Assembly (NCBI RefSeq): GCF_020514095.1
Contig: NZ_VTKY01000002.1
Location: 1-64,000 of the forward strand
Reading direction: 5' to 3'
Origin: Synechococcus sp. MU1643
Lineage (GTDB): Bacteria; Cyanobacteriota; Cyanobacteriia; PCC-6307; Cyanobiaceae
Length of the DNA stretch: 64,000 nt
The first letter of the stretch is position 1. Every line of letters starts with the position of its first letter. Both the position numbers and the translations under genes were made by a program. Positions 1-64,000 of the stretch are shown one piece after another. The notes beneath the pieces were generated by a model that saw nothing but the letters and a program-made list of their open reading frames with translations, was not told where the DNA came from and did no database searches.

Positions 1-500
1 GTCTTGGGAAAGAATTAGAGAAAACATATAATATATACGGACATATCCATACTAAAAAAAGTGTGCACATAGCAAAGCATCAATCACACTCATGGAGAAC
101 CTTCTTGATCGAAAATTTAATTGGGAACGAAGAAAATCATATGATGGACTGCATAATAAGTGCAATGATTGAAGATAAGACACTTGGGCTGGTATTTCCT
201 AGTGATCCACATTGTCCAGGTTGGGATGCAAACTACAGACAGGCAGAGATTTTGGCAGAAAAGCTAAATATTAAATCTCTAACAAATGAATTTGATTTTC
301 CAATAGGTACAATGTTTTGGGCAAGAAAGAATGCACTCAGTCCACTGTATAGCTTAAATCTTGGTTGGGATGATTATCCTTCAGAGCCAATTGGGTATGA
401 CGGTACACTATTACACAGTATAGAAAGGTTGATACCATTTGTCGCGGAGTCTCAGGGGTTTAGCTATTCAATGACAAATATACCGAAGATCACACGTTAA
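1..500 (+). CDS. RgpF-like rhamnan synthesis protein, 3' end only
   Basis: The reading frame is open to the left edge of the window, so only the C-terminal part of about 165 residues is present. It carries the run YGHIHTKKS, then FPIGTMFWARKNAL and a late WDDYPSEP...YDGTLLHSIERL segment. I recognise these as the RgpF family (rhamnan synthesis protein F), which helps assemble rhamnose-containing surface polysaccharide in the cytoplasm or at the inner membrane. The stop overlaps by a few bases the stop of a convergent epimerase gene. Base composition is much more AT-rich than the genes after 13 kb, which fits an exchangeable surface-polysaccharide island. The family call is from pattern recognition; the acceptor and linkage are unknown. 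Confidence 0.75.
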   Translation, partial: LGKELEKTYNIYGHIHTKKSVHIAKHQSHSWRTFLIENLIGNEENHMMDCIISAMIEDKTLGLVFPSDPHCPGWDANYRQAEILAEKLNIKSLTNEFDFPIGTMFWARKNALSPLYSLNLGWDDYPSEPIGYDGTLLHSIERLIPFVAESQGFSYSMTNIPKITR

Positions 501-1423
501 GCATTAATCAGACTCTGGTAAAAAAAGTTGAGTCCATCATCAATAGATACATCAGGTCGCCAACTTAATTTAGATATAGCCCTATCGATAGACAAAACAT
601 TTACTGGGACATCAAATCCTCTGCCTGCCTTATAGATAACATTGATAGGTCTATTAAATAATAGTTCTAATTTATGCAGGAGATCTTGCAAACTTAGCCC
701 CTGTCCTGAGCCTATATTAAACAAATGTTCTGAACCTGTATAAGAACAAGCAAGATTTATAGCAGATATGAGATCAGAAATATATATAAAATCACGCACA
801 ACCTCGCCACTTCCCCATATTTCAACATTTTCATTTCTGATTGCACGACCTAAAAATACTGGAATTACGCCTTGATTAGAGTCTAATCGTTGACGTGGTC
901 CATACGGGTTGGCAACACGTAATACCAGACCGTCAAGACCATATAGTGCTCTATAGAGATAAACATATTTCTCAATTGCTAACTTAGTAATGCCATAAGA
1001 ACAAATGGGGTCAGTTGGGTGATCTTCCTTAATTGGAAGACTTTTTGGAAGACCATAAACAGTGCCACCAGAAGAAACAACAACAACACGCTTGACATTG
1101 GACAAACGAGATGCGTCAAGAAGATTTATAGTGCCCAGTAAATTGACTGCTATATCATCAGAAGGGTTGTGGTTAGAGGATAGAGGCAGGCTCCCACTTG
1201 CTAAATGAACAACAAGTTCACATCCACTAATAACAGATTCTAAATCAAGTCGATTTTTAATATCAATACTATGGAGCGAAAGTCCTGGATTAGAGAGTGC
1301 GCTAGTACTTATGAGGCCAGGTAACCGGCGTGCTACAGCTCGAACGTTGAAACCCGCGTCTAAAAGCGAATCTACTAGATGGCTGCCTATGAAGCCACTG
1401 GCACCCGTAACAACAACCTGCAT
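497..1423 (-). CDS. NAD-dependent sugar epimerase/dehydratase (extended SDR)
   Basis: A 308-residue extended short-chain dehydrogenase. The N-terminus has the Rossmann glycine motif GASGFIGSHL (residues 7-16), and the active-site pair is in YGITK (about residues 143-147). The length and the C-terminal substrate region match GalE/RfbB-type nucleotide-sugar epimerases or dehydratases, which convert UDP- or dTDP-sugars for polysaccharide assembly. The exact sugar cannot be read from sequence. It is the last gene of a leftward set with two glycosyltransferases upstream (gap about 50 bp), so it probably supplies or modifies a sugar donor for them. The region is AT-rich relative to the core genome. 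Confidence 0.85.
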   Translation of the reverse strand: MQVVVTGASGFIGSHLVDSLLDAGFNVRAVARRLPGLISTSALSNPGLSLHSIDIKNRLDLESVISGCELVVHLASGSLPLSSNHNPSDDIAVNLLGTINLLDASRLSNVKRVVVVSSGGTVYGLPKSLPIKEDHPTDPICSYGITKLAIEKYVYLYRALYGLDGLVLRVANPYGPRQRLDSNQGVIPVFLGRAIRNENVEIWGSGEVVRDFIYISDLISAINLACSYTGSEHLFNIGSGQGLSLQDLLHKLELLFNRPINVIYKAGRGFDVPVNVLSIDRAISKLSWRPDVSIDDGLNFFYQSLINA

Positions 1424-1471
1424 AAAAGGGATGAAGAATGTAAGAGGCCTCAGATAAAACCATAATAAAGC

Positions 1472-2413
1472 TCAGAACCTAAAGAACCAGAAATAAAAAG
1501 CTAGTGTTCTCAGAATGCCATGTTTGCAAGGCCACGAAGAAAATGGAGTCTTTAATAACGATGTTAATCTATGGAATCGACTTAATCTTATTAAATCAGG
1601 CAAGCACGACACCTTGATATCATAGCGGCTATAAAAACATTCCATCTGGTGAATAACATCAAGTGTATGACCTCCAGAACTTGGATCGTGCAACCATGAG
1701 TAAAGACGTGATAACCAATAATTCAATCCTAATCCTCGAGCGCCAATGGAGTTTTTATCATGCTGTCGATAAAGAATTGGTGTGTCAGATATGTAAGATA
1801 TTCTCCCAAATACACTAGAAACTAAGGCAAGCCACCAATCGTGAACAACCGCATCGACTGGAAGTGGTAGCGCTACTTCCAAGAGCGCACGATTACACAT
1901 AATAGTGCAACCAGTAACAACATTGGTAAGACTTATCATCGATGGAGAATCAAGGCATGGTTTCAAGCACTGTCTTTGAAAGTATGTCTCTCCAAGATCA
2001 TTTAAATCTTCGCCAACAAGCTGTAGGTCAGAATGTATAAGTAAGGGAATAGACGTGCCAACCCGAGCCTCTAAATCAACGATATGATTTAAAGAGAGCT
2101 CAAGCTTATGTGGCAACCAAACGTCATCTTGGTCCGCTAATGCAACATAAGGGGCACAACTTGAACTTAACAATAAATCAACTGACGATGTACAACCAAT
2201 ATTCTCATTGCTCGGCAAAATTTTTATCCAATTTTGATATTTTTTAGCTAATTTAGCTAAAAGCTGGGCGGTGCCATCTGTCGAGAAATCATCACGAATA
2301 ATTAATTTAGAAGGCCTCAGAGTCTGATTATATATTGATGCGATTTGTGGCTCTATAAAATCAATGCCATTGTAAGTTGGCATTACGACTTCAATCGAAT
2401 GAGAACTTACCAT
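1472..2413 (-). CDS. Family 2 glycosyltransferase
   Basis: A GT-A fold glycosyltransferase. VVMPTYNG near the N-terminus, IRDDFSTDGT, and the metal/nucleotide motif region ADQDDVW are all typical of GT2 enzymes of the rhamnosyltransferase type. It should transfer an activated sugar to a growing surface glycan at the cytoplasmic face. I place the start at the ATG at 2413, which gives a short overlap with the stop of the upstream glycosyltransferase; an in-frame ATG at 2428 would add five residues. The overlap implies translational coupling. Donor and acceptor are unknown. The AT-rich composition matches its neighbours in this cluster. Confidence 0.8.
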   Translation of the reverse strand: MVSSHSIEVVMPTYNGIDFIEPQIASIYNQTLRPSKLIIRDDFSTDGTAQLLAKLAKKYQNWIKILPSNENIGCTSSVDLLLSSSCAPYVALADQDDVWLPHKLELSLNHIVDLEARVGTSIPLLIHSDLQLVGEDLNDLGETYFQRQCLKPCLDSPSMISLTNVVTGCTIMCNRALLEVALPLPVDAVVHDWWLALVSSVFGRISYISDTPILYRQHDKNSIGARGLGLNYWLSRLYSWLHDPSSGGHTLDVIHQMECFYSRYDIKVSCLPDLIRLSRFHRLTSLLKTPFSSWPCKHGILRTLAFYFWFFRF

Positions 2414-3195
2414 AATTGCCAACCCCATTTACAGAAATAATGCCAAGCGCTGACTAGATTTACGAACATTAGTCGGAAGCTTTTATAATTTCCTCGACCC
2501 CAATTGTGGGTTACAGAGGCAATTGGCAAGTGCACACATTTTCCAATTTGCGAAAGAGATCTTGTGAGGTCAGCATCTTCTAAATACAAGAAGTAGCGTT
2601 CATCAAAGCCTCCAATTTTAAGGAAATTATCAGTCAACACTATCATACAACAACCACTCAAATACGTAGACTCGAAAATATCATTATAATTAAATGATGA
2701 CATATTGTACCATTTATCATAACGGTCTAACCAATTAGGCTTTAAGTTATCTGGGATAAATCTCCGACTGATTAATGCTAATAAAGTAGGATCTCTTTTA
2801 CACAACAACTGAGGTAAACCATCTTGATCACAAATTTGAGGCACAGCTAAGCTTACGTCAGGATGGTGATGCATCCACCCCAAAAGTTTATTGAATGATC
2901 CCGGCAGCCAGGTTAAGTCTGTGTTCATTATAGCAATATACTTTGGAAGTCTATCTAATCTGGATACGAGTAGATTTATGGCTCGACCATAACCCAAGTT
3001 AAATGGTGAGGTAACAAATAAGTCAGCTTTAGCTGCAAGATAATCAACTGGCTCATTTGGAGAATAACTATTTACTACAACTGCATACCCGATAGTAAAG
3101 GGCAATTTTGAAAGGCAATTTTGCAAATTCAGTACTTCATCCTCCGAAGGGTGGTAAGCAACAAAAAGAAGAAGCAATTCACGTTCTATATCCAT
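2407..3195 (-). CDS. Family 2 glycosyltransferase (dTDP-rhamnosyltransferase-like)
   Basis: A 262-residue GT2 protein. It has AYHPSEDEVLNL at the start, NLGYGRAIN (the usual N-x-G-x-G-x-A-x-N acceptor-side motif), MNTDLTW as the DxD-type site, and GGFDERYFLYLEDADLTRSL as the catalytic-base loop. These four together are typical of rhamnosyltransferases and related GT2 enzymes. It is the first gene of the leftward glycan set and overlaps the next glycosyltransferase. The 170 bp upstream, before secA, presumably hold the promoter, but I could not pick one with confidence. Sugar specificity is inferred only from family resemblance. Confidence 0.82.
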   Translation of the reverse strand: MDIERELLLLFVAYHPSEDEVLNLQNCLSKLPFTIGYAVVVNSYSPNEPVDYLAAKADLFVTSPFNLGYGRAINLLVSRLDRLPKYIAIMNTDLTWLPGSFNKLLGWMHHHPDVSLAVPQICDQDGLPQLLCKRDPTLLALISRRFIPDNLKPNWLDRYDKWYNMSSFNYNDIFESTYLSGCCMIVLTDNFLKIGGFDERYFLYLEDADLTRSLSQIGKCVHLPIASVTHNWGRGNYKSFRLMFVNLVSAWHYFCKWGWQLW

Positions 3196-3367
3196 GTTAA
3201 CTGGAAAGGTAATTTTGGCTTAATAAATTCAAAACAATCCTCACAACATTACGTGCACAACACATGGAGATAGTCAGATAGAGGAGAAGAAACTACAAGA
3301 CAGAATGAATCGCCGGGTTGGTTGATTAAACAATGTTAAAACAGCTAAGAAGTGACCAGGCTTAACC

Positions 3368-6178
3368 CTATTGCTCGGAAGAGCCCGAAGCAGGCTGGAA
3401 CATGAACATCGAATAGATCACATTACGGCGCATGTTGGTCATCATTTCGAGGAACATGTCATAACCCTCATTCTTGTATTCGATCAAGGGATCTTTCTGC
3501 CCATAGCCGCGCAAACCCACTGATTCGCGCAGAGCGTCCATAGCCTGGAGATGCTCACGCCAAAGAGTATCAATCTGTTGCAGGATGAAAAAGCGCTCAG
3601 CTTCTCTCATCAGACCCGGGCGTTGCTGCTCGATCTGGACTTCCTTGAGGTCATAAGCATTACGTAGTTGCTCCTGGAAGAAGGCCTTGAGTTCGTCCAT
3701 AACAAGGCCCTGCACTTGGTCAGGGGTAAGGTCCTCCAACAGGTAAATAAACTCTTTCACCTTGCCCACCAATTGGTTGAGATCCCATTCTTCCGGCGGC
3801 AAGTCGGGATTTACATAAGCCTCAACAATCTCATCCATCGTGCGTTCGCCGTATCCGATCACCTGCTTCTTGAGTGCACGACCATCCAACACGCGACGCC
3901 GCTCGGAATAAACCGCCCGGCGCTGGTTGTTCATCACCTCGTCGTACTCAAAAACCTGCTTACGAATATCGTAATAATAGGTCTCCACCTTCTTCTGCGC
4001 CCCTTCCAAAGAACGGGTGAGCATGCCGGATTCAATCGGCATATCTTCCTCCACACGGAAGGCATTCATAAGCCCAGCCACACGATCGCCACCAAAGATT
4101 CGCAGCAGGTTGTCGCCGAGCGATAGGAAAAAACGAGTGGAGCCAGGGTCTCCCTGGCGACCAGCGCGGCCCCTCAGCTGGTTATCCACCCGCCGGGATT
4201 CGTGCCGCTCAGTGCCGATCACATGCAAGCCACCGGCGTCGCGCACGCGAGCATCCTCCTGTTTCACCACCGCGTCGTATTCGCCCTTCACTCTGGAGAT
4301 TGCTACGCGCAAAGCCTGAATCTGAAGGTCGTCGGTAGGAGCTTTCTCAGCCGCAGTCGCAATCCTCTCCTCCAGCTCAATCACAGTCAATACACGATCG
4401 CCCCAAGCCTTAACCAGGTCACGCGCAAGCTGGCCGAGGGCTTGATCGGTGTCGTCAGTGAGTGCACAGGGATAAAGGCTGTCACGGCTGAGGGTTGAGA
4501 CAAGAACTGGAGCATCCGTAAAGCCAGCGGGAGTACTGCGCTGCACAGGCACAGGCGGCTTGTGATCCTCTTCCGGCTTCACCAAACGGCCCAACAGCAC
4601 CTCCCGCAACTTCAAACGAGCCATATAGTCACTATTGCCACCAAGAATGATGTCGGTACCCCGTCCCGCCATATTGGTGGCGATGGTCACGGCTCCAGCA
4701 CGACCGGCTTGAGCGACGATCTCCGATTCGCGCTCCACGTTTTCGGGCTTGGCATTTAGCAGATTGTGGGGAATCTCCTGCTCCGCCAGCAAAGAACTCA
4801 GCAGCTCACTCTTCTCAACCGAAGTGGTGCCCACAAGTACCGGGCGGCCGCTCTTGTGGATTTGAGCGGTTTCGTTAGCCACGGCCCGCCACTTGGCGGC
4901 TTCGGTTTTGTACACCTGATCCGCCCAATCCTGGCGGGCCCGCACCCGGTTGGTGGGAACGATGGTGGTTTCGAGTTTGTAGGTCTTTTCGAATTCCACC
5001 TCTTCTGTTTTGGCCGTACCGGTCATTCCGGCAAGGCGGGGATAAAGCAGGAAGAAATTCTGGTAAGTGATCGAAGCGAGAGTCTGAGTTTCCGGTTGGA
5101 TCGGCAGGATCTCCTTGGCCTCAATCGCCTGATGCTGGCCGTCACTCCAACGTCGACCGGGCATCACCCGGCCGGTGAACTCATCCACGATTACCGCCTC
5201 GCCATCGCGGACGATGTAGTTCACATCCTTCACGAACAGCTCCTTGGCCTTGAGGGCATTGGTGATGTAGTGGGCCCAGGGATCCTGGGGGTTGAACAGA
5301 TCCTCTACACCCAGCATCTGCTCGGCCTTGGTAAATCCCTGATCGGTGAGGGTGCAGCTGCGCTGCTTCTCATCCACTTCGTAATCCCCTTCCGGATCAA
5401 TACCGTCTTTGCCCAGCTCGGCAGCGCGGGCGAGAGCATTAGCCACCTGGGCCGCCTGCTGGTATTTCTGCTGGGGCCGTTCCACCTGGCCAGAAATGAT
5501 GAGGGGGGTGCGGGCTTCGTCGATCAGGATCGAATCCACCTCGTCAATCACGGAGTACTGGAACTCCCGCTGCACCACCTCCGAAATGTCGGCCGCCATG
5601 TTGTCGCGCAAGTAATCGAAGCCCAGCTCTGAGTTGGTGGCGTAGGTGATGTCGCACTCGTAGTTGCGCCGGCGCTCCTCAGGACGCATGTCCTGCTGAA
5701 TCAAACCCACAGACAGGCCAAGAAAGCGATGCACTTGGCCCATCCATTCGGCATCACGGCGCGCCAGGTAGTCGTTCACCGTCACCACATGAACACCCCG
5801 GCCGGTAAGGGCGTTGAGATAGCTCGGCAGGGTTGCCACAAGGGTTTTGCCTTCACCGGTTTTCATCTCAGCGATCTGGCCCTCGTGGAGGACCATGCCG
5901 CCGATGAGCTGCACATCGAAATGACGCATGCCCAGCACGCGCTTTCCAGCCTCCCTAACCACAGCAAAGGCCTCGGGGAGAATCTCGTCGAGGATCGGCC
6001 GCTGATTCTCAAGGCTACCGGCGTTGGCCAAACGCTCCTGAAACGACGATGTTCTGCCGCGCAGCTCATCGTCGGAGAGAGGCACTATCTCCTCCTCAAG
6101 CAAATTGATGTCAGACACTATCGGCTGGTAGCGCTTCAGCTTGCGGGCATTTGGATCACCCAGCAGCAGCTTGAGCAT
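3368..6178 (-). CDS. secA: Preprotein translocase ATPase SecA
   Basis: The motor of the Sec pathway: it uses ATP to push unfolded preproteins through SecYEG into the plasma or thylakoid membrane. The 936 residues show Walker A MKTGEGKT (residues 105-112), the DEAD-like segment [17 protein letters not shown], the [10 protein letters not shown] motif of the second nucleotide-binding fold, the preprotein cross-linking domain and the long helical scaffold near the C-terminus. The protein ends in [13 protein letters not shown] and lacks the C-terminal Cys/His zinc motif of E. coli SecA, as is usual in cyanobacteria. It is an island of core GC-rich sequence between AT-rich polysaccharide genes and the secretion block. 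Confidence 0.98.
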
Positions 6179-6268
6179 GGAACCGATCGTTTGAGTGAGA
6201 GAAGCCTACTGAGCCGCGCTCTAGAAGTAGATTGGATTTCATCATTGTGTCTGGTGCCGTTCATCTCT

Positions 6269-6967
6269 GTGCAGAACCTGAGCCCTGAAACGCTGGCCCT
6301 ACTACGGCGGCACAACTTGCTACAGCCCTTAGTCAGAGCTGAGATCCTAGGCAAGACAGTTGAGAGCATCGAGCTGAGCACAGAACAACGCGATCAAATT
6401 TGGAACAATTTCAAAGCGAAAAATAAGTTAGATACTACAGAGTTATTCGAAACCTATCTGAAAAATAATGGTCTAAAAGAAAACGATTTACGCTGGCAGC
6501 TGGAACTACCAACCCGCATTCAAATTTACAGCCAAGAGCATTTTCAACACAAAGCAGAAGCTCGGTTCCTCGCACGAAAAGAGCAGCTCGACCAAGTCTT
6601 CTACAGCCTATTGCGGCTTCAAGATAGGCATCTGGCGCGAGAGCTCTATCTACGGATCTCCGGTGGTGAAGCGAATTTCGCTGATCTCGCTGCCAACTAC
6701 AGCCAAGGCCCTGAAGCCAAAACCAAAGGCGTTGTTGGGCCCGTTTCCATGACGCAATCACATCCCGCTCTGAGCGAACGACTTCGCACCAGTCAACCCG
6801 GACAGTTGCTGCAACCATTTCAAGTCGACAAATGGTGGCTGATCGTGCGTCTTGAGCGTTATGAGGCCGCCCAATTTGACGACAACACTAGACAACGCAT
6901 GGCCCAAGAACTTTTTCAAGAATGGCTCAACCAGGAACTTCTCAGTAAGGTACGCAGTCTAGATTGA
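6269..6967 (+). CDS. Parvulin-type peptidyl-prolyl isomerase (PpiC/SurA-like) of a secretion locus
   Basis: The ORF is open much further upstream through the antisense of secA, but protein-like sequence begins near VQNLSPETLALL, so I take the GTG at 6269 (232 residues). GTG 6254 and TTG 6245 are alternatives. Residues about 1-105 are a charged helical SurA-N-like region. A PPIC rotamase-like domain follows (from RHLARELYLRISGGEANFAD to PFQVDKWWLIVRLERYE). There is no signal peptide, so it should act in the cytosol. It sits directly before an ABC exporter and HlyD gene in the same direction, so it probably prepares the exported protein. The usual GGDLG rotamase motif is altered to KGVVG, so enzymatic activity is uncertain. 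Confidence 0.75.
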   Translation: MQNLSPETLALLRRHNLLQPLVRAEILGKTVESIELSTEQRDQIWNNFKAKNKLDTTELFETYLKNNGLKENDLRWQLELPTRIQIYSQEHFQHKAEARFLARKEQLDQVFYSLLRLQDRHLARELYLRISGGEANFADLAANYSQGPEAKTKGVVGPVSMTQSHPALSERLRTSQPGQLLQPFQVDKWWLIVRLERYEAAQFDDNTRQRMAQELFQEWLNQELLSKVRSLD

Positions 6968-7007
6968 TCTACCGACTGGCAACTTCTCCGCCAACGCGCC
7001 TCTTTGA

Positions 7008-9965
7008 ATGACCGTTTACGACCCGGCCAGCTCGCTTAAACAACTCGAAGCTTTTAGAGACTGTAGTGAGGACGCTCTGCAGACCATTCAGGCAAACGGC
7101 TCACGGATCAGTTTCGCCACCGGTCGTTCACTCAGCACGAATGCACTGATCCCAGATCGCGTTCTGGTGGTTCTTAGCGGACGCGCCCGACTACTCGGAG
7201 AAAAGAATGGCCTGCCTGTCACCCTCGGACTTATGGGTCCAGGGAGTTTCATTGGTCTTGCCTCCCTGCTCAGAGCAGAGTCATGCGAAGAGGTGAGCGC
7301 AATGGAGCCGCTCGAAGCCTGGAGTATCCCCGACGATCTAATTGCAAAGCTCTATCGCAACGAAGCAAGCTTTCAAAAATGGTGCCAGTCAACACTTTTC
7401 CCTGCAGAACTCGCCTCCTTATTGGAGGCACTTCTGCATCAAAGTGAACGCACTACCTTCTTTGTCTCTGATGTGCTCGGCAAGGTCATTCCCCTCGCCA
7501 AGACGTTGAACGCCAGCAATGAAGCTGTGAATCAAATTGACGAAGAGCGCCTGGCATTCATTGGAAGCGGAAATGGAAGTTTGAAGCTCAATAAAGAACT
7601 TCAGCGAGAACAGTTTTCAGCAGTAAATGCCAACAAGGAAGCCTCTTTTGCACTGCGATTGATCACACTTCCAAAATCGGTGGTGGATGACCTCAAGGCA
7701 GGGCCCTCGCCGCAGGAGAGGAATCACCTTGCAGCAGCTGAAACAAATCAGAAATCTGAAGAACAACCTGCGACTGCGACCTCCCGATCAAGTCTCAATT
7801 TGAGTGGTCAGGATCCTCGCAGCAGGATTCAGCTGATTCGCGCCAATGGTGTCCTGCACGAAATCCTGGCCTGCTTCCGCATGTTGGCGCAAATCATGGG
7901 ATTGCCGTTCAGACGAGATGCACTGGAGAAAACAATCCGCGATGCCCTACGTCGAGGCAAACATCCAAGCTTGCCTGTGCTCGGGCAACTCGTCTCAGGC
8001 ATGGGACTTCATGCTTTAGGCGCCAAAGTTCCTCCAGCACTATGCACCCGAATGAACGTGCCCTGTCTAATGGCCTGGGGCGACGGATTCGGTGTGGTGG
8101 TTCAGAGCAATGCCAATGGAATGTTGATGGCACACCCAAGTCTTGGGTGGGTGGAGCTGTCACCAGAGCAAATACAGGAATCTGCACCAGATGGCTTTGA
8201 AGTGATCCTGGTTAATCGGACCAGCACAACACCCGACGCGAAATTTAATTTCGGTTGGTTTATACCAGCCATCCGCCGCCACCGATCCAGCCTCCTGTTA
8301 GTGCTGGGCTCATCCTTTGTGGTGCAACTCTTCACTCTGGCGAACCCGCTGCTAATTCAGGTGATCATCGATAAGGTGATTTCGCAACGGAGTCTTGATA
8401 CGCTTCAAGTGCTTGGAATTGCACTGGTAGGGGTAACAATTTTCGAAGGTGTTCTGGGAAGCCTGCGAACTTTTTTGTTTGCAGACACCACTAATAGGAT
8501 CGACATGCGACTGGGCTCCGAAGTGATTGATCACTTGCTACGGTTGCCAGTGGGATATTTCGATCGGCGACCAGTAGGCGAACTCGGAACCCGAGTAGCA
8601 GAACTCGAGAAAATACGAAACTTCCTCACAGGCGAAGCTCTTACAACCATTATTGATGCTGCATTTTCAGTAATTTATATCCTTGTAATGGCACTTTATA
8701 GCTGGATACTTACTCTCGTAGCACTACTTGTGGTACCTCTACAGGTTGCAATTACACTCATCGGAGCGCCTTTATTCAGACGCCAATACCGCCAGGCAGC
8801 CGAGGAAAATGCGAAAACACAATCACATTTGGTTGAGGTGCTGACGGGCATCCAGACCGTGAAAGCTCAAAATGTAGAGATCGTGAGCCGATGGAAATGG
8901 CAAGAACGCTACGGAAGATATATCAGCCGAACCTTCGAAAAAACAATTACAGGTACCGCACTTGGACAACTTGGCCAGGTGTTGCAAAAGCTCTCACAAC
9001 TGATGGTTCTTTGGGTTGGAGCAAGTCTAGTACTTGATGGACAACTGACCCTAGGCCAGCTAATTGCCTTCCGCATCATTAGTGGATATGTCACACAACC
9101 CCTCCTGCGACTGTCAACAATTTGGCAACGCATCCAAGAACTAGGGGTAAGTTTTGAACGACTTGCCGACATCGTGGACACTCGAGAAGAATCAACTGAG
9201 CTTGACAAGGGGAAAATTCCTCTACCACCAATTGACGGGAAGGTGGAATTCAAAGATCTTCAATTCCGTTTCAATGCAGGCTCTCCACCAGTTCTTAAAA
9301 ACATCAATCTATCCATTACCCCAGGAACTTTTGTAGGTGTAGTTGGCCAAAGCGGCAGCGGCAAGAGCACATTAATGAAATTATTGCCAAGATTGTATTC
9401 GCCCACAGAAGGTAATATTCTAATTGATAATTACGACATCGACAAAGTTGAGCTTTATTCGCTACGCCGGCAAATTGGAATTGTTCCTCAAGAGCCTCTT
9501 CTTTTTACTGGCAGCGTAAGTGATAACATTGCCTTAACTGACCCTAATGCAAGTAGCGAAGAGATTGCAAAAGCTGCACATGTTGCTTGTGCCCACGAGT
9601 TCATCATGGAATTACCCTCCGGATACAGCACTGAGTTGGGAGAACGCGGGGCAAACCTATCTGGTGGGCAACGTCAACGACTCGCCATCGCGAGAACACT
9701 ACTTGCAAATCCAAAACTCTTGGTGATGGATGAAGCCACCAGCGCTCTAGATTACGACACTGAACGCCGAGTATGTCAAAACCTACGTGAAGCTCTCGTT
9801 GGCAGCAGTGTTTTCTTCGTTACCCACAGGTTATCAACAGTTCGCAATGCAGACCTAATCGTAATGATGCATCAAGGTGCAATCGTTGAAACAGGAACCC
9901 ACGAAGAACTTATTGCACTGCAAGGACGTTATTACGCTCTTTACCGTCAACAGGAGGCTGGCTAA
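7008..9965 (+). CDS. Type I secretion ABC exporter with cNMP-binding-like and degenerate C39 domains
   Basis: A 985-residue inner-membrane exporter. Residues about 10-130 resemble a cyclic-nucleotide-binding/Crp-type fold (LMGPGSFIGLASLL). Residues about 270-405 resemble a C39 peptidase domain, but the catalytic Cys position is Glu285 (LHEILACF) and the His/Asp positions are also lost, so it should bind rather than cleave substrate, like the HlyB C39-like domain. Residues about 420-700 form the ABC membrane domain. The ATPase domain has Walker A GQSGSGKST (about 780), signature LSGGQRQRLAIAR, Walker B LLVMDEATSALD and the H-loop in FVTHRLS. It lies between a parvulin gene and hlyD. No substrate gene or TolC is in the window; an RTX-type or other large unprocessed protein is inferred as cargo. 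Confidence 0.93.
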   Translation: MTVYDPASSLKQLEAFRDCSEDALQTIQANGSRISFATGRSLSTNALIPDRVLVVLSGRARLLGEKNGLPVTLGLMGPGSFIGLASLLRAESCEEVSAMEPLEAWSIPDDLIAKLYRNEASFQKWCQSTLFPAELASLLEALLHQSERTTFFVSDVLGKVIPLAKTLNASNEAVNQIDEERLAFIGSGNGSLKLNKELQREQFSAVNANKEASFALRLITLPKSVVDDLKAGPSPQERNHLAAAETNQKSEEQPATATSRSSLNLSGQDPRSRIQLIRANGVLHEILACFRMLAQIMGLPFRRDALEKTIRDALRRGKHPSLPVLGQLVSGMGLHALGAKVPPALCTRMNVPCLMAWGDGFGVVVQSNANGMLMAHPSLGWVELSPEQIQESAPDGFEVILVNRTSTTPDAKFNFGWFIPAIRRHRSSLLLVLGSSFVVQLFTLANPLLIQVIIDKVISQRSLDTLQVLGIALVGVTIFEGVLGSLRTFLFADTTNRIDMRLGSEVIDHLLRLPVGYFDRRPVGELGTRVAELEKIRNFLTGEALTTIIDAAFSVIYILVMALYSWILTLVALLVVPLQVAITLIGAPLFRRQYRQAAEENAKTQSHLVEVLTGIQTVKAQNVEIVSRWKWQERYGRYISRTFEKTITGTALGQLGQVLQKLSQLMVLWVGASLVLDGQLTLGQLIAFRIISGYVTQPLLRLSTIWQRIQELGVSFERLADIVDTREESTELDKGKIPLPPIDGKVEFKDLQFRFNAGSPPVLKNINLSITPGTFVGVVGQSGSGKSTLMKLLPRLYSPTEGNILIDNYDIDKVELYSLRRQIGIVPQEPLLFTGSVSDNIALTDPNASSEEIAKAAHVACAHEFIMELPSGYSTELGERGANLSGGQRQRLAIARTLLANPKLLVMDEATSALDYDTERRVCQNLREALVGSSVFFVTHRLSTVRNADLIVMMHQGAIVETGTHEELIALQGRYYALYRQQEAG

Positions 9966-11150
9966 ATGTCCCGCACTAATGAACTAATGAAAACTCCATC
10001 TAAGCTGATCAAAAAAGCTCAAGACTTAATAGAACAGGTCTTTCACGAGCAAGAAGGTGAAGGTGAGGTTATCCAACAATCACCCATTTGGATGCGCGCT
10101 ACCACGTGGGGACTTATGGGAACAGCAACATTTGCGGTGGCATGGCTAGCGATTGCCAAGACAGATGAAATAGTCTCGGTCACCGGCAAGCTCGAACCTC
10201 TTGGTTCCGTTCAAGAAGTTCAAATGCCAACCGGTGGAATTGCTTCAAAAATCCTGGTGCAAGATGGCGACGAAGTAAATGCAGGCGACGTTGTCATGCG
10301 CCTCGATGGAGAAGCAACAGAACAGCGATTAAACTCACTACAAGAAAGCAAAAAACTAAAAAATCAACAACTTGAACTCAAGCAACTAGAATTAAAACAA
10401 TATCTGCTCCTAAATGACGAAGAAACTAAAACGCTGAAGAATAATTTGGCGTTACAGAAAGAAATTTTATCTCGCTATGAAATCCTGAATGAACAAGGTG
10501 CAGCCTCGGAATTACAGTATTTACAACAACTCTACCGAGTAGAAGAGACAATTGGAACTCTCAATCAAGTTCGAGTCGATCGCATGCGTCAACAAGCAGC
10601 TCAAAATCAGCAAATCCAACAACTCAAAGCAGAACTTCAGGAACTTCAAGCTCAAATCACCGAAGCGTCGGTGAACATTCGCTATCAAGCCTTACGCTCA
10701 CCCGTCGACGGAATTGTGTTTGATCTCAAAGCACGAGGCGAGGGCTATGTAGCACAAAGTACTGAAACGGTAATGAAAATCGTTCCTTATGACACTCTTG
10801 AAGCACGTGTTGAGATTCCAAGCAGTGATCGCGGCTTCGTAAAAGTGGGCATGCCTGCAGATCTTAGTATTGATTCTTTCCCCGCGACTGATTTCGGAGT
10901 TCTGGCAGGGAAAGTCAAGAGTATTGGCTCCGATGCACTACCGCCTAGCCAAATCGATAATCGCCCAGAGTATCGCTACCCTGCCATGATTCAACTCAAC
11001 AGCCAACAACTCAAACTTAAAAATGGCCAAGAACTGCCTCTGAAAGTTGGCATGAGCTTGACTTCTAACATCAAGCTAAGAAAGGTAAGCTACCTACAAC
11101 TTCTGCTTGGAACTTTCCAGGAAAAAGTTGACTCCTTACGAGAATTTTAA
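9966..11150 (+). CDS. HlyD-family membrane fusion (periplasmic adaptor) protein
   Basis: A 394-residue adaptor that links an inner-membrane ABC exporter to an outer-membrane TolC-type channel. A short cytosolic segment is followed by one membrane helix (about residues 40-58, WGLMGTATFAVAWLAIA) and a lipoyl half-motif (VQDGDEVNAGDVVMRLDGEA). Next come a long Gln/Glu/Leu-rich coiled coil (about 120-230), the second lipoyl half (LRSPVDGIVFDL) and a beta-barrel domain. The ATG starts immediately after the TAA of the exporter gene, so the two are certainly co-transcribed and probably coupled. The partner TolC must be encoded elsewhere. Confidence 0.93.
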   Translation: MSRTNELMKTPSKLIKKAQDLIEQVFHEQEGEGEVIQQSPIWMRATTWGLMGTATFAVAWLAIAKTDEIVSVTGKLEPLGSVQEVQMPTGGIASKILVQDGDEVNAGDVVMRLDGEATEQRLNSLQESKKLKNQQLELKQLELKQYLLLNDEETKTLKNNLALQKEILSRYEILNEQGAASELQYLQQLYRVEETIGTLNQVRVDRMRQQAAQNQQIQQLKAELQELQAQITEASVNIRYQALRSPVDGIVFDLKARGEGYVAQSTETVMKIVPYDTLEARVEIPSSDRGFVKVGMPADLSIDSFPATDFGVLAGKVKSIGSDALPPSQIDNRPEYRYPAMIQLNSQQLKLKNGQELPLKVGMSLTSNIKLRKVSYLQLLLGTFQEKVDSLREF

Positions 11151-11783
11151 GAAGTATCTTAACTACAAGCGAAGAAATCATCTAGATCAACCTACCAAGA
11201 CTGTCGGCACAAGCACAGCTCAGGTTTTCCGAGATCAAAATATCTCTGGCGTCAGAGTAGACCCTGAGCATGAAACTTAATATATGAGTCCATCGAGAGT
11301 CGATTAGGAGTGATCACAACAGAACAAAAAATGAGCCCGACCATTACGACACGCAGACTGGCAGCTTCTGGATGATCGGCACCACAAAACATTGAAAATA
11401 GGTCTTGATATTTTTTTCTCAGCTGTTAAATGTGAACCCTTTTATTCGCTTCGGCTTAGTAGAAATTGGGTAGCTGCTGATTACTAGATCCACCACTACA
11501 ACCCAAATCATGCGATCACATCTTTAGACTTAAAAATCTTGAAATAAATTCGAATAAAAATAGCTTTTATAACTTCTTCCATTGGTCACAATAGCTCTAA
11601 GATTTTCTCAAAAAATGCCAATAATTACTGAAGCACCTAGACATTTATTAGCCAACATGAGCTAGATATGTATTTACACAAAATCCTTACTGGCAAGGCT
11701 GAAATCAAAAATTTAATGAAAATTAAAACCAAATTAATTTGCGACGAAGAACTTCAATAAAGGCACACAAATTGCTAGAAGGG
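11151..11783. other. AT-rich 633-bp intergenic region
   Basis: No convincing coding sequence was found on either strand between hlyD and the sugar transferase, which converge on this gap. It is strikingly AT-rich compared with the rest of the window. Short hairpins are visible, for example TTAAGA-AGTA-TCTTAA just after the hlyD stop and CTCTG-GCGT-CAGAG near 11,240, but none has a proper U-tract. It may be remnant island DNA, hold the two transcript ends, or encode an unrecognised small RNA. Confidence 0.6.
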
Positions 11784-13142
11784 CTAACGGCCTGAAGCCT
11801 TTAAAATAGTTTTAATTGTACGAAACAAAATCATCAGATCCAGCCAAACACTGAATCGCTTGAGATAAAATAAGTCGTAAGACAATTTGAGATCAGAATC
11901 CTCAATACTGCTCGCATATGGAGCGCAAACCTGTGCCCATCCACTTAAGCCTGGTCGCATCCAATGGCGCATGCGGTAATGGGGAATGTTGTGCTCCAAC
12001 TCGTCTTCTAACTCCGGACGCTCTGGCCGTGGCCCGATCAGGCTCATATCTCCTGTCAACACATTGAGCAGCTGCGGCAATTCATCAATCCTGAGCCGGC
12101 GCAAGATCTTGCCAGCACGCGTGATGCGCGGATCACCCTCTTGCGTCCAGCGCGCAGCTGCATGGGCCGGCTGCACGCGCATCGTGCGCAGTTTCAACAC
12201 CGTGAAGGGAACACCCATCCAGCCCGAGCGCCTTTGGTGATAAAACACTGGACCTTGATCATCCAGCCAAATCCAAGCCATTGCCAACAGCAGCAGCGGT
12301 GAGGTGATCAGCAGCAAACCCGTGGCGAGAATCAGATCAGATGCACGCTTCAGCTGCGTCTGGATGCTGAACGGTGCTGCCCATGGCATTTCGTCATAGG
12401 TAATCCAACCTTCACCCAGGAGAACAGGAGGCAACCGCTCCTGCTGGCGCTCAAATAAACCCGCTGGTGAGATCACCTGAATCTGGCGTGGATCCAAAGC
12501 ATCCAACTGCTCACCCAGCCACAAGTGCTGAGTTCGCTCCCGCCATTGAGAGCCCAACGTGATCAGACAACGCTCATTCGTCGCCTGGACGTGCTCTTGA
12601 AGCTGATCAGACTCAAGCAACTGCAAATTCTGCCGTTGCGGAACACGGCTCCAAGCCTGCTGAATAACCTGCGCTTCTTGACTATCGGCCACTAACAACA
12701 ACTGAGGTAGATCCGGAAGCACCAAACCTCTTCGCAAACAGATCCGCACCGATAACGACCATAGGCAAACACCGCTCAACCAGAGCAGCTGCACCCGGCG
12801 ATGCAACAGCCAAATACTTTCGGCCGGATTGGTCACCCAGCGGGCGATTGCGACAACAACGAGCGTGGCCATGCACGTCAGCAAGACACGTTGCAACAGC
12901 GCCAGGTGCGGGAGATGTCGCCAACGCAGAACCGAGTAACTGCCAAACAGCCAGCCCAGGGTCGGATAAAGCAACAAACAAAAGAACGTCCAACCCCAAG
13001 GCCATACCAACGTTTGGATCGCAATCGATAAAGGAAGCCAGTTCGTAGCGACCGCGAAAAGAGCGAGCAGGATCATCTGACCTGCCAAATCAAGACCCGC
13101 GGCCAGAAACATTAGGCTTCTGGGATCCTTAGACCACATCAA
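11784..13142 (-). CDS. Polyprenyl-phosphate phosphoglycosyl transferase (initiating sugar transferase, WbaP/ExoY-like)
   Basis: This enzyme attaches the first sugar-1-phosphate to undecaprenyl phosphate, starting exopolysaccharide or O-antigen repeat synthesis in the inner membrane. Residues about 10-140 contain several hydrophobic helices, and a soluble linker follows. The C-terminal part (from KRASDLILATGLLLITSPL, about residue 265) is the bacterial sugar transferase domain, with FTVLKLRTM, RRLRIDELPQLLNVL, GDMSLIGPRPERPE and WAQV motifs. The length of 452 residues is normal for the family. It stands alone on the minus strand next to the secretion block rather than beside the glycosyltransferases at 0.5-3.2 kb. 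The sugar donor is unknown. Confidence 0.92.
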   Translation of the reverse strand: MMWSKDPRSLMFLAAGLDLAGQMILLALFAVATNWLPLSIAIQTLVWPWGWTFFCLLLYPTLGWLFGSYSVLRWRHLPHLALLQRVLLTCMATLVVVAIARWVTNPAESIWLLHRRVQLLWLSGVCLWSLSVRICLRRGLVLPDLPQLLLVADSQEAQVIQQAWSRVPQRQNLQLLESDQLQEHVQATNERCLITLGSQWRERTQHLWLGEQLDALDPRQIQVISPAGLFERQQERLPPVLLGEGWITYDEMPWAAPFSIQTQLKRASDLILATGLLLITSPLLLLAMAWIWLDDQGPVFYHQRRSGWMGVPFTVLKLRTMRVQPAHAAARWTQEGDPRITRAGKILRRLRIDELPQLLNVLTGDMSLIGPRPERPELEDELEHNIPHYRMRHWMRPGLSGWAQVCAPYASSIEDSDLKLSYDLFYLKRFSVWLDLMILFRTIKTILKASGR

Positions 13143-13261
13143 TTCAGTAGATCATCACAGAGATATTTCATCACGAATCACACTCAAAACTGAATTGATC
13201 GCAATGTCTCTAGTCCAAACTTCCTTGCATCGATGCGTCTATTGGCCCTAAGCACACTGAT

Positions 13262-13297
13262 TTGACAATGGTGTCAAGCCCCAAAAACCCTGGGCTT
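13262..13297 (-). terminator. Two adjoining hairpins downstream of tRNA-Gly(GCC)
   Basis: TTGACA-ATGG-TGTCAA (13262-13277) runs straight into AAGCCC...GGGCTT (13276-13297), which has a loop containing a run of five A (T on the minus strand). They lie about 45 nt beyond the 3' end of the leftward tRNA gene, so transcript termination is plausible. A classical U-tract is absent, so the call is tentative; the first palindrome could equally be a protein-binding site. Confidence 0.3.
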
Positions 13298-13340
13298 AAA
13301 AAGTCCGATCCAAAAGGTCTAACGATTTGTCGTTTTATCA

Positions 13341-13412
13341 AGCGGATGAAGAGATTCGAACTCTCGACCCTCTCCTTGGCAAGGAGATGCTCTACCACTG
13401 AGCTACATCCGC
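13341..13412 (-). tRNA. tRNA-Gly(GCC)
   Basis: On the minus strand the 7-bp acceptor stem GCGGATG/CATCCGC, a D-arm starting GCTCAGTGGTAGAGC, the anticodon stem-loop TCTCC-TTGCCAA-GGAGA and the T-arm with TTCGAAT fold into a normal cloverleaf. The anticodon is GCC (glycine). The discriminator base is U (13341), as usual for bacterial tRNA-Gly. CCA is not encoded. The 3' end faces the secretion and sugar-transferase block. Confidence 0.97.
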
Positions 13413-13544
13413 AAATCGTCCCTCGGGAAATGACCCTTATGACCAGGTCAGCATGCACTACGGAGGGTCCCTCGGTCAATCCACCTCAACCCCTGAAGAT
13501 CTGGTGAGGAACTGGCTCAAGGGATGAAAACAAAAATAAGAAAC

Positions 13545-15584
13545 TCAGTGCGACCCAGCCATCTTTTGGCGCAGCTGCTTCACACGATCGCGCAGGTTCG
13601 CGGCTTCTTCGAAATCAAGCTTCTTAGCCGCCTCCTTCATCTTGGCCTCCAATTGATCGATCAATTCCGGCAACGCCTCCAGCGCCAGGCCGGCATCGGG
13701 ATCGTTCTCCAGAGCCTGGGCGGCTTTGCCCACCACCTCCACCAGATCGGCATCAGGCCCGTCTTGCTTGAGCTTGCGGCTCAACTCCAGGAAGCTGAGG
13801 ATCGAGTTGCTGGCCTTCTTGCCCGCCGCCGTCGGCACGATGCCGTTTTTCTCGTTGTGGGTCTGCTGGATCGCCCGGCGTCGCTCGGTTTCAGAGATGG
13901 CCTTGGCCATCGAGTCGGTCATGTTGTCGGCATAGAGCAGCGCCACCCCCTCCACATGCCGAGCAGCCCGGCCGATGGTCTGGATCAAGGAGCGCTCAGC
14001 CCGCAGGAAACCCTCCTTGTCGGCATCGAGGATGGCCACCAGGCTCACCTCCGGCAGGTCCAGGCCCTCCCGCAGCAGGTTCACCCCCACCAACACGTCG
14101 TATTCCCCCAGGCGCAGATCCTGGATGATCTCGATCCGCTCGATCGAGTGGATCTCGGAGTGCAGGTAGCGCACCCGCACCTCGTTCTCCGCCATGTAAT
14201 CGGTGAGGTCTTCCGCCATCCGCTTGGTCAGCGTGGTGACCAACACCCGCTGGTTCTTGGCAGCCCGATCGCGGATCTCCCCCAACAAATCATCCACCTG
14301 GCCCGTGGTGGGCCGCACCTCCACCACCGGATCCAGCACCCCCGTCGGGCGGATCACCTGCTCGGCCACCTCGCCGCCGCTCACCTCCATCTCCCAGTTG
14401 CCAGGCGTGGCTGAGACGAACACCGTCTGCCGCGCCTTCTGCCAGAACTCTTCGCCCTTGAGCGGCCTGTTGTCGGCGGCACTGGGCAAGCGGAAGCCGT
14501 GCTCGATCAGCACCTTCTTGCGGGCCTGGTCGCCGTTGTACATCGCCTGCAATTGGGAGCAGGTGACGTGGCTCTCGTCCACGATCAACAGCCAATCATC
14601 GGGGAAGTAATCAATCAGGCACTCCGGCGGGGTGCCCTCCTCACGGCCGGCCAGGTGGCGGGCGTAATTCTCCACCCCGTTGCAATAGCCCACCTGGCCC
14701 AGCATCTCCAGGTCGTACTTGGTGCGCTGCTCCAGCCGCTGGGCCTCCAGCAACTTGCCTTCGCCGTTGAGCACATCCAGCCGATCCCGCAATTCCTGGC
14801 GGATCTCACGAATGGCGGTGTCGAGCCGATCTTTAGGGGTGACGAAGTGCTTGGCCGGGTAAATGTTCACCGCATCCATGCTCTGCAGGATCTCGCCGGT
14901 GGTGGGGTCGACGTAGCGGATCGCCTCCACCTCGTCACCGAACAGTTCGATCCGCACCAGCCGGTCTTCATAGGCGGGGCCGATCTCCAGCACATCCCCT
15001 TTCATCCGAAAACGGCCGCGGGCGATTTCGGTGTCGTTGCGGCTGTACTGGTTGTTCACCAGCTCCCGCAGCTGGCCGCGGATGTTGAGGGTCTCCCCCA
15101 CCTCGAACTTCACCGCCGCCTTGAGGTATTCACTCGGAATGCCCAGGCCGTAGATGCAGCTGATCGAGGCCACAACGATCACATCGCGCCGCTCGAACAA
15201 CGAACGCGTCGCCGAGTGGCGCAGCATGTCGATCTCCTCGTTGATCGACGCCGTCTTGGCGATGTAGGTGTCGCTGACCGGAACGTAGGCCTCCGGCTGG
15301 TAGTAGTCGTAATAGGAGATGAAGTACTCAACGGCGTTCTCGGGGAAGAACTCCCGCAGCTCATTGCAGAGCTGGGCTGCCAGAGTTTTGTTGTGGGCCA
15401 ACACCAAGGCCGGTCGGCCGGTCTGGGCGATGACGTTGGCCATCGTGAACGTCTTGCCCGTGCCCGTCGCCCCCAGCAGGGTCTGATAGCGCTCACCGCC
15501 GTTCACGCCCTTCACCAGCTGCTTAATCGCTGTCGGCTGGTCACCTTTAGGGGTGTAGGGCGCCGTGAGGTCGTAGGCGGGCAT
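13545..15584 (-). CDS. uvrB: Excinuclease ABC subunit B
   Basis: The damage-verification helicase of nucleotide excision repair. It is loaded by UvrA2 and recruits UvrC for incision. The 679 residues include Walker A GATGTGKT (38-45), the beta-hairpin region [16 protein letters not shown]-type motif II (IVDESHVT), the helicase C-terminal motifs ending [12 protein letters not shown], and a final UVR domain ([22 protein letters not shown]) that contacts UvrC. Full family length. I saw no clear cyanobacterial LexA box immediately upstream. It is separated from tRNA-Gly(GCC) by about 130 bp with no gene. Confidence 0.98.
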
Positions 15585-15655
15585 GGGTGCTGTGCCAAAC
15601 GGCGGCCGTCAATTATCACCGGGGAGCAAGATGAAGTGCTGCGGCTCCCCGACCC

Positions 15656-16111
15656 GTGACCCCGATCCGGCTGGTTCACCATGCCCCCGGAGCCCCTGGC
15701 CTGCGCTGGCTCGGCCTTGGGCCGGATCTGCGCCCCAGCCGGGCGCTGATCAAGCTGCAACGGCTGTTCGATCGCCACGCTTTCTGGGCCCGCGGCCGCA
15801 GCTTTTCCCAGTTGCGGCGTTTGCTGGCCGGGAGCGACGCTGTGGTGAGCCTTTGGCGGGGCAAGCGGCTGGTGGGCTTCGGCCGGGCCACCTCCGATGG
15901 CTTCAGCCGCGCCGTGCTCTGGGACATCGTCGTGGCCGGCGATCTGCAAGGCCATGGCCTGGGCCGCCGGGTGATTGAAGAACTCCTCCACACCCCGCCG
16001 GTGGTGGGCGTGGAGCGGGTATATCTGATGACCACCAAAAGTGCCGGCTTCTACCGGCAACTGGGCTTCCAGGATGCGAACCCGCAACAACTGATGGTGC
16101 TGCGCCGCTGA
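15656..16111 (+). CDS. GNAT-family N-acetyltransferase
   Basis: A 151-residue protein of the Gcn5-related acetyltransferase fold. The acetyl-CoA pyrophosphate loop is visible as [20 protein letters not shown] (an R/Q-x-x-G-x-G/A variant), followed by [17 protein letters not shown], a typical motif B with the catalytic-side Tyr. The start is GTG at 15656, diverging from uvrB by about 70 bp. mutS follows 52 bp downstream in the same direction, so the two may be co-transcribed. The acceptor substrate cannot be predicted; a small amine or protein N-terminus is possible. Confidence 0.8.
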
Positions 16112-16163
16112 GGCATCTCAATCCAGTCAAGCCCGGTACGATCCGGATCCGTCAGATCAGCCG

Positions 16164-18869
16164 ATGCCCCGGTCCGCGTCCCAGCCACCTGACGACGCCC
16201 TGCAGGGCAATCTGTTCGGAGCGCCCGAACCGGCCGCACCGGCTGCGCCCGCCAGCGAACCTGAGGCGACCAGCCACGATCTCAGCGACGACGAACTTGG
16301 GGCCGATGCCGCCACCCGGCCCCGAACACGCCAGGCCACGTCAACAAAGGCCAACAGCGAATGCCCGGCTGCAGGCGGTCCAGAACCCAGGGGCGATGCA
16401 CCGACCTGGGCCCACCACAGCCAGCTGGACCCACTGCAGCTCACACCGATGCTGCGCCACTACGTGGAGCTCAAAGCGGCCCATCCCGCACGGGTTCTGC
16501 TGTATCGCCTCGGCGACTTCTTCGAGTGCTTTTTCGAAGACGCGATCGAACTCTCCCGGGTACTGGAACTCACCCTCACCGGCAAGGAGGGCGGCAAGGC
16601 GATCGGCCGAGTGCCGATGGCGGGCATCCCCCACCATGCCGCCGAGCGCTACTGCGCCGAACTAATCAAGCAGGGCTACAGCGTGGCCCTCTGCGATCAA
16701 CTCGAAACCACCCCCACCAAGGGCGCCCTGCTCAAACGGGACATCACCCGGGTGCTGACCCCCGGCACCGTGCTGGAGGAGGGCATGCTCAGCGCCCGCC
16801 GTAACAACTGGCTGGCGGCGGTGGTGGTGGAGCCAGCCCAGGGCAAGCAACCGCTGCGCTGGGGCCTGGCCAGCGCCGATGTGAGCACCGGCGAGGTGCA
16901 GGTGATGCAGCGGGAGGAGAGCAGCGCCCTACACCAGCAATTGGCCCAGCAGGAGGCCTCCGAACTGCTCTGGGCCGCCGGCCACGACGCGGGCCGGCCG
17001 GCCTGGTGTCCGGAACGGCTGCGGCTGACGCCGATGGCCAGCACCCCCTTCAGCCCCGCCGAGGCGGAGCGCACCCTGCAGCAGCACTACCGCCTCAGCA
17101 GCCTCGATGGCCTTGGCCTGCCGGAACATCCCCTGGCCCTGCAGGCCCTCGGCGGCCTGCTGCGCTACCTGCAGGAGACCCAGCCCCTGGAGGACGACAG
17201 CCGCATTCCCCTGGAGGTGCCGGCGATCGTGCACCGCGGCGATGCCCTAGTGCTGGATGCCCAGACCCGCCGCAACCTCGAACTCACCGCCACCCAACGC
17301 GACAACCAGCTGCAGGGGTCGTTGCTCTGGGCCATCGATCGCACCCTTACCGCCATGGGCGGCCGTTGCCTGCGCCGCTGGCTGGAAGCACCCTTGATGG
17401 ACCTCCAGGCCATTCAGCAGCGCCAGGATCTGGTCAGCAGCCTGGTGGGTGAACGCAGCCTACGGCTGACGATCCGCCAGCTGCTGCGACCGATGGGCGA
17501 CCTGGAACGGCTGGCCGGCCGGGCCGGCGCGGGCCATGCCGGTGCTCGCGATCTGGTCGCCATCGCCGATGGTCTTGAGCGGTTGCCCCAACTCACGGCA
17601 CGGCTGGAGGCTGCCATCAGCGAGGGCCCCGACTGGTTGCAGCAGCTGCTGACCCCCGATCCGGCCCTGGCCGAACTGGCCCAGACCATTCGCCACAACT
17701 TGGTGGAGGCACCGCCCCTATCGCTCTCGGAAGGCGATCTGATCCATGACGGGGTCGACCCGCTGCTGGATGGATTGCGCAACCAGCTGGACGATCAGGA
17801 CGCCTGGCTCAGCCATCAAGAGCAGCAGGAGCGCCAACGCAGTGCCATCAGCACCCTGAAACTGCAGCACCACCGCACCTTCGGCTACTTCCTGGCGGTG
17901 AGCAAAGCCAAGGCCAGCTCGGTGCCGGACCACTGGATCCGACGCCAGACCCTGGCCAACGAGGAACGCTTCATCACCCCCGACCTCAAGGAGCGGGAGG
18001 GCCGCATCTTCCAGCTGCGGGCCCGCGCCTGCCAGCGGGAATACGAGCTGTTCTGCCACTTGCGGGAGAAGGTGGGCGCCATGGCCGCCCCGATCCGCCA
18101 GGCGGCCCGCGCCGTTGCCGCCCTTGATGCCCTCACGGGCCTGGCCGACGTGGCCGCCAGCGGTGGCTACTGCGCCCCCAACATCACCGACAGCCGTGGG
18201 CTGCAGCTGGAGGCCAGCCGCCATCCGGTGGTGGAGCAACGGCTGGTGGAAACCGCCTTCACCCCCAATGATGTGCAACTCGGTAACGGCACCGACCTGG
18301 TGGTTCTCACGGGCCCCAACGCCAGTGGCAAGAGCTGCTATCTGCGCCAGATCGGCCTGATCCAATTGATGGCTCAGATCGGCAGCTGGGTGCCGGCCCG
18401 ATCCGCCAGCGTGGGCATCGCCGATCGGATCTTCACCCGGGTGGGTGCCGTGGATGATCTGGCCGCCGGCCAGTCCACCTTCATGGTGGAGATGGCCGAA
18501 ACCGCCAACATCCTGCACCACGCCAGCGATCGTTCCCTGGTGCTGCTCGATGAGATCGGGCGCGGCACCGCCACCTTCGATGGCCTCTCGATTGCCTGGG
18601 CCGTGAGCGAGCACCTGGCCGGGGATCTGGGCAGCCGCACGGTGTTCGCCACCCACTATCACGAGCTCAACAACCTGGCCTCCGAACGCGACAACGTGGC
18701 CAACTTCCAGGTGCTGGTGGAGGAAACCGGTGACGACCTGGTCTTCCTCCACCAGGTGCAATCCGGCGGTGCCAGCCGCAGTTACGGCATCGAAGCGGCG
18801 CGGTTAGCCGGCGTTCCCAAGCCGGTGGTACAACGGGCCCGTCAGGTGCTGGATCAGCTGGCGGCCTGA
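16164..18869 (+). CDS. mutS: DNA mismatch repair protein MutS
   Basis: Recognises base mismatches and small loops and, with MutL, triggers repair. The 901 residues have an unusual low-complexity Ala/Pro/acidic N-terminal extension of about 90 residues before the mismatch-binding domain ([15 protein letters not shown], then [11 protein letters not shown], which keeps the Phe-x-Glu mismatch-wedge pair). The core, lever and clamp domains follow. The ATPase has Walker A GPNASGKS (about 716-723), [12 protein letters not shown] as Walker B/D-loop, and THYHEL. Residues 14-18 of the extension read QGNLF, resembling a beta-clamp-binding peptide. The gene ends 4 bp from the convergent ribH stop. Confidence 0.97.
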
Positions 18870-18873
18870 AGCA

Positions 18874-19356
18874 TCAAGCCGAAGGCAACGCGCGCATCAG
18901 GCTGCCCATCTCCAGGGCTTCCAGGCCGTAGCTCCAGCCCAGGTTGCTCTTGATGCCAGCCCGCTCCAGCGCCTGTTGCATCGTGTCGGTGGTCAACACC
19001 CCGAAGATCACGGGCACGGAGGTGTCGCGGGCCACTGCTGCAATGCCCTTGCTGGCTTCTGCGACCACCACATCGAAATGGGGGGTATCGCCACGGATCA
19101 CGGCACCCAGGGTGACCAGCACCTGGTACTGACCGGAGCGGGCCATCTGCTGGGCCACGATCGGCAGTTCAAATGAACCCGGCACCCAGGCGACATCGAG
19201 CTGTGAACTGGTCTCCGACACATCCACGCCATGGCGCTTGAGGCAGTCGAGACAGCCGCTCAGCAGCTTGGCGGTGACGAGATCGTTGAAACGAGCCACG
19301 ACGATGCCGACGCGCAGACCAGCTGCGTCAGAGAAACGTCCTTCGAACGTGGCCAT
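18874..19356 (-). CDS. ribH: 6,7-dimethyl-8-ribityllumazine synthase
   Basis: The penultimate step of riboflavin synthesis: it condenses 5-amino-6-ribitylaminouracil with dihydroxybutanone phosphate. The 160-residue subunit, which would assemble into a capsid-like particle, has [25 protein letters not shown] (substrate loop), [13 protein letters not shown] with the catalytic His, and [12 protein letters not shown]. Length and motifs are normal. It is the third gene of a leftward run after ycf23 and psbZ (63 bp from psbZ), so it may share their transcript. Confidence 0.97.
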
Positions 19357-19419
19357 TGGGAAGGTGCCGACTGAATCTCAGCCATCGTGGCACCCGCCGG
19401 TTGCGGCTGATAGACGAAA

Positions 19420-19608
19420 TCAGACGACGAAGAAGCTCACACCCCAGTTCAGCAGCACCAGGGCGACCCAAACAGCACTGCCCAAAAGGATCAGTCGGTT
19501 GGAACGGCCGCTGTCCTCACTGGAGGCATACAGCACCGGCACCGCAACGATCAAGGCAAAAGACGCCACCACCAGGGCCAGAACGGTCAGCGTGTTGATG
19601 AACTGCAT
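19420..19608 (-). CDS. psbZ: Photosystem II protein PsbZ (Ycf9)
   Basis: A 62-residue subunit with two transmembrane helices (about residues 5-24 and 39-60) joined by a short lumenal/stromal loop ASSEDSGRSNR. The sequence ends LLNWGVSFFVV, which is diagnostic of PsbZ. It sits at the periphery of the photosystem II core in the thylakoid membrane, where it stabilises antenna contacts and dimer packing. It lies between ycf23 upstream and ribH downstream on the same strand. Confidence 0.95.
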   Translation of the reverse strand: MQFINTLTVLALVVASFALIVAVPVLYASSEDSGRSNRLILLGSAVWVALVLLNWGVSFFVV

Positions 19609-19721
19609 GGAACTGGAAGTCAGGGTTCGATTTTCACACGAGAGCCGCTGCTCCCGAGAGCGAGCTGAGCACTCTTCACACCATGAAGGGGAAGAGCGCT
19701 CCGCTCAGCGGTGATTCAGGC

Positions 19722-20480
19722 TCAGACGCGGGTCGCGACAGCGCTGCCCAAGGCGTCGCGCAGACCCCGCACCACAGCCAGCATCGCCAGCTCATCCTGG
19801 AGGCGGTTCACCGCTGAACCGACGCCCACACCAGCCGCACCGGCGGCAATCGCCATCGGCAGCGTCACCGCCGAGAGACCCGAGGCGCAAAGCACGGGCA
19901 CGTCGACAGCACGGCTGATGCTGTGGGCCGCCGCGAGAGTGGGAGCAGCCTTCTCGATCAGGCCGAGGTGACCAGCGCTGAAGGGCTTGGCACTGGTGCC
20001 GCCCTCGGTCTGGATCAGATCGGCACCGGCCGCCACCAGATCGATGGCCAGCTGTTCCTGCTCATCCATCGGCAACACGTGGGGCACCGTGACGCTCAAC
20101 ACCACGTTGGGCAGCAGTTGGCGGGTGCGGAGGGTGAGCTCCAGCACCTCAGCGGCATCAAAAATCCGACCCTGGGGATAAAAGGCGTCGTAATTGCCGA
20201 TCTCCACCATCAACGCACCGGCCGCCACGGCCGCGGGGAACTGCTCGGGCTCCACCGACGACACACACACCGGCACGCCACCGGAGGCCTCGATCGCCAG
20301 GCGCACCAGGGCGGGGTCGCAGGCCACATCGATCAGATCAGCACCGCCACGGCCTGCTGCACGGGCAACCCGCTCCACGCTGGCGGCATCAAAATTCATC
20401 AGGCCAGCGATCACCTTGAGCGCAGAGCACTGCTCGAGGCTGCGCTGCAGAGAAGCGGGCAGCTGCTGAAGACGGGTCAT
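19722..20480 (-). CDS. ycf23: Ycf23/DUF561 TIM-barrel protein
   Basis: A 252-residue protein conserved in cyanobacteria and red-lineage plastids as Ycf23 (DUF561). It reads as a phosphate-binding TIM barrel: LKVIAGLMNFDAASVERVARAA at the start, GADLIDVACDPALVRLA, LIQTEGGTS in the middle, and a glycine-rich late strand IAAGAAGVGVGSAVNRL that looks like a phosphate-binding loop. No enzymatic activity is established that I know of. It leads the run with psbZ and ribH and starts back-to-back with tilS, so the promoters must lie inside each other's 5' coding region. Confidence 0.88.
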   Translation of the reverse strand: MTRLQQLPASLQRSLEQCSALKVIAGLMNFDAASVERVARAAGRGGADLIDVACDPALVRLAIEASGGVPVCVSSVEPEQFPAAVAAGALMVEIGNYDAFYPQGRIFDAAEVLELTLRTRQLLPNVVLSVTVPHVLPMDEQEQLAIDLVAAGADLIQTEGGTSAKPFSAGHLGLIEKAAPTLAAAHSISRAVDVPVLCASGLSAVTLPMAIAAGAAGVGVGSAVNRLQDELAMLAVVRGLRDALGSAVATRV

Positions 20481-20496
20481 GGGGGACTGGACAGCA

Positions 20497-21519
20497 ATGC
20501 CCCAATTCTCACACCGTGGGGGAAACGCACCCTCTTCCTTGGGCTGGACGTCCTGGCATGACCGCCTGCACCGGCGCCTGCTTCAGCAGCCGCAGCTGCT
20601 TCCGCAGGAGAGCGCCCTGCTGCTGGCAGTCTCCGGCGGACAGGACTCCATAGCCCTACTGGCTCTGCTGCAGGATCTGGCGCCCTTGCATGGCTGGAGC
20701 CTGAGTCTGTGGCATGGCGATCACGGCTGGCACGACGGCTCCAGCCGGATCGCCGCCGAACTAAGGGCCTGGTGCCAACAGCGCCAGCTGCCCCTGCAGG
20801 TGGATCAGGCGGTGCCGGGGCAAGTGCCCAGCGAAGCCACGGCCCGGCAGTGGCGTTATGAACGGCTGGCGCAGCGAGCCCGCGAAGCAGGCGCCGATGT
20901 GGTGACGGGCCACACCGCCAGCGACCGGGCTGAAACGGTGCTGCTGCAGCTGGCCCGCGGCAGCGACCTGGCTGGCCTGGCGGCGCTGCCGAGCATCCGC
21001 CTCCTGAGCCCAGAAGGACCCCACCTGCGCAGACCACTGCTGCACCTGCAACGCCACGACACCCTGCAGATCTGCCAAGACCTGGCCCTGCCGATCTGGG
21101 ACGACCCGAGCAACCAATCCGCTGATTTCGCCCGCAACCGGATCCGTCAGGAGGTTCTGCCCGTGCTCGAGGACCTGCATCCGGGCTGCAGTCTGCGGAT
21201 GAGCGATCTGGCCGAACGGGTGTCCCACGTGCGGGACAGTCAGACAGAACTCAGCAGGATGGCCCTGGAGCTCCTGCAAACCCCAGCCGGACTGGACCGC
21301 CGCGGCCTGGGAGCGTTGAACCCAGCCACTCGCCGCCTGCTGCTAGCGCAATGGCTGCAGCAGCAGGGGGTGCCACCACTTCCGGCCCCTCAACTGGAGC
21401 AACTCAGCCGTCGCCTGCAACAGGGCGCACCCGGAGGTTCAGCCGATTGTCCGGGGGGCTGGCAGCTCAGCTGGAAGGGGGCGGAGCTGATGCTGCAGCA
21501 GCGCGAAGCAGGGCATTGA
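20497..21519 (+). CDS. tilS: tRNA(Ile)-lysidine synthase
   Basis: Adds lysine to C34 of the tRNA-Ile with anticodon CAU, so that it reads AUA codons and is charged with Ile. The N-terminal N-type ATP-pyrophosphatase domain has the PP-loop SGGQDS. Later motifs include WHGDHGWHDGSSR, VTGHTASDRAETVLLQLARGS and WDDPSNQSADFARNRIRQEVLP, which are typical of TilS. I prefer the ATG at 20497; an in-frame ATG at 20479 would overlap the start codon of divergent ycf23 by 2 bp. The 3' end overlaps the convergent cbiC gene by 53 bp. Confidence 0.95.
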   Translation: MPQFSHRGGNAPSSLGWTSWHDRLHRRLLQQPQLLPQESALLLAVSGGQDSIALLALLQDLAPLHGWSLSLWHGDHGWHDGSSRIAAELRAWCQQRQLPLQVDQAVPGQVPSEATARQWRYERLAQRAREAGADVVTGHTASDRAETVLLQLARGSDLAGLAALPSIRLLSPEGPHLRRPLLHLQRHDTLQICQDLALPIWDDPSNQSADFARNRIRQEVLPVLEDLHPGCSLRMSDLAERVSHVRDSQTELSRMALELLQTPAGLDRRGLGALNPATRRLLLAQWLQQQGVPPLPAPQLEQLSRRLQQGAPGGSADCPGGWQLSWKGAELMLQQREAGH

Positions 21520-22135
21520 CCGCCGCCGCCACCAGACCCGCGCCCCCACGACTGCCCTCCAAGCGGATCTGAGCCAGACCGCTGGCCGCCAGATGCCTCT
21601 TGCTTTCCGCCACCCCTACAAAACCCACCGGCATGCCGATCACCAGGCTGGGGGCCGGGGCCCCGGCGGCCACCCGCTGCAACAGCACCTCCAGAGCTGT
21701 CGGTGCACTGCCGATCAGCACCACTGGAGCGGGTGATGCCACCGCGAGCGTCGTCCAGGCCTGCTCCATGCCAGCAGCCGTGCGCGTCGAACCCTGCGGT
21801 GCCAGCTCTGGAGCCCACTCCAGCACCGTGTGCACCGCGCTGCCGAGGGTGCGTTGGGCCATCGGGGCCACCGCTGCCGCTGCCATCGCGGTATCCGTCA
21901 GGATCGGCGCGCCCCGCCGCAGCGCCTCAACCCCCTGCTCACAGGCCCCCTCGCTGAACTGCAGCAGGGGCCCCAGGGAGAGATCACCACTGCTGTGCAC
22001 CAGCCGTTCCAGCACCTGCTGTTGCAGCGGAGGCAAGCCGGTGTCGCCCAGAGCCGCCTGGATCCGCCGGATGCTTTCGGTGAAGATCGGGTGGTCCTGG
22101 GCCATCCACGCCATCATCAACCCATGCCGATCCAT
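21467..22135 (-). CDS. cobH: Precorrin-8X methylmutase
   Basis: Moves a methyl group from C11 to C12 of the corrin ring in cobamide (B12-type) synthesis; the CbiC/CobH family. The segments DHPIFTESIRRI at the start, LRRGAPILTDTAMAAAAV, VLIGSAPTALEVLL and MPVGFVGVAESKRHL are diagnostic. The reported start at 22135 overlaps the 5' end of divergent holA by 12 bp; internal ATGs at 22117 or 22114 (giving MAWMAQDHPIF) would remove that overlap and are equally credible. The 3' end overlaps tilS. cbiD, another corrin gene, is at 48.8-49.9 kb. Confidence 0.94.
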   Translation of the reverse strand: MDRHGLMMAWMAQDHPIFTESIRRIQAALGDTGLPPLQQQVLERLVHSSGDLSLGPLLQFSEGACEQGVEALRRGAPILTDTAMAAAAVAPMAQRTLGSAVHTVLEWAPELAPQGSTRTAAGMEQAWTTLAVASPAPVVLIGSAPTALEVLLQRVAAGAPAPSLVIGMPVGFVGVAESKRHLAASGLAQIRLEGSRGGAGLVAAAVNALLRAAAASAPPPSS

Positions 22136-23089
22136 CTGCTCTGGGGTGATGACGCCGCCGCGCGGGACCGGGCCATCGAGGCTCTGATCGGCCAGGTGGT
22201 CGACCCCAGCTGGAGCAGCCTCAACCTCAGCCGCCTAGATGGAGCTGACATTAGTCAGGCCCTGCAGGCCCTCGAGGAGGCCCGTACCCCTCCCTTCGCC
22301 ACGGGCGAACGGCTGGTGCTGCTGCAGCGCAGTCCCTTCTGCAATGGCTGTCCCAGTGAGTTGGCCGACCGGTTTGAGGCTGCCCTTGAGCTCATCCCCG
22401 ACAGCAGCAACCTGGTGCTGGTGAACCCGGCCAAACCCGATGGTCGCCTGCGCACCACCAAAGCCCTGCACAAGCGGATCAAAAACGGGCTCGATCAGGA
22501 GCAGAGCTTTCCGCTGCCAGCGGCCTGGGATAGCAATGGCCAGCGCCAGCTGGTGCAACGCACGGCCGAGGCCCTGGGCCTGAAGGTTGAGCCGGATGCC
22601 ATCGATGCCCTGGTGGAGGCCATCGGCACCGACAGCGCCCGGCTCGAATCGGAACTGCGCAAGCTCTCCCTGCGGGACATAAGCATTTCCGCTGCACGGG
22701 TGCAGGAGCTGGTGGGGGGACGCTCCACCAACGCCCTGGCCGTGGGCGACGCGCTGCTTGAGGGCAACCCCGGCGAAGCGATCGCCCGCTGGGATGCCCT
22801 TATCGAAGCAGGGGAACCATCCCTGCGCATCGTGGCCACCCTCACCGGTCAGATCCGCGGCTGGCTCTGGGTGAGCCTGCTGGAACAGCAGGGGGAAAGG
22901 GATGTGGCGGTGATCGCCAAGGCCGCTGGGATCGGCAACCCCAAACGCATCTACGTGATGCGCAAGCAGCTGCAGGGTCGCCCGCCCAAGCGCTTTCTCT
23001 CACTCCTGGGCCGTCTACTGGAGGTGGAAGCCCGGCTGAAACGTGGCGCTCAGCCTGGCGATGCCTTCCGCGACGGCCTGCTGGGCTGA
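22124..23089 (+). CDS. holA: DNA polymerase III delta subunit
   Basis: The clamp-opening wrench of the replication clamp loader. The ORF is open upstream, but real sequence starts at the ATG at 22124 (MPIHLLWGDDAAARDRA), giving 321 residues. The N-terminal region is a degenerate AAA+ fold (LLWGDD in place of a P-loop). A central LVLVNPAKPDGRLRTTKALHK segment and the C-terminal collar domain (RIVATLTGQIRGWLWV...KRIYVMRKQLQ) match HolA. dnaX, the motor subunit of the same clamp loader, is at 34.1 kb. It precedes lysC by 47 bp on the same strand. Confidence 0.9.
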   Translation: MPIHLLWGDDAAARDRAIEALIGQVVDPSWSSLNLSRLDGADISQALQALEEARTPPFATGERLVLLQRSPFCNGCPSELADRFEAALELIPDSSNLVLVNPAKPDGRLRTTKALHKRIKNGLDQEQSFPLPAAWDSNGQRQLVQRTAEALGLKVEPDAIDALVEAIGTDSARLESELRKLSLRDISISAARVQELVGGRSTNALAVGDALLEGNPGEAIARWDALIEAGEPSLRIVATLTGQIRGWLWVSLLEQQGERDVAVIAKAAGIGNPKRIYVMRKQLQGRPPKRFLSLLGRLLEVEARLKRGAQPGDAFRDGLLG

Positions 23090-23136
23090 ACGCTGCCCAC
23101 CAGGTGAGAAAATCCAGCGTTGCTGAAGCCCGGTCC

Positions 23137-24942
23137 ATGGCCCTCCTGGTGCAGAAATTCGGGGGCACCTCCGTCGGCAGCGTGGAACGCATCAAGGCGG
23201 TGGCTGATCGGATCGGACGTTGCCGGGAGGAGGGGCACGACTTAGTCGTTGTGGTCTCCGCCATGGGCCACACCACCGATGAATTGACGGGTCTGGCCAA
23301 CGCCATCACCTCTGCCCCCACCCAGCGGGAGATGGACATGCTGCTGGCCAGTGGCGAACAGGTGTCGATCGCCTTGCTGGCGATGGCCTTGAACGCCCAG
23401 GGGGTCAGTGCGACGTCGATGACCGGTCCACAGGTGGGCATCGCCACGGAATCCACCCATGGCCGGGCCAGGATCCTCGGGATCCGCACCGACCGAATCC
23501 GCAACCGCCTCGCGGCTGGCCAGGTGGTGGTGGTTGCCGGTTTCCAGGGCACCAGCACCAGCAGCGATGGCCTCAACGAAATCACCACCCTCGGGCGTGG
23601 GGGCTCCGACACCTCCGCTGTCGCCCTGGGGGCAGCACTGGGTGCCGATGCCTGCGAGATCTACACCGACGTTCCGGGTGTCCTCAGCACCGATCCGCGC
23701 AAGGTGTGCGATGCCCAGCTGATGGAAACGATCAGCTGCGACGAAATGCTGGAACTCGCCAGCCTTGGGGCCTCCGTGCTGCATCCCAGGGCCGTTGAGA
23801 TCGCCCGCAACTACGGCGTGAACCTTGTGGTGCGCTCCAGTTGGAGCGATGCCCCCGGCACCCGGATCACCAGCCGTTCAGCCCGTCCGATCAGTAGCAG
23901 CGGCCTGGAGCTCGGCAGTCCTGTGGATGGGATGGAGGAAGTGGACGGACAGGCCGTGCTCGCCCTCTCGCACATTCCCGATCAGCCTGGGATTGCCGCA
24001 CGCCTGTTTGAAACCCTCTCCGAGGCGGGAATCAATGTGGACCTGATCATTCAGGCCACCCACGAGGGCAGCAGCAACGACATCACCTTCACGGTGACGG
24101 AAGCGGATCTCGAGCTGGCCCGCGCTGTGAGCCAGAAGGTTCTGGATCAACTGGGCGGCGATCTGGCGTCCGAAGCAGGGCTGACGAAGCTCAGCATCAG
24201 CGGTGCCGGAATCATGGGGCGCCCTGGGATTGCCGCCGGCCTGTTCAACTGCCTGTGTCAGCAGGGCATCAACCTCCGCCTGATCGCCACGAGTGAGGTG
24301 AAGGTGAGCTGCGTGATTGACTCCGGCGTCGGCAGCAAGGCGGTGCAAGCCGTGCAGGAGGCCTTCGACCTGGAGGACTCGCAAATCCGCATCAATCCCA
24401 CCGACAACGGGAGCGGGGAACCGGAAGTGCGCGGCGTCGCCCTCGACCGCGACCAGGTGCAACTAAGTGTTCGCCACGTGCCCGATCGACCCGGCACCGC
24501 AGCGGCGCTGTGTTCAGCCCTGGCGGACAACAGCATCAGCCTCGATGCGATCGTTCAATCGGAACGTCAGCACAGCGACGGATCGCGCGACATCACCTTC
24601 ATCCTGCGCAAGGACGACCGCGCTCTCGCCGATGTGGCCCTGGCTCCCCTGCTGGCCCAGTGGCCCGGTGCAGCTCTAGAGGATGGTGAGGCCATTGCCC
24701 GTGTGAGTGCTGTGGGCGCGGGGATGCCAGCAACGCCAGGGACGGCGGGGCGCATGTTCCGCGCGCTGGCGGATGCAGGCATCAACATCGGCCTGATCGC
24801 CACCAGCGAAATCAGAACCAGCTGTGTGGTGGCCGAAGATGCTGGCGTTCAGGCACTCCAGGTGGTGCACGCTGGGTTCGCACTGGGAGGTGAAGAGCGT
24901 CACACCGCCCAAGGCACCGCTTCACCGCACGACCCCGACTAG
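23137..24942 (+). CDS. lysC: Aspartate kinase with four ACT domains
   Basis: Phosphorylates aspartate, the first step toward lysine, threonine, methionine and diaminopimelate. I take ATG 23137 (MALLVQKFGGTSVG), giving 601 residues. The kinase domain covers about 1-245, with KFGGTSVG, GFQGTS and TTLGRGGSDTSA motifs. Two tandem pairs of ACT domains follow (about 270-430 and 445-590; each begins LSHIPDQPGIAARLF or VRHVPDRPGTAAAL and ends SEVKVSCVI or SEIRTSCVV). This doubled regulatory region is the cyanobacterial arrangement and implies allosteric amino-acid feedback. The following steps, asd and dapA, lie 3-5 kb downstream on the opposite strand. Confidence 0.97.
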   Translation: MALLVQKFGGTSVGSVERIKAVADRIGRCREEGHDLVVVVSAMGHTTDELTGLANAITSAPTQREMDMLLASGEQVSIALLAMALNAQGVSATSMTGPQVGIATESTHGRARILGIRTDRIRNRLAAGQVVVVAGFQGTSTSSDGLNEITTLGRGGSDTSAVALGAALGADACEIYTDVPGVLSTDPRKVCDAQLMETISCDEMLELASLGASVLHPRAVEIARNYGVNLVVRSSWSDAPGTRITSRSARPISSSGLELGSPVDGMEEVDGQAVLALSHIPDQPGIAARLFETLSEAGINVDLIIQATHEGSSNDITFTVTEADLELARAVSQKVLDQLGGDLASEAGLTKLSISGAGIMGRPGIAAGLFNCLCQQGINLRLIATSEVKVSCVIDSGVGSKAVQAVQEAFDLEDSQIRINPTDNGSGEPEVRGVALDRDQVQLSVRHVPDRPGTAAALCSALADNSISLDAIVQSERQHSDGSRDITFILRKDDRALADVALAPLLAQWPGAALEDGEAIARVSAVGAGMPATPGTAGRMFRALADAGINIGLIATSEIRTSCVVAEDAGVQALQVVHAGFALGGEERHTAQGTASPHDPD

Positions 24943-24977
24943 GTCTACAACGGGAGGACTGGCCCTTCGAAGCGTGG

Positions 24978-25163
24978 ATGCCGATTTCGAGCAGGTGTGA
25001 CAAGGCCCATGCCCTCGCCTCGGCGTTTTGGGATCAACTGCAAAGCGCATCAAACGAGCGCGACCCAAGCCTGATCATGGCCTGGCTGGGGGTGGTGTCG
25101 TCGCTTCTGGGTCACATCCAGCTGCATGGTCTCCAGCAACCGAAGCAAGCCGCCATCTCCTAA
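24978..25163 (+). CDS. Small hypothetical protein (61 aa)
   Basis: The frame starts with ATG 24978, 35 bp after lysC, and encodes MPISSRCDKAHALASAFWDQ and on to a slightly hydrophobic middle SLIMAWLGVVSSLLGHIQLHG. The amino-acid mix looks protein-like and a GGGAGG sequence lies about 20 bp upstream, rather far for a ribosome site. I do not recognise a family. It could be a cytosolic helical peptide or a chance frame. Confidence 0.35.
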   Translation: MPISSRCDKAHALASAFWDQLQSASNERDPSLIMAWLGVVSSLLGHIQLHGLQQPKQAAIS

Positions 25164-25169
25164 GAAAGG

Positions 25170-25664
25170 GTGCTGGAGGGTGACGTGGACGCCACCATCG
25201 CTGCCCTGGCGGGACAGGGGCTAGAGCGCTGCCAATCAGAAATCAGAAGACATCTCCAGCGAAGCAGGTATGACGCCCGCAACCAAGGCGCCATCCCGGA
25301 CCTGCTGAAAGATCCCTTCCTGAGCACGGATTCCGCTCAAGCAAAGCCAGCACTGGCTGATTTAGGCACCGCAATGCCGTGGTTGTCCAGTGCCGTTGAA
25401 CCCCGGGCCATGCCAACTTCCGATACATCTCCCTATTCGGCCCCTTTTCCAAGCCCAGAGCCAACGCTCAGCTCTGAAGCCCATTCAGGCGTGGAGATGG
25501 CGAACAAGAAAACCGTACTCAGAGAAGAAAAACCACCCAAGACGCTGTCGAGCCCACACCCCAGGAGCCTGCAGCCAAGGATCTCCTGGAGAATTCATGG
25601 CTCCGCAGACAACTTCAACCTGCAATCAAAAGCCCCACCGACTCGATTGTGCCGATGGGGCTGA
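25170..25664 (+). CDS. Doubtful ORF (164 aa)
   Basis: An open frame seven bases after the previous small ORF. The first about 75 residues (MLEGDVDATIAALAGQGLER and on) are plausible as protein, but the rest is Ser/Pro-rich without pattern and runs over the rnj terminator on the other strand. Kept only because the gap is otherwise empty; it may be a decayed gene. Confidence 0.2.
   Translation: MLEGDVDATIAALAGQGLERCQSEIRRHLQRSRYDARNQGAIPDLLKDPFLSTDSAQAKPALADLGTAMPWLSSAVEPRAMPTSDTSPYSAPFPSPEPTLSSEAHSGVEMANKKTVLREEKPPKTLSSPHPRSLQPRISWRIHGSADNFNLQSKAPPTRLCRWG
25624..25662 (-). terminator. Rho-independent terminator of rnj
   Basis: On the minus strand a near-perfect 12-bp stem (AGCCCCATCGGC pairing with GTCGGTGGGGCT, including G-U pairs) is followed by TTTTGATT. 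It starts 32 bp past the RNase J stop codon and fits a strong intrinsic terminator. Confidence 0.8.
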
Positions 25665-25693
25665 TCAACAGGATCAAAGGAGTTATGGGCCGC

Positions 25694-27736
25694 TCAGCTG
25701 GCCGCTGAACGACGACGACGGGTACGGCCTGCAGGCATCTCCGGCTCCTGAGAAGCCGGGGCAGCAACTTTCTCAGCAACCGGCTGGGGAGCCACTTTCT
25801 CCACCACTGCCGTTGCTGCGGCTGCACGAACGGGGGCAGGGGTTGCCGAGCCAGAACGGCCATTTCCCTGAGCGTTCCGCACCGGAGCGGGGGTTCCACC
25901 GCCGCCACCGTTGCGACGGCCATAGGGAGAGCCACCGCCACGACCACCGCGACCGCGGGGAGCCGGACGGTCATCTGGCTCTGCATCAGCACGGCCCTTA
26001 TAAACCGGTGTACCGCCAGGAGCCGGCTGCACCAGACAGAGGATCAGCGGCTCCACCTGCAGTTCACGACGCATCCGGCGGCCAAGGCCGACCTCCACTT
26101 CACGCTGCACACCCATCCAGTCCACCTCCGGTGCCTTATCACCGGTATTTCGGCAGAGCTGCTTCCAGCGGTTTTCGAGCACCCACTTGATTTCACGCTC
26201 CACCCACAACGACATCTTGCGAGCATCGGCTGTGGTGACCACACCGCGAAGATTCACCCGCGGAGGAGCCACCATGGCGCCATCGGTACTGATGGCGGCC
26301 AGGATCGTCACTACGCCGTCTTCCGCCAATTGCTGGCGTTCCTTGAGCACCCGGGCATCGACGATGCCGTTGCGGGATTGATCCAGCAACTCAATGCCCG
26401 CCTTCACCGCACTGCCTTTGCGGAGCGAATCCGGGGTGAGCTCCACCACATCACCGTTGTCGATGATCAGGGTGTTGTCGACCGGAACACCCATCGAATG
26501 GCCGGTGCGGGAGTGCTGGACCAGCATCCGGTGTTCGCCATGCACCGGCACGAAAAACTTGGGCCGGGTGAGGGCGAGCATCAATTTCTGATCTTCCTGG
26601 AAGCCATGGCCGGAGACGTGAATGCCTTCGCCCTTGCCATAGACCACCTTGGCGCCAAGCATCATCAGCTTGTCGATGGTGTTGACCACGGAAATCGTGT
26701 TTCCAGGGATTGGGCTGGCCGAGAAAATGATCGTGTCGGTGGTCTTGACCTTCACCTGGGGATGCTCACCGCGGGAGATACGGCTTAGGGCGGCCAGCGG
26801 CTCTCCCTGGCTGCCGGTCATCAGCAGCAGCGTTTCGCGATCTGACACATCGTTGATCTGCTTGATCGGCACAAACAGTTCATCCGGCGCGCGCATGTAG
26901 CCCAGTTCCCGGGCCTTGGCGATCACGTTGAGCATGGAGCGGCCAAGCAACCCCACCTTGCGGCCGTTCTTCAGGGCCAGCTCCAGAATCATCGATACCC
27001 GATGAATCGAACTTGCGAAGGTGGTCACGATGACCCGCCCTTCGGCATTGGCGATGTGGCGATCTAGGTTAGGGAACACAGATCTCTCAGGCGGACAGAA
27101 GCCAGGAACCTCAGAGTTCGTGGAATCGCTGAACAAGCACAAGACGCCCTTGTCACCGTGGTGGGCGAGACGGGCCATGTCGAAGTTTTCGCCATCGACC
27201 GGGGTGTGGTCGAACTTGAAATCTCCGGTAAAAATGACGGTTCCCACCGGTGTAGAGATGGCCAGCGAAAAGCTGTCAGCCATCGAGTGGGTGTTGCGGA
27301 TGAACTCCACAGAGAAGTGCTGACCCACCTTCACCACATCACGCGGACCGACGGTCTGCAGGGTGGTGCGGTCGCGGACCCCGGCCTCATCCATCTTGCC
27401 GGTGAGCATCGAAAGGGCCAGCCGCGGCCCGTAGATCACCGGAATATTGAAGTGCTTGAGGTGGTGGGCGATGCCACCGATGTGGTCTTCATGACCATGG
27501 GTGACGATCATGCCGCGGATCCGCTTCTGGTTCTCGCGCAGGAAGCTGGTGTCGGGCAGCACCACATTCACTCCGTGCATGCCGTCGCTGGGGAAGGCCA
27601 GACCGGCATCCACCAACATCAGGTCATCGCCGTACTCGAACACACAGGTGTTCTTGCCGATCTCGTGCAGACCACCCAGGGGAATCACCCGAAGACAGGG
27701 CTCCTGACCCTTGCTGGATCGCGCGTTGTTGGCCAT
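25694..27736 (-). CDS. rnj: Ribonuclease J with RGG-like C-terminal tail
   Basis: An exo/endoribonuclease of the metallo-beta-lactamase/beta-CASP family, central to mRNA turnover in cyanobacteria. The zinc motif THGHEDHIGG (HGHEDH, residues 80-85), GDFKFDHTP, the beta-CASP motifs (ITTFASSIHR-like VTTFASSIHR, MTGSQGEP, SGH, FVPVHGEHRM) and a C-terminal domain are all present. Residues about 571-680 form an extra low-complexity tail: an Arg/Gly cluster at 591-614 (PRGRGGRGGGSPYGRRN), Ala/Pro/Val repeats, and a final RTRRRRSAAS. The tail probably binds RNA or a partner such as RNase E. It leads away from dapA by 50 bp on the same strand. Confidence 0.96.
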   Translation of the reverse strand: MANNARSSKGQEPCLRVIPLGGLHEIGKNTCVFEYGDDLMLVDAGLAFPSDGMHGVNVVLPDTSFLRENQKRIRGMIVTHGHEDHIGGIAHHLKHFNIPVIYGPRLALSMLTGKMDEAGVRDRTTLQTVGPRDVVKVGQHFSVEFIRNTHSMADSFSLAISTPVGTVIFTGDFKFDHTPVDGENFDMARLAHHGDKGVLCLFSDSTNSEVPGFCPPERSVFPNLDRHIANAEGRVIVTTFASSIHRVSMILELALKNGRKVGLLGRSMLNVIAKARELGYMRAPDELFVPIKQINDVSDRETLLLMTGSQGEPLAALSRISRGEHPQVKVKTTDTIIFSASPIPGNTISVVNTIDKLMMLGAKVVYGKGEGIHVSGHGFQEDQKLMLALTRPKFFVPVHGEHRMLVQHSRTGHSMGVPVDNTLIIDNGDVVELTPDSLRKGSAVKAGIELLDQSRNGIVDARVLKERQQLAEDGVVTILAAISTDGAMVAPPRVNLRGVVTTADARKMSLWVEREIKWVLENRWKQLCRNTGDKAPEVDWMGVQREVEVGLGRRMRRELQVEPLILCLVQPAPGGTPVYKGRADAEPDDRPAPRGRGGRGGGSPYGRRNGGGGGTPAPVRNAQGNGRSGSATPAPVRAAAATAVVEKVAPQPVAEKVAAPASQEPEMPAGRTRRRRSAAS

Positions 27737-27786
27737 GAAAACGATGTGTAAAGAACGGGTTGCGTAAGCCGATAAGCCGGACCGGG

Positions 27787-28698
27787 CTAGGTCTGACGGA
27801 GGGCGGCCATGGCGTTGGAAAGCGAACGTTTCATGTCATCAGATAAGGGGCACAAAGGTGGACGGGGCGCACCGACAGACCAGCCATTGAGTTCCAGGGC
27901 AGCCTTGACGGGAATCGGATTGGTGGTGGCGAACAGGGCCTTGAACAGGGGGATCAACGCGTCATGCAAGGCGAGTGCTAATGCACGATCGCCGTTCAGA
28001 TAGGCCTCGATCATGGCGCGGATCTCAGGGCCCGCGACATGGCTGCCCACACTCACCACGCCAACGGCTCCCACCGAAAGCATTGGCAAGGTGAGGCCGT
28101 CGTCACCGCTGTAAATCGCCAACTGCTGACCGCAGGCCAGCCGCAGCGCCGTGACCTCTTCGGTAGTGCCACTTGCAGCCTTGAAACTCACCACATTGGG
28201 GCAGTCCATTAGCCGCACCACCGTGGCCGGAGCGATGCTGCAGCCGGTGCGCCCAGGAATGTTGTAGAGCATCAGGGGCAGATCAGGAGTGGCCTCAGCG
28301 ATGGCCCGAAAATGGGCCTCCAGTCCCTCCTGAGGAGGCTTGTTGTAATAGGGCACGACCACAAGAGCACCATCCGCGCCGGCGGCTGCAGCCTTCTTGG
28401 TGGCCTCCACCGCTTCGGCTGTGGAATTGCTGCCGGTACCCGCCAGCACCTTGGCGTCGCTGCCCACCGCCTCTCGAACTGCGTGAAGCAGTTGCAGCTG
28501 CTCGTCCCAGCTGAGGGTTGGCGATTCGCCGGTGGTGCCGCACACCAGCAGCCCATCAGAGCCCTGATCCACCAGATGCCGGGCAAGCTGTGCGGCGAGG
28601 GTGAGATCCACAGCACCGCTGGCATCAAAAGGAGTCACCATCGCGGTGACGACACGGCCGAAGGGCGTTGGCGAAAGGGTGGCGGCCTCTGTCATCAC
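27787..28698 (-). CDS. dapA: 4-hydroxy-tetrahydrodipicolinate synthase
   Basis: Condenses aspartate semialdehyde with pyruvate, the committed step to diaminopimelate and lysine. The 303-residue TIM barrel has GTTGESPTL (phosphate/pyruvate loop), YYNKPPQEG, catalytic Tyr145 in [10 protein letters not shown], and the Schiff-base Lys173 in VVSFKAASG. Its start overlaps the asd stop by 4 bp (ATGA), so the two consecutive enzymes are translationally coupled. RNase J follows on the same strand. Normal length. Confidence 0.97.
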
Positions 28699-29717
28699 TT
28701 TTGAATCAACAATTCAGCGATCTGAACAGCGTTAAGCGCCGCTCCCTTGCGAATCTGATCACCACACAGCCAGAGCTCCATGGCATTGGGATCACTGATG
28801 TCCTGACGGATCCGTCCGATCGCCACCGGGTCACGACCGGTCACATCCGTCGGCATCGGGAAACGGTTCGCAGCCGGGTCGTCAATCAACTCAACACCGG
28901 GTGCAGCCGAAAGCAGCTCGCGCGCTTCAGCGACTGGGAAGGGGGTCTCGAACTCGATGTTTACCGCTTCGGAATGAGCCCGTAACACGGGCACCCGCAC
29001 GCAAGTGGCGGTGAAGCGCAGATCCGGAAGACCCATGATTTTGCGGGTCTCGTTCACCATCTTCATCTCCTCTTCGCAATAGCTGTTGTTCTGCAAGGGA
29101 GAGTTGTGGAGAAAGAGGTTGAAAGCCAGGGAGTAAGGCAGCACCTCTCCCTTGGGAGTTCCGCCGTCCAGCACCGTCTGCGAAAGACTTTTCAGCTCTT
29201 CCATGGCCCGGGCACCAGCACCACTGGCGGATTGGTACGTGCTCACAACCACCCGACGTATCGCCCGCTTCGCTGCCAGAGGAGCCAAAGCCAGGGTGAG
29301 CAGGATCGTGGTGCAATTCGGATTCGCAATCACTCCGTTGTGGGCGAAGGCTGCATCGGGATTGACCTCTGGCACCACCAGCGGCACACCATCCTCCATC
29401 CGGAAGGCACTGGAGTTATCCACCATCACCGCACCTGCAGCGGTGATTGCCTCGAGCCATTGCTTCGAAACAGAACCACCTGCCGACGCCAGCACCAGAT
29501 CGACCCCTTCAAAAGATTGGGCCGAGACCTCTTCCACCGTGAGGGTGCGGCCGTTCCAGGCTTGGGTCTGACCGGCCGAACGGGCCGACGCCAACAGCTT
29601 CAACTCACCAACGGGGAAATGGCGCTCCTCAAGCAGCAGCAGCAGTTCCTGGCCAACAGCACCGCTGGCACCCAGAACGGCAACGTTGAGAGGACGGTTG
29701 GGAAGGGTCGAAGACAA
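28695..29717 (-). CDS. asd: Aspartate-semialdehyde dehydrogenase
   Basis: Reduces aspartyl phosphate to the semialdehyde with NADPH, between LysC and DapA or homoserine synthesis. The 340 residues show the Rossmann motif [12 protein letters not shown], the NADPH-side SARSAGQ, and the catalytic Cys135 in NPNCTTILL; the later SYCEEEMKM and [13 protein letters not shown] segments contribute substrate-binding residues. First gene of the asd-dapA-rnj leftward unit, divergent from tig with about 155 bp between starts that must hold both promoters. Confidence 0.97.
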
Positions 29718-29873
29718 GCGGTGGAGTGGACGATCTAAACGAAAAGCTGTCGTTTCTTGAAACCGACATCACTGCGCAGAGATCGTGATGCCGCGATGCG
29801 ACGAGCTCAGCTTACCGATCCAGCCTCGATTCACCCATTGCATAAAGTGCTGGGCTGCCCTTTCCCTTCCCCC

Positions 29874-31283
29874 ATGAGCGCTGCAGCCCTGAAGGTGACC
29901 ACCGAAGCCCGCCCCAGCAGCCGCCTGTCGGTGACGGTCACCGTTCCTGGGGAGCGCTGCAAGACAAGTTATGAAGACGCGATCACCAGCCTCAGCCGCA
30001 ACATCAACCTGCCGGGCTTCCGCAAGGGGAAAGTGCCGCGCACAGTGCTGGTACAGCAGCTGGGTGGCGTGCGGATCAAGGCCACGGCGCTGGAAAAGCT
30101 GATCGACAACGCCTGGCGCGACGCCATCAAGCAGGAATCACTGGAACCGATCAGCCAGCCCGAGCTGAGCAGTGGTTTCGACGGCCTGCTGGAGAGCTTT
30201 GAGCCTGGTAAAGAGCTCACTTTCACCCTGGAAGCCGATGTCGCTCCGACGCCGAAACTGAAGAGCACCAAGGGGCTGAAGGCGGAATTCGAAACCGTCT
30301 CCTATGACGCCTCCCGGGTCGATGCGATGCTCGAGGACTCCCGCAAGCAGATGGCCACGGTAGTTCCCGTGGAAGGTCGCGCTGCCAAGAACGGCGACAT
30401 CGCGGTGCTGGGCTTCAAAGGCACCTACAGCGATGACGGCAGCGAAATCGAGGGAGGCAGTGCCGATTCCATGGATGTCGACCTGGAGAACGGCCGGATG
30501 ATCCCTGGCTTCATCGAAGGGGTCATCGGCATGAAGGTCGGCGAGACCAAAGCCGTGGATTGCCAGTTCCCCGACGACTACCCAAAGGAGGACGCCCGCG
30601 GACGCAAGGCCGCCTTTGAGATCGAACTGAAAGACCTCAAAACCCGCGAACTGCCCGAGCTGGACGACGCCTTCGCCAAGCAGGCCAGCGAGCAGGAAAC
30701 ACTGGCGGACCTGCGCAAGGACTTGGAGCAGCGGCTCAAAGACGACGCGGAGCGCCATCAGACCAGCAACCGCCGCGATGCCCTCGTCGCCGCACTGGTG
30801 GAGCAGCTCGAGGTGGAATTGCCAGAAGCCCTGATCCAACAGGAAAGCCGCAACCTGCTGGAACAGACCGCAGCCCAGTTCGCCCAGCAGGGCATGGATG
30901 TGAAGTCACTCTTCACCCCCGATCTGGTGCGCAACCTGATGCAGAACTCACGTCCCGAGGCGGAAGAGCGTCTGCGCCGCAGTTTTGCCCTCACCGCCCT
31001 GGCCGAAGCGGAGGACATCAAGCTCGACGACAAGGACGTGGACGCCAAGATCAAGGAGGTGAAGAAAGAGCTCTCCGCCGACGCCAAGATCGATCCCGAG
31101 CGCCTGCGTCAAGCCGTGATGGATGACCTCATGCAGGATCATCTGATGGGCTGGCTCGAGGAGAACAGCACCCTCACCGAAAAGGCTCCGGCAGCTGACG
31201 ACAGCAAGGCTGAAGCCAAGAAAAAGCCCGCCACCAAGGAGACCTCCGCCGAGAGCAAGTCCAAGGCGGACGCCAAGGACTGA
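29874..31283 (+). CDS. tig: Trigger factor
   Basis: A ribosome-bound chaperone and prolyl isomerase that meets nascent chains at the exit tunnel. The ORF extends upstream, but the family start is ATG 29874 ([20 protein letters not shown]), giving 469 residues. The N-terminal ribosome-binding domain keeps the signature region around [12 protein letters not shown]. The FKBP domain lies at about 160-250 ([11 protein letters not shown]), followed by the long helical C-terminal arms, ending in a Lys/Ala-rich tail. It is followed by clpP and clpX in the classic tig-clpP-clpX order. Confidence 0.97.
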
Positions 31284-31326
31284 GCAACGCCCATAGATTG
31301 ACCGAACTTCACCGCATACCGATCGC

Positions 31327-32001
31327 GTGATCGACGCCCGTAGTCACCACCCCATCCAGAACCGCTGGCGGGCCGCCATGCCGGTCTCGGCACCGGGGCC
31401 ACTGCCCACGGTTGTTGAACAGTCCGGTCGCGGAGACCGTGCCTTCGACATCTACTCCCGCCTGCTACGAGAGCGAATCATCTTCCTGGGTACAGGTGTG
31501 GATGACGCCGTTGCCGATGCCCTTGTGGCGCAGATGCTGTTCCTCGAAGCCGAGGATCCTGAAAAGGACATTCAGATTTACATCAACTCACCGGGAGGGT
31601 CCGTCACCGCTGGCCTAGCGATCTACGACACGATGCAGCAGGTCGCCCCTGACGTGGTGACCATCTGCTATGGCCTCGCCGCCAGCATGGGTGCCTTTCT
31701 GCTCTCCGGGGGCACCAAGGGCAAGCGTCTCGCCTTGCCCAATGCCCGGATCATGATCCACCAACCCCTCGGTGGTGCCCAGGGCCAGGCAGTGGACATC
31801 GAGATTCAGGCGAAGGAGATCCTTTATCTCAAGGAAACCCTGAACGGGCTGATGGCGGACCACACCGGCCAGCCGCTCGACAAGATCTCGGAAGACACCG
31901 ACCGCGACTACTTCCTTTCTCCGGCAGAAGCGGTTGAATATGGCCTGATCGATCGAGTGGTGGACAGTTCCGAGGACGGAGGAATCATTACGGAAGGCTG
32001 A
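31327..32001 (+). CDS. clpP: ATP-dependent Clp protease proteolytic subunit
   Basis: The serine protease chamber subunit that works with ClpX or ClpC. The 224 residues include the catalytic triad Ser120 (GLAASMGAF), His145 (MIHQPLGG) and Asp194 (TDRDYFLS), so it is an active ClpP and not a ClpR. The GTG at 31327 gives an N-terminal extension before [18 protein letters not shown] 31378 is the alternative start. It lies between tig and clpX (90 bp), which suggests it pairs with ClpX. Cyanobacteria have several ClpP paralogues; this resembles the clpX-linked one often numbered ClpP2 or ClpP3. Confidence 0.96.
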
Positions 32002-32091
32002 CAGACGCCCTTCCGTTCTCGATCCTGTGTGTTCAGGGAGACCCCATCGGTTGATTCCTGAGTTTTTCTCCTGTGTGGTGCCCAGCGTTCG

Positions 32092-33441
32092 ATGGCCAAG
32101 TTCGACGCCCATCTGAAGTGCTCGTTCTGTGGGAAATCCCAGGATCAAGTGCGCAAGTTGATAGCCGGACCCGGCGTTTACATCTGCGACGAATGCATCG
32201 ATCTCTGCAACGAGATCCTGGATGAGGAGCTGGTGGATGGCCAGGGCAACCCACGCCACAGCCATGAACCGAGCCGCAAGGCGACACCGGCTGCTCGCAA
32301 GAGCAGCAAACCGGCCCCGACCCTGGCCTCCATTCCCCGGCCCCAGGACATCAAAAGCTTCCTGGATCAGCAAGTGGTCGGCCAGGACTCCGCAAAGAAG
32401 GTGATGTCGGTGGCGGTCTACAACCACTACAAACGTCTGGCCTGGCAGGGAGATGGCAACGGTGAGACCGAAGAAACCGCCACCCGCCTGCACAAGAGCA
32501 ACATCCTGCTGATTGGACCCACCGGCTGCGGCAAGACGCTGTTGGCACAGACCCTGGCGGAGATGCTGGATGTGCCCTTCGCCGTGGCCGATGCCACCAC
32601 CCTCACCGAGGCGGGTTATGTGGGTGAGGACGTGGAAAACATTCTGCTGCGGTTGCTGCAGAAAGCCGACATGGATGTGGACCAGGCCCAGCGGGGCATC
32701 ATCTACATCGATGAGATCGACAAAATCGCCCGCAAGAGCGAAAACCCTTCGATTACAAGGGATGTATCCGGCGAAGGTGTGCAGCAGGCACTGCTGAAAA
32801 TGCTCGAGGGCACGGTTGCCAACGTGCCACCCCAGGGAGGCCGTAAGCACCCCTATCAGGACTGCATCCAGATCGACACCAGCCAGATCCTGTTCATCTG
32901 CGGTGGTGCCTTCGTCGGCCTGGAAGACGTGGTGCAGAAACGTATGGGGCGCAATGCAATCGGCTTCATGCCCAGCGACGGCCGTGGACGCAGCCGCGCC
33001 AACCGCGACCTTCAGGCCGCCCAGGTGCTACGGCACCTGGAGCCGGATGATTTGGTGCGCTATGGCCTGATCCCCGAATTCATCGGCCGGATGCCAGTGA
33101 GTGCCGTGCTGGAACCCCTGGACGAAAGCGCCCTGCAATCGATCCTCACCGAGCCTCGCGATGCCCTAGTGAAGCAGTTCCGCACCCTGCTGAGCATGGA
33201 CAACGTGCAACTGCAGTTCGCCGATGACGCCATAGAAGCGATCGCCCAGGAGGCACACCGACGCAAGACCGGTGCCCGCGCCCTGCGCGGCATCGTTGAG
33301 GAACTGATGCTGGATCTGATGTACGACCTCCCCTCGCAGACATCGGTGAAGGAGTTCACCGTTACCCGAGCGATGGTGGAGGAACACACGGGCGGGAAGG
33401 TGCTCCCCCTGCCTGGCACGGACCAACAGAAGACCGCCTGA
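32092..33441 (+). CDS. clpX: ATP-dependent Clp protease ATP-binding subunit ClpX
   Basis: An AAA+ unfoldase that feeds substrates to ClpP. The N-terminal zinc finger has Cys10, Cys13, Cys32 and Cys35 (CSFCG...CDECIDLC). Walker A GPTGCGKT is near residue 142, then GYVGEDVEN, Walker [12 protein letters not shown], pore and sensor motifs, and [13 protein letters not shown] ClpP-docking loop of the IGF type appears as AIGFMP. Length 449 residues. The LRAT-like gene begins 4 bp after its stop, which suggests coupling. Confidence 0.97.
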
Positions 33442-33445
33442 AGCC

Positions 33446-34084
33446 TTGGCTGCCGCTGAACACCTGGAGGTGCCGCGTCAGCACGGCCTGTTCAACCACC
33501 ACGGCATCGACCTCGGCGACGGCAGCGTTGCCCATTATCTGGAAGGACGTGAAATCCTGCGCAGCCCCTTGGAAGAATTCAGCCAGGGGCAACCGCTACA
33601 GGTGATCAACTACGCCGAAGCTTCTCCAGTGGGTGTGACCCTGCGGCGGGCTATGGGACGCCTGGGTGAACAGGACTACAACCTGCTGTTCAACAACTGC
33701 GAGCACTTCGCCACCTGGTGCAAAACCGGACGTCATCGCAGCGGCCAAGTGGACTCCGTGCTGGAGCGAGCGCGCAACTGGAGCGGGTTGATGCCATCAG
33801 CCCTGATGAAGGGACTGGAACTCCTTGTGCAACGGGGCCTGCTCGATGACGATGCCCGCTCGATGGCCAAGCGTGGGGTGGAGAAGCTGGAACGCTTGCG
33901 CCTCTCGCTGCTGCGCAAATTGGAAGGCCTCCTGGAACAGGCCGGAAAAGGACCCGATCGCCGGCTGTTGCTAACGGGCCAGAGCCTGGCCGATGAACTG
34001 GCCGCCGTCGAAGACCTGAAACATCGGATTGATGCCCTGCTGGAACAGCCTCCCGCCCTTCCAAGCTCGGAATCCTCTGAGTAA
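33446..34084 (+). CDS. LRAT/NlpC-P60-like thiol acyltransferase or peptidase family protein
   Basis: A 212-residue protein starting at TTG 33446, 4 bp after the clpX stop. Residues about 6-100 match the lecithin:retinol acyltransferase fold (a permuted NlpC/P60 domain): His18/His19 in FNHHGIDLGDG, His30 in VAHYLEG, and the catalytic Cys85 in NNCEHFATWCKTG. The remainder (about 100-212) is a charged helical region with no motif I recognise. Family members are acyltransferases, phospholipases or peptidases acting through a Cys-His pair. There is no signal peptide or membrane helix. Placement between clpX and dnaX suggests co-expression with housekeeping genes. The start is uncertain because no ATG is available. 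Confidence 0.75.
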   Translation: MAAAEHLEVPRQHGLFNHHGIDLGDGSVAHYLEGREILRSPLEEFSQGQPLQVINYAEASPVGVTLRRAMGRLGEQDYNLLFNNCEHFATWCKTGRHRSGQVDSVLERARNWSGLMPSALMKGLELLVQRGLLDDDARSMAKRGVEKLERLRLSLLRKLEGLLEQAGKGPDRRLLLTGQSLADELAAVEDLKHRIDALLEQPPALPSSESSE

Positions 34085-34107
34085 TCTCCTTTCAACGCTC
34101 GCGGCGC

Positions 34108-35997
34108 ATGAGTTCGGCCTACAAGCCGCTGCATCACAAATACAGGCCCCAGCGCTTTGATCAGCTGGTGGGGCAGGAGGCGATTGTCGCCACCCTCGGC
34201 CACGCCCTCACCAGCAATCGGATTGCTCCGGCGTACCTGTTCAGTGGACCCCGTGGCACCGGCAAAACCTCCAGCGCCCGCATCCTGGCCCGCTCGCTCA
34301 ATTGCCTGAACAGCGAGGGGCCGACACCGGAACCCTGCGGAACTTGCGAGCTTTGCACAACGATTGCTGCCGGCACAGCCCTGGATGTGATCGAGATCGA
34401 CGCCGCTTCCAACACCGGCGTCGACAACATTCGCGAACTGATCGAACGCTCGCGCTTCGCACCGGTGCAGGCCCGCTGGAAGGTGTACGTGGTGGACGAG
34501 TGCCACATGCTCTCCACCGCAGCGTTCAACGCCCTTCTGAAAACCCTCGAAGAACCACCACCACAGGTGGTGTTCGTCCTAGCCACCACCGACCCGCAAC
34601 GGGTGCTGCCGACAATCCTCAGCCGTTGCCAACGCTTTGATTTCCGGCGCATTCCGCTCGATGCCCTCAACACTCATCTGAGTTGGATCGCTGAACAGGA
34701 AGCGATCAACATCAAACCTGAAGCCATTCATGTGGTAGCCCAGCGATCCCAGGGAGGCCTGCGGGACGCTGAAAGCCTGCTGGATCAGCTGAGTCTGTTG
34801 CCACCACCGATCGAAGCCGCTGCGGTGTGGGATCTACTGGGGGCCGTGCCCGAACAAGAGCTGCTGGAGCTGGTGGGGGCGATGAGCAGCGCCGAACCGG
34901 TGCAACTGCTGGAGGCCACCCGTAACCTGCTGGACCTAGGTCGGGATCCCGGGGCCGTACTGCAGGGTCTAGCCGGGATGCTGCGGGATCTGGTGTTGAT
35001 GGCCGCCGCTCCAGACCGAATGGAGCTCACCAGCGTTTCACCCCAGTTCCGCGATCAGCTGCCCGCCCTCGCGAAAGCCATCGGCAGGGCCCGCTTGCTG
35101 CAATGGCAGGCCCAGCTGCGCGGCACCGAGCAACAACTGCGCCAAAGCGTGCAGCCGCGCTTGTGGCTGGAAGTTCTGCTCTTGGGGTTGCTGGCGGAAG
35201 CGGTGGCGGCTCAACCCACAGAGGCAGCCCCAGTCTCAAGACAACCAACGAGAACGCAACCGGCAGCAGCAAGCCCACCGACAACGCAACTTGCCCCTCC
35301 TGCTCCCACTCCTTCCGCCACAGCCCCTGCAGCAGCCCCTGCAATCGAGGCGCCCACCCCCAGCCCGATACCTGCGCCATCACCGGAACTGCCGACAGTC
35401 TCCACCCCTGCCCCAGCAACCAGCACCAACCTGCCCGAGCTATGGCAACAGATCCTGGGCAGTCTCGAACTGCCCTCCACCCGGATGCTGCTGTCGCAGC
35501 AGGCCCAACTGGTGCGCCTGGATGCCAACCGCGCCGTCGTGCAGGTGGCAGGCAACTGGATGGGGATGGTGCAGAGCCGGGCATCCCTGCTGGAACAGGC
35601 CGTGGCCAAAGCGCTTGGAGGCTCCAGGCAGCTGGTGCTGGAGGCCAGCAACAGCGCCATGCCACCTCCGCTGGCAACAACCCAGGTCACAACGCCATTA
35701 ATTACTCCACCGACCACACCCCCACCGATCGCACCGGCCATCGCAACAGCCCCGGTCGCAACAGCCTCAGCTGCAGTCCAGCCCCCAACTCCGGCGCCCT
35801 CAGCAACGCCAACGCCAGCTCCAGTGCCAGCGCCAGAACTCCCGCAGACCCAAGCCAAACAGTTGGAGGCCAACCCGGCACCTGCAACAGCAGAATCAAG
35901 GGTTCAACCCAGTCCTTCCTCAGGCCTGGATCGTCAAGCCCGCAACCTGGCGGACTTCTTTAACGGTCAGGTGCTCGACGTTGATGACGTCAACTAA
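34108..35997 (+). CDS. dnaX: DNA polymerase III subunits gamma and tau
   Basis: The AAA+ motor of the sliding-clamp loader. Of 629 residues, the first about 370 form domains I-III with Walker A GPRGTGKTS, a Cys zinc site (CLNSEG...CGTCELC), Walker B VVDECHM, and sensor LSRCQRFDF. The rest is mostly Pro/Ala/Thr-rich linker, interrupted by a folded patch (LPELWQQILGSLELPSTRML to SRQLVLEAS, about 440-515). No intein is present, unlike in some cyanobacteria. I could not identify a programmed frameshift site. It ends 53 bp from a convergent glycosyltransferase. Confidence 0.95.
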   Translation: MSSAYKPLHHKYRPQRFDQLVGQEAIVATLGHALTSNRIAPAYLFSGPRGTGKTSSARILARSLNCLNSEGPTPEPCGTCELCTTIAAGTALDVIEIDAASNTGVDNIRELIERSRFAPVQARWKVYVVDECHMLSTAAFNALLKTLEEPPPQVVFVLATTDPQRVLPTILSRCQRFDFRRIPLDALNTHLSWIAEQEAINIKPEAIHVVAQRSQGGLRDAESLLDQLSLLPPPIEAAAVWDLLGAVPEQELLELVGAMSSAEPVQLLEATRNLLDLGRDPGAVLQGLAGMLRDLVLMAAAPDRMELTSVSPQFRDQLPALAKAIGRARLLQWQAQLRGTEQQLRQSVQPRLWLEVLLLGLLAEAVAAQPTEAAPVSRQPTRTQPAAASPPTTQLAPPAPTPSATAPAAAPAIEAPTPSPIPAPSPELPTVSTPAPATSTNLPELWQQILGSLELPSTRMLLSQQAQLVRLDANRAVVQVAGNWMGMVQSRASLLEQAVAKALGGSRQLVLEASNSAMPPPLATTQVTTPLITPPTTPPPIAPAIATAPVATASAAVQPPTPAPSATPTPAPVPAPELPQTQAKQLEANPAPATAESRVQPSPSSGLDRQARNLADFFNGQVLDVDDVN

Positions 35998-36050
35998 GTG
36001 AACTTTGAGACGTAACCCCTCCCCGGTATGCCATCCAACAGGCAACGACC

Positions 36051-37370
36051 TCAGGCCTGAGCCGGATGCTCATTACCATGACTGGTTTTGGCCCAGACCA
36101 AACGTTTAGGGAGCATTGACATTCGCAGCGTCACCCAGGGAATCACCACAAACCAGTGACCTAGATAGGCAATCGCCACAAGGAGATTGGCCAGGCTCGC
36201 TGAAGGGATATCCGGCCCCTCGCTGCCACCGCGACAGCCGCGCCAATAGGCCAGACCCGAAACGCTGAAGGCCACCACAGACAAGGGCCAGTAGACCGGC
36301 ACGCTTCGGGTGATCAGAGCCGTGCTCAGATCAGCGAAGGACACAACCGGCAGGGCGTACTGGAGCAGAAAAAAGACCGTCAGATCCCAACGTTGGCGAA
36401 GACTGAGCTGGGCCGACGTCAGCACCGACCAGTAATCAAAGAAGCGCTGCAATCCGCCTTCCGCCCAGCGCTGCCGTTGTTTCCACAGGGCCTGGAAACC
36501 AGGAACCGCCTCTTCTTGAACCGGAGGGTCCCACAACAATCCCACCAAGGCCCCATTGGTCAGCAGGCGGAAGCTGAGATCTAGGTCATCGGTGACGGTG
36601 TCTTCGTTGAAACCGCCACTGGACTCGAGCACCGAGCGATTGATCAGCTGTCCGTTCCCCCGCAGCTCCGCCACCCCTCCATTGGCCAGTCGGCCCGACT
36701 GGATCACCGCATCCAGAGCCATCTCCATCGCTTGGGATCGGGTCAACCAATTGCGATCGGCATCCATCACAGCCTTGCGCAGCTGCACCGCCGACCAGCC
36801 ACCCTCCAGGGCGTAGGGAACAAGACGCTCGAGCAAGTCGTCCTGCAACTGGGCATCTGCATCAAGCACTAACAGCCACTCACCCTTAAGTCGATCCAAG
36901 GCGGTGTTGAGCGCACCCGACTTGCCACCACCAGCATTGCGCTGGCGATGGATGACATTCAGTTCAGGGTGCTGGGTGGCCAGATCGTCCAGCAACTCAG
37001 AGGTCCGATCAAGACTGCCGTCGTCGATCACCCAGGTAGTGAGCTGTCCGGATGGATAACGCAGCGAAGTGAGACGTTCCACCAGACGCGGCACCACCGC
37101 CTCTTCGTCGCGGGCGGCCACCACCACATCAAGGCTGGGAAGCTTCGCCGGATCCATCGCCGGCACGGAATCCGCTGACCCACGCACCAGCTGCCCGCGC
37201 ATGACGGAACGCAGCCCATATCCCCCCAGCATCAAGGCAAGGCTGATGGCTGGCCAGAGCGAACGGGCTGAGTCCAGCCAGTGGGGAGCAGCGCCAGCAC
37301 ATCCGCAGGCGAACAGGAAAGCTGCCGACTTCACCCGACGGTGATCACCCGATGTGGCGTTCGAGCTCAT
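36051..37370 (-). CDS. Membrane-bound family 2 glycosyltransferase (processive, BcsA-like)
   Basis: A 439-residue enzyme with an N-terminal hydrophobic segment (about 35-60), a GT2 catalytic domain with VVVAARDEEAVVPRLVERL, WVIDDGSLDRT, the DxD site in LVLDADAQ, the catalytic TDDLDLSFRL and the acceptor motif RQRWAEGG, then two or three C-terminal membrane helices. This arrangement matches processive or polyprenyl-linked beta-glycosyltransferases such as those making cellulose, N-acetylglucosamine polymers or glycolipids. The product is not predictable. It lies downstream of a SpoIID-like lipoprotein on the same strand (24 bp). Confidence 0.88.
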   Translation of the reverse strand: MSSNATSGDHRRVKSAAFLFACGCAGAAPHWLDSARSLWPAISLALMLGGYGLRSVMRGQLVRGSADSVPAMDPAKLPSLDVVVAARDEEAVVPRLVERLTSLRYPSGQLTTWVIDDGSLDRTSELLDDLATQHPELNVIHRQRNAGGGKSGALNTALDRLKGEWLLVLDADAQLQDDLLERLVPYALEGGWSAVQLRKAVMDADRNWLTRSQAMEMALDAVIQSGRLANGGVAELRGNGQLINRSVLESSGGFNEDTVTDDLDLSFRLLTNGALVGLLWDPPVQEEAVPGFQALWKQRQRWAEGGLQRFFDYWSVLTSAQLSLRQRWDLTVFFLLQYALPVVSFADLSTALITRSVPVYWPLSVVAFSVSGLAYWRGCRGGSEGPDIPSASLANLLVAIAYLGHWFVVIPWVTLRMSMLPKRLVWAKTSHGNEHPAQA

Positions 37371-37394
37371 CCAGCTGCCCAGGTGGGGAGGACT

Positions 37395-38954
37395 TTAAGG
37401 GGAGTGCATTGGTGTTGAGTGTGGGCCGTAGACAGTCCCTGGGTAGTAATGGCTCAGGATCCGCTCCACGGGCCAGCCACGCAAGGCCAGATCGATAGCC
37501 CCAGCCTGTGACAAACCAGCTCCATGGCCGAAGCCACCACCCTGCACCAGCCAGCTTTCAATCCCCTGAGGCTCCAACACGAACAGAGTGCTTGGAAGTG
37601 TGCGTAAGGTGCGCCGGATTGCATCCAATTTGAGAGTAACCGGAGCGGCGGCGCCGTTCCCTGAAATCTGCAGAGCCAGTACCCGGCCGCTAGCGCCCCG
37701 CTCAAGCACCTTCAACCGCAAAGGAGAAATCAGCGGGTCTGCGGCTGCTCCAAGTGCTTGGCGCAAGGCCGGAGCGGAGAGTGTTCGCGTCCAGCGGAAG
37801 CGGGGGTGCCGCTGGCCATAGGCCCCGTCGCGATCCGCCAGCAACGCTTGCACCGCCTGGCGCTTCTGCAGGGGCAAGGAATGACGGCTGCTCCAGCCCT
37901 CGTCCCCATCCGGTTCCGGACGCAAATAAATGGTCGGCTGCATGGCCCAGGCTTCTGGCCCGGCGGCCATCACCCCGCCATTGGTGGCGTGATAGACCGC
38001 GCTGATTGGCTGGTTGTTCAGGCTGAGCAATTTGCCCTGCGTGGCTGCAATCGCCTCGCGCACAGCAGCTCCCGCATGGCGGGGATCGCTATAGACCTGA
38101 CACTGCGTGTCGCTGCAAAGGTGATAGCCATCGATGCTGAAGCGATGGCTATTGGCCAAAGCCCAAGTGCGTGCCAGAACGGTCTGAGCCTGCAACGCCG
38201 CCATCGGCGAACCGGGACCGATCTCATGGGGCACCACCCCCTCGAGGTAGCGCTCCACCGGCATCTGCTCCACAAGGGTCCAACTGCCATAAGCATCGCG
38301 TTGCAAGCGGAAGGGCCCCTCAAAGCGTCCACCCGCCCAGAGCAGCCCATCCGAGGCCTCAATCAAGACAGACCCTTGCAGGGGGCGTCCACCCTCCGGC
38401 GTCTGCAACACCGGTTCGACGGTGTTAGTGAGGGTGCCTTGCCAATCACGCACGGCCAAACCCTCCGGCAAAGGCGAACCCTCCGGCGCCCAAACCTCCC
38501 ATTCCTTGGGATGGGCCACCTCGGCCGCAACCCCAAGAGCACCCCAACGGGAGGCGACACGATCGGCCGATTCAAAGCTGGCGTAGGGACCTGCGATCCG
38601 GCGAGCCAACTTCAGCGGACGGGCCAAAGGAACTCTTTGCCAGGTGATCACGAAACCCGAACCACTGCCTAACTCCCCAGTGGCGTCGCGAAGGCTGAGT
38701 GATCCAGCAAAGGCACGGAGATTTAAGGGAGCGGCGGTTTCCGTGGCACCGAGGTGATCCTCCAAAGCCACCCAGAGCTCAGGCTCAAGACCATCAACCG
38801 GCGGTGGTTCATCGACGGAACGGTGAGTCACCCGTTGAACCGGTTCCACCACAGCGGGCTTAGTCGAAGCATTTTGCAGAGCATCAACCGGCTCGCGGGC
38901 GCGGCAGCCCAGACCCATGCAAAGCAGCAATGTGAGCGTCAGGAGCCGAATCAT
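37395..38954 (-). CDS. SpoIID/LytB-domain lipoprotein (putative glycan strand hydrolase)
   Basis: A 519-residue exported protein. The N-terminus [17 protein letters not shown] is a lipoprotein signal with lipid attachment at Cys17. The C-terminal half has the SpoIID hallmarks: [42 protein letters not shown], and the late [20 protein letters not shown] followed by ILSHYYPGT. SpoIID proteins are lytic transglycosylases that trim denuded peptidoglycan; in non-sporulating cyanobacteria the role is probably septal or general wall remodelling. It diverges from rpmI, with about 57 bp between the starts. Confidence 0.88.
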
Positions 38955-39011
38955 TCAGCAGGGGGCACGTCGGGACGTATTGTTGACGTTTGTGTCCGAA
39001 CGAGCAGACCA

Positions 39012-39209
39012 ATGCCCAAGCTGAAGACCCGCAAAGCTGCCGCAAAGCGGTTCAAGGCAACCGGCACTGGCAAATTTCTGCGTCGTCGCGCTTTCCGGAA
39101 CCACCTGCTGGACCACAAAACCCCCAAGCAGAAGCGTCATCTGGCCACCAAGGCCGTGGTGGACCGCACCGATGAGGAGCGCGTGACCCTGATGATGCCC
39201 TACGCCTGA
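39012..39209 (+). CDS. rpmI: Ribosomal protein bL35
   Basis: The 65-residue large-subunit protein starts at ATG 39012: [20 protein letters not shown] and on, a highly basic protein with the conserved [19 protein letters not shown] region. The ORF is open upstream, but the bL35 N-terminus is unmistakable. rplT follows 56 bp downstream, the standard rpmI-rplT pair. infC is not adjacent in this window. Confidence 0.97.
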
Positions 39210-39265
39210 GCACAGCTGCTCAGACGAGACCGTTCAACAAGACCTGATCCAACCCTTCCAACCTC

Positions 39266-39613
39266 ATGGCCCGCGTCAAGAGAGGCAACGTCGCCCGTAA
39301 ACGCCGCAACAAGATCCTGCGGCTGGCCCGTGGCTTCCGTGGTGGCAACGGAACCCTGTTCCGTACAGCAAACCAGCGGGTGATGAAAGCCCTCTGCAAT
39401 GCGTACCGCGATCGTCGTCGTCGCAAGCGGGATTTCCGTCGCCTTTGGATTGCACGCATCAACGCTGCTGCCCGCCTGAATGGTGTGAGCTACAGCCGTC
39501 TGATGGGCGGCCTCAAAAAGGCAGATGTGCGGCTGAATCGCAAGATGCTGGCTCAACTGGCGGTCGTTGACCCCGGCAGCTTCACCAATGTCGTGACTGC
39601 AGCCAAGAGCTGA
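39266..39613 (+). CDS. rplT: Ribosomal protein bL20
   Basis: A 115-residue 23S rRNA-binding protein needed early in 50S assembly. It begins [20 protein letters not shown] with the very basic N-terminal extension and has the core [20 protein letters not shown] and [19 protein letters not shown]. Normal length. Co-oriented with rpmI upstream and a TPR gene 11 bp downstream. I looked for, but could not establish, a bL20-type autoregulatory pseudoknot upstream. Confidence 0.98.
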
Positions 39614-39624
39614 ATTTTCAAACC

Positions 39625-40143
39625 GTGAACCTGCTGCCCCAGACCTACCTGCTGGGCCTGGTCGGCCTGCTTGCCATCGTTGCGGTGGTGGTGGGCCGTC
39701 AATTTTTTCGTGTGCGCCGTGACGAAGCACGGCTGATTGAACTCGAGAAATCCGACACAGCCTCTTCGCGACAGGCGTCTGACCTCTATGAGCTTGGATC
39801 AGTTCAACTGCGTAAGCGGCTGTATCCGCAGGCAGCTGCCACCTTGAAGCAGGCACTGAAACGCCTGAGTAGTGAGCCTGATGATGCCCGTGCGCTGATT
39901 GAAAATGCGCTCGGCTTTGCTCTGGCCGCACAAAAGGATTACTCCAGTGCCACCAAGCATTACAAGCTGGCTCTGAAGGCGAAAGCGGACTATCCCGTCG
40001 CCCTGAACAACCTGGCTTTTGCCCAGGAAAAGCTACTTAAGGATGCTGAAGCGATCTCCCTCTACGAGCAGACACTTCAGCTGGAACCCGACAACGCCAC
40101 CGCAAAGAAAGGGTTGAAGAAACTCAAACGTCGGAACAACTGA
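39625..40143 (+). CDS. TPR membrane protein, Ycf37-like (photosystem I assembly)
   Basis: A 172-residue protein starting at GTG 39625, 11 bp after rplT. Residues 5-24 (PQTYLLGLVGLLAIVAVVVG) form one membrane helix. The remainder carries about three tetratricopeptide repeats (YELGSVQLRKRLYPQAAATL, NALGFALAAQKDYSSATKHY, ALNNLAFAQEKLLKDAEAI). The architecture, length and wording match Ycf37, a thylakoid-anchored factor for photosystem I assembly or stability in cyanobacteria and algae. That identity is by resemblance; other small TPR anchor proteins are possible. Confidence 0.7.
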   Translation: MNLLPQTYLLGLVGLLAIVAVVVGRQFFRVRRDEARLIELEKSDTASSRQASDLYELGSVQLRKRLYPQAAATLKQALKRLSSEPDDARALIENALGFALAAQKDYSSATKHYKLALKAKADYPVALNNLAFAQEKLLKDAEAISLYEQTLQLEPDNATAKKGLKKLKRRNN

Positions 40144-40179
40144 GTTCCTTAAAACCAGTTGGTGCCATAAAAGATGTGG

Positions 40180-40725
40180 TCACCAGAGCGGCTGAACAGG
40201 AGGCTCCTCCTGACAGCCGCTGGTCATGGCCAAACGTCCGCCCACTCCACTGCTGGGGTTGGCCACGTTGATGAGACGAGGCGCCTGCCAGCTGGTGGGA
40301 CTGAACATTTGCAGGCCGAGGAAGACACCGCCAGGCTCAAGGCCCGCAATCAGAGGATCCGCCAATGGGATGAGATCAAGCTGATCCGACTTGGCATGGA
40401 GATTGCCTTGAACCGGTGTGGTGACGGAGCCAAGGGTCATCGTTCCCCGGAGATCCACCATCTGGCCCATGGCTGTCATTTGAGTGATGTCCAACGTGAC
40501 ATCAACGGTGGGATTGCCATCAAAGGGGTCAAACGTGCCGCACCATTGACGAGGCAGAGATGCAGCCAGTTCAAGAGCGCGTGCGACCGGGTCGAAACTC
40601 TCCACTTCGATTTCATCGAGTTCCAGAGGAACCGCCAGCTGAATCGGATCCAGGGGCAACTGGGGATTGGTCCGAAACGGCACCTGGCTGCCAGCCGGAA
40701 GATCCATGGCAAGCAGGAACGGCAT
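40180..40725 (-). CDS. Conserved cyanobacterial hypothetical protein
   Basis: A 181-residue protein. The well-ordered part is LPRQWCGTFDPFDGNPTVDV, then TAMGQMVDLRGTMTLGSVTTPVQGNLHAKSDQLDLI and LEPGGVFLGLQMFSPTSWQAPRL, which I recognise as a recurrent cyanobacterial protein of unknown function. It reads as beta-rich, with repeated short strands and few helices. There is no clear signal peptide or membrane helix. It diverges from thiG with about 50 bp between starts. No function is assigned. Confidence 0.72.
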   Translation of the reverse strand: MPFLLAMDLPAGSQVPFRTNPQLPLDPIQLAVPLELDEIEVESFDPVARALELAASLPRQWCGTFDPFDGNPTVDVTLDITQMTAMGQMVDLRGTMTLGSVTTPVQGNLHAKSDQLDLIPLADPLIAGLEPGGVFLGLQMFSPTSWQAPRLINVANPSSGVGGRLAMTSGCQEEPPVQPLW

Positions 40726-40776
40726 GGAAGACGATGGATGATGAAGGAACGGTAGGCCCTTTTGCTCAGACGCGTC

Positions 40777-41607
40777 ATGGATTCGCCCTTCCCCTTCCCC
40801 TACTCCGACCCCCTGATCATTGATGGGCGTCAGTTCAACAGCCGCCTGTTCACGGGAACAGGCAAATATCCATCAATGGAATCGATGCAGCAGAGCATCG
40901 AGCGATCCGGCTGCGACATGGTCACCGTGGCTGTGCGCCGGGTGCAGACCGTTGCAGCAGGCCATGAGGGCCTTATGGAAGCGATTGATTGGCAGCGGAT
41001 CTGGATGCTGCCCAACACGGCGGGCTGCACCGATGCCGAAGAAGCGGTGCGCGTCGCCAGGCTTGGACGGGAACTCGCCAAGCTGGCGGGGCAGGAGGAC
41101 AACACCTTCGTGAAGCTGGAGGTGATTCCGGACTCCCGACATCTTCTGCCCGATCCGATAGGCACCTTGAACGCTGCAGAACAATTGGTGAGGGAAGGGT
41201 TCACGGTTCTGCCCTACATCAATGCAGATCCCCTACTGGCCAAACGGCTGGAAGAAGTCGGGTGCGCCACGGTGATGCCTTTGGGCTCTCCAATCGGCTC
41301 AGGCCAGGGACTCAACAATGCCGCCAACATCGGTTTGATTATCGAAAACGCTGAGGTGCCAGTGGTGGTGGATGCCGGCATTGGTGTTCCGAGCGAGGCG
41401 GCACAGGCCCTCGAAATGGGCGCCGATGCCGTCCTGGTCAACAGCGCTATCGCCCTGGCCGGCGACCCCGCAGCCATGGCCGAGGCCATGGGCCAGGCGG
41501 TGATGGCTGGGCGGACCGCCCACCTCTCCGGGCGCTTGCCTCGGAGGGATCAGGCCTCTGCCAGCTCACCGACCACAGGTCTGGTGCAGTCACCCCCGAT
41601 GAAGTGA
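40777..41607 (+). CDS. thiG: Thiazole synthase
   Basis: Builds the thiazole ring of thiamine from deoxyxylulose phosphate, dehydroglycine and ThiS thiocarboxylate. I take ATG 40777 ([20 protein letters not shown]; 276 residues) over an in-frame TTG 15 bp upstream. TIM-barrel features: [13 protein letters not shown], the Schiff-base Lys in [26 protein letters not shown] phosphate loop and [12 protein letters not shown]. The C-terminus has a short Ser/Pro tail beyond the barrel. thiL, the last enzyme of the pathway, is at 60.1 kb. Confidence 0.96.
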
Positions 41608-41694
41608 AGAGAAATGAAGTGTGGTCAAGCCTGCTTCACAAAGGCAGGCAATAAGCATTTGGACTCATAAGGTCCGACCAGTCGCATTGGACCC

Positions 41695-41868
41695 ATGTCC
41701 GTCACCACCGAAGACGGCGGTCGTCTCAACGCCTTCGCCAAAGAGCCACGTATGGAGGTAATGGACGTCGCCTCCAGCCAAAGCCGCAACCGCAGCTCAA
41801 TGATGATGCTGGTCACCGGTGGATTGCTGGTGGCTTCCATGGTGGCGGTGACCATCGCCATCAGCTGA
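41695..41868 (+). CDS. psb35: Ssl1498-family light-harvesting-like protein (Psb35)
   Basis: A 57-residue protein: an N-terminal soluble part with TTEDGGRLNAFAKEPRMEV and one C-terminal membrane helix (about 37-56, LVTGGLLVASMVAVTIAIS). The GGRLN-F/Y-A-EP pattern is typical of Ssl1498-type proteins, reported as Psb35, which associate with CP47 and high-light-inducible proteins during photosystem II assembly. It lies alone between thiG and sqdB. The call is from motif recognition of a very short protein; no chlorophyll-binding ExxN motif is seen. Confidence 0.75.
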   Translation: MSVTTEDGGRLNAFAKEPRMEVMDVASSQSRNRSSMMMLVTGGLLVASMVAVTIAIS

Positions 41869-41942
41869 AACAGTTCACACTGAAAATCCCTGTAGTAGCT
41901 TGCCAAGAGTGAGCATCACGCTCGTTCCAGCAGGAGTTTGGG

Positions 41943-43139
41943 GTGAAAGTTCTCGTTCTCGGCGGTGACGGCTTCTGCGGCTGGCCCTGTGCGGTGAACC
42001 TTGCGGATCAGGGCCACGATGTTCTGATCGTGGATGACCTCAGCCGTCGCAAGATCGATATCGACCTTGAAGTTGAGTCGCTGACTCCGATCGTGAGCAT
42101 CGGCGAGCGCCTCAAAGCCTGGGAGGAGACCGGCGGCAAGCCGATGCGGTTTGTCCACATGGACATCGCCCATGAGTACCAAAGGTTGCTGGATCTGCTG
42201 CTGGAGGAACGCCCGGATTCGGTGGTCCACTTCGCGGAACAGCGGGCCGCGCCCTATTCGATGAAGAGCAGCGCCACCAAGCGCTACACCGTCGACAACA
42301 ACGTCAACGGCACCCACAACCTGCTAGCCGCGATCGTTGAAAGCAGTCAGGACATCCACGTGGTGCATCTCGGCACCATGGGCGTCTACGGCTATGGCTC
42401 CCACCGCGGCGCCACCATCCCAGAGGGCTACCTGAAGGTGGAAGTGCCCCAGCCCGACGGCAGCCGCTTTGAGGAGGAAATCCTCCACCCGGCAAGCCCC
42501 GGCAGCGTCTATCACATGACCAAGACGCTCGATCAGCTGCTCTTCCTTTACTACAACAAGAACGACAAGGTCCGCATCACCGACCTGCACCAGGGCATCG
42601 TCTGGGGAACCAACACCGATGCCACCGACCGTGACCCGCGGCTCACCAATCGATTCGATTACGACGGCGATTACGGCACAGTGCTGAACCGCTTCCTGAT
42701 GCAAGCCGCCATCGGCTATCCGCTCACCGTTCACGGCACCGGAGGCCAGACGCGCGCCTTCATCCACATCCGCGATTCCGTGCGCTGCGTTCAGCTAGCG
42801 CTGGAGAACCCTCCTGAACAAGGAGAGCGGGTGAAGATCTTCAACCAAATGACCGAAAGCCATCAGGTGGGCGAACTGGCCAAGAAGGTGGCCGCCATTA
42901 CCGGTGCTCAGGTCAACAACCTGCCCAACCCCCGTAACGAGGCCGTTGAGAACGATTTGATCGTGGACAATCGCTGCTTCATCGAACTGGGCCTCAACCC
43001 CACGACCCTTGATGACGGCCTGCTGAAGGAGGTGGTGGAGATTGCCACCCGCTATGCCGACCGTTGCGACCGCAACCGCATCCTCTGCACCTCCGCCTGG
43101 ACCAAAACCCAGGCCCAGGCCATCGGCACCGCCTCCTGA
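41943..43139 (+). CDS. sqdB: UDP-sulfoquinovose synthase
   Basis: Makes UDP-sulfoquinovose from UDP-glucose and sulfite for the thylakoid sulfolipid SQDG. The 398-residue extended SDR starts at GTG (VKVLVLGGDGFCGWPCAV), with the Rossmann loop GGDGFCGW, HFAEQRAAPYSM, the catalytic TMGVYG and YHMTK (Tyr-Lys pair), and QGIVWGTNT. These match plant SQD1 closely. sqdX follows 13 bp downstream, forming the two-gene sulfolipid operon. Sulfolipid lets marine cyanobacteria spare phosphate. Confidence 0.97.
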   Translation: MKVLVLGGDGFCGWPCAVNLADQGHDVLIVDDLSRRKIDIDLEVESLTPIVSIGERLKAWEETGGKPMRFVHMDIAHEYQRLLDLLLEERPDSVVHFAEQRAAPYSMKSSATKRYTVDNNVNGTHNLLAAIVESSQDIHVVHLGTMGVYGYGSHRGATIPEGYLKVEVPQPDGSRFEEEILHPASPGSVYHMTKTLDQLLFLYYNKNDKVRITDLHQGIVWGTNTDATDRDPRLTNRFDYDGDYGTVLNRFLMQAAIGYPLTVHGTGGQTRAFIHIRDSVRCVQLALENPPEQGERVKIFNQMTESHQVGELAKKVAAITGAQVNNLPNPRNEAVENDLIVDNRCFIELGLNPTTLDDGLLKEVVEIATRYADRCDRNRILCTSAWTKTQAQAIGTAS

Positions 43140-43152
43140 TCGAGCTTCATCC

Positions 43153-44298
43153 TTGAAAGTCGCCTTCTTCACCGAAACCTTCCTGCCGAAGGTCGATGGC
43201 ATCGTCACCCGTCTGACCAAGACGGTGACGCATCTGGTGGACGCCGGCGATGAGGTGGTGGTCTTCTGTCCGGAAGGCTGTCCGGATGAGTACATGGGTG
43301 CACGCCTAATTGGCGTGCCGGCAATGCCGCTGCCGCTCTATCCGGAGCTCAAACTGGCCTTGCCACGCCCAGCGGTGTCGGAGGCGATCGATTCGTTTCA
43401 GCCCGATCTGATCCACGTTGTAAACCCGGCGGTGCTGGGTCTCGGCGGCATCTGGCTCGCGAAGAACAAGGGCATTCCTCTGATCGCCAGTTATCACACC
43501 CATCTGCCCAAATACCTCGAGCATTACGGCTTGGGCATGCTGGAGCCGCTCCTGTGGGAAATGCTCAAAGCCGCCCACAACCAGGCCCTGCTGAATCTGT
43601 GCACCTCCACCGCCATGGTGAAGGAGCTCAGCGACAAGGGCATTCAGCACACCGATCTGTGGCAGAGAGGCGTCGACACTGAATTGTTCCGTCCCGAACT
43701 GCGCAGCCCGGAACTACGCCAGCGACTTCTCGGGGGGCATGACGACCGCGGTGCCCTGCTGCTCTACGTCGGTCGCCTTTCCGCAGAGAAGCAGATCGAA
43801 CGGATCCGCCCCGTTCTGGAGGCCCTCCCCGATGCACGGCTGGCCCTGGTGGGGGATGGTCCCCACCGCCAACAACTGGAGAAGCACTTCGAAGGAACTG
43901 CCACCACCTTCGTCGGTTATCTCGCCGGGGAAGACCTGGCAGGAGCCTATGCCAGCGGCGATGCCTTCCTCTTCCCCTCCAGCACAGAAACGCTGGGGCT
44001 GGTGCTCCTGGAAGCCATGGCGGCCGGTTGTCCCGTGGTCGGCGCCAACCGTGGTGGCATTCCCGACATCATCAGCGACGGCGTTAACGGCTGTCTTTAT
44101 GAACCCGACGGCGCGGATGGCGGCGCTGCAAGCCTGATCGAAGCCACCCGCCGTCTGCTGGGGAACGACCTGGAACGACAGGGTCTGCGCACTGCAGCCC
44201 GTACCGAAGCCGAGCGCTGGGGCTGGGCAGGTGCCACCGAACAACTGCGGGCTTACTACCGCACGGTGCTGTCAACGCCTCAACTCACGGCCGCCTAG
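43153..44298 (+). CDS. sqdX: Sulfoquinovosyltransferase (sulfolipid synthase)
   Basis: Transfers sulfoquinovose from the UDP donor to diacylglycerol, the final SQDG step. The frame runs open through sqdB, but the family N-terminus KVAFFTETFLPKVDGIVTRL begins at TTG 43153 (381 residues). It is a GT4 GT-B protein with SYHTHLPKYLEHYG, GRLSAEKQIERIRPVL, and the C-terminal SSTETLGLVLLEAMAAGCPVVG donor site. Spacing of 13 bp to sqdB and the shared pathway support one operon. The 3' end overlaps the convergent PBP2 gene by 4 bp. Confidence 0.95.
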   Translation: MKVAFFTETFLPKVDGIVTRLTKTVTHLVDAGDEVVVFCPEGCPDEYMGARLIGVPAMPLPLYPELKLALPRPAVSEAIDSFQPDLIHVVNPAVLGLGGIWLAKNKGIPLIASYHTHLPKYLEHYGLGMLEPLLWEMLKAAHNQALLNLCTSTAMVKELSDKGIQHTDLWQRGVDTELFRPELRSPELRQRLLGGHDDRGALLLYVGRLSAEKQIERIRPVLEALPDARLALVGDGPHRQQLEKHFEGTATTFVGYLAGEDLAGAYASGDAFLFPSSTETLGLVLLEAMAAGCPVVGANRGGIPDIISDGVNGCLYEPDGADGGAASLIEATRRLLGNDLERQGLRTAARTEAERWGWAGATEQLRAYYRTVLSTPQLTAA

Positions 44299-46082
44299 CG
44301 CTGCCGGGTCCTCTTCCACTCCGCCAGCACCTTCTTGGCCATAGGCAGAGCATGCACCGATCCACCTCCAGGGGTGTTTTGGGCAAAGGCCACCACCACA
44401 ATCTTGCCGTCCGGATAGGGGGCATAACAACCGAACCAGGCGTGATCCGGACCTCCCGTGCTGTCCTCTGCCGTTCCCGTTTTGCCAGCGGCCGGAGGAA
44501 TGCCAGGCCCATTCAGGCCAGCACCGGTTCCGGCCTCCACCACTTTGCGCAGGCCCTCCCGGATCGTCTGCAACGTTGATAGCTTCATCGCCACCTTAGT
44601 GCGGTGCTCGGGGCTCATCCAGTCGATGTCACCGGCGGCGAGATGCGGCGTCACCAACCAGCCGCCATTGGCGAACACCGCATAGGCGCGGGCCAGCTGC
44701 AGGGGGGTGATCTGCACCACGGACTGACCGATGGAGGCACTGGCCATGTCCTCTGGGATCCAGGGGCTGGTACCAGGTTCGGTCCAGCCGCGACCACGGG
44801 CGGCCCAATCTTCATCCCCCACCAGCCCAATGCTCTCTTGCCAGCCGATCTCAATGCCGGTTTTCTGCTGAAAGCCCAGCTGATCAGCGGCCTGTTTCAA
44901 CGCTTTGGAGCCGACTCCCACCCCCACTTGGTAGAAAAAGGTATTGCTGGAAAAGCGCAGGGCATCGGCATAGCCGATGTGACCGAAACCAGCTCCGTTG
45001 TGATCCGGGAAGCAGTGGCCGCCATAGGTGATGCAGGCCTTGGTGTGCAGCTTGGTGTTGGGCGGGAATTTGCCGGACTCCATGCCGGCCATCGCCGTCA
45101 CCGGCTTCCAGGTGCTGCCGGGGTCATAGGGATTCATGGCCCGGGACAGCAACGGTTTCTTCGGATTGGAGAAGAGGGCGTCGTACTCCTTCTGGGTGGT
45201 TATCAGCTTGGAGAAAAAGTTCGGATCAAAGCTGGGACGGCTGGCCAAAGCCAACACGGCACCCGTGGCCGCCTCCAACGCCACCACAGAGCCACCGGGC
45301 TTGTCGGCCAGTACCTGCTCCGCCACCCGCTGCAGATCCAGATCGAGCGTGAGCACCAGATCTTTTCCTGCTTGGGAAGGTCGATCGCCCAGGTTGCGCT
45401 GCACTTCGCCCATGGCATTCACCTCGAGCATCTGGCCACCCCATTTGCCGCGCAGATAGCTCTCATAGGCGGCTTCCACACCCGTGCGACCAATCCGGTC
45501 GCGGATCTTGTAGCCCTTCTCCGCCAGAATTTCGAATTCGTTTTCCGTGATGGGCTGGGTGTAACCGAGGGCGTGGGCCGCCAGGGTTCCGTTGGGATAG
45601 GAGCGGAGGATGTCGACATCCACCTGGGCTCCCCGCAACCCGAGAGCCTGTTCACGAAAGCGCAGCACCTGTTCAGGCTTGAGATCCAGGGCCAACGTGG
45701 TGCGGTAACCATCCCGATCCAGGCCCTTCTGCTGGCGCTGATCGAGCAGATCAGGCTTCAAATTGAGGTGTCGTGCCAGGCGATCCCGCAGATCAGGCCA
45801 GTCGTCATCGCTGACCAGACGCGGCTCGAGATAAAGGGAGTAGGTGAGTTTGCTGGTGGCCAGCACCCGGCCTTTGCGATCGAGCAACCGACCGCGGATC
45901 GGCGAGCGGGGCACCAGACGGATGCGGTTTTCGTCCGCTAATTCGCGAAAGCGCGACCCCTCCACAAGCTGCATCCAAACCAGGCGGCTGACCATGGCAC
46001 TGCAAAACATCAGCACCAACACCAGCAGCACAAGAGGTTGCTGACGCAGACCCGTCTGACGCTGCTGTGCGGAACGGGTCAT
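44295..46082 (-). CDS. mrdA: Penicillin-binding protein 2 (class B transpeptidase)
   Basis: Cross-links peptidoglycan during elongation, anchored in the plasma membrane. The 595 residues contain one N-terminal helix (about 18-36, LVLLVLVLMFCSAMVSRLVW), a dimerisation/pedestal domain, and the transpeptidase with the active-site Ser323 in STWK, SSN, and KTGT (AGKTGTAED). The spacing and YESYLRG region match PBP2/MrdA rather than the septal FtsI. Its start overlaps the preceding hypothetical gene by 4 bp. It is the last gene of the cbiD-guaA unit. Confidence 0.95.
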   Translation of the reverse strand: MTRSAQQRQTGLRQQPLVLLVLVLMFCSAMVSRLVWMQLVEGSRFRELADENRIRLVPRSPIRGRLLDRKGRVLATSKLTYSLYLEPRLVSDDDWPDLRDRLARHLNLKPDLLDQRQQKGLDRDGYRTTLALDLKPEQVLRFREQALGLRGAQVDVDILRSYPNGTLAAHALGYTQPITENEFEILAEKGYKIRDRIGRTGVEAAYESYLRGKWGGQMLEVNAMGEVQRNLGDRPSQAGKDLVLTLDLDLQRVAEQVLADKPGGSVVALEAATGAVLALASRPSFDPNFFSKLITTQKEYDALFSNPKKPLLSRAMNPYDPGSTWKPVTAMAGMESGKFPPNTKLHTKACITYGGHCFPDHNGAGFGHIGYADALRFSSNTFFYQVGVGVGSKALKQAADQLGFQQKTGIEIGWQESIGLVGDEDWAARGRGWTEPGTSPWIPEDMASASIGQSVVQITPLQLARAYAVFANGGWLVTPHLAAGDIDWMSPEHRTKVAMKLSTLQTIREGLRKVVEAGTGAGLNGPGIPPAAGKTGTAEDSTGGPDHAWFGCYAPYPDGKIVVVAFAQNTPGGGSVHALPMAKKVLAEWKRTRQR

Positions 46083-46462
46083 TCCTGCTGCTGCGCTGGC
46101 AAGCGACGGCGCAATTCCTCAAGGCGCTCTTCAATCCGCCGCAGAGTTGGCAGCAAGTCGTCAGGCCCGTCCTGTTCAACCGTTGCTGGTTCGTCAACAG
46201 AGACCGAAACCGGCATCACCGGATTACCCAGTCCGGGGCTCACGGTATCCAGCTGTTCTCGCACATCGCGCGCCACGGGCTCGCCCTCCTGACGCAAATC
46301 TGCGATGGGGTCCTCCGACCCCGCCGTAAACACCTCCACCACTTTGCCGGGACCACCCTGCCGGGCCCTCTCAAGTACGGCCAGCCCAACAGGAAGCACG
46401 TCCTGCATCAGCGACAGACGCAACTGGTCGAGCGGGTTGTCGGAGTTGGAATCAGCGGCCAT
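46079..46462 (-). CDS. Conserved picocyanobacterial hypothetical protein
   Basis: A 127-residue acidic protein without a membrane helix. It begins MAADSNSDNPLDQLRLSLMQ and ends with a predicted coiled helix, LLPTLRRIEERLEELRRRLP. The N-terminal half could be a helix followed by a disordered acidic region. I do not recognise a domain. The ATGA overlap with mrdA makes co-translation likely, so it may be an accessory of wall elongation; that is inference from context only. Confidence 0.65.
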   Translation of the reverse strand: MAADSNSDNPLDQLRLSLMQDVLPVGLAVLERARQGGPGKVVEVFTAGSEDPIADLRQEGEPVARDVREQLDTVSPGLGNPVMPVSVSVDEPATVEQDGPDDLLPTLRRIEERLEELRRRLPAQQQE

Positions 46463-46471
46463 GGGGCCAGA

Positions 46472-47083
46472 TCAACGAACCCCAGTCTGTCCCGAAGGAA
46501 GCGCCAATGTTGGACAAGCTGAACGGTCCGCCGCCAGGGACCAGCCCATCACCCCACTGAGCACTATCAACATCGCCATAGGCACCAAGGCTTTCTGTGT
46601 GGTGTCCAGCAAAATCCACTCACGCCAGGCACTCCAGAAGCGGCTGCGCTCAAAACGCCGATTCTCACGGGTTTCATCGCGCTGACGCCGCCGGATCGCC
46701 TTGTCAACCCAACGTTCGAAGGCCCGCTTCTTGGTGATCGTCATCTTGCGTTCCACCTCGAGCATTTGCCCAGATCCCAGCTCGGGATGAAAGGTGCTGA
46801 TCAGCTCAAGGCTCTTGAGGAACATCTCCACAGCGCCATCGTGGACTGCGGTGGCGTGATCATCCAACTGACCCCAGTCAAGTTCGGGGTAAAACCGGCT
46901 GCGATTGGCGGTGATCTGATCCTCCGTCAGCTGGCCGGGCTCCCGGAGCCAGCGATCGGTGTTGCTGTCGAACCGCCGCCAATAGAGGAAGGGGTTCAGA
47001 TAGATCGTGCGACCACCCAGCTGGATGCTGTCCTGCTGCAACCGACGCTGCAGCTGAACGTCCTGCTGTTGTGTCGCCGTCAT
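46472..47083 (-). CDS. Conserved cyanobacterial hypothetical protein with C-terminal membrane helix
   Basis: A 203-residue protein. The N-terminal half has QLGGRTIYLNPFLYWRRFDSN and FYPELDWGQLDDHATAVHDGAVEMFLKSLEL, followed by a very basic helix (RWVDKAIRRRQRDETRENRRFERSR) and one membrane helix near residues 166-185 (ALVPMAMLIVLSGVMGWSLA). This implies a tail-anchored protein with a cytosolic domain. No named family is known to me. It lies 9 bp before the next hypothetical gene and 57 bp after guaA. Confidence 0.7.
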   Translation of the reverse strand: MTATQQQDVQLQRRLQQDSIQLGGRTIYLNPFLYWRRFDSNTDRWLREPGQLTEDQITANRSRFYPELDWGQLDDHATAVHDGAVEMFLKSLELISTFHPELGSGQMLEVERKMTITKKRAFERWVDKAIRRRQRDETRENRRFERSRFWSAWREWILLDTTQKALVPMAMLIVLSGVMGWSLAADRSACPTLALPSGQTGVR

Positions 47084-47140
47084 ATCCCAAAGGCCGGTGG
47101 CCCAAGGTATCGGTGATGTAGGGCCGTCGCCAGCCGTGAA

Positions 47141-48727
47141 TCACTCCCACTCGATCGTGCCGGGGGGCTTGCTGGTGATGTCGAGCACCACCCGATTCAC
47201 CCCCTTCACCTCATTCACGATCCGATTGGAGATGGTCTCCATCAGGTCGTATGGAAGGCGGGACCAATCGGCGGTCATGCCGTCCTCACTGGACACACAT
47301 CGCAGCACGATCGGCCAGGCATAGGTGCGTTTGTCCCCCATCACACCGACGGAACGCACCGGCAGCAGCACAGCAAAGGCCTGCCAGATGTCGTGATACA
47401 GCCCTGCCTCCTTGATTTCCTGGCGAACAATCAAGTCGGCATCGCGCAGGCAATCCAGCTTCTCATCGGTGACTTCACCCAAGATGCGGATGGCCAGACC
47501 AGGCCCCGGGAAGGGATGGCGGCGCACGATCTCCTCGGGCAGGCCGAGGCTGCGACCCACCTTGCGCACTTCATCTTTGAACAGCTTGCGCAGGGGCTCC
47601 ACAAGCTTGAACTGAAGATCTTTGGGAAGACCACCCACGTTGTGGTGGCTCTTGATCTTCACGGCAACGCGTTCGCCCGTCTTGGGGTCAACATTGGTGC
47701 CAGCACTTTCGATCACATCGGGGTAGAGCGTGCCCTGGGCCAGGTAATCGAAGGGTCCGAGCCGCTTGCTCTCCTCTTCGAACACCCGTATGAACTCGGT
47801 GCCGATGATCTTGCGCTTCTCTTCCGGATCGGTGATGCCGTTCAGCTTGCCGATGAACCGCTGGCGAGCATTGATGTACTCCACATGGATGTTGAACTTC
47901 CGATCGAAGAAGTCCATGAGGAACTCGGGCTCACCTTTCCGCATGAAGCCCTGGTCGATGAACATGCAGGTGAGCTGATCACCGATCGCCTTCTTGAGCA
48001 GGAAGGCGAGGGTGGAGGAATCAACTCCTCCGGATAGAGCCAACAGGACACGCTTATCGCCCACCTGCTCCCGAACCAGGCCTACAGCCTCCTCGATGAA
48101 CGCCGCGGTGGTCCAATCGGGATCACAGCCGCAAACGTGATAGACGAAATTGCGGATCAAAGCCATGCCGCAGCTGGAATGCACCACCTCGGGATGGAAT
48201 TGCACTCCATAAAGCTTGCGCTGAAGGTGCGCCACCGCCGCCTCCGGCGTGTTGGCGGTGTGAGCCAAGCGCACAAACCCCTCCGGCAGCGCTTTCACCG
48301 AGTCGCCATGGCTCATCCACATCGTCGAACCGTTGTCGACATTGGTGAGCAGATCCGTCGGGTCATCCACTTCGAGGGGCGCCTTGCCGTATTCGGCCTT
48401 ACCCGTGGCGGCCTCAACAACTCCACCGAGCTGTTGCACCATCAGCTGCATCCCGTAGCAAACCCCCAGCACGGGAATGCCCAGATCCCAAATGCCGGGA
48501 TCGCACAAGGGCGCATGTTCGGCATATACGGAACTCGGGCCACCGCTGAGGATGATTCCCTTCGGAGCCATGCGTCGCAGCTCCTCCGCCGAAGTGCTGT
48601 AGCCGAGCACCACCGAAAACACCTCGGTCTCGCGCACGCGTCGGGCAATCAGCTCCGAATACTGGGACCCGAAATCAAGAATGACGATGGCCGGCTGACG
48701 CTGAGTGTCGGACGAGGGCTGGGACAT
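47141..48727 (-). CDS. guaA: GMP synthase (glutamine-hydrolysing)
   Basis: Converts XMP to GMP. I take ATG 48727 ([20 protein letters not shown]; 528 residues) over an upstream in-frame start at 48763, which would touch the cbiD stop. The class I glutaminase domain (about 12-200) has the nucleophile Cys in LGVCYGMQ and the His/Glu pair. The ATP-pyrophosphatase domain has the P-loop LSGGVDSS, and the C-terminal dimerisation domain ends [10 protein letters not shown] as in most GuaA proteins. It is downstream of cbiD. Confidence 0.98.
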
Positions 48728-48759
48728 CAATCCTTGGAGGTATTGCTCGCTGACGAGCG

Positions 48760-49866
48760 TCAATCACTCAATGTAAAGAAGCGCTTCTCCCCCTCCCGTC
48801 CCCACCAGCGCAGGGTGCGGCTGCGGTCGAACAGGGCGGCACCAATCCGTATCGGCCACGCGCCGTAGCGGGCCACATAAGACTGACTGCGCTGCTCCAC
48901 CATCGCGGCCAGATGCTGGCCGATGGCCCTGGCTTGATCGGCATCCATTGCCTGAAAGGCCTCCTCAATAGAGGCGGCGCCGCGCAGTTGCAACAACTGG
49001 GCTGCCGACAAGCCGGCATCCAGGCCCAGGGCCACCAACACCTCCAGACGGCCATCGGCCAGGTGGTGATGGGTGTGAAAGATTCCGCCGGCCAGCTTGA
49101 TCAATTTGCCGTGGTAACCCAGCAGCAGCAGATCATGAACACCAGCCTCCGCCGCGGCCACTAACACCGGCCCCAACCAGTTCCCCACCTTCAGCACGGG
49201 CCCGAGACCCTGCTGGCGGGCCAGAGCCAAGCCGTTCTCACCAATCACCAGAACGAGGCGTCCCTGAAACGCGTGATCCGCGGCGAGCGCCCTCAGGTCC
49301 GCCAACACCTGTTGCAATTGATCCGGTGCAGCGCTGCGCTGCACCTCCGCCTGGGTGCCGATCAAGGCCAGACCATCCACAACCCCGAAGGCGGCATTGC
49401 TAGTGCGTTCGGCAAGGGTGCGGCCCTGCGGAAGAATCGGCTGCACCAGCAAGCCCCGACCGGGCGGCAATAGAGGCAGCAGGTTCCGCTCCAAAAGCTC
49501 ACGGGCAAAACCTGAGAGGCAAACGTCGCCCTCAGGCCCAAAACGGCCCACCCCTTCTCCGGCCTGCAGCTCGAGCACCGGCTGTGATGCGACGATCCAG
49601 GCCACCCGAACCCAGACCTCAAGATCCCGCGTCAGATCGAGGCCTGACCCTGGATCACAACGGCTGATGCCCAGGGCTTGGCCATCCGCCAAGGGGGCTG
49701 CCGAGCTAACAGGCACCTGCAAAGAGGGTCGATCCGACCCCTGATTCAACTGCTGCTCAGCGTTAAACGGCCCACCAAGCAATACCTGCAGGGCCGCCTT
49801 GGCCGCCGCCGCCACCCACACCGGCAGGGTCAATCCAGGTCTGGAGGGGGCGATGGAACCGGACAA
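48760..49866 (-). CDS. cbiD: Cobalt-precorrin-5B C1-methyltransferase
   Basis: Methylates C1 of the corrin ring in the early-cobalt-insertion route to cobamides. The 368-residue protein begins at TTG 49866 and carries [34 protein letters not shown] and [24 protein letters not shown], the last being diagnostic for CbiD. The usual GYTTGTCAAAA start motif is degraded to [11 protein letters not shown] here. It diverges from the aminotransferase gene with 38 bp between starts. Together with cobH at 21.5 kb it indicates corrinoid synthesis. Confidence 0.92.
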
Positions 49867-49904
49867 GCTGTTTTCTAGAGTCGCCGATTGGCATCCCCCG
49901 CGCC

Positions 49905-51053
49905 ATGCAGGACAAGCTCACCCTGATGATTCCGGGCCCCACCCCGGTGCCGGAAACAGTGTTAAAGGCCATGGGTCGTCACCCCATTGGCCACCGCAGC
50001 GGGGAATTCCAGGCCATCGTGCGGCGCACCACCGAACAATTGAAGTGGCTGCACCAGACGACGAGCGACGTGCTGGTGATCACCGGCAGCGGTACCGCCG
50101 CCATGGAAGCGGGAATCATCAACACCCTCAGCCGCGGCGACAAGGTGCTCTGCGGTGACAACGGCAAGTTCGGCGAACGCTGGGTCAAGGTGGCCAGCGC
50201 CTACGGACTCGATGTTGAGGTGATCAAGGCGGAGTGGGGCCAGCCCCTCGATCCGGAGGCCTTCCGCTCAGCGTTGGAAGCCGACAGCGCCAAAGCGATC
50301 AAGGCCGTGATCCTCACCCACTCGGAAACCTCGACAGGGGTGATCAATGACCTGGAAAGCATTGCCCGTCACGTGAAGGCCCACGGCACAGCGCTGACCC
50401 TGGCCGACTGCGTCACCAGCCTCGGTGCCACCAACGTGCCGATGGACGAGTGGGGACTGGATGTCGTCGCTTCAGGTGCTCAGAAGGGCTACATGCTTCC
50501 CCCAGGCCTGAGTTTTGTGGCCATGAGCGCACAGGCCTGGGAGGCCTACGAGCGCTCAGATCTGCCCAAGTTCTATCTGGATTTGGGCCCCTACCGGAAA
50601 ACAGCTGCGAAAGACAGCAACCCCTTTACACCGGCAGTGAACCTCTACTTCGGCCTGGAAGCTGCTCTGGAGATGATGCAGAAGGAAGGCCTGGAGGCGA
50701 TCTTTGCCCGCCACGCCCGCCATCGCACCGCCGCCCAGGCGGGCATGAAGGCAATGGGCCTGCCCCTATTTGCTGCCGAGGGTTACGGCAGCCCGGCGAT
50801 CACCGCAGTGGCCCCCGAAGGCATCGATGCAGAACAGTTGCGCAAAGCCGTCAAGGAGAAATTCGACATTCTTCTCGCTGGAGGACAAGACCACCTGAAA
50901 GGTCAGGTGTTCCGCATCGGCCATCTCGGCTATGTCTGCGACCGGGATGTTCTGACCGCCGTCGCTGCGATTGAATCCACCCTTCAGTCCCTTGACCTGC
51001 ACAAAGGAAGCATGGGAGCAGGGGTCGCTGCAGCCTCCGCTGCTCTTGGCTAA
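49905..51053 (+). CDS. Class V PLP aminotransferase (alanine/serine-glyoxylate type)
   Basis: A 382-residue fold-type I PLP enzyme starting MQDKLTLMIPGPTPVPETVL. The cofactor Lys is Lys194 (SGAQKGYMLPPG), with DCVTSLGA holding the PLP-ring Asp, and TGSGTAAMEAG binding the phosphate. The PGPTPVP start and overall pattern match alanine-glyoxylate or serine-glyoxylate aminotransferases, which in cyanobacteria serve photorespiratory glycine formation. In some older annotations this family is called soluble hydrogenase small subunit. Substrate is inferred. A hairpin and a glycine tRNA follow downstream. Confidence 0.92.
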   Translation: MQDKLTLMIPGPTPVPETVLKAMGRHPIGHRSGEFQAIVRRTTEQLKWLHQTTSDVLVITGSGTAAMEAGIINTLSRGDKVLCGDNGKFGERWVKVASAYGLDVEVIKAEWGQPLDPEAFRSALEADSAKAIKAVILTHSETSTGVINDLESIARHVKAHGTALTLADCVTSLGATNVPMDEWGLDVVASGAQKGYMLPPGLSFVAMSAQAWEAYERSDLPKFYLDLGPYRKTAAKDSNPFTPAVNLYFGLEAALEMMQKEGLEAIFARHARHRTAAQAGMKAMGLPLFAAEGYGSPAITAVAPEGIDAEQLRKAVKEKFDILLAGGQDHLKGQVFRIGHLGYVCDRDVLTAVAAIESTLQSLDLHKGSMGAGVAAASAALG

Positions 51054-51062
51054 AACACAAGT

Positions 51063-51085
51063 GGTGAGAGCGATCTCGCCTCTTT
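51063..51085 (+). terminator. Hairpin after the aminotransferase gene
   Basis: GGTGAGA-GCGA-TCTCGCC (51063-51080), a 7-bp stem with a GNRA-type tetraloop, is followed by TCTTT. It sits 9 bp past the stop codon and ends 5 bp before tRNA-Gly(CCC). It probably ends the mRNA or serves as a processing point if the tRNA is co-transcribed. The short U-run makes termination strength uncertain. Confidence 0.5.
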
Positions 51086-51157
51086 GCGGGTGTAATTCAG
51101 TGGTAGAATGTCAGCTTCCCAAGCTGAACGTCGCCGGTTCGAATCCGGTCACCCGCT
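51086..51157 (+). tRNA. tRNA-Gly(CCC)
   Basis: The acceptor stem GCGGGTG pairs with CACCCGC. The D-arm begins TAATTCAGTGGTAGAAT, the anticodon arm is TCAGC-TTCCCAA-GCTGA, and the T-arm is GCCGG-TTCGAAT-CCGGT. The anticodon is CCC (glycine, GGG codons). The discriminator is U, and no CCA is encoded. The second glycine tRNA (GCC) is at 13.34 kb. Confidence 0.95.
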
Positions 51158-51178
51158 TGAGAAAATTTCAATCGCTTA

Positions 51179-51400
51179 TCAAGTGCGAGGCTTGATGAGC
51201 TGAAGAACTTGGGGGCCGGCAGATCCAGCGCGTCGTTCATGATTCAAGGCCTGCAAGATCAACGAACCTGCCTCATTGATTCGGCCATCCTCAGCATATT
51301 GGCGAGCCCTGGCGAACAAGGCATACGCAGCTGATTCGTGATCCTGACGTTGTTGAGCAGACGTCTCAGATTTTTTTGTTTTCGTAAACGTCAGGGTCAA
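51179..51400 (-). CDS. Small conserved hypothetical protein (73 aa)
   Basis: A 73-residue basic, helical protein beginning at TTG 51400; later starts are possible because the first about 20 residues (Thr/Lys/Ser-rich) look unstructured. The core AAYALFARARQYAEDGRINEAGSLILQALNHERR resembles a single tetratricopeptide-type helix pair. No membrane segment. It ends 22 bp from tRNA-Gly(CCC), converging on it. Function unknown. Confidence 0.5.
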   Translation of the reverse strand: MTLTFTKTKKSETSAQQRQDHESAAYALFARARQYAEDGRINEAGSLILQALNHERRAGSAGPQVLQLIKPRT

Positions 51401-51509
51401 CGTTCGAGCTCACTTATCAACATAAGAGTAGCTCTGATTGATATTTAGACCACATAACACACGTCTGCGGAGTTGCCGAACAACAACTGTTCAATTCCTT
51501 GGGTTTAGC

Positions 51510-51674
51510 TCAAGTACCAGGTTCTTCAGCGTTGCCCCCCAGATCCGCAATCCGATCCCTTAACTGAGAGCAGCGGGGTTGATCGCCTTTGGCTTCAGCG
51601 AGGGCGAGCGCGAACTCCAACTTCTCGAGCTGATGCCCACCTTCAAGGAAACCTGAACGGGTCAAAATGGTCAT
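51510..51674 (-). CDS. Small conserved hypothetical protein (54 aa)
   Basis: The frame is open upstream, but the protein-like part starts at ATG 51674: MTILTRSGFLEGGHQLEKLE and on to an Arg/Asp-rich helix and the ending GGNAEEPGT. It is a short helical protein with Leu spaced as in a coiled coil (LEKLEFALALAEAKGDQ). I have the impression of similar short proteins in marine Synechococcus, but no function is known to me. It follows the coiled-coil gene at 51767-52090 on the same strand. Confidence 0.5.
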   Translation of the reverse strand: MTILTRSGFLEGGHQLEKLEFALALAEAKGDQPRCSQLRDRIADLGGNAEEPGT

Positions 51675-51766
51675 GCCATGCAATGTGCGTGAAGCACAAG
51701 CACTAGAGGCAGGGATGGTGGTCGCCATAGTTGCCTTTCTTTTTATTTTGGCACCGCGCGCCACCC

Positions 51767-52090
51767 CTATGCGACATCGCGACTCTCTTCTGTTTCGTCC
51801 TCCTGACCCCAAGCGTGGTTCTGGGAGGACTCTTCAGACATTTCAGCCTCTGGCATCGGAGCTGTGCTCTCCAACAGCTCCCGCGTTTCTCGCAACAGAG
51901 CTTCAACGCCTTCGAGAGTGGAGATCTCTTCGTCAGGGACAGCATTCAGATCCTTCTGCTGCTGGCGCAGTTGGAGCTCAAGAGCTTCCTGACGCTGTTC
52001 CAGTTTCACCAAGCGCTGCGATAGAGCCGTGATGGTTTGAGCGAGATCTTCCGCAGTGCGGGTGATCCGAAAGGACACGGAGGACGTCAT
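51767..52090 (-). CDS. Coiled-coil hypothetical protein (107 aa)
   Basis: Starts at ATG 52090 with MTSSVSFRITRTAEDLAQTI. Residues about 12-50 form a strong coiled coil (ALSQRLVKLEQRQEALELQL). The C-terminal half is acidic with a Glu-rich, probably disordered tail (PMPEAEMSEESSQNHAWGQE). No catalytic motif is visible. It diverges from the AbrB-like membrane protein with 66 bp between starts. The longer upstream extension of this frame is not protein-like. Function unknown. Confidence 0.6.
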   Translation of the reverse strand: MTSSVSFRITRTAEDLAQTITALSQRLVKLEQRQEALELQLRQQQKDLNAVPDEEISTLEGVEALLRETRELLESTAPMPEAEMSEESSQNHAWGQEDETEESRDVA

Positions 52091-52156
52091 CACCGAAAAG
52101 CTGGTGGATGCGCTGATGACAACACAGGAGCGCCGCTGTCTCAAGATCAAGCTGAC

Positions 52157-52687
52157 ATGACGCGATCGAGACCGATGCCTTCCTTGGCAACGCTGGCGCT
52201 CTACCTGTTGGCTGGAACCGCCATCGGACTGCTGGCTCTGTTCAGCGGCATTCCCGCTGCACCTCTGGCAGGTGCCCTGCTGGGTGCTGGCATTGTCAGC
52301 ATGAGCGGCCAGCTGGAACCAGCCACATGGCCAGCGGGAACACGCACCGTTCTTGAGATCGGCATCGGCACCGTGATCGGAACCGGCCTGACGCGAACGT
52401 CCTTGGAACAACTGCAACTCCTCTGGAAACCAGCAGTTCTGATCACCCTGGCGCTGGTGCTGACAGGACTGGTCGTCGGCCTGTGGACCAGCCGCTTGCT
52501 CGGCATTGATCCGATCGTGGCCTTGCTGGGCGCTGCCCCGGGTGGCATCAGTGGCATGAGCCTTGTCGGTGCTGAATTCGGCGTTGGTGCCGCGGTGGCC
52601 GCCCTCCATGCCGTTCGGTTGATCACCGTGCTGCTGGTGCTGCCGTTGGTAGTTCGACTGATCGTCCCCTCGACAGCCGGGGGCTGA
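52157..52687 (+). CDS. AbrB-type membrane protein, single repeat
   Basis: A 176-residue hydrophobic protein from ATG 52157 with four or five membrane helices. It matches one unit of the AbrB duplication membrane family (TIGR03082-like). LALFSGIPAAPLAGALLGAGIV resembles the first helices. TVLEIGIGTVIGTGLTR and LLGAAPGGISGMSLVGAEFGV hold the glycine-rich signature, and the last helix is VRLITVLLVLPLVVRLIVP. Typical family members have two such repeats (about 350 residues), so this one probably dimerises to form a full unit. Transport or regulatory role is not established. Confidence 0.75.
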   Translation: MTRSRPMPSLATLALYLLAGTAIGLLALFSGIPAAPLAGALLGAGIVSMSGQLEPATWPAGTRTVLEIGIGTVIGTGLTRTSLEQLQLLWKPAVLITLALVLTGLVVGLWTSRLLGIDPIVALLGAAPGGISGMSLVGAEFGVGAAVAALHAVRLITVLLVLPLVVRLIVPSTAGG

Positions 52688-52720
52688 TCGATACCTTGGG
52701 GCCACTCCACAACTGACGTC

Positions 52721-53131
52721 ATGGGTCCCATCAGGTCATCGCTGGTTGTGTCTGCCGCGGCCCTGGTAAGCGCTCTCAGCGGCGTTACCCCCGCCCTACA
52801 AGCGGCTGAACCCACTGAAGAGAAGGGCGCCAAGATTTATTGCTTCCTGCGGTCCAGCGGCAACGACCACGAGGTGAGCTGGAAAGCCGCTTACGCCGTA
52901 ATCAAACGCCAGCGCAGTGGCCTGTTCAAAACATCCCCGGAACATGCCTCAGTGATGATTACGGAAGGCGTCGTCCAGGACCCCGGCAATTTCCCCGACT
53001 GTGGCCAGTTCCTTGGTGATCTGTTCGGCGGGAACACCCAACCAGCCACCGCTGCCACCCTTGGAAACTCCTCATCCATCACCGAAAGCACCATCGAGAG
53101 CACCGAAGACACCACGCGCTACAGCTACTGA
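52721..53131 (+). CDS. Exported conserved hypothetical protein (136 aa)
   Basis: An N-terminal Sec signal peptide (MGPIRSSLVVSAAALVSALS, cleavage likely after LQAA near residue 29) precedes a compact domain with AKIYCFLRSSGNDHEVSWKAAYAVIKRQ and SVMITEGVVQDPGNFPDCGQFLGDLFG. Two Cys could form a disulfide in the periplasm or lumen. The C-terminus is Ser/Thr-rich and disordered. I believe it belongs to a cyanobacterial domain of unknown function, but cannot name it with certainty. It lies 33 bp after the AbrB-like gene. Confidence 0.65.
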   Translation: MGPIRSSLVVSAAALVSALSGVTPALQAAEPTEEKGAKIYCFLRSSGNDHEVSWKAAYAVIKRQRSGLFKTSPEHASVMITEGVVQDPGNFPDCGQFLGDLFGGNTQPATAATLGNSSSITESTIESTEDTTRYSY

Positions 53132-53137
53132 TCCTTC

Positions 53138-53513
53138 ATGGCTTCTGGGTCTGACTCTCCTGGCTGCCGTGTTGATGGCTGGCTGCCAAAGCAAGCAACC
53201 CGCGACGCCTGCTAACACACCGACGCCACTCGTCTCCAGTTGCCTCGGCAACTTCCGCATGGATGACCTGAAGCTGATGGTTGAACGCTGTGATGAGGCC
53301 ATCGAGCAGACACCAGATCAGGCCGATCTGCATCGGGACCGCGCCCTTGTCTTGACCCTGCTTGGCAATCAAGCCAAAGCCTGCGAAGACGTCTCGTTGG
53401 CACAGTCGCTGCTGAAGCGGTCGAGCCAGCCGGTCGACCCAATGCTGCAGCACGAACTGCAGGTGCGTCAGAGCACCTGCAAACAATCCCGCACCATGGC
53501 GGAGAGTGATTGA
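53138..53513 (+). pseudogene. Small lipoprotein gene with an apparent frameshift at its start
   Basis: The body (53142-53513) encodes LLGLTLLAAVLMAGC, a clear lipoprotein signal and lipobox, then about 110 residues with a helical repeat-like domain (MDDLKLMVERCDEAIEQTPDQADLHRDRALVLTLLGN, TPR-like). No ATG, GTG or TTG lies in frame where a signal peptide should begin. ATG 53138 would fit perfectly if one G after it were missing (M-LLGLTLLAAV). So either a one-base insertion has broken the start, or a rare CTG start is used, or the sequence has an error. It overlaps the convergent helicase gene by 46 bp. Confidence 0.6.
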
Positions 53514-55096
53514 CGTTGCAGGGACAAGCGCCGAGGCCCCAGCAACACCTCGATCCGTTCCGCCTTGCTCGCCAACAAACCATCCACCAGCTGATCCGCT
53601 GCGCCGAGCTGCAGCCAATGGCAAGTCAAGCCATCCCCCATCCCCAAACGATGACAGCGGTCTTCGGCTTGGTCGAGGTCGCCTGGCGTCCAGGGGCGTT
53701 CCAACAACACCACATGACGGGCCCGGTGCAGGGTGAAGCCGAGAGCACCGGTACCAAAGGTGGCAAGCAGACAATCGTTCTGACCCTGCTGAAACCGATC
53801 CACACTCTCCTGACGTTCAGCAGGGCGCTGGCGACCGGTTAACAACTCGCCGCCGATGGTTTGCTGCAACAACTGCAATGGGGCCACAAAGCCACTGAAC
53901 AGCACCACCGCCTCCCCTTGCCGGCGCAGTGACTCAACCAGCTGCTGGGCCTCCGGCAATTTGAATTCCGCAGCGATCTGACGCATGGAGGTGAGGAGAG
54001 CCAGATGCTCAGCATCCCGTCGCACCTCTCCGAGACGGGCCCGACGTCGGTAGTCATCCAGCACCAGCTCAACACGATGATCGAAGCCTGTGAGCTCAGC
54101 CTCCGACAGCAGCACAGGGTGAAGACTTCGCTGCTTGGGAGGAAGGTCGACCACCTGCTGCTTGCGGCGATGCAGGATCAACGGTCGACTCAGGCGACGC
54201 AGCTCCTCCAGCTGACTGGCTCCGGAAGCCTGCCAGCGTTTACCGGTTCGACCCTCCCGCCAGTGCCCCTGGCAATACCTCTCCTCGAACTGGCGTTGAT
54301 CCCGCGCAATTGGATGGTCCATGGCCGCAAGCAGGGGATACAGCTGGGACGGACGACCGTTCTTCATTGGGGTTCCCGTGAGCATCCAGATCGCCCGCAG
54401 GCGGGGATGACGGGCTAGACGCAGCAAAGCAGCCGTACGCTGCGCCTGAAGTGACTGTGCGTAATGCGCTTCATCCACCACCAGAAGCGTTCCCGCTGGC
54501 GGGAGGGTGTCGGGCAGGCGAGCCCAGCTCACCAACTCAAGCTCAACCCCAAGGGCCTCTGATTCCCGGCGCCAGTGGGGATGCAGACCAACGGGAGCCA
54601 CCACAAGCAACCGCACCTCAGCGCAGCGCATCAGGGCACGGGCCGCCAACAGAGCCGTAAGGGTCTTTCCTAGCCCCATCTCATCGGCCAGAACGGCGCC
54701 GCGACGGGCCAGGAGCCAACGGACACCAGAGCGTTGATGACGCAGAGGCCGTCGACCATCCTGCAGAGCTTCGTCAAGATCTGCTGCGGCCACAAGGGTC
54801 CGGTGCGGGGGCAGCGGGGGCAGGGGGTGCTGGCACCAATCAAGCCACTGCTGCAAAGCAGAGCTGACAGGGAAACGGCGCCCGAGGGCCTGCTGAAGTG
54901 CACCAGCGGCGGCCAATGGGAAATCCCAGCCATAGCCGGGGCCGATCCAACGCCCCCTGGGCTTGATCCGACGCAACTGGGACTGGGTCACCGCATCAAA
55001 CGGGCTTACCACGCGGATCAGTCCTGCTGTAGAGAGATCCAGGTAGCAAGTCAATGTGGGATTTGACGGCACCAGCAGCCCCCCACAAACAATCAC
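53468..55096 (-). CDS. SNF2-family helicase with N-terminal HARP-like domain
   Basis: A 542-residue superfamily 2 ATPase. Residues about 34-76 (FDAVTQSQLRRIKPRGRWIG...YGWDFPLAAAGAL) resemble the HARP domain of SMARCAL1-type annealing helicases. Motif I is ADEMGLGKT (137-145), motif II VVDEAH (about 207-211), motif III LTGTPMKN, and the C-terminal lobe has LATFGTGALGFTLHRARHVVLLERPWTPGDLDQAEDRCHRLG (motifs V and VI). HARP proteins rewind or remodel stalled forks; here that is inference. Its own start could be slightly later. Neighbouring genes are a convergent lipoprotein and, divergently, an HNH nuclease. Confidence 0.88.
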   Translation of the reverse strand: MIVCGGLLVPSNPTLTCYLDLSTAGLIRVVSPFDAVTQSQLRRIKPRGRWIGPGYGWDFPLAAAGALQQALGRRFPVSSALQQWLDWCQHPLPPLPPHRTLVAAADLDEALQDGRRPLRHQRSGVRWLLARRGAVLADEMGLGKTLTALLAARALMRCAEVRLLVVAPVGLHPHWRRESEALGVELELVSWARLPDTLPPAGTLLVVDEAHYAQSLQAQRTAALLRLARHPRLRAIWMLTGTPMKNGRPSQLYPLLAAMDHPIARDQRQFEERYCQGHWREGRTGKRWQASGASQLEELRRLSRPLILHRRKQQVVDLPPKQRSLHPVLLSEAELTGFDHRVELVLDDYRRRARLGEVRRDAEHLALLTSMRQIAAEFKLPEAQQLVESLRRQGEAVVLFSGFVAPLQLLQQTIGGELLTGRQRPAERQESVDRFQQGQNDCLLATFGTGALGFTLHRARHVVLLERPWTPGDLDQAEDRCHRLGMGDGLTCHWLQLGAADQLVDGLLASKAERIEVLLGPRRLSLQRQSLSAMVRDCLQVL

Positions 55097-55233
55097 TTTA
55101 GTGAACTCAGATCAGCGCGCAAGCGCCGGGATCAAGATTCACATCTCAGAACAAAAAATTGTCGAAAATGCAGCGCTCGACACATTGACTGCCCTTTCGT
55201 TCAAGGCAGAATTATCACAACCGATGCATTCGG

Positions 55234-55629
55234 ATGCATAGCAGGGACGCGGTTTTTCTCGACGAACTCTGCCCCAAATTACGCGTCCGAAGATGGCGAC
55301 AGTCTCTTCACACTTTTACCGGTCAAAGTTGCATTTACTGCGGCAAACCTTCTGAATCAATTGATCACATTCACCCCCAGTCCAAAGGGGGGTCAAGCGT
55401 TACTGAAAACTGTGTGCCGGCGTGTCTGTCTTGCAACGGCCGCAAATCTGACGCCGACGTTTTCGACTGGTACCGGCGACAGCGCTTTTATGACCCACGC
55501 CGCGCCATGGCGATTCGGGCCTGGATGGATGGCGACCTGCGACTCGCCGTTCGCCTGCTGCAGTGGGCCCAACCGGATCAGCCCATCAACGAGCCGAACG
55601 ACATCTCGATCGCGGCTCAGGCTGCCTGA
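55234..55629 (+). CDS. HNH endonuclease
   Basis: A 131-residue protein with a complete HNH/McrA-type fold. A first Cys pair CIYCG (Cys33, Cys36) is followed by catalytic DH (Asp44-His45) in SIDHIHPQSKGG, the Asn at position 59 (TENC), and the second Cys pair in CLSCNGRKSD. All zinc and metal residues are intact, so it is probably active. A tail of about 60 residues follows, with a basic-aromatic stretch FDWYRRQRFYDPRRAMAIRAWM. It is unclear whether it serves repair, restriction or a mobile element; no intron or phage genes are adjacent. It diverges from the HARP helicase by about 137 bp. Confidence 0.85.
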   Translation: MHSRDAVFLDELCPKLRVRRWRQSLHTFTGQSCIYCGKPSESIDHIHPQSKGGSSVTENCVPACLSCNGRKSDADVFDWYRRQRFYDPRRAMAIRAWMDGDLRLAVRLLQWAQPDQPINEPNDISIAAQAA

Positions 55630-55632
55630 GGC

Positions 55633-55800
55633 TCACCAAACTCGGCAGACATCGGAGGAGTGGTGCCGCTGACAAATGGAGGCCTGAACACCAGGGTCTT
55701 CAGGCGCCAGCACCACAGCACTTGCGAGCAGGGCAGCCGTCAGGATGGCCCGGAGCACAATGGCCCCGGAGCGGGAGCGATGGAGAGACGACGACGTCAC
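55633..55800 (-). CDS. Small exported hypothetical protein (55 aa)
   Basis: Read on the minus strand from GTG 55800: a basic N-terminus (SSSLHRSRSG), a hydrophobic segment (AIVLRAILTAALLASAVVLA), then a short Cys-containing tail ASICQRHHSSDVCRVW. This is a signal-peptide-like or single-helix protein whose two cysteines could form a disulfide. It ends 4 bp after the HNH stop, tail to tail, and starts 33 bp from the divergent SDR gene. The frame is not extendable to an ATG. Function unknown. Confidence 0.5.
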   Translation of the reverse strand: MTSSSLHRSRSGAIVLRAILTAALLASAVVLAPEDPGVQASICQRHHSSDVCRVW

Positions 55801-55802
55801 GA

Positions 55803-55832
55803 CAGTACATTTGATCTAATACAGGTGTACTG
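55803..55832. promoter_or_regulatory. Inverted repeat in the divergent start region
   Basis: CAGTACA (55803-55809) and TGTACTG (55826-55832) are perfect inverted copies separated by 16 bp. They occupy the whole space between the divergent GTG (55800) and ATG (55833). CTAATA lies inside the spacer and could be a -10 box for the rightward gene. The half-site AGTAC resembles the cyanobacterial LexA half-site, but the spacing is wrong for a single LexA box. Confidence 0.35.
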
Positions 55833-56801
55833 ATGCTTGCCGATCTTGTCAAGCGGTCGCAGCCGCTGGCGGCTGAGGCGAAGCTGCTGGTGCTGGGCGG
55901 CGGATACAGCGGACGTTGTCTGGCCAACCTGGCTCGAGCACTTGGAACACCGGTGCTCTGCACCCGCCGCTCCCTCGACTCTGCCGAGGCAGATCTACTC
56001 TTCGACAGCAACGGTCAAGAGCAGCTCGACCCCGCTGTCCTGGAGGGCGTAACCCATCTGCTGTCCACCATCCCCCCGGATCGCGAAGGCAACGATCCGG
56101 TCTTGTCGAAGCTGCTGCCAACGCTCAGAAACCTGCCGCTGCGTTGGGCGGGCTATCTCTCCACCACAGGGGTTTACGGCGATCGTCAGGGCCGTTGGGT
56201 GTCGGAGCAGGACGACCCAGCGCCGGCGCTGAACCGCAGCATGCGCCGCCTCAACTGCGAAAAAACTTGGTTGCGCTCAGGTCTGCCGATCCAGATTCTG
56301 CGTCTGCCAGGCATTTATGGCCCGGGCCGATCGGTGCTCAACGGCCTAGAGCAAGGTCGTGCACGCTTGATTGACAAGCCCGGCCAGGTGTTCTGTCGCA
56401 TCCACGTGGAGGACATCGCCGGGGCCTGCTGGCACCTCATGCATCGCGCTGAGCAGGGAGCTCCAGCGACCGTGGGCGACAGGACTGAGTTGAACAGAGC
56501 CGTCGTGAATGTGGTGGATGACCTCCCGGCTCCCACAGCCGAGCTGATGCGACATGCGGCAGCCCTATTGGGTTGTGCCCTGCCGCCACTGGAGCCGTTC
56601 GCCCAGATCGTGGACAGCATGAGTCCGATGGCTCAGTCGTTCTGGAGCGAGAACCGCCGCGTCAGTAACCACAAGCTCTGCCACGAGCTCGGTTACGCGT
56701 TGCTGCATCCGAACTTCCGCGTCGGGCTGCAGGATTGCTTGAACCAAGACAAACTCACTCCATCTGACCTGCGTTCTTCCCCTCGATCAGCCAACGGTTG
56801 A
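55833..56801 (+). CDS. NAD(P)-binding SDR-like protein (YeeZ type)
   Basis: A 322-residue atypical extended SDR. The Rossmann loop is LLVLGGGYSGRCLANLARALG. A central YLSTTGVYGDRQGRWVSEQD segment replaces the standard catalytic stretch, and the C-terminal half has LRLPGIYGPGRSVLNGLEQG and IHVEDIAGACWHLM, as in epimerase relatives. The Tyr-x-x-x-Lys pair is not evident (RRLNCEKTWL lies at that place), so a classical dehydrogenase reaction is doubtful. The substrate is unknown. The 3' end overlaps the small minus-strand membrane-protein gene by 47 bp. Confidence 0.78.
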   Translation: MLADLVKRSQPLAAEAKLLVLGGGYSGRCLANLARALGTPVLCTRRSLDSAEADLLFDSNGQEQLDPAVLEGVTHLLSTIPPDREGNDPVLSKLLPTLRNLPLRWAGYLSTTGVYGDRQGRWVSEQDDPAPALNRSMRRLNCEKTWLRSGLPIQILRLPGIYGPGRSVLNGLEQGRARLIDKPGQVFCRIHVEDIAGACWHLMHRAEQGAPATVGDRTELNRAVVNVVDDLPAPTAELMRHAAALLGCALPPLEPFAQIVDSMSPMAQSFWSENRRVSNHKLCHELGYALLHPNFRVGLQDCLNQDKLTPSDLRSSPRSANG

Positions 56802-56940
56802 AATCGAAGTCCTCGTCTTCCTCAGGCTGGGAAAGCCCGACATCCTCAAGGAAACGGGAGAGGTTCAGTTCGATCCAGCCATTGCTCAAGCCAGAGGCCA
56901 ATCCCACCAACAGTCACCCCAGCAACAGCAAGCGCAGCAC
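56755..56940 (-). pseudogene. Small membrane-protein gene interrupted by an in-frame TGA
   Basis: On the minus strand GTG 56940 opens LRLLLLG, a TGA (56914-56916) follows, and the same frame continues LLVGLASGLSNGWIELNLSRFLEDVGLSQPEEDEDFDFNRWLIEGKNAGQME to the stop at 56755. Across the TGA the two parts make one natural membrane helix. TGA could have been TGG (Trp). The gene could still be used from TTG 56910 or GTG 56907 as a 51-residue protein with a shortened helix. The acidic DEDFDFNRW tail strongly suggests a real conserved protein. Confidence 0.55.
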
Positions 56941-56944
56941 AGCG

Positions 56945-57961
56945 ATGGGCCCCCACGATTCCACGAACCCTAGGCATGAGCTGGTGATCGCTCTCGGCGA
57001 TCCCGCGGGCATCGGCATGGAAGTGGTGCTGAAGGCCCTCGCCTCACCCACGCTCCCCCAAGAGCTTCAACCGCTGCTGGTGGGTTGCAGACGCACGCTG
57101 ATCAGCACCCACGCGCGGCTGCAGCGGCAAACGAGCCACCCCCTTGCCGACCCTGCAGCACTCAGGATCGACGACCAACCGCTGGAGGCCAGTGTTCATC
57201 CAGGAGAACCCACCCCCAGCGGAGCCGATGCGGGGTTTCGCTGGCTCACCCGCGCCGTCGAACTGCTGCAGGAACGGGGGTCCCGCGCCCTGGTCACCGC
57301 CCCCATCGCCAAACATCTCTGGCATGCGGCCGGCCATCGCTATCCCGGGCAGACCGAACGGCTGGCTGAGTTGGCTGGACGACAGCGCTCCTCAATGCTG
57401 TTCACCGCCGTCTCTCCAACCAGCGGTTGGCGACTGAACACCTTGCTGGCCACCACCCACATCCCCCTGGGCCAGATCCCTGAGGCGCTGACCCCAGACC
57501 TGGTGCACCACAAACTGAACGTGCTGGAAGGCTTCTGTCGACGATTCACAACCAAACCACATCTGCGCATCGCCGGGCTCAATCCCCATGCCGGCGAAGC
57601 CGGTCAGCTGGGCCGCGAAGAAGCCGAATGGCTGCTGCCACTGCTGGATCAATGGCAAAAGGACCATCCTCAAGTGCAGCTGGATGGTCCCGTTCCTCCC
57701 GACACCTGCTGGATCAGCGCTGCTCGCGCTTGGCAGACCCCAAACGAGCCAGGTCCTGACGGGATTTTGGCCTTGTATCACGACCAGGGGCTTATTCCAG
57801 TGAAGCTGCTGGCCTTCGACGCTGCGGTGAACACCACCTTGGAACTGCCGTTCCTACGCACCTCCCCCGACCACGGCACCGCCTTCGACATCGCTGCCGA
57901 AGGCATCGCCAGCCCTGAGAGCACGACGGCAGCGATTCAAGCCGCCTGGGACCTGAGCTGA
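56945..57961 (+). CDS. pdxA: 4-hydroxythreonine-4-phosphate dehydrogenase
   Basis: A step of the DXP-dependent pyridoxal phosphate pathway. The frame is open further upstream, but I take ATG 56945 (MGPHDSTNPRHELVIALGDP; 338 residues), which starts just before the conserved ALGDPAGIGMEVVLKAL. The three metal-binding His are in APIAKHLWH, GLNPHAGEAG and LYHDQGLIPVK. Length is normal. The start lies 5 bp from the divergent start of the interrupted small gene, so their 5' ends share regulatory DNA. The stop is 1 bp from the accB stop. Confidence 0.96.
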   Translation: MGPHDSTNPRHELVIALGDPAGIGMEVVLKALASPTLPQELQPLLVGCRRTLISTHARLQRQTSHPLADPAALRIDDQPLEASVHPGEPTPSGADAGFRWLTRAVELLQERGSRALVTAPIAKHLWHAAGHRYPGQTERLAELAGRQRSSMLFTAVSPTSGWRLNTLLATTHIPLGQIPEALTPDLVHHKLNVLEGFCRRFTTKPHLRIAGLNPHAGEAGQLGREEAEWLLPLLDQWQKDHPQVQLDGPVPPDTCWISAARAWQTPNEPGPDGILALYHDQGLIPVKLLAFDAAVNTTLELPFLRTSPDHGTAFDIAAEGIASPESTTAAIQAAWDLS

Positions 57962-57962
57962 C

Positions 57963-58442
57963 TCAGGCCGGCTTGACCCGCATCAGCACCTGACCGAATT
58001 CAACGGGCGTGCCGTTGTCAACCAGGATCTCCACCACTTCACCGCCAACCTCCGACTCCAGCTCGTTCATCAGCTTCATCGCCTCAAGGATGCAGACGGT
58101 CTGGCCGACATTGATCCGACTGCCCACTTCAACAAAAGAGGGTTCGCCCGGCGCGGGAGCACGATAGAAGGTGCCCACCATGGGGGCCGTGACTTCGAGC
58201 AGGTCGCTGCGCGTTGCGGTGGATGCGGGCGGCGCAGATGCGGGCTCGGCGGGCGCAACTGGAGCTGGTGCTGCAGCAGCAACGGGAGCGGGCATGACGG
58301 GAGCCATGACGGCCTGGGCCGGCAAGTTGCGACGGACTTCCAGACGGAAGTCATCTCCCTCCAACCGGAATTCCTGGATGTCGCTCTCGCCGAGCGCCTC
58401 CAGCAAGCGGTGCAGTTGTTCGTGATCCAGCTGCATGGTCAT
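57963..58442 (-). CDS. accB: Biotin carboxyl carrier protein of acetyl-CoA carboxylase
   Basis: Carries the biotin that moves CO2 from AccC to AccAD in fatty-acid synthesis. The 159 residues have an N-terminal helix region ([20 protein letters not shown]), an Ala/Pro-rich hinge (about 41-76) and the biotinyl domain with Lys123 in EAMKLMNE, which is the biotin site. Start at ATG 58442, or three residues later at the second Met. The ATGA overlap with the efp stop shows efp-accB coupling, a common cyanobacterial pair. Confidence 0.97.
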
Positions 58443-59002
58443 CCGTTTTCGCGCCCGAGGTAACTGTCGTTGCGGGTATCCACTTTGATCTTTTCTCCCA
58501 CAGAAAGAAAGAGCGGAACCATCACTTGTGCACCGGTCTCAAGAATGGCGGGCTTGGTGCCACCCGTGGCGGTGTCGCCCTTGACGCCAGGGTCAGTTTC
58601 TTTGATCTCCAGAACAACGGAGTTGGGAAGTTCAACCTCGAGGGGTTTGTCGTTCCAGGACACCACATTCACCTCCATGCCTTCCTTGAGGTACTTGCGG
58701 CTCTCTCCGATCTGGGCAGCACTGAGGCGGGTCTCCTCGTAGGTACCCATGTCCATAAAGACGTAGTCCTCACCTTCCATGTAGGTGTGCTGAAGAGAGG
58801 ATTTCTCCAACATCGCCTGGGGAAGCATTTCCCCAGCGCGGAAGGTTTTCTCCACCACGTTGCCGGACTTCACGGCCTTGAGCTTGGTGCGCACGAAGGC
58901 AGATCCCTTGCCGGGCTTGACGTGTAAGAACTCGACAACGCGCCAAACGGCCCCATCGATTTCAATCGTGGTGCCGGTGCGGAAGTCGTTACTGGAGATC
59001 AT
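58439..59002 (-). CDS. efp: Elongation factor P
   Basis: Rescues ribosomes stalled on polyproline. I take ATG 59002 ([20 protein letters not shown]; 187 residues) over an upstream in-frame start at 59041 that would overlap the cyclophilin gene. The three beta-barrel domains are evident: KOW-like with [18 protein letters not shown] (the loop carries the modifiable Lys), then EEDYVFMD-type [14 protein letters not shown], and a C-terminal [23 protein letters not shown]. accB follows. Divergent from the cyclophilin gene by 32 bp. Confidence 0.97.
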
Positions 59003-59034
59003 TCCCACCGAACGGTTCAACGGACTATACGGCT

Positions 59035-60144
59035 GTGCCAAAGTCCCGTCAGCACTGGGGTTCCCCCTTGGTTCATCAGCGTTTAAACGCCATCCTTGCT
59101 GCTCTGATCAGCATTGCTCTGATCACAGTCCCCGCCCCTGCCTGGGCCGCCTTGCCCCAGGGCAATGCTGTGAAGGACCCAGCTGCGATTCTTCGGGACG
59201 CGCTTCCCTTTGATCAGGACGACATCCGGGAACTGCAGCATCGGCTGGAACTCACCAGTGACGATCTGCGGGCCAAACGCTGGACAGCTCTTGGCAAGAC
59301 GGTGTCACGCACTGAAGCGCTGCTCAACACGCGCCGCGACACCATCTTGAACGCGGTCCCTGAAACCAAGCGCGGTACGGCTAAAGCGCTTTTTGAGAGC
59401 GTGGATCAGGGGCTCGAAGACCTCAAAGAGAAGGTCAAAGCCACTGACAAACCAGGGTTCATCGCCGACCGACGCCGGACGTTGCGCTCCATCGGTGATG
59501 TGGAAGCCCTACTGGTGCCCGACGGCTTTGAACGGGAGATCCCCGCAGAATTCGATGCCCTGCCACGGCTGCAGGGAAGAGCCACCCTCAGCGTGAGCAC
59601 CACCCAGGGGGAGCTAACCACCGTGGTGGATGGCTTCAACGCCCCACTCACCGGAGGTGCCTTCGTCGATCTCGCCCTCAAGGGTTTCTACGACGGACTG
59701 CCTTTTATCCGAGCCGAGGACTTCTATGTGCTCCAGAGCGGTGATCCTGAAGGGCCGGAGATCGGCTATGTGGATCCGAAGACCAAGCAAGAGCGCCACG
59801 TCCCCCTTGAGATACGCGTGCCGAGCGAAGACGACACGATCTACAACCAAACCTTTGAAGACGTGGGCTTATTCATGGCCACACCAACCCTTCCTTTCGC
59901 CACCCTGGGCACTCTTGGCTGGGCCCATTCAGACCAGGCCCTCGACGACGGATCCTCGCAGTTCTTCATGTTTCTCTACGAGGCGGAGCTCACCCCGGCT
60001 GGTCTGAACCTCGTGGATGGCCGCAATGCAGCCTTCGGCTACGTGGTGGATGGATTCGATGTTCTGGAGGAATTGGGCGTCGATGACCGGATCACCGCCG
60101 TGAAGGTGATTGAGGGAGCGAAGCAACTCAAAGCCCACGCATGA
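59035..60144 (+). CDS. Lumenal cyclophilin-type peptidyl-prolyl isomerase (CYP38/TLP40-like)
   Basis: A 369-residue exported protein. The signal peptide (about 1-38) has a hydrophobic run [20 protein letters not shown] and a cleavage site AWA|AL, which points to the thylakoid lumen or periplasm. Residues about 40-185 are a helical bundle ([16 protein letters not shown]...[18 protein letters not shown]). Residues about 195-360 form a cyclophilin domain with [19 protein letters not shown] and a late [17 protein letters not shown]. The architecture matches plant CYP38 and its cyanobacterial homologue, needed for photosystem II assembly. The stop overlaps the thiL start by 4 bp. Confidence 0.88.
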
Positions 60145-61127
60145 GCCCAACCCTGGCGGAGCTAACTGAAGCGGAGCTGCTCAGGCGGCTGGCTCGCTTC
60201 GCTCCGCCCAATCAGCTCAGTGACGACACCGCAGCCCTGGCCGCAGACGCCCGGCCGCTGCTGATCAACACCGACGTTCTCGTGGATGGCGTCCATTTCA
60301 GCGATGCCACCACAACGTCCGTGGATGTGGGATGGCGCGCCGTTGCCGCCAACCTGTCCGACTTGGCCGCCAGTGGTGCTGTCGACATCGACGGGATCAC
60401 GGTGGCCCTCGTTGCCCCAGGTCACACCAGTTGGGACTGGGTGGACGGGGTGTATCAAGGCATCAGTGCCGCCTTGGGGCAGTACGGCGGCGTTCTGCTG
60501 GGGGGTGACTGCTCCAAAGGAGAGCAGAGATTGCTATCGATCACAGCGCTCGGCCGTCTCGGACCCCTGCGTCTGCATCGCAATGCAGCCCGCCCTGGCG
60601 ATGTCTTGGTCACAAGTGGGCCCCATGGGCTCAGCCGAATGGGCCTCGCGCTGCTGCAGGACGACCCAAGCGTGCGTGACATCGCTTTGCGCTCAACTTT
60701 GCGGGACCAAGCGATCGCACGCCACCAACGACCGACACCTCGGCTGAAGGAAGTCCAGCAGCTGCTGGCCTGCAAACCGAAGCATCTGCCCTGGCGGGCC
60801 GGAGGAACCGACAGCAGCGACGGACTGCTCCCTGCTGTCGCAGGCCTTTGCATCAGCAGCGGCTGTGGAGCGGTGCTGCGGAAGGATCAGCTTCCAACGG
60901 CCGAAGGCTGGCCTGATGGAGCGCCATGGATGGATTGGTGCCTCTCCGGAGGAGAGGACTTTGAGTTGGTGCTGAGCCTTCCCAAAGCCTGGGCCGATGT
61001 CTGGCAGCAATGCATCCCCGAAAGTCAGCGCATAGGTCAGATCAATGCTGAAGCGGGCGTCATCCGCTGGGGCCACAACCACAAGCCAGTGGACACAAGC
61101 GGATTTGATCACTTCGGCCAGCCCTGA
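60141..61127 (+). CDS. thiL: Thiamine-monophosphate kinase
   Basis: Phosphorylates thiamine monophosphate to the active diphosphate. The 328-residue protein of the PurM/HypE ATP-binding family has SDDTAAL, INTDVLVDGVHF (metal-binding Asp), AAVNLSDLAA-like AVAANLSDLAASGA, GGDCSKGE, and the late TDSSDGLLPAVA and LSGGEDFELVLSL. Full length. ATG overlaps the cyclophilin TGA (ATGA), so they are translationally coupled. It converges on gap2 across a terminator. Confidence 0.96.
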   Translation: MSPTLAELTEAELLRRLARFAPPNQLSDDTAALAADARPLLINTDVLVDGVHFSDATTTSVDVGWRAVAANLSDLAASGAVDIDGITVALVAPGHTSWDWVDGVYQGISAALGQYGGVLLGGDCSKGEQRLLSITALGRLGPLRLHRNAARPGDVLVTSGPHGLSRMGLALLQDDPSVRDIALRSTLRDQAIARHQRPTPRLKEVQQLLACKPKHLPWRAGGTDSSDGLLPAVAGLCISSGCGAVLRKDQLPTAEGWPDGAPWMDWCLSGGEDFELVLSLPKAWADVWQQCIPESQRIGQINAEAGVIRWGHNHKPVDTSGFDHFGQP

Positions 61128-61153
61128 GCAGCCCAAAGAGACGGAGCCTGAGC

Positions 61154-61184
61154 AAAAAAATCCCCCCCAGGCCGGGAGGGATTT
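61154..61184 (-). terminator. Rho-independent terminator of gap2
   Basis: On the minus strand AAATCCCTCC pairs with GGGGGGATTT around a short loop, followed by TTTT. It lies about 20-50 bp past the gap2 stop and between the convergent thiL and gap2 genes. A strong intrinsic terminator by stem, loop and U-tract. Confidence 0.82.
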
Positions 61185-61204
61185 GAAGAGCGATCAGCTG
61201 AGGA

Positions 61205-62230
61205 TCACTTCCAGTTCTTGGCCACTACCTCGGCAAGGTCGACAACACGCTGGCTGTAGCCCCACTCGTTGTCGTACCAGGCCAGGATCTTCACAGCCTT
61301 GTCACCCATCGCATAAGTGAGGTCGGCATCGAAGATGGTGGACTCGTTGGTGCCGGCGTAGTCGGTGGACACCAGGGGCAGGTCGCTGTACTTGATGATC
61401 CCCTTCATGCCGTTCTCGGAAGCCGACTTGATCGCGGCCTTAATGTCATCAACGCTGGCGCCGCGGGACGGGCCGAAGGTGAGGTCAACAGCGGAGACGT
61501 TCGGGGTGGGAACGCGCATGGCAAAGCCGGTGAGCTTGCCTTTCACCTCGGGATAAACCAATGCCACAGCCTTGGCCGCACCGGTGGTGGTGGGGACCAT
61601 GTTCAGGGCTGCAGCACGGGCGCGGCGCAGGTCACGGTGGCTGTTGTCCAGGATCCGCTGGTCGCCGGTGTAGCTGTGAATGGTGGTCATCAGACCCCAG
61701 TCCAGGCCGAAGTTCTGGTCCAGAACCTTGACTATCGGGGCAAGGCAGTTGGTGGTGCAGCTGGCGTTGCTGAGGATGTCCCAGTCTTCGTGGCGGTACT
61801 GGTCGTCGTTGACGCCCACCACGAAGGTGCCGACGCCGTCACCCTTCCCAGGAGCGGTGAGGATCACCTTCTTGGCACCAGCCTGGATGTGCATGCTGGC
61901 CTTCTCATCGGTGTTGAAAACACCGGTGGACTCGATCACCAGGTCAACGCCCCACTCTTTCCAAGGGCAGTTGAGGGGGTTGCGGTCGGCGAAGAACTTG
62001 ATCTCCTTGCCGTTGACGAACATCGAGCTGTCCGTGGTCTTGATGTCCACGGAGGGATCAAGGCGTCCAAGGATGGAGTCGTAGGTGAGCAGGTGAGCGC
62101 TGGTGGCGGGGTCGGAGGTGGAGTTCATCCCCACGATTTCCAGGCCAGTGTCAGCGCCCCGGCTGATCCATCCCCGCAGAACATTGCGACCGATCCGGCC
62201 GAATCCATTGATCGCAACGCGCAGGGTCAT
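61205..62230 (-). CDS. gap2: Glyceraldehyde-3-phosphate dehydrogenase, photosynthetic type
   Basis: The Calvin-cycle enzyme, able to use NADPH or NADH. Of 341 residues, the Rossmann start [15 protein letters not shown], catalytic Cys158 (SNASCTTNC), catalytic His in [10 protein letters not shown], and the Gap2-type [10 protein letters not shown] and GSRGASVDD-like [11 protein letters not shown] segments are clear. A Gap1-type glycolytic enzyme would differ in these stretches. The preceding DNA has a possible -10 element and a small hairpin in the leader. Regulation through CP12 is known for the family. Confidence 0.97.
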
Positions 62231-62237
62231 GGAAGAA

Positions 62238-62275
62238 GCGGCAAAGCCGCGCAGGGGTTTTGGCCGCCGATCATA
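62238..62275 (-). promoter_or_regulatory. gap2 promoter -10 candidate and leader hairpin
   Basis: On the minus strand TATGAT (62270-62275) is a good -10 box, without a clear TTGACA at 16-18 bp. Downstream, the leader contains GCGGC-TTT-GCCGC (62238-62250), a 5-bp stem 8 bp before the gap2 ATG, which could influence translation. Confidence 0.35.
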
Positions 62276-62390
62276 CAGAAATCAGCAGAAATACCTCGTT
62301 CGACCCTGCATCAATCAGCTCGATCCGGCCCTCAGCACGGCAGACAAGCAGCGGCAACTGACTTATCTTTCCCCAGACTGAAGCCCTACG

Positions 62391-63800
62391 TTGCCGCGCC
62401 TGCTCGACCGTCAGACACCAGTCCACTTCATCGGTGTCGGCGGAATTGGCATGTCGGCTTTGGCTCGGATTCTCGTTGACCGCGGTCACCCGGTCAGCGG
62501 CTCGGACCCGCGTGACAATGCGACAACACAACAGTTGAAGACCCTCGGGGTGAAGGTCTTCCACCAGCAGGATGCAACCTGCATTGACGCTGTCTCAGCA
62601 GCGAAAGACGCTTGTTCACCGGTGGTGGTAATCAGCACAGCCATCCCCGAGAACAATCCAGAACTGCAGCGGGCCCGACAGCAGGGGCTGGAGATCTGGC
62701 ATCGCTCCGATCTTCTGGCGGCTCTGATCGAGCAGCAACCCTCCATTGCAGTTGCCGGCAGCCACGGCAAGACCACCACCAGCACCTTGATCACCACCTT
62801 GCTGCTGGAGGCGAATCAAGACCCAACCGCTGTGATTGGAGGCATCGTTCCCAGCCTCGGCAGCAATGGTCACGCTGGCCAGGGAAAGCTGCTCGTGGCC
62901 GAGGCGGATGAATCCGATGGGTCCCTGGTGAAGTTCAGTCCAAGCCTGGGGGTGATCACCAACCTGGAGCTGGATCACACCGATCACTACTCCAGCCTCG
63001 ACGACCTGATCTCCACCCTGCAACGCTTCGCAGGGGGTTGCGATCGCGTGCTGGCCAATCACGACGACCCGATCCTGCAGGAACACTTCCAGCCAACGGC
63101 CTGGTGGTCCAACCAAAGCGCCGAATCCGTTGACTTCGCCGCCCTGCCTCTGAGCCTTGAGGGCGATCGCTGCTTGGCCCGTTTCTACGAAGCTGGCCAC
63201 CCCGTCGGTGACTTCACCCTGCCGATGGCCGGGCTGCACAACCTCAGCAACGCAACAGGGGCCTTGGCCGCCTGCCGGATGGAAGATCTCCCCTTTGACC
63301 AGTTGGTGGAAGGCCTCGTTGGCCTGAAGGCACCGCGGCGGCGCTTTGATCTTCGGGGCACCTGGAAGGGCCGTCAAATCGTTGATGACTACGCCCACCA
63401 TCCCAGTGAGGTGAAGGCAACCCTGGAGATGGCACGCCTGATGGTGAGGAGTGGTCGCAGCCCGCTTCCCACAGCACCAGAACGGCTCCTAGCGGTGTTC
63501 CAGCCGCACCGTTACAGCCGCACCCAGCAGTTCCTCGATGGCTTCGCCCAGGCCCTGCAGAACTGTGATCTGCTGCTGCTGGCTCCCGTCTATTCCGCAG
63601 GAGAGCAACCGCTGCAGGGCATCTGCAGCAACGCTCTGGCGGATCGGGTACGCAGCCTGAAACCGGATCTTGAGATCGCCGTCGCAGACAACCTCGACCA
63701 ACTCACCGACCTGGTGATCCAGCACAGCCGCGAGAACGATCTTGTTCTGGCCATGGGTGCTGGCGATGTGAATGGACTGTGGTCAAAGCTGACGTCATGA
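62391..63800 (+). CDS. murC: UDP-N-acetylmuramate--L-alanine ligase
   Basis: Adds L-Ala to UDP-MurNAc in peptidoglycan synthesis. The 469 residues start at TTG 62391 ([20 protein letters not shown]), with the Rossmann-like [18 protein letters not shown] site [20 protein letters not shown]-like [27 protein letters not shown] and [14 protein letters not shown], the MurC signatures. The frame is closed by stop codons shortly upstream. ATGA overlap with murB marks coupling. Faces gap2 divergently, with 160 bp between starts. Confidence 0.97.
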
Positions 63801-64000
63801 CCCAGGGCGATGCCCGCCTGCCCCAGGCCGGAGTCAACCTGGCGGACTACACCACCTGGCGTGTGGGAGGAGCCGCCGAATGGCTTGCGGAACCCGCCAG
63901 CCTTGAGGAAGCCCAGGCTTGGATCGAATGGGCCGCTCACCAAGGCATGCCCTGCCGCGTCATGGGCGCTGGGTCGAATCTGCTGATTCACGATGATGGC
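63797..64000 (+). CDS. murB: UDP-N-acetylenolpyruvoylglucosamine reductase, 5' part
   Basis: Only the first 68 codons are in the window; the frame continues past the right edge. ATG 63797 overlaps the murC stop. The protein starts [20 protein letters not shown], then [13 protein letters not shown] (the FAD-site start found in MurB) and [16 protein letters not shown], the conserved FAD-binding GxGSNLL loop. MurB reduces the enolpyruvyl group before MurC acts, so the two genes form a natural pair. Confidence 0.93.

Follow-up and report, generated by a model that had tools for sequence, protein, structure and literature searches.

Small genes near pdxA in picocyanobacteria go under odd automatic names. 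The locus studied here lies in a stretch of 64,000 nucleotides from Synechococcus sp. MU1643 (contig NZ_VTKY01000002.1, positions 1 to 64,000), which is called the window below. It resembles bacterial nonsense pseudogenes in its early in-frame stop within a recognisable gene, its open orthologues and a further lesion in a sister copy; it differs from them in that the window copy is without a second lesion, and in that the remnant is situated where constraint at the DNA level can preserve it. It also resembles a small protein encoded beside pdxA in the Cyanobiaceae, with which it shares the start position, the residues M-L-R, W22, the place next to pdxA and the helix segment, but the copies of the window and of Synechococcus sp. 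MU1642 carry a stop at codon 9. On sequence grounds the window copy is a broken, presumably non-working member of this pdxA-adjacent family, and we consider it probable that it represents a young pseudogene, with a 5' end that constraint on the DNA next to pdxA would help to preserve. The parts of the literature available to us on picocyanobacterial small proteins, marine Synechococcus pseudogenes, pdxA and gene loss contain nothing pointing to the small gene, the passages found in PMC5126843 do not mention pdxA, and no literature on MU1642 was found.

The split frame and its neighbours

The features of the locus are the following.

55833..56801, forward strand: convergent neighbour, resembling an epimerase/dehydratase only through weak matches, with its 3' end overlapping the small gene
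56755..56940, reverse strand: small membrane-protein gene (61 codons and a stop codon), in which codon 9 is a premature stop
56940-56938, reverse strand: GTG start codon of the small gene
56914..56916, reverse strand: premature in-frame TGA at codon 9, where the closest intact relatives have TGT (Cys)
56755..56910, reverse strand: open frame of 51 amino acids remaining after the stop, with the possible restart codons TTG (56910) and GTG (56907)
56757-56755, reverse strand: natural TGA stop of the small gene
56945..57961, forward strand: pdxA, the divergent neighbour, with a likely ATG start (NF002744, 518.9 bits at a cut-off of 425; TIGR00557)

Translation of 56940-56755 on the reverse strand gives VLRLLLLG, the premature stop, LLVGLASGLSNGWIELNLSRFLEDVGLSQPEEDEDFDFNRWLIEGKNAGQME and the natural stop; the frame opens with VLRLLLLG, stop, LLVGLASGLSNGW and ends with ...QME. 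The first-pass annotation had described a frame split by a TGA, and this observation is confirmed, the TGA at 56916-56914 as well as the TTG at 56910 and the GTG at 56907 being located in the sequence. According to the frame translation, initiation at the normal GTG would yield only eight residues before the TGA. Downstream of codon 9 the frame of the window copy contains no further lesion.

The same annotation had placed the gene antisense to the 5' region of pdxA, which is not supported. The small gene starts at 56940 on the reverse strand and the likely pdxA ATG is located at 56945 on the forward strand; with this pdxA start the two genes are divergent and adjoin each other with a gap of 4 nt and no overlap; only a longer mechanical pdxA frame beginning at TTG 56798 would cover the small gene. 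Among the 19 genomes in which the start-to-start gap was measured, one of them the window, it is always 4 or 5 nt, an estimate that leans short as the script took the pdxA ATG nearest to the small gene. Measured to the GDPxGIG motif of pdxA, which makes the distance free of the choice of ATG, the small gene is 52-64 nt away in 20 out of 21 genomes from other genera and 490 nt away in the remaining one (G148). As to the supposed overlap with the 3' end of an SDR gene, the overlap itself stands (47 nt, the neighbour ending at 56801), but the epimerase-type identity of this neighbour is weak: its match to Pfam PF01370 (E 0.012) is below the cut-off, and that to the reductase model NF058621 of NCBIfam (E 0.00063) is far below it.

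Further away from the small gene, a forward frame of 131 amino acids (55234-55629) resembles by eye an HNH endonuclease, and a reverse frame of 542 amino acids (53468-55096) a SNF2-type helicase.

Conservation and distribution of the small protein

With the 51 residues after the stop as query, matches were obtained in 26 out of 34 genomes of the same genus, among them the window (E 1.7e-30 for the window itself and 3.2e-27 for the best relative). Eight same-genus genomes gave no initial match. In five of these pdxA was found and a reading of the translations revealed degraded copies, while pdxA did not turn up in G009, G017 and G018 (53-77% complete), which stand outside the 31 readable loci. 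These 31 loci comprise 22 open frames, one of them shortened by an in-frame deletion (G004) and another extended in its tail (G025), three frames with a stop at codon 9, one with a TAG at codon 50 (G005) and the five degraded copies. Uninterrupted frames exist in relatives of the window species, and the open-frame orthologues have their start upstream of the stop position instead of all starting beyond it, which bears out the earlier view that a TGA splits a small conserved membrane protein.

Nineteen of the 22 open frames were combined in a same-genus alignment and profile (A1), leaving out G002 (protein the same as in G024), G025 (longer tail) and G031 (reference cut short). This profile matches the window frame, TGA included, with an E value of 2.4e-30, and at a threshold of E up to 0.01 it has matches in 232 of the 400 family genomes, spread over 39 out of 59 genera. 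Fourteen genomes of genus g17 (1.6-1.7 Mb) are listed without a match, which suggests that this genus lacks the small gene; another 125 genomes without a match stand outside this listing. The class-level sample contains 194 genomes; 14 have a match, and 12 of these belong to the Cyanobiaceae. The two matches outside this family (E 1.4e-4 and 3.0e-4) are weak and partial, lie inside frames of 317 and 322 amino acids and were treated as chance. The genomes listed for the order-level search all belong to the Cyanobiaceae.

All 26 same-genus matches have a start codon at the position used in the window, if the frame is read across the stop where one is present: ATG in G011, TTG in G016 and G031, and GTG in the rest. 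In other genera ATG stands at this position in each of the 21 genomes inspected singly (20 hand-picked from the list of profile matches, with G134 and G167 chosen because stops had been reported in them). The residues M1, L2, R3 and W22 are invariant across the 27 rows of a wider alignment (A2), and M-L-R is invariant in A1 and A2 alike. In intact relatives the encoded protein has about 46 to 78 amino acids, with one membrane helix at its N-terminus and a tail that varies and is often acidic. Judged from this conservation, the small protein is encoded by a genuine gene. A frame that is no gene and was held open by its neighbours could explain the 47-nt overlap and the constraint at synonymous sites of the first 15 codons (see below); it is nevertheless highly improbable, considering that the start, M-L-R, the hydrophobic stretch and W22 are retained across genera despite change in the DNA, and that about three quarters of the small gene are free of other likely coding regions.

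For the intact protein of G022, AlphaFold2 predicts a helix comprising residues 2-19 (block pLDDT 89 and 83) and a less certain remainder (mean 72.1, pTM 0.32). Codon 9 corresponds to the middle of the predicted helix, which is thus interrupted in the window, and the proposal of one hydrophobic helix spanning the stop agrees with this model. Searches of Pfam and NCBIfam gave no model for the small protein and only weak scattered matches, and a sequence search of the PDB gave no convincing relative. Four out of 27 orthologues weakly match FUN14 (PF04930), probably via the hydrophobic stretch, but the best E value is 0.045 and the first member shows no match, and membership in this family was treated as chance. 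Our guess from the model is that the intact protein may act as a membrane-anchored accessory protein which cells can dispense with.

The stop at codon 9

Codon 9 is TGT (Cys) in 12 of the 26 same-genus matches, a Leu codon in 11 and a stop in three, namely TGA in the window and in G028 and TAG in G020. The change from TGG (Trp) to TGA assumed in the first-pass annotation was rejected, as Trp occurs at this codon in none of the 26 matches and in none of the 27 rows of A2. G020 (L026 / L084) is a third species, represented by a draft that is 83% complete, and here an ATG follows immediately after the TAG.

G028 is Synechococcus sp. MU1642, since 5001 of 5001 bases of the locus are identical to the named contig. 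Its copy of the small gene carries the same TGA and in addition a downstream 4-nt deletion which shifts the frame. In the pdxA tree the window and MU1642 form a pair with modest support (91/76), and the intact G022 adjoins this pair (three rows, 96/98). Between the window and MU1642, dS is 0.091 for pdxA and 0.133 for the convergent neighbour; the pdxA value between the window and G022 is about the same (0.098). It is likely that the TGA arose once, in the common ancestor of the window species and MU1642, although this depends on the weakly supported fork (91/76). Most likely, codon 9 of this ancestor would have changed from a Cys codon to TGA. A single wrong base in sequencing or assembly would account for the window alone; that the gene is in truth intact is extremely improbable, because MU1642 is another species and two species that far apart at pdxA share the TGA.

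The Cys codon (TGT) in the nearest relatives is what could be expected if the UGA were read through or recoded, with for instance Cys or Sec inserted at codon 9. However, the whole genome contains no tRNA-Sec above the Rfam cut-off, the best of 11 matches scoring 46.5 bits versus 47; in the controls, matches below the cut-off occurred in 14 of 14 genomes, with 5 over the cut-off, and such low matches mean little. Of the 11 match places, 8 had loci, where ARAGORN finds ordinary tRNAs for Ser, Leu, Gly, Tyr and Thr, and the place of the best match is a tRNA-Ser. A selenocysteine protein was rejected on these grounds. The TAG in G020 and the Leu in other relatives also oppose a device specific for Cys or Sec, and we regard readthrough as scarcely credible.

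A restart after the stop would turn the first eight residues into a leader, with reinitiation at TTG 56910 or GTG 56907 giving a protein of about 50 amino acids. Both codons are found within three codons downstream of the stop, the frame after it is open, codons 10-34 are the same as in the intact G022, and G020 offers an ATG directly after a stop at the same codon. Such a protein would, however, lack about half of the predicted helix 2-19 as well as the invariant M-L-R; the MU1642 copy with the same stop is frameshifted after it, and in G020 two residues invariant in A1 (R3 and D33) are altered. We therefore consider a restart to be unlikely. It could further be speculated that codon 9 is a switch point to such a leader-plus-restart arrangement, in which a short form without the full membrane anchor replaces the anchored one, given that two lineages have different stops (TGA and TAG) with a possible start within three codons. 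This is very unlikely. That two lineages have a stop at one and the same codon deserves mention but is weak evidence, because a single step would turn 18 codons in the G022 gene, and 12 in that of G021, into a stop, and coincidences of this kind are not rare. Overall, neither restart nor readthrough finds positive support.

A probable young pseudogene and repeated loss

Translation of the window copy, begun at the normal start, would halt after eight residues, and the protein is probably not made. The TGA shared with MU1642, whose copy has acquired a second lesion, and the upstream starts of the open orthologues speak for a young pseudogene. Against it stand the lack of a second lesion in the window and codons 10-34, which are identical to G022; furthermore, the window and MU1642 differ in codons 1-34 by two changes, both synonymous, and this fits continued selection on the protein as well. 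After codon 34, one synonymous and five non-synonymous nucleotide changes separate the window from G022, similar to the intact pair G013/G033 with none and four. Because codons 35-61 are equally variable in intact pairs and in the window, and the substitutions are too few, such counts cannot separate a dead from a living copy.

Synonymous change was compared in nine intact relatives, these being the close relatives for which the 5-kb region was in hand, with G004 excluded for its deletion. Differences per synonymous site amount to 0.080 in codons 1-15, versus 0.357 in codons 16-34, 0.360 in codons 35-46 and 0.179 in codons 47-61. For pdxA the value is 0.270 overall and 0.202 in its first 15 codons, while the convergent neighbour has 0.306 over its whole length and 0.103 in the final 30 codons. 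Overlapping windows of 15 codons are as low as codons 1-15 of the small gene in 4 out of 323 cases for pdxA and in 4 out of 307 for the convergent gene. Codons 1-15 (56896-56940) combine low synonymous change with a 5' end that is kept in four of the five degraded copies. The likely reason is that about 4 nt separate the start codon of the small gene from that of pdxA and that the two genes would share control DNA, which suggests that codons 1-15 hold a control element shared with pdxA; this reading uses the predicted pdxA start (ATG 56945), and a consensus scan of both strands from 56700 to 57050 found neither a promoter motif nor a terminator. The tidy state of the remnant would then be due to the little time elapsed and to its position, with the 5' end in the upstream and start region of pdxA and the 3' end in the neighbouring gene. 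The reduced synonymous change is observed, whereas its cause is what we infer.

In the degraded copies the start can still be recognised (VLRFLLLGLLLV in G001 and G003, for instance), but the sequence after it is unrelated or runs into early stops; four of the five retain about a dozen recognisable residues at the 5' end, and G029 retains fewer. On the pdxA tree, several forks of which are weak, the breaks fall in several separate places: the window/MU1642 pair, G020, G032, G005 and the group of G029, G014, G001 and G003, inside which G026 is intact. As some drafts are incomplete (G020 83%, G014 77%), lesions seen in a single genome could be errors. Most likely the small gene is lost now and then across these relatives, and the window holds a probably recent dead copy.

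Taken alone, a single broken copy is ordinary. Here a small protein of many Cyanobiaceae genera, for which neither Pfam nor NCBIfam has a model, is repeatedly broken, and the intact, freshly broken and degraded copies form a set for asking what the protein does. Stops are also found in other genera, at codon 22 in G167 and at codon 47 in G134.
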